Shown: in pieces, positions 1-21,413 of the stretch | How the letters are laid out: each line of letters starts with the position of its first letter | Numbering within the stretch: position 1 is the first letter of the stretch | IMG/VR virus record: IMGVR_UViG_3300032086_000388 | Location: 1 to 21,413 of that record | From: a virus | Length of the DNA: 21,413 bases | Reading direction: 5' to 3' (one strand) | Position numbers and translations under genes: made by a program | The notes under the pieces: generated by a model | The model's input: only the letters and a program-made list of their open reading frames with translations | Databases searched by the model: none | Told to the model about the DNA's origin: nothing

Positions 1-58
1 AGATGGTTCTATGACCCCTACCAAAATTGAACGGGTAATAGTTGAACCTACAGATTAA
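1..58 (+). CDS. 3' end of a CDS, probable terminase small subunit (partial)
   Basis: An open frame enters from the left edge (first full codon at base 2) and ends at TAA 56-58. The visible C-terminus reads DGSMTPTKIERVIVEPTD. It lies directly before the large terminase and overlaps its start by 17 bases, the usual place of the small terminase subunit, which recognises viral DNA for packaging. Short tails of the form 'DGSMTP...R.VI' are common at the ends of such proteins. The assignment rests on position and this tail only; the DNA-binding part lies outside the window. Confidence 0.55.
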   Translation, partial: DGSMTPTKIERVIVEPTD

Positions 59-1247
59 AACACCGCGATGGGCTTTGCCTTTACTGCAAACGGACGCAAG
101 ATATTTAGGTGCAAAGGGTGGTAGAGCGTCTGGTAAATCACACTTCTTTGCAGAATGTGTAGTAGAACGTCTAATTATGTATCCCAATAGTAGGATTGTT
201 TGTATAAGGGAAATACAGCGCAGTTTAAAATTCTCAGCTAAACAGCTAATAGAAGATAAAATACAAAAAATGGGTGTTGGTCACTTGTTTGACATACAAG
301 CAACAGAAATACACCGTGTAGATGCTTCAGGAATAATTATATTTCAGGGTATGCAAGATCATACAGCAGAAAGCATTAAATCATTAGAAGGTTTCGACAT
401 AGCTTTTTGTGAAGAAGCGCAAAGCCTTTCCAGCCGTTCTATAGAATTACTTGACCCTACAATGCGTAAAGATGGCGCTGAATTGTGGTTTAGCTGGAAT
501 CCACGTAAGGAAGATGACGCGGTAGAACAGCTATTTAATAACAATTCTATGGCTAATGTCGTGCATGTTAACTATACAGATAACCCTTTTGTTCCCGATG
601 CGATGTTAGAATTAGCACAAGCAGCGTTAGAGCGTGACCCTGATAGGTACAACCATGTCTGGTTAGGCGATTATGAAAGCGTTAGTGAAAGCCAAGTATT
701 TTACAGTAAATGGAAAGTAGATGAGTTCGAACCTACTGAAGCTTATGACGGGCCATATTTAGGTGTAGATTTTGGATTTAGACCCGATCCATTAGTTGCG
801 GTTAAGTGCTGGGTATATGATGAAACATTATTTGTTGAAAAAGAAGCTTACGGCGTAGGCATAGAAATAGACGATACGCACAACTTTATTACCAAGTTTA
901 TACCAGATTTTGATAGGTATATTAGCCGTGCTGACAGTGCTGAACCAAAAACTATATCTTACCTGCAAAGGCATGGTTTTCCACGCATGGAAGGCGTTAA
1001 AAAGTGGCCTAACAGCGTAAATGAAGGAATACGCTTTATTCGTGGCTTCAAATCTGTCATAATCCACCCAAGCTGTAAGGGTGCAATAGATGATTTTAGA
1101 ATGTATAGCCACAAGATAGATAAACTGTCAGGCGATATTTTACCTGATGTTGTGGATGCTAATAACCATGCGCCCGATGCGATACGTTATGCAATAGCAC
1201 CTTTAATTAAAGCGCAAGCCGCTGGAAAGATGGTAATTAGGATATGA
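42..1247 (+). CDS. terL: Phage terminase large subunit (packaging ATPase/nuclease)
   Basis: This is the motor that pumps DNA into the prohead and cuts the concatemer. The N-terminal ATPase has Walker A GGRASGKS (residues 26-33), Walker B FDIAFCEEA (118-126, catalytic Glu near 124-125) and a coupling motif WFSWNPR (149-155). The C-terminal RNase H-like nuclease shows its three acidic positions in GVDFGF (D243), SRADSA (D298) and APDAIRYA (D379). The length of 401 aa is normal for the PBSX/Terminase_3-like group. The start is TTG at 42: an in-frame TAG at 39-41 blocks any upstream start, there is no ATG before Walker A, and the N-terminus LQIKTPRWALPLL is typical of the family. It overlaps the upstream gene by 17 bases and ends in ATGA shared with the portal gene, which implies coupled translation. 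Confidence 0.95.
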   Translation: MNLQIKTPRWALPLLQTDARYLGAKGGRASGKSHFFAECVVERLIMYPNSRIVCIREIQRSLKFSAKQLIEDKIQKMGVGHLFDIQATEIHRVDASGIIIFQGMQDHTAESIKSLEGFDIAFCEEAQSLSSRSIELLDPTMRKDGAELWFSWNPRKEDDAVEQLFNNNSMANVVHVNYTDNPFVPDAMLELAQAALERDPDRYNHVWLGDYESVSESQVFYSKWKVDEFEPTEAYDGPYLGVDFGFRPDPLVAVKCWVYDETLFVEKEAYGVGIEIDDTHNFITKFIPDFDRYISRADSAEPKTISYLQRHGFPRMEGVKKWPNSVNEGIRFIRGFKSVIIHPSCKGAIDDFRMYSHKIDKLSGDILPDVVDANNHAPDAIRYAIAPLIKAQAAGKMVIRI

Positions 1248-2662
1248 GTAATTCAGTAGCAAAAAGAAGCAAAGAAATAGAATATATGCTGCAAGTGTCA
1301 GCGCCGTGCCGCGATCTTATGGAAGGTGGCGAACATATGCGGATGCTGGGCGAAAAATATTTACCTAAATTTCCGCAAGAAACTGAAGATGATTACGATG
1401 CTAGACGGGCTTCTACTTGGCTATTTGATGGCGTGGGTAAAACAATAGAAGATTTATCAGGTAAAGTGTTTGATATACCTATACAACTGGCAGAAACAAA
1501 TACTGATTTAGATATTTATGCTTATAATGTAGATTTGGAAGGTAGAGATATAAACCAGTTTGCCCGTGATGTTTTCGACGAAGCGCAAGCAGCAGGTATT
1601 TCTTTTATAATGGTAGATGCGCCACCTAGACCAAATAATCTAACGCGTGTGCAAGCTGAAGCAGGCAATTTTAGGCCATATTTTGTACACTTAAAGCTTG
1701 AAGATGTTTACGGTTATAAGTGGGAAGTAATCGACAATACCCCAATGTTAACGCAAATTCGTATTGGTGAACGTGTTTCAGAAGAAACAGGCGATGAATT
1801 TGACCCTGACGAAGTGCAGCAAATACGTGTTTTAACACTTCCCGTAGATAATGGGCGCGTTACAGGTACGGTTTATGTGCGTATTTACAGGCAAAACCAA
1901 AAAGAAGATTGGGTTTTACATGACGAATACGCTACAGGAATGACAAAAATTATGGTTGCAGCGTGTGATTTAGGTAGAACAGGGTACTTTTTAGCTAAAC
2001 CGCCACACCAAAGGTTAGCAGAAATAAACCTTGCACATTGGCGTTCACAATCAGATCAGGCAAACATAATGCACCATGCCCGTGCGCCTATGAAGTATTT
2101 TCACGGCTACAGTAGAGATGACCTTGAAGGCTTTGCCGAAAGTGCTGGATATGCTTTCTGGTCTAGTAATGAAAATGCAAAGGTAGGCGTAGTAGAACAT
2201 TCAGGCGCAGCAATAGACGCTGGGCGCACTGAATTAAAAGACATGGAATTTCAAATGCAGGCAATGGGTCTACAGCTTATTGTATCACGGTCAGGTTCTT
2301 CTACTGCAACTGGCGATATGATCGACGAAACCAAAATTAATAGTCGGTTAGGAATGTGGGCAGACAACCTAAAAGATACGCTAGAAATATGTTTCATGTG
2401 GATGGCAGAATTAGCAAACATTGTAACAGGGCCAGAAATAATTATTAACAAAGATTATGCGGCTAACGCATTGTCACATTTAGACATGGATGCACTTAAT
2501 AAAATGCACTTAGCAGAAGTTATTTCTAAACAAACATACATAAACGAAGCTAAACGCAGAAACCTACTATCAGAAGAAGTAAATTCAGAAGATGAACAAG
2601 AATTACTAGGTTCTGAACCATTAGATCAACCTGATGAAGCAGTAGGTAATGGCGCTAATTGA
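1244..2662 (+). CDS. Portal protein (DUF4055 type)
   Basis: The portal is the dodecameric ring at the capsid vertex through which DNA enters and to which the neck attaches. The 472-aa product starts with a helical segment around residues 45-85 (EDDYDARRASTWLFDGVGKT, then IEDLSGKVFD) that resembles DUF4055 portal-like proteins. It has the mixed alpha/beta, acidic composition expected of portals, and its C-terminal tail (EEVNSEDEQELLGSEPLDQP) is strongly acidic. Its place between the large terminase and a MuF minor head protein is the standard one. ATG overlaps the terL stop (ATGA, 1244-1247), and its 3' end overlaps the next gene by 14 bases. No frameshift or truncation is seen. Family recognition is from memory of the sequence type, supported strongly by gene order. 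Confidence 0.88.
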   Translation: MSNSVAKRSKEIEYMLQVSAPCRDLMEGGEHMRMLGEKYLPKFPQETEDDYDARRASTWLFDGVGKTIEDLSGKVFDIPIQLAETNTDLDIYAYNVDLEGRDINQFARDVFDEAQAAGISFIMVDAPPRPNNLTRVQAEAGNFRPYFVHLKLEDVYGYKWEVIDNTPMLTQIRIGERVSEETGDEFDPDEVQQIRVLTLPVDNGRVTGTVYVRIYRQNQKEDWVLHDEYATGMTKIMVAACDLGRTGYFLAKPPHQRLAEINLAHWRSQSDQANIMHHARAPMKYFHGYSRDDLEGFAESAGYAFWSSNENAKVGVVEHSGAAIDAGRTELKDMEFQMQAMGLQLIVSRSGSSTATGDMIDETKINSRLGMWADNLKDTLEICFMWMAELANIVTGPEIIINKDYAANALSHLDMDALNKMHLAEVISKQTYINEAKRRNLLSEEVNSEDEQELLGSEPLDQPDEAVGNGAN

Positions 2663-4475
2663 TGATATTTTAGACGAAACAGTACGCCACGCGCATTATT
2701 TAGAGCGTCACAAGGCTTCTGTTATAAAAAAGCTTGTTGCACTTATGAGCAACAGCAACGATGAAATGTACAGTATGATGTACAAGCAACGTATTGAAAA
2801 GCTGAAACGTAGGGATTTAGACAAGCTTTTAAGGCGCATAAAAGTACATATTAAACAGGGTTATGAACCCGTTATAGAAACCCTAGATGCTGAAATACGC
2901 GATTTGTCAGCACACGAAACACGCTGGCAAAAGAAAATAATAGATGGATTAGTGCCTGTTGAATTAGATTGGGAAGCACCATCAGGCGAACAGATATACG
3001 CAGCAGCTAAAGCAAGACCGTTTGAAGGTTTATTTCTGCAAGATTGGTATAATGGCCTAAGTGATGGGCATTTTAGGCGTGTAAAGCAAGCAGTAATGCA
3101 GGGGTATGTCGAAGGCCAAACGACAGATGAAATAGTGCAGCAAATGCAGCAATTCACGCAAGGCAGAAGCAGACGCGCAGCAGAAACAGCAGCTAGAACG
3201 GCGTTAACGCACACAAGCAATGTTGCAAGAAATGAAAGCTACCGTAGAAATAGGCGTGTTATACGCGCTGTAGAATGGGTTGCTACCCTTGATGGGCGCA
3301 CTACAGCAGTTTGCAGGGCAAGAGATGGCAAAACATGGCCTGTTGATGAAGGCCCAAGACCACCAGCACATCCAGCGTGTAGGTCAACAACAATACCAGT
3401 TGTTAAATCTTTGCGTGAATTAGGAATAAAAGCAGATACAAAAGACATTAAAACAACCCGTGCATCTATGAACGGTCAAGTTTCGTCGGAATTAAACTAT
3501 GATAGATGGTTAAGAAAACAGCCCAAAGCATTTCAAGAAGATGTATTAGGAAGGGAAAAAGCCAAATTATTTCGTGCTGGCTTAAAAATGGATAGATTTG
3601 TTGATGAAGGTGGGCGCGAATTTACATTAAAAGAAATAGAAAAACGTGAAAAAGCTATCTGGTCACAAGTTTATGGCAAGCCAAAGCCAACCCAAAAACA
3701 GAAAGCGCAGCCACAGCCGCAACCAGACCCAGCTTTTGATATTAGAAATAATATAGATTTAGGTAAAATGGGTGTGTTAACGCAAAAACGTGGCAAACAA
3801 AAACCTACTTTTACAATAGATCAACTAAATGAAAAATTTAGAGCGCAATTAAGCGATCAGGGCGCAAACATTGTTAACAAGCTGTCTAAACCGCGTGAGA
3901 TAGTGATAGGTCAAGATGCAGGCGTGTATTATGCAAGTGCTGAACGCTTAGAAAGTGGTTATCAAAAAAATACAATTACGCATGAATATGGGCATCATGT
4001 AGACCACGTAATTAGAAATACAGATGGTGAAAATAGATATTTTTGGTCGGTAAAAGGTCTAAAAAGTGAGTGGGAAAAAGACCGCGCTAATTTAGGTGTT
4101 TATAGAAAAGCACGTGCGGAAAAAGACCGTAAATTAAGAGAAATAAAAGATGAATTGTTTGTAACAGAAGAAGTAACTACTAAAACAAGAAATGGTTTTG
4201 AGTTTACACGAAAACGTAACGTGCCTAAATTTGATGGCGCAAACAGTTTATCAGATATTGTTGATAGTTTTGTTAGTGGTCAATTTCGTAAAAATTATTA
4301 CGTTTATGGGCATACGCCTGCGTATTGGAAAAACAAAGACAACGGCGCAGTAGAAAGCTTTGCCAATATGTTTGCTATACAAAATAGCCCAGAAGCAAAA
4401 GCATGGGCGCAAAAAAATATCCCTAATTTGTGGGCAAAATTTACTGCTAAAATGAATGAGATAGAAAATGGATGA
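2649..4475 (+). CDS. MuF/SPP1 gp7-like minor head protein with C-terminal HExxH metallopeptidase-like domain
   Basis: This is a head morphogenesis protein that binds the portal and, in SPP1-like phages, sits inside the head. Residues about 1-140 are helical and charged. The MuF core follows: helix ETAARTALTHTSNVARNESY, then VEWVATLDGRTTAVCRARDG (208-227) and PPAHPACRS (238-246), with D215, R217, C222, H241 and C244 at the conserved positions. At 608 aa it is far longer than a plain MuF protein. A Pro/Gln linker (about residues 347-361) leads to a second domain with a zinc-protease signature THEYGHHVDH (H445, E446, H449) and, later, VYGHT (Y553) and VESFANMFA (E569). This order (HExxH, Tyr-Gly, E-x-FA-x-x-F) resembles the anthrax lethal factor catalytic domain. 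The domain could be a virion-delivered effector or a head maturation protease; no separate prohead protease gene is present nearby. MuF is confident; the protease function is inferred. Confidence 0.88.
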   Translation: MALIDDILDETVRHAHYLERHKASVIKKLVALMSNSNDEMYSMMYKQRIEKLKRRDLDKLLRRIKVHIKQGYEPVIETLDAEIRDLSAHETRWQKKIIDGLVPVELDWEAPSGEQIYAAAKARPFEGLFLQDWYNGLSDGHFRRVKQAVMQGYVEGQTTDEIVQQMQQFTQGRSRRAAETAARTALTHTSNVARNESYRRNRRVIRAVEWVATLDGRTTAVCRARDGKTWPVDEGPRPPAHPACRSTTIPVVKSLRELGIKADTKDIKTTRASMNGQVSSELNYDRWLRKQPKAFQEDVLGREKAKLFRAGLKMDRFVDEGGREFTLKEIEKREKAIWSQVYGKPKPTQKQKAQPQPQPDPAFDIRNNIDLGKMGVLTQKRGKQKPTFTIDQLNEKFRAQLSDQGANIVNKLSKPREIVIGQDAGVYYASAERLESGYQKNTITHEYGHHVDHVIRNTDGENRYFWSVKGLKSEWEKDRANLGVYRKARAEKDRKLREIKDELFVTEEVTTKTRNGFEFTRKRNVPKFDGANSLSDIVDSFVSGQFRKNYYVYGHTPAYWKNKDNGAVESFANMFAIQNSPEAKAWAQKNIPNLWAKFTAKMNEIENG

Positions 4476-4638
4476 AGATAAAGCCTTAAAAATGTATCAA
4501 GATAAATTTGGGAAAATACCACAAATTATTTTGTTAGGTAAAGCTGACCCAGATGAAATTATACTAAAATTGCTTGAAGCAATAGAAGAAAATGTACCAA
4601 TAGCTGATATAGAAAACATTGATTTAGCTAAAGTATAA
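4468..4638 (+). CDS. Small acidic protein downstream of the MuF-metallopeptidase gene (56 aa), unknown function
   Basis: ATG at 4468 overlaps the last eight bases of the preceding gene in another frame; the frame ends at TAA 4636-4638. The product begins MDEDKALKMYQDKFGKIPQI and ends ENIDLAKV. It is acidic, has a probable helix-strand-helix pattern (KALKMYQDKF; DEIILKLLEAIEEN), and has no signal peptide or membrane segment. Codon use matches its neighbours. I do not recognise a family. The tight overlap with a gene carrying a toxin-like domain makes an inhibitor or immunity role conceivable, but a head accessory role is equally possible. Confidence 0.65.
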   Translation: MDEDKALKMYQDKFGKIPQIILLGKADPDEIILKLLEAIEENVPIADIENIDLAKV

Positions 4639-4643
4639 TCAAT

Positions 4644-4661
4644 GCTGGGTTACGTGCCAGC
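4644..4661 (+). promoter_or_regulatory. Short hairpin in the leader of the scaffold gene
   Basis: GCTGG (4644-4648) and CCAGC (4657-4661) form a perfect 5-bp stem around the 8-base loop GTTACGTG. It lies in the 53-base gap before the scaffold start, upstream of the SD-like AAAGGAA (4680-4686). There is no following U-tract, so it is not an intrinsic terminator. It may be an mRNA stability or translation element. The same bases also encode a 17-codon mini-ORF (4642-4695, MLGYVPALTMAQRKERQ) whose stop overlaps the scaffold start as ATGA. Confidence 0.35.
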
Positions 4662-4691
4662 CCTAACAATGGCGCAGCGAAAGGAACGGCA

Positions 4692-5375
4692 ATGAGTGAA
4701 GAAAAAGAAATAGTTGAAGAAGTAAAAGCAGTTGAAAATACTAATGATGATTTAGTAAAAAAACTGCAAAGCGAATTAAGCGAAGTAAACCAAAAGCTAG
4801 TTGATACGCGTGAAGAAGCCATGCGCAGGCGTAAAACTGTAGAAAGTTTACGTGTTGAAATAGATACATTAAAAGCAAAACCAGAAGAACCGACACCAAA
4901 TCAAACAGAAATAGTGTCGCAAATTAAAGCGCAATATGAAGAACAGCTATCGAATGAACGTTCTCAGCGTATGGATTTGCTACAAAAGAACGCATTAGCA
5001 GAATTAAAATCGTCATTAGCAGCAGAAAATATAGTGTCGCAAGGGTTACAACCTTTGGTCTTAATGGCTCAATCTAGAATTGGATTTGACGAAAATGGAA
5101 ATATCCGTATAATGTCAGTGGATAATTCCAAACCCCTAGCAGGTACGGGCAGCGATGGTTACGCAACACTAAGTGATCTAGCTAAAGAACTTGCAGCGTC
5201 GGAAACAGGCCAAATGTTCGTTAAAGATGTTGGCGTTTCAGGTGGCGGCAAACCACCAGCGAGTACAGGCGGTAAGTCTGTAAATTCACAAGTGACGCGA
5301 ACACAATTCAATACAATGGGTCAACGTGAACGCTCACTATTTTTTAAGAATGGCGGCAAGGTCGTTAATGGCTAA
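4692..5375 (+). CDS. Capsid scaffolding protein
   Basis: The 227-aa product is highly charged. Residues about 1-60 form a predicted coiled coil (EEVKAVENTNDDLVKKLQSE and following heptads), a second helical stretch follows (QIKAQYEEQLSNERSQRMDL), and a Gly/Ser-rich linker (GVSGGGKPPASTGGKS) leads to a short C-terminal segment RTQFNTMGQRERSLFFKNGG. A coiled-coil N-terminus plus a short basic C-terminal segment just before the coat gene is the classic layout of a scaffold, whose C-terminus binds the coat protein while the procapsid assembles. The start ATG at 4692 has AAAGGAA 5 bases upstream. The gene ends 21 bases before the capsid gene. Recognition rests on composition and position more than sequence identity. 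Confidence 0.8.
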   Translation: MSEEKEIVEEVKAVENTNDDLVKKLQSELSEVNQKLVDTREEAMRRRKTVESLRVEIDTLKAKPEEPTPNQTEIVSQIKAQYEEQLSNERSQRMDLLQKNALAELKSSLAAENIVSQGLQPLVLMAQSRIGFDENGNIRIMSVDNSKPLAGTGSDGYATLSDLAKELAASETGQMFVKDVGVSGGGKPPASTGGKSVNSQVTRTQFNTMGQRERSLFFKNGGKVVNG

Positions 5376-5396
5376 CCGCAAAAGAAAGGAAATGTT

Positions 5397-6539
5397 ATGG
5401 CTAATACCTTAACTGATCTAGCGGCTGACATTTACAAAGCCGCTGACATTGTAGGCCGCGAACTAGTCGGCTTTATCCCTGCATCAACAGTTAATGCAGG
5501 TTCTGAACAAGCAGCAGTTGGTCAAACTGTTCGTTCGTTCACAACACCAGCCGCATCAGCGGTTACAATTAGCCCAAGTATGACAATACCAGAAGGTACA
5601 GATCAAACTCTGGGTAACAAAACGCTCACAATTACTGAGCAACGCGGTGTGCAAATCCCGTATACTGGTGAAGATGTACGCTTTTTGGATGGTGGCGCAG
5701 GTTATGAAACCGTTTATGGCGCACAAATCCAGCAAGCCATGCGAACACTAGTAAACGAAATGGAAGCAGACTTAGCAGGCGAAGCATATAAAAACGCTTC
5801 TCGTGCGGTTGGTACAGCAGGCACTACGCCATTTGGTTCTAACTTCAATGCAGTTGCAGAAGCTAGACAAATTCTTGCTGACAACGGTATGCCAGTAAAT
5901 GACGGGCGCACAAGCTTAGTTGTTAATACAGCAGCAGGTACAAATCTACGTAATCTAGCATCATTGCAGCAGGTTAATACTGCTGGTGGTGATGATCTAT
6001 TGCGCAGAGGCGAATTGCTAAACTTGCAAGGCGTATCATTAAAAGAAAGTGGGCAAGTAATTTCGCACACTAAAGGTACAGGTACTTCTTACCTTCTTAA
6101 TGACGCTTCTTCAGCAGTGGGCGATACAACCATTGCGGCAGATGGCGGTTCTGGTACAATCTTAGCTGGTGATATTATTACGCTTGCTGGTGACACAAAT
6201 AACTATGTAGTTAACACTGCGCTAAGTGGTGGTTCGCTAGTAATCGGTGACACTGGTTTACGTGCAGCAGCAGCAGACAATGCAGCTATTACAGTAGGTA
6301 ATAACTACACTGCTAACGTAATGATGCACCAAGCAGGTCTAGAACTAGCGATGAGAGCGCCAGCAAAACCAGTAGGCGGTGATGCAGCAGAAGATACGCT
6401 TGTAGTTCAAGACCCAACTTCAGGATTAGTTTTTGAAGTAGCCGTATATAAAGGCTTCAATAAAGCAATGATCCAAGTTGGTGCGGTTTGGGGTTACAAA
6501 GCGTGGAACAGCGATGCAATTGCTATCGTTATGGGTTAA
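5397..6539 (+). CDS. Major capsid protein, P22 coat family
   Basis: This is the main shell protein with the HK97 fold. The N-terminus MANTLTDLAADIYKAADIVG and the stretches ELVGFIPAST, GQTVRSFTTP, DQTLGNKTLTIT and IPYTGEDVRF match the P22 coat (gp5-like) family. A beta-rich insertion (about residues 253-302: GTILAGDIITLAGDTNNYVV onward) is at the place of the P22 I-domain. The C-terminus is the usual strand pair VYKGFNKAMIQVGAVWGYKA. The 380-aa length suits this family and there is no sign of a cleaved N-terminal delta domain, in keeping with a separate scaffold gene. The ribosome site AAAGGA (5385-5390) is 6 bases from ATG. A terminator-like hairpin follows directly, suggesting that this abundant product has its own transcript end. 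Confidence 0.93.
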   Translation: MANTLTDLAADIYKAADIVGRELVGFIPASTVNAGSEQAAVGQTVRSFTTPAASAVTISPSMTIPEGTDQTLGNKTLTITEQRGVQIPYTGEDVRFLDGGAGYETVYGAQIQQAMRTLVNEMEADLAGEAYKNASRAVGTAGTTPFGSNFNAVAEARQILADNGMPVNDGRTSLVVNTAAGTNLRNLASLQQVNTAGGDDLLRRGELLNLQGVSLKESGQVISHTKGTGTSYLLNDASSAVGDTTIAADGGSGTILAGDIITLAGDTNNYVVNTALSGGSLVIGDTGLRAAAADNAAITVGNNYTANVMMHQAGLELAMRAPAKPVGGDAAEDTLVVQDPTSGLVFEVAVYKGFNKAMIQVGAVWGYKAWNSDAIAIVMG

Positions 6540-6545
6540 ACGGTT

Positions 6546-6572
6546 AGGGGGATTATTCCCCCTTTCCCTTTT
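6546..6572 (+). terminator. Terminator-like hairpin after the capsid gene
   Basis: AGGGGGA (6546-6552), loop TTAT and TCCCCCT (6557-6563) form a perfect 7-bp, G/C-rich stem, followed by TTCCCTTTT, an interrupted pyrimidine/U tract. It begins seven bases after the capsid stop. This is the usual spot for a partial terminator that sets the capsid mRNA above the downstream genes. The broken U-tract suggests incomplete termination. The next gene starts 23 bases beyond the stem, and its SD (AAAAGGA, 6573-6579) is half of a 12-base palindrome CCTTTTAAAAGG (6567-6578). Confidence 0.7.
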
Positions 6573-6585
6573 AAAAGGAATTAAA

Positions 6586-6663
6586 ATGCCAAGAGCGTAT
6601 TTAAAGAAAAAAGGCATGATCGTTAAGAAAAAGCCTAAGAAAGCGAAGAAGAAAAAGAAGTAA
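6586..6663 (+). CDS. Very short Lys-rich protein (25 aa)
   Basis: ATG at 6586 follows SD AAAAGGA (6573-6579) with good spacing; TAA at 6661-6663 overlaps the next ATG (TAATG). The product MPRAYLKKKGMIVKKKPKKA plus KKKKK has 13 Lys in 25 residues. The longer in-frame reading from GTG or ATG codons inside the capsid gene (6478) is unlikely because the SD and the terminator position point to 6586. Together with the next three genes it forms a block of tiny basic proteins. A nucleic-acid or negatively charged surface partner inside the head is plausible, but no family is recognised. Confidence 0.6.
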   Translation: MPRAYLKKKGMIVKKKPKKAKKKKK

Positions 6664-6941
6664 TGGCAAAAGACCCACGCATAAAACGGCTAGGCGTTAA
6701 GGGCTACAATAAGCCTAAACGAACACCAAACCACCCTAAAAAATCGCATGTGGTACTAGCTAAAGTAGGGTCTAAAGTAAAAACTATTAGATTTGGTCAA
6801 CAGGGCGTTAGAGGTGCTGGCAAAAATCCTAAATCAGCAGCACAAAAAGCCAGAAGAAAATCATTTATGGCGCGTCATAGAAAAAATATAGCTAAAGGCA
6901 AAATGTCAGCAGCATATTGGGCTGCAAGGGTAAAATGGTAA
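6663..6941 (+). CDS. Small basic protein with RFGQQG / RHxxNxxxGxMSAAYWA signature (92 aa)
   Basis: The 92-aa product is rich in Lys and Arg. It contains HVVLAKVGSKVKTIRFGQQG (residues about 29-48), then RRKSFMARHRKNIAKGKMSA and a YWAARVKW end. I recall this pattern, a strand pair with RFG-x-QG followed by a helix S-F-x-ARH-x-x-NI-x-KGKMSAAYWA, from small conserved hypothetical proteins of marine phages and some large viruses (DUF5872/DUF6321-like); the exact family name is uncertain. The function is unknown. The start ATG overlaps the previous stop (TAATG), and the next gene begins 4 bases after its stop. Position just after the coat gene suggests a head-associated or DNA-binding role. Confidence 0.8.
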   Translation: MAKDPRIKRLGVKGYNKPKRTPNHPKKSHVVLAKVGSKVKTIRFGQQGVRGAGKNPKSAAQKARRKSFMARHRKNIAKGKMSAAYWAARVKW

Positions 6942-6945
6942 CATT

Positions 6946-7089
6946 ATGGCTAAACTTACAAAGGCACAAAAAAGACGCGCAAAAGAAATAAGCCGTAGGC
7001 GTGGTATAAAGTACCCTAATGCGTGGGCTAATTTAATGGTAGCGCGTGGTAAACGTGTTAGCCGTAAAAGAAAGGCCAAAAAGAAATGA
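6946..7089 (+). CDS. Small Arg/Lys-rich protein (47 aa), unknown function
   Basis: ATG at 6946, TGA at 7087-7089 overlapping the next start (ATGA). The product begins MAKLTKAQKRRAKEISRRRG and ends RGKRVSRKRKAKKK; 20 of its 47 residues are Lys or Arg. The middle IKYPNAWANLMVA is the only non-basic part and could be a short helix. There is no signal peptide or membrane segment. The ORF is supported by tight overlap with its neighbours and by a composition that continues the basic block. It could be a minor capsid-internal or DNA-condensing protein; no family is recognised. Confidence 0.65.
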   Translation: MAKLTKAQKRRAKEISRRRGIKYPNAWANLMVARGKRVSRKRKAKKK

Positions 7090-7331
7090 ATACAGTTAAA
7101 ATTAAACACGACACTGGGAAAGATGGTTATGCTATAATTAACGAAGCAGACTATAACCCAAAAATTCACACATTATTTGACGCAGAACCGAAAAGGGCAA
7201 GAAAAGCTAACGGTCAATTGCAAGCTGATGACCCTTCTACACCAGACGTAAACGAAGCGTGGGAAGGCGGTAAAGCACCAGCAAAGAAAGCAAAAAAGAA
7301 ACCAGCGGCAAAGAAAAAGGCGGCTAAGTAA
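7086..7331 (+). CDS. Small protein with histone H1-like Lys/Ala tail (81 aa)
   Basis: The N-terminal part MNTVKIKHDTGKDGYAIINE ADYNPKIHTLFD looks like the small beta/alpha unit often found in short phage head-region proteins (a 'V-I-N-x-x-D-Y-x-P-x-x-H-x-L-F' stretch). The centre is acidic/polar (DDPSTPDVNEAWEGG), and the C-terminus APAKKAKKKPAAKKKAAK is a Lys/Ala/Pro tail like that of histone H1 or bacterial H1-like proteins. The start overlaps the previous stop (ATGA, 7086-7089) and its TAA overlaps the next ATG at 7331. The function is unknown; DNA or capsid-interior binding through the tail is an inference. Confidence 0.75.
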   Translation: MNTVKIKHDTGKDGYAIINEADYNPKIHTLFDAEPKRARKANGQLQADDPSTPDVNEAWEGGKAPAKKAKKKPAAKKKAAK

Positions 7332-7831
7332 TGGCAATTATAACAACGGTTGGAGCGACAACGGCTAATAGCTACATAACGGTAGCTGAATACGAAACGT
7401 TTTGGACAGAGCGTAATGTCACTATATCACATTCTACAGCAGCAAAGGAAAGTGAATTAGTCAAAGCGGCTGATTATTTAAATCGCACTTATAACTATAT
7501 TGGGGAAAGGCAGTATCGTTATCAGGGTATGGAATGGCCCAGATTAACAGGTACAATGTTGGTAAAAGATTGGCCTATTGATCCCGACACAGTTCCGCAA
7601 GACATAAAAGATGCGCAAGCAGAAATGGCGTATCTTATTCATGGCGGTGCTACCCCATTTTCTACCGTTTCATACGGAGCAATTAAGCGTACAAAATCCA
7701 AGGCTGGGTCAGTAGAAAGTGAAACAGAATATACTAATTACCGTGAAGTGCCAAGGTACGTAGCAATCGAAGGTTTATTAGCGCCATATACAGAATTTGG
7801 TGGCGCACAAATTAAGGTTTTACGTGCATGA
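7331..7831 (+). CDS. Head-tail adaptor, DnaT-like (DnaT_2) family
   Basis: The 166-aa product has the hallmarks of the family called 'putative DnaT-like ssDNA-binding' in databases: an early TTVGATTANSYITVAEYETF, then ESELVKAADYLNRTY, YQGMEWPR and an acidic helix VPQDIKDAQAEMAYL. In phage genomes this gene sits right after the coat-gene region and is generally taken as the head-tail connector that docks on the portal (the role of HK97 gp6 or SPP1 gp15). The position here, first of four overlapping neck and tail-end genes, fits. The family name is historical; a DNA-binding role is not implied by the context. Start ATG at 7331 overlaps the previous stop by one base. Confidence 0.8.
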   Translation: MAIITTVGATTANSYITVAEYETFWTERNVTISHSTAAKESELVKAADYLNRTYNYIGERQYRYQGMEWPRLTGTMLVKDWPIDPDTVPQDIKDAQAEMAYLIHGGATPFSTVSYGAIKRTKSKAGSVESETEYTNYREVPRYVAIEGLLAPYTEFGGAQIKVLRA

Positions 7832-8202
7832 CTACTGTAACAGCGATAGCAGATGCAGCTTTTGATGCAGTCCATGCAGCAATAACTGATGTTATTAAAG
7901 ATGCTACGCTATCATATGCTACAAATTACGATCATACCTATGACGTGGACGAAGGTAATTATTCACAAGCAACAACGTCAATAACGGGTAGAGTTGTATT
8001 TGATACAGAAAAGCCAGCAAAAGATATTTTTCCTGATTATGTGCAAGGCACAAAAGAAGAACTAGTATTGCTGGAAGGTTTTAGCGCAGCCGCAAAAGAA
8101 GGTTACACGCTTACAATCGGAAGTGATAATTATGTTGTTAGACGGGCGCAAGCAGTAGCAGGCTCTGTTTCTTTGGTTTACGCAGTGGTGGCGAAAAAAT
8201 GA
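7828..8202 (+). CDS. Probable head closure / head-tail joining protein
   Basis: The 124-aa product starts with a helix (VTAIADAAFDAVHAAITDVI) followed by beta strands including SITGRVVFDTEKP, EELVLLEGF and YTLTIGSDNYVVRRAQAVAG, and ends in a strand VSLVYAVVAKK. A small beta-barrel after the adaptor and before the gp10-like gene is the normal position of the head closure (stopper) protein, as SPP1 gp16. The strand 'IGSDNYVVRRAQ' resembles the closing strands of that fold. Its start shares ATGA with the upstream stop, and its stop shares ATGA with the downstream start. The assignment is mainly from order and secondary-structure pattern. Confidence 0.65.
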   Translation: MTTVTAIADAAFDAVHAAITDVIKDATLSYATNYDHTYDVDEGNYSQATTSITGRVVFDTEKPAKDIFPDYVQGTKEELVLLEGFSAAAKEGYTLTIGSDNYVVRRAQAVAGSVSLVYAVVAKK

Positions 8203-8609
8203 CAAACGTACAGAACGCCAAAGATTTTAGCCTAAAGTTAAATAAACAGGTGCTAGATACAAACGAAAAAATAGAAGATGCAATACAGGTTATTGCAATG
8301 GATAGCTTACGCGGCGTAGTTCAGAAATCACCCGTAGACACTGGACGTTTTCGCGGTAACTGGATAGTTTCAGTAGATAGCCCAAACTTAACAGAAACGC
8401 AGCAAACAGATGTAAATGGTTCAGCAACCATCAATAAAGGCATGGCAGCGATAGAAGCATTTGATATAAATAACAGCAGAATTTATATTCAGAATAACTT
8501 GCCATACGGCAACCGATTAGAAAACGGGTGGTCAAAGCAAGCGCCTAATGGAATGGTTGCTTTAACGCTTTCTGAAATGAGCGCAAAATATAGGGAAATT
8601 CTTATATGA
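8199..8609 (+). CDS. HK97 gp10-like neck / tail completion protein
   Basis: The 136-aa product carries the signature of the HK97 gp10 family: SPVDTGRFRGNWIVSVDSP (residues about 44-62) and IYIQNNLPYGNRLENGWSKQ (92-111), then AP-G-MV. These proteins join the completed tail to the head or complete the tail end. An N-terminal helix precedes the signature (FSLKLNKQVLDTNEKIEDAI). Both ends overlap neighbours as ATGA, so it is translated as part of the connector run. No anomalies are seen. Confidence 0.88.
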   Translation: MTNVQNAKDFSLKLNKQVLDTNEKIEDAIQVIAMDSLRGVVQKSPVDTGRFRGNWIVSVDSPNLTETQQTDVNGSATINKGMAAIEAFDINNSRIYIQNNLPYGNRLENGWSKQAPNGMVALTLSEMSAKYREILI

Positions 8610-9040
8610 GCTATTCCACAGAACGCAAAGCGATAGAAAAATATTTGCTTAGATACTGGGGAGAACGCACCCCAATAGGATTTGACGGTCACGAATTTGA
8701 ACCAACTTCTGAAAGTATACGTCTAACGATACAGAACGGTCAGGCTTTTCAGGGGTCTATTGGCGGCACAACAAATAGAATAGACTATACAGGATTAATA
8801 CAAATACAAATATTTACTGATGGCGGCAAAGGTACAAACGCATGGCGGCAACATGCGGAAGAATTAGATACTTTGTTCCACGATAAAAGATTAAATGATA
8901 AGGGTGCAGTAGCGACAACCGACACATTTATTAGATTTTCACCAGATCAACAGCACCCCTATATATCTGCTGAAATTTCTGATATACCTTTTCACATAGC
9001 AACCTTTAACGCGCCATTTGTGCGTTATGAATATAAATAG
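8606..9040 (+). CDS. Tail terminator protein (DUF4128-like)
   Basis: The 144-aa product begins with a helix STERKAIEKYLLRYWGERT and continues with alternating strands (YTGLIQIQIFTDGGKGTNAW, IRFSPDQQHPYISAEI). This is the pattern of phage tail terminators, the ring protein that caps the tail tube at its head end and fixes its length. It lies between the gp10-like gene and the tail tube gene, exactly where the terminator is expected. Start overlaps the upstream stop (ATGA). Its TAG stop (9038-9040) is embedded in the strong SD AGGAGG of the tail tube gene. Confidence 0.82.
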   Translation: MSYSTERKAIEKYLLRYWGERTPIGFDGHEFEPTSESIRLTIQNGQAFQGSIGGTTNRIDYTGLIQIQIFTDGGKGTNAWRQHAEELDTLFHDKRLNDKGAVATTDTFIRFSPDQQHPYISAEISDIPFHIATFNAPFVRYEYK

Positions 9041-9044
9041 GAGG
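9039..9044 (+). promoter_or_regulatory. Consensus Shine-Dalgarno site of the tail tube gene
   Basis: AGGAGG at 9039-9044 lies 7 bases before ATG 9052 and overlaps the stop of the previous gene. It is the only full AGGAGG start signal I noticed in the window, which fits the high copy number needed for tail tube subunits. Confidence 0.85.
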
Positions 9045-9051
9045 CCACAAA

Positions 9052-9999
9052 ATGGTTGGCATTGCATCAAATCAGCTTAGATCAGCTTTTGTGGCTGAAA
9101 CTACAGCAAACACAACACCATCAACACCATCATTTACAAATAGTGATGTACCAATAAACATGACCGCAACACCTAACATTATTGAACACCGTTCATTAGC
9201 TGGTAAAGGTGAAGCAGTCGAAACGTCTATTGGCGGTATAGATGTATCTGGCACAATGTCAGGTACGCTAGTGTACGGCGCTTATGACGATATGTTAGAA
9301 AGCCTTTTGCAAGGTACATGGGCAACTAATGTGCTAAAAAATGCTAAAACAACGCAAACATTTACTGTAGAAAACGCAATTGCAGCAGGCGATGGCGGCA
9401 CAAATACAATGATGCGCTATACAGGTGTAGAAGTTTCTGGCGGTTCAATAACTCTGACTTCTAACGCAGATATTACATTTGCATTTGATCTATTAGGTAT
9501 GGGGTCAGCAGATACGACAACCAGCGCAATTTCTGGCGCTACCTATACGGATCAATCGCAAAGAACACCGTTATCTAGTGGTTTAGATGTTGGCACAATC
9601 GCAATGGCAGGTTACACGCTAGACGCGTTTGAAAGTGCAACAATTAATTTTACTTACGAAGGTCGTGAAGCGCAGAATAAATTAGGTTCTGATTATGCTA
9701 AAGGCGGTATTACAAAAGGCGCGTTATTAGCAGAAATTACAGCTAGGGTGTATGTCGATAGCAACTTTGCATCTATGTACAACGCAGCGCGTGATAATAA
9801 TCACACCCTTTTTGCTACTACTTTCCCTTTAGGGTCGGTGTCTGGTTCTAAATACACGCTAGTTTTCCCTAAGTGCAAATTCACAACATCTAATTTAGAT
9901 TTTACGGGAACAGCAGCAATGCAAGACGTAACAATACGCGCAATGTATGACGAAGCAACTGAAGATGCTTCAGTTAAACTAACAAGGGCAGTAAGCTAA
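9052..9999 (+). CDS. Major tail tube protein
   Basis: The 315-aa product forms the hollow hexameric tube of the tail. The N-terminus MVGIASNQLRSAFVAETTAN, the strand-turn HRSLAGKGEAVETSIGGIDV and SGTMSGTLVYGAYDDMLESL are typical of the Phage_tube_2-type tail tube (major tail subunit) family, as is the middle motif TYEGREAQNKLGS. The C-terminal part (FTTSNLDFTGTAAMQDVTIR) repeats a beta-sandwich pattern common in these proteins. The gene has a consensus SD and a short non-coding gap before it, unlike its neighbours, in line with separate strong translation. The stop TAA overlaps the next ATG. Confidence 0.88.
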   Translation: MVGIASNQLRSAFVAETTANTTPSTPSFTNSDVPINMTATPNIIEHRSLAGKGEAVETSIGGIDVSGTMSGTLVYGAYDDMLESLLQGTWATNVLKNAKTTQTFTVENAIAAGDGGTNTMMRYTGVEVSGGSITLTSNADITFAFDLLGMGSADTTTSAISGATYTDQSQRTPLSSGLDVGTIAMAGYTLDAFESATINFTYEGREAQNKLGSDYAKGGITKGALLAEITARVYVDSNFASMYNAARDNNHTLFATTFPLGSVSGSKYTLVFPKCKFTTSNLDFTGTAAMQDVTIRAMYDEATEDASVKLTRAVS

Positions 10000-10157
10000 T
10001 GTTTGTTGTGCAATCTAAATTTTCAGCAGTAGTTGATGATAAAGAAGTTACTTACCGTAAAGGCGATAAAGTAAACGAAGAAGTAGCTAAAAAACTGGGT
10101 TTAGCCGACAAGCCCAATTTAGCTATTAGCGATAAAAGTATACCGACAGAAGAATAA
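9999..10157 (+). CDS. Small charged protein between tail tube and chaperone (52 aa), unknown function
   Basis: ATG at 9999 overlaps the tail tube stop (TAATG); TAA is at 10155-10157. The product begins MFVVQSKFSAVVDDKEVTYR and ends LAISDKSIPTEE. It reads as a small strand-rich N-terminal part followed by a helix (GDKVNEEVAKKLGL) and a disordered acidic tail. I do not recognise a family; short proteins are found at this place in other siphophages. Its last codons contain ACCGACA (10142-10148), which can pair with TGTCGGT in the RNA element just downstream, so its translation may influence expression of the chaperone gene. Confidence 0.7.
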   Translation: MFVVQSKFSAVVDDKEVTYRKGDKVNEEVAKKLGLADKPNLAISDKSIPTEE

Positions 10158-10169
10158 GTGCAGCACTTA

Positions 10170-10218
10170 GGGGGGATATTTCTTTGTCGGTAAGTATCCC
10201 CCCACTTAACCGACAAAG
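10170..10218 (+). promoter_or_regulatory. RNA pseudoknot or two-state switch covering the chaperone ribosome binding site
   Basis: Two interlocked stems can be read. Stem A pairs 10170-10181 (GGGGGGATATTT) with 10192-10203 (AAGTATCCCCCC), 12 bp with one G-U. Its 10-base loop, CTTTGTCGGT (10182-10191), is perfectly complementary to ACCGACAAAG (10209-10218). The second pairing (stem B) can also extend by AAGT (10192-10195) with ACTT (10204-10207), with one bulged A (10208), which would break stem A. So the element is either an H-type pseudoknot or two competing hairpins. Stem B takes up most of the SD region AAAGGA (10215-10220) of the gene starting at 10227. There is no U-tract after either stem, so it is unlikely to be an intrinsic terminator. 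It probably controls translation of the tail assembly chaperone. Confidence 0.75.
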
Positions 10219-10226
10219 GAAAACCG

Positions 10227-10703
10227 ATGCTTAAATTAACGCAACCAAATATGTCTGATCAAATATTTCGTAGGGAATTTTCATCAGAACTAGATTTTCT
10301 ATCAGGCGAAACAACATTTATAGAAATTAAATGTCGTGCTGGTGGATGGTTAAATCACAAATTAATTAAATTACGTGATGACATAGAATTAAATAGACAA
10401 ATACAAACTATGCAAGCAGCAGAGTTTATAAAAGATAGAGAAAAGTTTGCTAGAAAAGCCGCTGAAAATACAAAAACTATAGGTAAAATGCAATTTGGCG
10501 CGTTGTTTGACGCGTGTGTTATTCATTGGAATACTAATATTAAAAATGATGGCAAAAACATGGATTGTGTAAAAAGCACCTTTATGGCGTTAGCAGATGT
10601 TAGGATAGAAGAAATTTCTAATTATTTCGTAGATTTTGCGAAATATGTAGATGATTTAGCAAATTTTATAACAGAAGCAGATAAGGAAACGGAAAAAAAC
10701 TAA
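10227..10703 (+). CDS. Tail assembly chaperone, short form (gpG-like)
   Basis: The 158-aa product corresponds to gpG of lambda: a cytoplasmic chaperone that coats the tape measure protein and recruits tube subunits. It has a beta-rich N-terminus (FRREFSSELDFLSGETTFIE IKCRAGG) and a long helical part (LNRQIQTMQAAEFIKDREKF and following). Evidence is chiefly position between tail tube and tape measure, plus the frameshift: the last codons GAA AAA AAC TAA contain the heptamer A AAA AAC (10694-10700) and the -1 frame stays open into an overlapping ORF. The ribosome site AAAGGA (10215-10220) lies in a strong RNA structure. ATG at 10227 is the first start after that structure. Confidence 0.85.
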   Translation: MLKLTQPNMSDQIFRREFSSELDFLSGETTFIEIKCRAGGWLNHKLIKLRDDIELNRQIQTMQAAEFIKDREKFARKAAENTKTIGKMQFGALFDACVIHWNTNIKNDGKNMDCVKSTFMALADVRIEEISNYFVDFAKYVDDLANFITEADKETEKN

Positions 10704-11011
10704 TTAGCGCACTTCTTTGGTCATATCAATATTCACCAAAAGATGAACAGTATTTGATTGCAAAGGGTGCGCTGGACATAACAAAAAAGCCAATACCAAA
10801 TAATTTAACTGCATGGATAGCGTTTAATTCTTTACGTAATTCAAGACAAATAAGTTTTAACGGAGTTGCGCCTATACCATTTACAGAAATTATGGCATAC
10901 TGCAAACACGCTGGTATTGATTGCGAAATTGAAAGGTCAAGATTAGCAAGATTTGTTATGGCATTAGATAAAGCGGAGCGTGAACAGTGGCACAATCAAC
11001 ACTCAGATTAA
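10227..11011 (+). CDS. Tail assembly chaperone, frameshifted long form (gpGT-like; -1 shift at 10694-10700)
   Basis: A -1 slip on A AAA AAC adds 103 codons read from 10700 to the stop at 11009-11011, giving a predicted 261-aa product. The extension starts LISALLWSYQYSPKDEQYL and ends ERSRLARFVMALDKAEREQW HNQHSD. It has no convincing own start: the first start-like codon is a TTG at 10754 without an SD, and the frame is open from the slip site. In lambda the T part binds the tube protein while G binds the tape measure, and the ratio of G to GT is set by slippage. The 3' end overlaps the tape measure gene by 25 bases. Confidence 0.85.
10694..10773 (+). promoter_or_regulatory. Programmed -1 ribosomal frameshift signal
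   Basis: The slippery heptamer A AAA AAC (10694-10700) is in the correct zero-frame phase and is followed at once by TAA. Five bases later, AGCGCAC (10706-10712) pairs with GTGCGCT (10767-10773), extendable by G-U pairs on both sides. Inside it, TTTGGT (10716-10721) pairs with ACCAAA (10735-10740). A stem 5-9 bases beyond the heptamer is the typical stimulator. AAGGAAACGG (10683-10692) upstream could act as an internal SD-like stimulator, as known for E. coli dnaX. Confidence 0.85.
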
Positions 11012-12765
11012 ACATTGACAGCACGGGCGCAAAGCAAGGCGCAGATCAATTTTCTAGTGCAACAGACCAAGTAAAACAAAAAGCAACGCAGGCAGGCAGT
11101 GCTGTAGATAGAATGGGTGGGCGTTTTAGTAAGGTTACTAATATGTCTGCACAGTCAAGGTTTGTGTTTCAAAACACTGCTAACCAGTTAGGCGATATAG
11201 CTGTACAAGCTTCTATGGGTACAAATATATTTCGTGTTTTGGGTATGCAGCTACCGCAATTAGCTGGCGGTTTTGCTATATTAGGCGGTACAATGGGTGT
11301 CGTGCTGCCTATTTTGGGTGTTATTGCTGCTGTTGGTTTTCCACTTATTGCGATGTTTACTAGCATGGGTCAGAAGGCCAAAAGTGCTGGCGAAATGCTT
11401 GACGATTTTAGTGCTGATTTAGGTGACGCAGCAGACCACTTAGAAAAAACATCTATACCACTATCAACTTTAGATGAAGAATTTGGTATTTTTGCCGCAA
11501 GCGTAAAAGAAGCGAGGGAGTCATTACAAGAATTAATACTTGCTGGTTTAGTTAGGGATTTAGACGCTGTTGGTAACAAATTGTCAGAATTTTCAGGAAA
11601 TCAGGGTATTTTTGAACGTATAAAGTACGGCTCAGAACGTTTTGGCGCAGCAAACAGAAAATTACAAGCTCAGTTAGGCGCAACAGAAGAACAGGCAGAC
11701 GCATTAGTTGAAGCTTTTGCAGCACTGGAAGGCGCATTTGAACCAGAAGATCAAATAATTGCTTATCAAAATTTACGCGAAGCTTTATTAAACTTAAATC
11801 CTGTAACAGACGAACAAAAAGATAAACAGCTAGAACTTGCACGGGCAGCTTTGCAGGGTCAAGAAGATGGTTCAAAGCTTGTTCAAATGTATAATGATTT
11901 AAAGGAAAGTATTGATAAAGTTAATAATACACCTTTAAAAATAGAAATTCCTACAGGTTTCCTTAGAGGTGGAAGGGGTAGCGTATTACCTTCCGCATCA
12001 GATTTACTAATGATGCGTATGGGCGGTGAAATCACAGACAAAGATGGAAAACCTGACCCAACAGCAGACGCAGCACGTAAAAAAGAACAAACAGAACTTG
12101 TTAGTTTTGCTAAGAAATTTAAGCCAGTCATTGATGCCACAAAAGAATACAATGACAACATGGAAAAATTAAACCGTGCTAGAGAAATTGGCGCAATTAC
12201 TGAAGCACAACACGCACAAGCTACATCAGTAGCCACCCAACAGTACCAAATAGCAACAGGTGAACTAATTGACTATACAAGAGTAGCTAACACGTTTGCA
12301 CAATCATTAGAAGATAGCATGATGGCGTTAGCAGATGGTACAATGTCTGTTAAAGATGCGTTTAGAAATATGGCTTCTATGGTTATTAAAGAACTGTATA
12401 GGGTTTTAGTCGTACAGCGTTTAGTCAACGCAGCAATGGGCATTTTTGGTTTCACGCCTTCTATTGGGGGTGGTTATGTACCTATAGGTGGCGCTGGCGC
12501 GTATGGTGGCCCTGTAGAGGCTGGTAAAGGCATTGTTGTGGGTGAACGTGGGCCAGAAGTATTTTACCCACCTACAAGCGGAAATCTAGAGCCTACGGGT
12601 GGTGGCGATATTGTGGTAAATCAAACAATAAACGTTAGTACAGGGGTGCAGCAGACAGTAAGAACAGAAATTAGGTCGTTAATGCCAGAAATAGCGCAAA
12701 GTGCAAAAGCTGCTGTTGCAGACGCTAAAAGGCGTGGCGGTAGTTATGGAAGGAATTTTGCATAA
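10987..12765 (+). CDS. Tail tape measure protein
   Basis: The 592-aa product sets tail length and is threaded through the tube. The N-terminal half is helical (QGADQFSSATDQVKQKATQA; FVFQNTANQLGDIAVQASMG) and contains a strongly hydrophobic stretch at about residues 91-125 (QLAGGFAILGGTMGVVLPIL onward), usual in tape measures. The C-terminus has the familiar GIVVGERGPEVFYPP motif and a Gly-rich region. The start is GTG at 10987, overlapping the chaperone frame, with GGAG (10977-10980) upstream; the N-terminus AQSTLRLNIDSTGAKQGADQ matches tape measure beginnings. At roughly 0.15 nm per residue the tail would be somewhat under 90 nm, short for a siphovirus. Confidence 0.92.
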   Translation: MAQSTLRLNIDSTGAKQGADQFSSATDQVKQKATQAGSAVDRMGGRFSKVTNMSAQSRFVFQNTANQLGDIAVQASMGTNIFRVLGMQLPQLAGGFAILGGTMGVVLPILGVIAAVGFPLIAMFTSMGQKAKSAGEMLDDFSADLGDAADHLEKTSIPLSTLDEEFGIFAASVKEARESLQELILAGLVRDLDAVGNKLSEFSGNQGIFERIKYGSERFGAANRKLQAQLGATEEQADALVEAFAALEGAFEPEDQIIAYQNLREALLNLNPVTDEQKDKQLELARAALQGQEDGSKLVQMYNDLKESIDKVNNTPLKIEIPTGFLRGGRGSVLPSASDLLMMRMGGEITDKDGKPDPTADAARKKEQTELVSFAKKFKPVIDATKEYNDNMEKLNRAREIGAITEAQHAQATSVATQQYQIATGELIDYTRVANTFAQSLEDSMMALADGTMSVKDAFRNMASMVIKELYRVLVVQRLVNAAMGIFGFTPSIGGGYVPIGGAGAYGGPVEAGKGIVVGERGPEVFYPPTSGNLEPTGGGDIVVNQTINVSTGVQQTVRTEIRSLMPEIAQSAKAAVADAKRRGGSYGRNFA

Positions 12766-13356
12766 ATGGCTATTACTTACCCACTAGCATTGCCCACAAA
12801 TATAGGTATAGGATCAATACAGCTAAGAGCGACAAACGCAGTTGCTTATTCACGAAGCCCGTTTACTTTTGCTGGTCAAGCCCACGCATACAGTGGCGAA
12901 ATATGGGAAGCTGACGTAACTCTACCACCATTAAATAAAACAGATGCGGAAGCATGGATAGCCTTTCTTATGAGTTTACGCGGTCAGCATGGCACATTTT
13001 ATTTAAATGACCCTAGCGGAACTAGTCTAAGCAGTGGTTCAGCGCCTAGTTCTTTAGCAATAACAGGTTCTGCTGGCGCTAGAAGCGTAACAGCAACCAT
13101 GACGGGTACACTGTTAGCTGGTGATTATTTTTCTTTGGGTACAGGTGCTGATATGAGATTATACAAAGTATTAGCAGACAAAACAAATAGCGGAACACTG
13201 GAAATATGGCCTGCTTTACGCGCTACGGCTTCTAGTGCAACAGCAGATATTACAAGCGCATCTGGCGTTTTTAGGCTATCTGCAAATCAACAGGCGTGGA
13301 CTATAAACAATGCTAATATTTTTGGCATTACATTTGGAGCGATGGAAGTTGTATGA
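12766..13356 (+). CDS. Distal tail / minor tail protein (Dit-like position)
   Basis: The 196-aa product follows the tape measure directly (TAA then ATG). The N-terminal part has RSPFTFAGQAHAYSGEIWEA and PPLNKTDAEAWIAFLMSLRG, then GTFYLNDPSG, a pattern common in minor tail proteins of lambda-like marine phages. The C-terminal part (residues about 114-166, GTLLAGDYFSLG...LEIWPALRA) is a small beta module seen in a similar form in the capsid protein of this phage. The end FRLSANQQAWTINNANIFGI TFGAMEVV closes the first domain. A role in the ring joining tube and tip is inferred from position and composition. Confidence 0.7.
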   Translation: MAITYPLALPTNIGIGSIQLRATNAVAYSRSPFTFAGQAHAYSGEIWEADVTLPPLNKTDAEAWIAFLMSLRGQHGTFYLNDPSGTSLSSGSAPSSLAITGSAGARSVTATMTGTLLAGDYFSLGTGADMRLYKVLADKTNSGTLEIWPALRATASSATADITSASGVFRLSANQQAWTINNANIFGITFGAMEVV

Positions 13357-13949
13357 CTAGAGCAGTTGCGCAGGCTATTTTAAATGCACTAAGTGATGAC
13401 AGTGTAGAAGTATTTTACGCAGTAGATTTAGATTTTGACAGCGGTAATTTACGGCTCTGGACGGGTTACGGAAACAAAACAATTAACAGCCAAACTTATG
13501 TTGGTACTGGGGATTTGTTGCAAATCGACGGTCTAGAAGAAACATCCGATTTGTCAGCAACAAATACAACGTTAGTTTTAAATGGGCTAGATAGCACAAT
13601 TTTAACCTATGCGCTGACAGAACAATACCAAGGCAGATTGGTTACAATTTACTGGGGTTTAAATAATAATACCGTAGAGGTTTTTTCTGGTTACATGGAT
13701 CAGATGCGTATATTGGATAGCGGCGATACTTCTACAATAGAATTGACTGTAGAAAGCCGTTTAATAACGCTAGAGCGCCCAAACGCAAGACGGTACACAG
13801 CAGAAAGCCATGCAGCGGTTCGATTGCGTAAATGGCTTGACGATGGCAACAGCGGCACACCAGCAGCAGATACTTTTTTTGATTGGACAACCAAGCTACA
13901 AGATAAACAAATAGTTTGGGGGCGCGAAGTTGATGACGGTAACGCCTAA
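13353..13949 (+). CDS. Minor tail protein, DUF2163-like
   Basis: The 198-aa product has the beta-rich pattern of the baseplate-hub-like minor tail proteins: VEVFYAVDLDFDSGNLRLWT GYGN, YVGTGDLLQIDGLEETSDLS, VTIYWGLNN and a C-terminal LESRLITLERPN-type strand (VESRLITLERPNARRYT). Genes of this type lie between the Dit-like gene and the peptidase in phages with the TMP, minor tail, DUF2163, NlpC, J order, and that order holds here. It probably links tube and tip. The start overlaps the previous stop (ATGA) and its 3' end overlaps the peptidase gene by 17 bases. Confidence 0.72.
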   Translation: MTRAVAQAILNALSDDSVEVFYAVDLDFDSGNLRLWTGYGNKTINSQTYVGTGDLLQIDGLEETSDLSATNTTLVLNGLDSTILTYALTEQYQGRLVTIYWGLNNNTVEVFSGYMDQMRILDSGDTSTIELTVESRLITLERPNARRYTAESHAAVRLRKWLDDGNSGTPAADTFFDWTTKLQDKQIVWGREVDDGNA

Positions 13950-14355
13950 TTTAGATGCGCTGAATAACTACATTCATCAAGTAAAATCTAACGGTTTTCA
14001 GTGGCACACAAATGATTGCGTAATGTTTACTAATAACGCATTTAAAGCGATGTATGGCGTAGGTTGGGCAGATGATTGGATTGGCGCATATACAAAAAAT
14101 GGCTTATATATGAAGGCAAACGAACTGCGCAAAGCATTTGCAGCTAACACATTGACTGAAGCCATAGATAAAAAGTTAAAACGCATAGATTATGTACCAC
14201 CTAGAGGCGCATTAATAACAACAAAAGCAGCGCAGAACTGGGTTATTGATGAAGCATTAGGTATTGCAGTAGGTTCTAAGGGTGTATTTCTGGGCAAAAA
14301 AAGTGTAATTTCTGTTCCAATAGAAGATATTAATAACGCGTGGGTTAAAGAATGA
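13933..14355 (+). CDS. Tail-tip peptidase-like protein (DUF6950 / NlpC-P60-like)
   Basis: The product (140 aa from ATG 13933; TTG at 13930 would add one residue) shows the DUF6950 pattern: FQWHTNDCVMFTNNAFKAMY G with the Cys of NDC as likely nucleophile, then GWADDWIGAYTKNG, the PPRGALITT strand, and GIAVGSKGVFLGKKSVISVP ending in a Trp (NNAWVKE). These proteins occupy the place of lambda gpK between the DUF2163-like gene and J and are thought to cut or remodel peptidoglycan at the tail tip. The usual catalytic His is not clearly visible in the second half, as in other DUF6950 members, so activity is uncertain. The start is chosen as ATG over the adjacent TTG. The stop overlaps the J gene (ATGA). 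Confidence 0.75.
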   Translation: MTVTPNLDALNNYIHQVKSNGFQWHTNDCVMFTNNAFKAMYGVGWADDWIGAYTKNGLYMKANELRKAFAANTLTEAIDKKLKRIDYVPPRGALITTKAAQNWVIDEALGIAVGSKGVFLGKKSVISVPIEDINNAWVKE

Positions 14356-17300
14356 AATACAAGTTAGGTGATTTAACGGTAGCTAGTTATAATAGCTGGG
14401 ATAAAGTACCTAGAGATGCGTTTCTATTATTTGGCGGCAATATTATGGGAGGCGCAACAGCAGGCCAGATATTAGCAGCTAAGATTATAACAGGCATAGC
14501 AGTTTATTCCGTTACAAGTTATGTTTTACGTGCATTAGCGCCCAAAATGAGTTTTGCAGGTCAGCAAGGCTTGCTGGTCAATGCCCGTGAAGCAACAGCG
14601 CCACAACAAATAGTGTACGGGGAAGTACGAAAAGGCGGTTATGTAACGTTTATGGAAAGTACAGGTGCAACTAACCAGTATGTACACCAAATAATTGTTT
14701 TAGCAGGCCATGAAGTTAACGCAATTAACGATATTTATATTAACGATGAAATAGTAACGTGGAATAGTTCGACGGGTTATGTAACATCAAGCAAGTGGCA
14801 AGATGCAGATGGCAACTCAAAAATACGAATAAGAAAACACTTAGGCGCAGATAATCAGACTGCTGATAGTGATCTAGTCAGCGAAACATCTGTCACATCT
14901 GATTTTAAAGGCGAAGGCATAGCATATTTATATGTTCGTTTAGAATATGACCAAAATGTGTTTGCAGAAGGTTTACCGCTAATCACTGCAATGGTTCAGG
15001 GTAAAAAGGTATATGACCCTAGAAACTCTACAACTGCATATTCTGCGAACGCTGCACTTTGTATTAGAGATTATATAGTATCTACTTATGGTTTAGATAA
15101 CGTTAATGCTACAGATGATAGTACAAACACAACATCTTTTCAGATTTCAGCTAATACTTGTGATGAAAATGTAGATTTAGCCACTACAGATGCTGGATCA
15201 TTTACAACAGGTGAAACCTATACAATTAAAACCGTAGGTACTACTGATTTTACAGCTATTGGCGCATCTGGCAACACAGCAGGCGTTACTTTTACAGCTA
15301 CGGGCGCAGGTAGTGGGTCAGGCACTGCTGTTTTAGGTAGTTCACTAACAGAAAAACGCTACGAAATTAACGGTGTCATAGGGTTGGATCAAACACCGTC
15401 TGACATATTAACCGATATGATGACCAGTTGTGCTGGAACATTATTTTGGGGTCAGGGCAAATGGCATTTAAAAGTCGGTGAATATAACGCATCTGTCAAA
15501 ACGTTTACATTAGATGATTTGCGTAGCCCAATTGCGCTAGATACTAAGCACAGTAGGCGTGATAATTTTAATATTGTGCGTGGTACTTTTACTGATGCAA
15601 GGCAGAAATATATACGCGCTGATTACCCTGAAATAAGGTCAAGTACATTTATAACTAATGATAATGGTATAGAAAACCCGTTAGATTTTAGTTTGCCATT
15701 TACTACATCTTCACCTATGGCGCAGCGTTTAGCAAAGATGACGCTGTTTAGAGCGCGTGAACAGATGACATTAACCGCAGATTTTGGCTTAGAGGCTTTT
15801 CAGGTCGAATGTGGTGATGTCGTAGCGTTTACAAATTCAAGATATGGCTTTAACGCCAAAGAATTTGAAGTTGTTGGCTGGAAATTTATGAATGACCCCA
15901 ATGTAGGTGATTTACGCGTTACACTTACATTACGTGAAACTTCTTCTAGTGCATTTAGTTGGACTGCTGAAGAAAACGAAATAACAGGCAATAATAGCAC
16001 GTTAACCGATGTTTTATCTAATATAGCACCATCTTCTGTTACAGTTACTGATTTAGGTGACGTACAAACCGATGGTTCGTTTGTTAGCCAAGTAAAAGTT
16101 TCTTGGTCTGCTGCAACAAACAAATTTATAACTAATTACGAAATACGTTATAAAGTAGTCGGAAATAGCGATTATTTACACGCGCAAACTGATGCAGATG
16201 AAACAACAATAGTATTAAGTGGTTTGCAAGCTGGTAGCCAGTACAATGTAGAAGTTCGCGGCGTAACGGTAAACGGTAGATATTCTGCATGGGTAGCAGC
16301 TACTGCGCACACAGTTGGCGGTGATACTACCGCGCCTTCCCCAGTAACTGGATTGGGTGCAACTGGTGGCATACAAAGCGTAACATTAGATTGGACTGCA
16401 CCAACTACCGAAGTAGGTGGTGACACACTGCATGATTTAGCAGGGTATTATATTTATAGAAACACAAGCAACAGCCAGCCAACAAATGCAATAGCTTTTG
16501 TAAACGCTGATAAGTATGTAGACGGTGGTTTAAGTGAAAGCACTAGTTATTATTATTGGGTGGAAGCAGTTGATTTTACAGGCAATACATCTACAGCCGT
16601 TGCATCTGGTGCTGTAACCACACAAGCAACGCCGCAAGATGGGCAAGATGGGCAAGATGGTGCTAACGGTGCTAACGGTGCTAACGGTGCTAATGGCTCA
16701 CGCCATGCAGTTGTAACATATTATCAAGAAGCGTCATCAGCACCAAGTATTTCAGGGCTGGCTTCTGGCTCAACATACACTTGGTCTACAGGCGTAGCTA
16801 CGGCAACTGTTGGTAGTTGGTCAACAACAGCGCCCACAGTTGATGCTGCTGGTTCGAATAATTATTACTATAGTGATGTTACCTATATAGATAGCACTGG
16901 TTCAGCTAGTACAAGTAGCGGTTCAAGCGCCACAAACGCTGTACAATTGTTCAATTTTAATGGTCTTGTTACATTTACCAATACTAGTGGCACAACAACT
17001 TTAAACAATGCTTTGGCAGATAGCAGCACTATTATTGATGGTGGGCGTATTACAACAGGCACTGTAGAAGCTGATAGTATTAAAATTGATAATGTCACTT
17101 TAGACACAAATGCAAGCAACCAGCTTATTATTAAGGGTGGTGGCGTTGACACTTCACAAATTGCGGCAAGTGCTGTTTCTACGTCAAGTAGATTTTTTAA
17201 TGCAGCAAGTAGTTCTTACGCAAGTAGCAGTGGAACTTGGGGGGCAACAATATTTACAACTACATTGACTGCAACAATAGGTGATAAGTTTTATATAGCT

Positions 17301-17573
17301 ACTGAAACGCCTAATTTTAATTTATCAAGCTGGACGGCAAACACATACTATTTACAAATGTATACGTTTTTAAATAATGCGTCTTTTTCTGCCATGACAT
17401 TAATTTACCCTAATATGACAAATTATCATGGCGGTATACACTATGGCGGCGTCTTTACTGCTACTGCTACGGGAAACCTAACATTAGACGTTAGATTTAA
17501 AACAAGCAACACTACAGCAAATTCTGCGCAAGCCAATGGGGTTCGCATTAACGTGCTAAAATTAGAGCGATAA
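14352..17573 (+). CDS. Tail tip / host specificity protein, gpJ-like, with FN3 and collagen-like regions
   Basis: At 1073 aa this is the central tip protein that binds the host receptor. A short hydrophobic N-terminal segment (about residues 30-60, GGATAGQILAAKIITGIAVY) is followed by the J-type core: VNAREATAPQQIVYGEVRKG GYVTFMEST, HEVNAINDIYINDEIVTW and later EKRYEINGVIGLDQTPSDIL. A small module at about 280-331 (ETYTIKTVGTTDFTAIGASG) looks inserted into that core. Two fibronectin type III domains follow (about 559-655 and 660-758), then a collagen-like run of Gly-x-y triplets (764-782), then a Ser/Thr/Gly-rich beta region. The stretch GRITTGTVEADSIKIDNVTL resembles the J C-terminal region, and a beta-sandwich end closes the protein. 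It overlaps the peptidase gene (ATGA) and ends one base before the next ATG. Confidence 0.88.
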   Translation: MKYKLGDLTVASYNSWDKVPRDAFLLFGGNIMGGATAGQILAAKIITGIAVYSVTSYVLRALAPKMSFAGQQGLLVNAREATAPQQIVYGEVRKGGYVTFMESTGATNQYVHQIIVLAGHEVNAINDIYINDEIVTWNSSTGYVTSSKWQDADGNSKIRIRKHLGADNQTADSDLVSETSVTSDFKGEGIAYLYVRLEYDQNVFAEGLPLITAMVQGKKVYDPRNSTTAYSANAALCIRDYIVSTYGLDNVNATDDSTNTTSFQISANTCDENVDLATTDAGSFTTGETYTIKTVGTTDFTAIGASGNTAGVTFTATGAGSGSGTAVLGSSLTEKRYEINGVIGLDQTPSDILTDMMTSCAGTLFWGQGKWHLKVGEYNASVKTFTLDDLRSPIALDTKHSRRDNFNIVRGTFTDARQKYIRADYPEIRSSTFITNDNGIENPLDFSLPFTTSSPMAQRLAKMTLFRAREQMTLTADFGLEAFQVECGDVVAFTNSRYGFNAKEFEVVGWKFMNDPNVGDLRVTLTLRETSSSAFSWTAEENEITGNNSTLTDVLSNIAPSSVTVTDLGDVQTDGSFVSQVKVSWSAATNKFITNYEIRYKVVGNSDYLHAQTDADETTIVLSGLQAGSQYNVEVRGVTVNGRYSAWVAATAHTVGGDTTAPSPVTGLGATGGIQSVTLDWTAPTTEVGGDTLHDLAGYYIYRNTSNSQPTNAIAFVNADKYVDGGLSESTSYYYWVEAVDFTGNTSTAVASGAVTTQATPQDGQDGQDGANGANGANGANGSRHAVVTYYQEASSAPSISGLASGSTYTWSTGVATATVGSWSTTAPTVDAAGSNNYYYSDVTYIDSTGSASTSSGSSATNAVQLFNFNGLVTFTNTSGTTTLNNALADSSTIIDGGRITTGTVEADSIKIDNVTLDTNASNQLIIKGGGVDTSQIAASAVSTSSRFFNAASSSYASSSGTWGATIFTTTLTATIGDKFYIATETPNFNLSSWTANTYYLQMYTFLNNASFSAMTLIYPNMTNYHGGIHYGGVFTATATGNLTLDVRFKTSNTTANSAQANGVRINVLKLER
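16635..16697 (+). repeat. 9-bp tandem repeats encoding Gly-x-y triplets
   Basis: Inside the J-like gene, three copies of CAAGATGGG/T (from 16635, 16644 and 16653) are followed by four copies of GCTAACGGT (16662, 16671, 16680, and a diverged last copy at 16689). They encode GQD and GAN collagen-like triplets. The near-identical copies imply recent slippage and possible length variation between relatives. Confidence 0.9.
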
Positions 17574-17574
17574 G

Positions 17575-17964
17575 ATGAAAAATTATGTAATATACAATTC
17601 TAGTGGGGAAATTTTAAGATGTGGTTCTGTTTCTGACCCGTCATTTTCTGACATACAAGATGCTGGTAATGAATTTGAATTGTTATCAAATTGGCCTTAC
17701 GATGTAGAAAATTATCACGTTGTAGATGGTCAATTAGTACAAAAAGCGCAAACAATACTAGATGAGCAAACAGACGCAGAAAATTACAGTTTGTTTATAC
17801 AACAACGCAACGCTTTGTTAGTTGCTTCCGATTATACACAGCTACCAGATAGCCCATTAACAGATACAAAAAAACAAGAGTGGGCAAGTTACAGACAACA
17901 GCTAAGAGATTTACCGACTACAGTAGACCTGACAAACATAACTTGGCCTAGTAAACCTACATAA
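17575..17964 (+). CDS. Tail fibre assembly chaperone-like protein (Phage_tail_APC type)
   Basis: The 129-aa product has the C-terminal signature of this family: RNALLVASDYTQLPDSPLTD (about residues 83-102), then KKQEWASYRQQLRDLP and a final ITWPSKP. The N-terminal half is a small beta domain (MKNYVIYNSSGEILRCGSVS). Such proteins lie next to tail tip or fibre genes in many marine phages and are thought to help fold or assemble them. It begins one base after the J stop and so is likely co-translated. It ends 47 bases before the next gene, in a gap without a clear terminator or promoter. Confidence 0.8.
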   Translation: MKNYVIYNSSGEILRCGSVSDPSFSDIQDAGNEFELLSNWPYDVENYHVVDGQLVQKAQTILDEQTDAENYSLFIQQRNALLVASDYTQLPDSPLTDTKKQEWASYRQQLRDLPTTVDLTNITWPSKPT

Positions 17965-17999
17965 AATACGTTACTATGTCTTTGCATGTGCATAACTAC

Positions 18000-18003
18000 G
18001 GAG
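18000..18003 (+). promoter_or_regulatory. Shine-Dalgarno site of the gene at 18012
   Basis: GGAG at 18000-18003 lies 8 bases before ATG 18012 in the 47-base gap 17965-18011. The rest of the gap shows a small TGCATGTGCA near-palindrome but no convincing -35/-10 pair or terminator. Confidence 0.6.
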
Positions 18004-18011
18004 TTCCTTAA

Positions 18012-18449
18012 ATGGCAAGTTTTAATAAAGTAAATGATTTTGTAGTCAACGCGGTTCACAATATGGATTTAGAAAGCGATCAAATAGTAATTGCTTTGTC
18101 TAACACCGCGCCAGCTTCAGAAAGTTCAAACCCTTCAGCAGATGGCAATGGTATTTTAGGAAATGTAACAGAAATTTCTTATACTAACTGTTCATCTAGA
18201 AACGTAACAACTACCTCAAGTACGCAAAGTTCTGGTACTTATAAGCTAGTTCTAACAGATTTAACGCTCACTGCTTCTGGTGGTTCTGTCGGGCCATTTC
18301 GTTACATTTACATCTATAATGACACTGTAACCAGCCCTGCTGACCCACTTATCGGTTATTATGATTATTCTTCTTCATTAACTCTAAATGACGGTGACAG
18401 TTTTACTGTAGATTTTAACGCAACGAATGGTGTTCTTCAACTCGCATAA
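18012..18449 (+). CDS. Virion structural protein, unknown role (145 aa)
   Basis: The product begins MASFNKVNDFVVNAVHNMDL and ends SSLTLNDGDSFTVDFNATNG VLQLA. It is rich in Ser, Thr, Asn and beta strands (YKLVLTDLTLTASGGSVGPF RYIYIYND). I recall closely similar proteins, with the same GDSFTVDF...GVLQLA ending, from cyanophages and other marine phages, usually annotated as hypothetical or structural. The place between the fibre chaperone and the large fibre gene suggests a tail appendage or its connector. The function is not established. Confidence 0.75.
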   Translation: MASFNKVNDFVVNAVHNMDLESDQIVIALSNTAPASESSNPSADGNGILGNVTEISYTNCSSRNVTTTSSTQSSGTYKLVLTDLTLTASGGSVGPFRYIYIYNDTVTSPADPLIGYYDYSSSLTLNDGDSFTVDFNATNGVLQLA

Positions 18450-18458
18450 GGCGGTACA

Positions 18459-20177
18459 ATGGTCACATTAGCGAACCGCGTTAAGGTATCTACCAGCACA
18501 ACTGGCACTGGCACAATAACCCTAGGAAGTGCTGAAACTGGCTACTCTACGTTTGCTGGTGGCGGTATTTCTGATGGGGATACAGTTAGGTACACAATAG
18601 AAGATGGTACTAGTTCGTGGGAAATTGGCACTGGTACATATACCCATAGCGGCACAACCTTAACTAGAACCCTTACAGAAAGTTCTACAGGCTCATTATT
18701 AAATTTAAGTGGTAGTGCAAAGGTTTTTGTAACTGCTGCTGCTGAAGATATTGTGCCTTCTACTGGCGGCGCATTTACTGGTAATGTTACTTTTGGTGAT
18801 AGCGACAAAGCCATCTTTGGCGCAGGGTCGGATCTTAGCATATTTCACGATGGGTCTAATAGCAAAATTTCTGATAGTGGAACTGGCAATCTTCATATTT
18901 TAGCTGACAATGAAGTTTATATTGCTAATGCAGGTAACTCAGAATACAAAGCTAGATTTATTACAGATGGGGCTGTTGAGCTATATTATGACGCAGCTAA
19001 GAAATGTGAAACTAGCAGTAGCGGAATTTCAGTAACTGGCAACATTGTTGTTTCTGGTACTGTTGATGGTCGTGACATTGCAACGGATGGCACGAAGCTA
19101 GATGGCATTGAAAGCGGTGCGACAACGGATCAGACAAAAGCTGACATTGATGCTCTGGGTATTAACGCAGCAACACTTGATAGTTTAGACAGCACACAGT
19201 TCTTGCGTAGTGATGCGGCAGATACGGCAACAGGCGTTGTTACGTTTGATAATGATAGTGGTATAAATGTTGTTTACAGTACGTCAGATACGACAAACAT
19301 TACTGGCTACGGTATTATTTCAAATAGGGCAGCTTTTTATTTACGTCCTACGACAGATAATTCTTACACTCTATATGTTGGTGGCTCAGATGCTTCTTAT
19401 GATTGGAGCAGTATTGAACTAAAGGTTGGCAATAATAACAACGTAAACATCAACGGAAATACAGTCTGGCACGCAGGAAATGACGGCTCTGGCTCTACTT
19501 TAGACGCAGATCTATTAGACGGTGTGCAAGGCTCTAGTTATTTGCGAAGTGATGCTGCTGACACAGCTACAGAACAAATTACTTTTGCCCCAACAGTTGC
19601 TACTGGATCAACGATATTTGGAAGTTCAACGCAAACAAACTATATGAATTTAGTTTTATATAGTAATAGTGGTTCTGGTCAAATATGGAAATCTGGCACG
19701 GGTTACACTTCATATGGTGGCGCATCTTCTTTAAACATCTATAACTCTAATGCAAATATAGCTTTCTTTTCAAATGCAAGAACTACAGCCGACATGAACA
19801 TTACAAACGGTAATGTTTCAGTTGCAGGCGCGTTAACGGCTACCAGTAAATCATTTGTCATTGACCACCCTACCAAAGAAGGCATGATGCTACGTCACGG
19901 CTCACTAGAAGGGCCAGAAGATGGTGTTTATGTTCGGGGTAGGCTAACAGGTGAAACAGTTATTAAGCTACCAGATTACTGGACAGGCTTAGTACATGAG
20001 GACAGCATTACTGTACAACTTACAGCTATGGGCAGTAAGGCTAATTTATGGGTAGAAAGCATAGCAGATAATAAAGTTACTGTAGGTTGTGACACAGAAA
20101 TAGACTGTTTCTACTTTGTACAAGCTACACGTAAAGATGTAGATGCATGGGATGTAGAATATGTTGCAGATAGTTGA
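18459..20177 (+). CDS. Tail fibre / appendage protein (572 aa)
   Basis: This is a long beta-rich, repetitive protein. The N-terminal attachment region ([20 protein letters not shown], then [28 protein letters not shown]) is a widespread marine-phage fibre head. Next come [20 protein letters not shown] (image-style repeat seen in many fibres), [20 protein letters not shown], and two copies of a [10 protein letters not shown] unit ([17 protein letters not shown] and [17 protein letters not shown]). The C-terminal domain ([20 protein letters not shown], then [12 protein letters not shown] and LPDYWTGL) is another shared fibre domain, often found upstream of peptidase S74 chaperones, although none follows here. 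The ribosome site AAGGCGG precedes ATG 18459. A receptor-binding or adhesin role is inferred. Confidence 0.82.
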
Positions 20178-20319
20178 AGAACAGATTGTTAACGGTGACG
20201 GTAACACTGTAACACAATACAGAGTGTTCAAAGAAGATGGCTCTAATATTCAAATAGAATGGGCATTTGAAACAAGAGAAATGGCAGAAGCTTTTGTTGA
20301 ACAATATGACGGGGAATAA
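20161..20319 (+). CDS. Small protein downstream of the fibre gene (52 aa), unknown function
   Basis: ATG at 20161 overlaps the fibre gene by 17 bases; TAA is at 20317-20319. The product begins [20 protein letters not shown] and continues [20 protein letters not shown] before a helix [12 protein letters not shown]. It looks like a compact beta-hairpin plus helix and is acidic. No family is recognised. Tight packing on both sides (two bases to the next start) supports it as a real gene, perhaps a fibre accessory protein. Confidence 0.65.
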
Positions 20320-20321
20320 CG

Positions 20322-21077
20322 ATGGGTCAAAACTATGGTGTGAGTGTACCCAAAGATGATTTAAAGTTTTACTTTGATATCAATAATCCCAAATGTGTAG
20401 ATGCTAGTGCAGCTATTACATCTTCTACGACACTTACAAATTTAGTCGATAGTAGTTATACTTTTGCGCCTTACGACACTTCGTCTACTGGTTTAAGTGC
20501 CATGTCTTTTGCACAAGATAACGGTAATTATGTATATGCACAAAATGCTAAAGTAGGTGGCGAACCGTGTTGGGTTGGATCAAATATACCAAGAGTTAAT
20601 GAGTTTACTTTTATTTGTTGGTATAAACTTGCATATGGAACAGCTACTCAAAGGGCAGAAAACATTTATGGCGGTGGCTTTTCGGGCAGAACATCTTTTT
20701 ATTTAGTACCTAGTGGCACAAGTACTTATAATGGTGTTTTAAGATATTCTGATGCAGGTAGTACAAATTATTATTCAGCAGGTGCAAGTTACGGTGCAAC
20801 AGATAATAATTGGCATTGTTGGGCAGCGGTAGATTATGGCCCTGATTATTACCATAAAACAGATTTTTATATTGATGGTGTGTTTAAAGTAACAGGAACA
20901 AGCAATACGTCTTTCGATACACCTGATGGTGACGGTACGCCTACATGGGGATCATGGTCTTTAACTTATGGAAACTTTGGTGGCAGCACTAATTTATTTA
21001 TGTACTATGAAAAAGCACTTACTGCTGCTGAGATATATAAAATTTACCAAAGCACTAGAACAAGGTTTGGTGTGTAA
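20322..21077 (+). CDS. LamG/concanavalin A-like adhesin
   Basis: The 251-aa product reads as one LamG-type jelly roll. It shows DDLKFYFDINNPKC at the start, the strand EFTFICWYKLAYG (about residues 92-104), NNWHCWAAVDYG and TDFYIDGVFKVTGTSN in the middle, and the ending GGSTNLFMYYEKALTAAEIY KIYQSTRTRFG. The last motif (a strand, then A-L-T-A-x-E-I and a helix with R-F-G) is the hallmark of Laminin_G_3-type domains in phage structural proteins, which bind sugars on the host surface or decorate the virion. The start has no strong SD but sits 2 bases after the previous stop. The stop TAA overlaps the next ATG. Confidence 0.8.
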   Translation: MGQNYGVSVPKDDLKFYFDINNPKCVDASAAITSSTTLTNLVDSSYTFAPYDTSSTGLSAMSFAQDNGNYVYAQNAKVGGEPCWVGSNIPRVNEFTFICWYKLAYGTATQRAENIYGGGFSGRTSFYLVPSGTSTYNGVLRYSDAGSTNYYSAGASYGATDNNWHCWAAVDYGPDYYHKTDFYIDGVFKVTGTSNTSFDTPDGDGTPTWGSWSLTYGNFGGSTNLFMYYEKALTAAEIYKIYQSTRTRFGV

Positions 21078-21413
21078 TGGCACTAGCACATGGATCAGGC
21101 ATAACTACAGATGGGCTTGTGTTAGCTTATGACAATGGCAGTAGTCAGTCATGGAAGGGCGCACCCACTACCAATCTAATTGATTCGTGGAATCCAGAAA
21201 CACCTGCGACAACGATGTATTGGTGGTACAGTTCTGGTAATCAATATTTTACTAAATCTAATGTTCTTGAAGATGAAGTAAACGGTTATTACTACGCTGA
21301 TGTGTATATTACTACATCTTCACAAAGTGGTTATTATAACGGACAGTTGTACACTGGCAATGTCACTATTAACTCAGGATCATACTATAGCATTTCTGCT
21401 TGGGTTTGGACAG
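21077..21413 (+). CDS. Probable carbohydrate-binding adhesin (5' part, runs off the window)
   Basis: ATG at 21077 overlaps the previous stop; the frame is open to the window end (112 codons visible). The product starts MALAHGSGITTDGLVLAYDN, then SWKGAPTTNLIDSW, and goes on with Tyr/Trp/Ser-rich strands ending SISAWVWT. The opening resembles that of the previous gene (both have a G-V/I...D-x-L-x-x-x-D pattern), and the W/Y-K-G-x-P-T-T-N motif is common before carbohydrate-binding modules in marine-phage structural proteins. The full domain content lies outside the window. Confidence 0.72.
   Translation, partial: MALAHGSGITTDGLVLAYDNGSSQSWKGAPTTNLIDSWNPETPATTMYWWYSSGNQYFTKSNVLEDEVNGYYYADVYITTSSQSGYYNGQLYTGNVTINSGSYYSISAWVWT

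Follow-up and report, generated by a model that had tools for sequence, protein, structure and literature searches.

Compensatory changes in both of its stems, in the second stem between lineages, show that an H-type RNA pseudoknot stands between the tail tube gene and the tail assembly chaperone gene of alphaproteobacterial phages. The element probably works in cis as a switch that gates the initiation of chaperone translation, its single loop choosing among several complementary segments. It was studied in a viral DNA stretch of 21,413 nucleotides (hereafter the window; IMG/VR record IMGVR_UViG_3300032086_000388) and in relatives of that virus.

The pseudoknot and its covariation

Stem S1 of the window element (Table 1) is a 12-pair helix that includes one U-G pair, and stem S2 consists of 10 Watson-Crick pairs between the S1 loop and a downstream complement, the A copy. 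The motif ACCGACA occurs at 10142 and again at 10209. An earlier, sequence-only reading of the window had picked out interlocking segments over the chaperone start, and a sequence check placed every one of them exactly; the P0 palindrome and the C copy had escaped it.

Table 1. Features of the window around the tube-chaperone junction
Feature	Position	Strand	Evidence or remark
Tail tube protein gene on the upstream side (315 aa)	9052..9999	+	PHROG 290, 4e-38; Pfam Phage_tube_2 PF18906, 1.8e-20
52-aa ORF between tube and pseudoknot	9999..10157	+	Protein kept in window group, absent from CRP-6-type phages
U copy ACCGACA, upstream loop complement	10142..10148	+	Enriched over shuffles; best with own loop
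P0 palindrome/hairpin TAAGTGCAGCACTTA, adjoining the 5′ side of S1 and sharing bases with the 52-aa ORF stop codon	10155..10169	+	
S1 5′ arm GGGGGGATATTT	10170..10181	+	Sequence check; covariation
Loop CTTTGTCGGT, core GTCGGT (S2 5′ strand)	10182..10191	+	Core kept in window group
S1 3′ arm AAGTATCCCCCC	10192..10203	+	Sequence check; covariation
Loop 3 (ACTTA), joining S1 to the A copy	10204..10208	+	
A copy ACCGACAAAG (S2 3′ strand), running into the Shine-Dalgarno (SD)	10209..10218	+	
SD AAAGGA of the chaperone gene	10215..10220	+	
C copy ACCGAT, a complement of the loop in the SD-AUG spacer, reaching into the start codon	10223..10228	+	
Tail assembly chaperone gene (G-type), 158 aa	10227..10703	+	Lies between tube and tape measure

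A purpose-written finder of H-type pseudoknots, which sums stacking energies with no loop penalties, gave −42.65 kcal/mol for the best pseudoknot of the region, against −24.05 for the best of 1000 dinucleotide shuffles. The next-best site on the plus strand of the window reached −26.8, and an ordinary fold of the region had a z-score of −2.8. S1 and S2 are real complementarities, since their energies lie so far outside those of the shuffles and the runner-up and plain-fold scores point the same way; the earlier judgement that such complementarity would very rarely arise by chance thus holds, none of the 1000 shuffles coming near. Both stems can hardly form at full length at once in the window (12 bp and 10 bp), because loop 3 has only 5 nt with which to span the 12 bp of S1. 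Among relatives, S1 varies from 8 to 13 bp and the third loop from 3 to 11 nt. An extension of S2 by four pairs had also been proposed; it exists in the window (AAGT/ACTT, with A10208 bulged) but is not kept in relatives.

S1 covaries strongly among relatives. Across 46 distinct pairs of S1 arms, the native combinations average −25.1 kcal/mol, compared with −12.3 for arms swapped between sequences. Mapped on tube-protein trees, compensatory double changes in S1 fall on 16 branches in the window group and 37 in the CRP-6 group, where a slid-partner control finds 0–1 and 3–4, respectively. The helices in this parsimony count were located by complementarity, so that the absence of mispairs is built in and the evidence rests in the double changes. 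MAFFT alignments (A1–A3) mis-register stems of unequal length, and a pair counter was therefore run only on equal-length helices (A4). The 12 CRP-6-type helices of equal length were 100% paired, with 8 of 12 pairs changed on both sides; the score was 0.64 for native helices, 0.28 for shuffled ones (0 of 500 as high) and 0.12–0.23 for slid ones.

S2 varies little within a lineage, and between lineages loop and partner change together. Four loop types, with the core GTCGGT in the window group and GTCGGGT, RTCGGGG and GCTGGG elsewhere, each pair best with the A copy of their own lineage, which carries the matching partner. The arms that the sequence-only reading had offered as a pseudoknot or as alternative pairings are thus both conserved and covarying in relatives, which supports it strongly.

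Gene context and distribution

The 52-aa ORF matched no family in PHROG and Pfam searches. In the window group, 63–69 nt separate the stop codon of this small ORF from the chaperone AUG. At the far end of the chaperone ORF, a slippery GGAAAAAAAC at 10691–10700 opens a −1 frame that runs on to 11011 and whose product of 100-odd aa matches tail chaperone PHROGs 3817/8233; this is the usual G/GT frameshift, and an A6–7C slippery run was present in all seven relatives checked. Several named-phage records annotate the downstream gene as a tail assembly or pre-tape-measure chaperone.

Relatives were reached through the tube protein because blastn of the region matched no named phage. The tube search gave 51 viral contigs, 41 of them with a readable tube-chaperone junction, and the element was present in 40. 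In the exception (L049; 54% tube identity), the chaperone begins within the upstream small ORF. The common layout is P0, S1, a loop with a GUCGG-type core, the A copy, the SD and the start codon. A DNA pattern scan found this layout again between tube and chaperone in L111 and L128/L187, which are unrelated to the window at the DNA level and carry an ORF of 100–106 aa in place of the 52-aa ORF. In L039, a small ORF runs straight into the chaperone after position 2314 and the whole element is gone, either by natural deletion or as an assembly artefact.

S1 and the loop GUCGGGU were also found directly after the tube stop in all 77 readable CRP-6-type contigs and in Roseobacter phage CRP-6 itself, with no small ORF between tube and element. 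The partner ACCCGA(C/T) lies at most 12 nt away, except in L237, L257 and L265, where inserts or extra spacing displace the A copy. In L237, a short cysteine-rich ORF (MKHCTACDKKLPLTNFHKK...) begins right after S1, from about position 3090, in place of the A copy; it resembles the start of an HNH-type endonuclease, and may be a homing insertion into the element. The CRP-6 genome encodes a tail tube, chaperone-position genes and a tape measure, although the phage is described as short-tailed (PMC6918029). A distinct loop and partner, GCUGGG/CCCAGC, occur in L183.

Thirteen further named phages, making 14 with CRP-6, carry the element, and 0 of 100–200 shuffles equalled any native one. They infect Caulobacter (Ccr34/phiCbK, CcrRogue, CcrPW and CcrBL9), Brevundimonas (Gurke, Papperlapapp and Bajun), Erythrobacter (L02), Ruegeria (RpAliso), Roseobacter (DSS3P8), Mesorhizobium (Cp1R7A-A1), Sphingobium (Lacusarx) and Citromicrobium (RXM). 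Lacusarx (2264–2389 of contig L311) and RXM (2198–2308 of L312) have a small annotated ORF that runs from the tube stop and precedes the element. The large phages L281, L288, L289, L290, L286, L292, L293 and L310 have a second strong hairpin of varying sequence (e.g. GTCACGATTCCCCCGAATCGTGAC, GTCACGTTTCCCCCGAAACGTGAC) just past the tube stop, 5′ of the U copy. The A copy adjoins or enters the ribosome-binding region in the window, L111/L187, L183 and phiCbK; in many CRP-6-type phages, Gurke and Papperlapapp it lies further off, and distances of 20–100 nt from the SD occur.

At 14 tube-chaperone junctions of phages with other hosts or from other groups, the element is absent. The tube-chaperone gap is too short in PaMx11, Mallos, VPv64, PMBT14, 033B, R31B, Bhz20, SLUR76 and Alteromonas R9Y1, and a plain hairpin stands at the junction of Microcystis phage Mwe-JY26. 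Bradyrhizobium prophage ppBdUSDA122-1 also lacks the element. In the beta- and gamma-phages Pm86, DC31 and P26059A, an intrinsic terminator occupies the junction instead. In Limnohabitans phage DC31 (L283) and Curvibacter phage P26059A (L189), the terminator precedes a site resembling a promoter (TTGACA-17-TAAAAT in P26059A), which places the chaperone in a separate transcription unit. Among 115 sampled alphaproteobacterial genomes, a small and non-exhaustive check of gene transfer agents and prophages with Phage_TAC_11 (PF11836) showed the element at 0 of 15 loci. Among the phages of known host in this sample, which is small and tied by phylogeny, the element is apparently restricted to those of alphaproteobacteria, and not all of them have it.

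Two kinds of match were set aside. The exact pattern TGTCGGT..ACCGACAAAGGA has 33 matches in bacterial genomes, taken as chance on account of weak or misplaced stems, and a match in rumen contigs L068 and L142, whose stem has 4 bp and whose neighbouring genes are unrelated, was likewise judged chance.

Rival partners of the loop and control of the chaperone

In addition to the A copy, the loop has complements on either side. At a threshold of at least six Watson-Crick pairs, the upstream U copy is present in 91% of window-group sequences (shuffle null 4%) and in all nine Caulobacter-type and other large alpha-phage sequences (null 24%), whereas just 8% of the CRP-6 group have it. U matches its own loop better than it does other loops (7.3 for native, 6.0 for swapped and 5.0 for shuffled combinations). 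This third segment of the earlier reading is thus conserved, and in several lineages it co-varies with the loop: the pairs are AUCGGGG/CCCCGAU in phiCbK and Gurke and GUCGGGG/CCCCGAC in CcrPW and Bajun, and CcrBL9 has ten loop-U pairs. U lies within the small ORF in the window group, partly in A-D-K-P codons, and coding constraint may contribute to its conservation there. The C copy, in the spacer between SD and AUG, occurs with at least five pairs in 100% of CRP-6-type sequences (null 23%), 78% of the window group (null 16%) and about half of the other sequences; L010, L026, L033, L043, L111, L183, CcrBL9, Papperlapapp and others lack it. Each well-sampled lineage has A and at least one rival copy, and L183, a single sequence, has no clear rival.

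A loop with several partners that can hold one at a time suggests a switch on chaperone initiation, the reading we consider the most probable. Initiation is also pointed to as the target by an A copy in or against the SD (window, L111, L183 and phiCbK) and by a C copy in the SD-AUG spacer. Pairing of the loop to C, or to an A copy that enters the SD as in the window, would close the initiation region, while pairing to U, or to an A copy clear of the SD, would leave it open. The net effect would be a chaperone stepped down and gated, or timed, relative to the abundant tube protein. Candidate triggers are ribosome passage, an RNA-binding protein and the order of folding during transcription. As to sign, activation would be expected of a pseudoknot like that of repZ (PMC8383071), and repression of one lying over the SD. 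The terminators at the tube-chaperone junction of other phages are consistent with an expression boundary there. Against this switch stand the A copies that are not beside the SD and the fact that neither U nor C, nor a leader ORF, is universal.

The sequence-only reading had ribosomes that finish the 52-aa ORF mask U and so change the fold. This may fit the window group but finds no support as a general mechanism, because CRP-6-type phages are without that ORF and mostly without U, and because in the large Caulobacter and Brevundimonas phages U falls within neither the tube gene nor the chaperone gene as annotated. At most, masking by ribosomes would operate in the window group, where U is translated.

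An unlikely alternative to the initiation switch is that P0 and the pseudoknot serve mRNA stability or processing, blocking 3′–5′ exonucleases or marking a cleavage site between tube and chaperone messages, with any effect on the chaperone secondary. The element always follows directly on the tube region, whichever small ORF intervenes, S1 is GC-rich and very stable, about 100 nt lie between the element and the chaperone AUG in Gurke and Papperlapapp, and the large phages have those extra strong hairpins after the tube stop. Such a role nevertheless leaves the SD-AUG C copies of the CRP-6-type sequences unexplained, as it does the kept U copy and an S2 that abuts the SD in most lineages. No intrinsic terminator, in the form of a GC hairpin with a T-run, was found at window positions 9900–10400.

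Slightly less likely still is an autoregulatory operator of the T4 gene 32 kind, where a phage or host protein would bind the pseudoknot and repress the chaperone. A conserved loop core between variable stems favours it, and restriction to alphaproteobacterial phages in this sample would fit a host factor. The core itself (GUCGGU, GUCGGGU, AUCGGGG or GCUGGG), however, varies in step with its partner, a pattern to be expected from pairing and not from a fixed protein site.

Of 48 distinct sequences, a Watson-Crick search found P0 in 47, 0–3 nt 5′ of S1, in all lineages and with varying sequence; that of Cp1R7A-A1 is seen only when G-U pairs are allowed. Most copies are exact palindromes without a loop, centred on AGCT, GCGC, ACGT, TGCA, GGCC, CTAG or CCGG, and G-U pairs make up 4% of P0 pairs against 16% in S1 (p = 1e-5). 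P0 may act as a hairpin, an RNA dimer or a DNA site. Its loopless symmetry and few G-U pairs would suit a DNA-level signal, with P0 a protein-binding or nuclease site and the remainder a by-product, yet we regard this as very improbable: S1 and S2 abound in G-U pairs and in changes on one side of a pair, as is typical of RNA, and P0 takes the form CCC-GCAA-GGG, a GNRA-type hairpin, in one clade and has a U-G centre in some others. A recoding signal for readthrough or frameshifting from the upstream ORF into the chaperone can be practically dismissed: the stop codon does lie about 13 nt ahead of the pseudoknot in the window group, but the small ORF stands in frame 0, 1 or 2 relative to the chaperone in different relatives, which refutes a fusion product, the 0 frame of the window meets a second stop (TAG) four codons on, and in other lineages the element is far from the stop.

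Known RNA switches and phage tail biology

No Rfam 15 family matched the window at its gathering score, the best being Poribacteria-1 with 18.7 bits where 74.2 are needed. Literature searches on pseudoknots together with the tail tube, major tail protein, tail chaperone or phiCbK returned recoding papers or nothing. A 2017 survey reportedly lists 224 candidate RNAs. We rate the element as an unlisted, widespread cis-regulatory pseudoknot, its novelty resting on the Rfam and literature searches.

Its closest functional analogue may be the repZ switch of ColIb-P9/IncI plasmids. As summarized in the part of PMC8383071 that cites Asano and Mizobuchi (1998), the repZ loop pairs just upstream of the ribosome-binding site and competition for the loop decides translation. 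In the window, L111/L187, L183 and phiCbK, the loop of the phage element likewise pairs just upstream of a ribosome-binding site, and the window group has a short leader ORF; such an ORF is also found in L111/L187 and annotated in Lacusarx and RXM, and there is none in CRP-6-type phages. The competitor for repZ, in that summary, is an antisense RNA and its pseudoknot activates, whereas the competitors proposed here are copies in cis.

In placement, the element recalls the leader pseudoknot of T4 gene 32, perhaps the sole viral example in translational autoregulation according to a 2010 review (PMC3014915). Both are phage mRNA pseudoknots 5′ of a start codon. The T4 pseudoknot, in contrast, belongs to a different phage group and is bound by the single-stranded-DNA-binding protein, 67 nt upstream, and PMC3014915 describes no extra loop complements or palindrome. 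Recoding pseudoknots, including those of −1 frameshifting in tail chaperones, share the H-type fold near a stop codon and the same nearby gene family, but the frame relation here is not conserved and the chaperone frameshift site is at the other end of the gene. The terminators of Pm86, DC31 and P26059A put a strong hairpin at the corresponding gene boundary; the window has a conserved pseudoknot partner instead of a U-tract. The element would thus work most like the repZ switch and is placed like the gene 32 operator. We file it with neither, since a role for antisense RNA, for the leader or for protein binding is not established as general.

Restriction to alphaproteobacterial phages in this sample suggests a host-specific partner. 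It is possible, and we propose it tentatively, that the element belongs to a new class of RNA switch, acting in cis in phages, in which one conserved loop chooses U, A or C and so gates chaperone synthesis, in alphaproteobacterial phages from ∼45 kb to more than 350 kb and perhaps with a host-specific factor. Tail morphogenesis calls for hundreds of tube proteins and few chaperones. To our knowledge, little is known of how siphophages control this ratio beyond the G/GT frameshift. With the element in the well-studied model phiCbK and in abundant marine phages, the question of the ratio becomes directly testable. The element would also bring a widespread example to the control of translation by phage mRNA pseudoknots, of which very few cases are listed.
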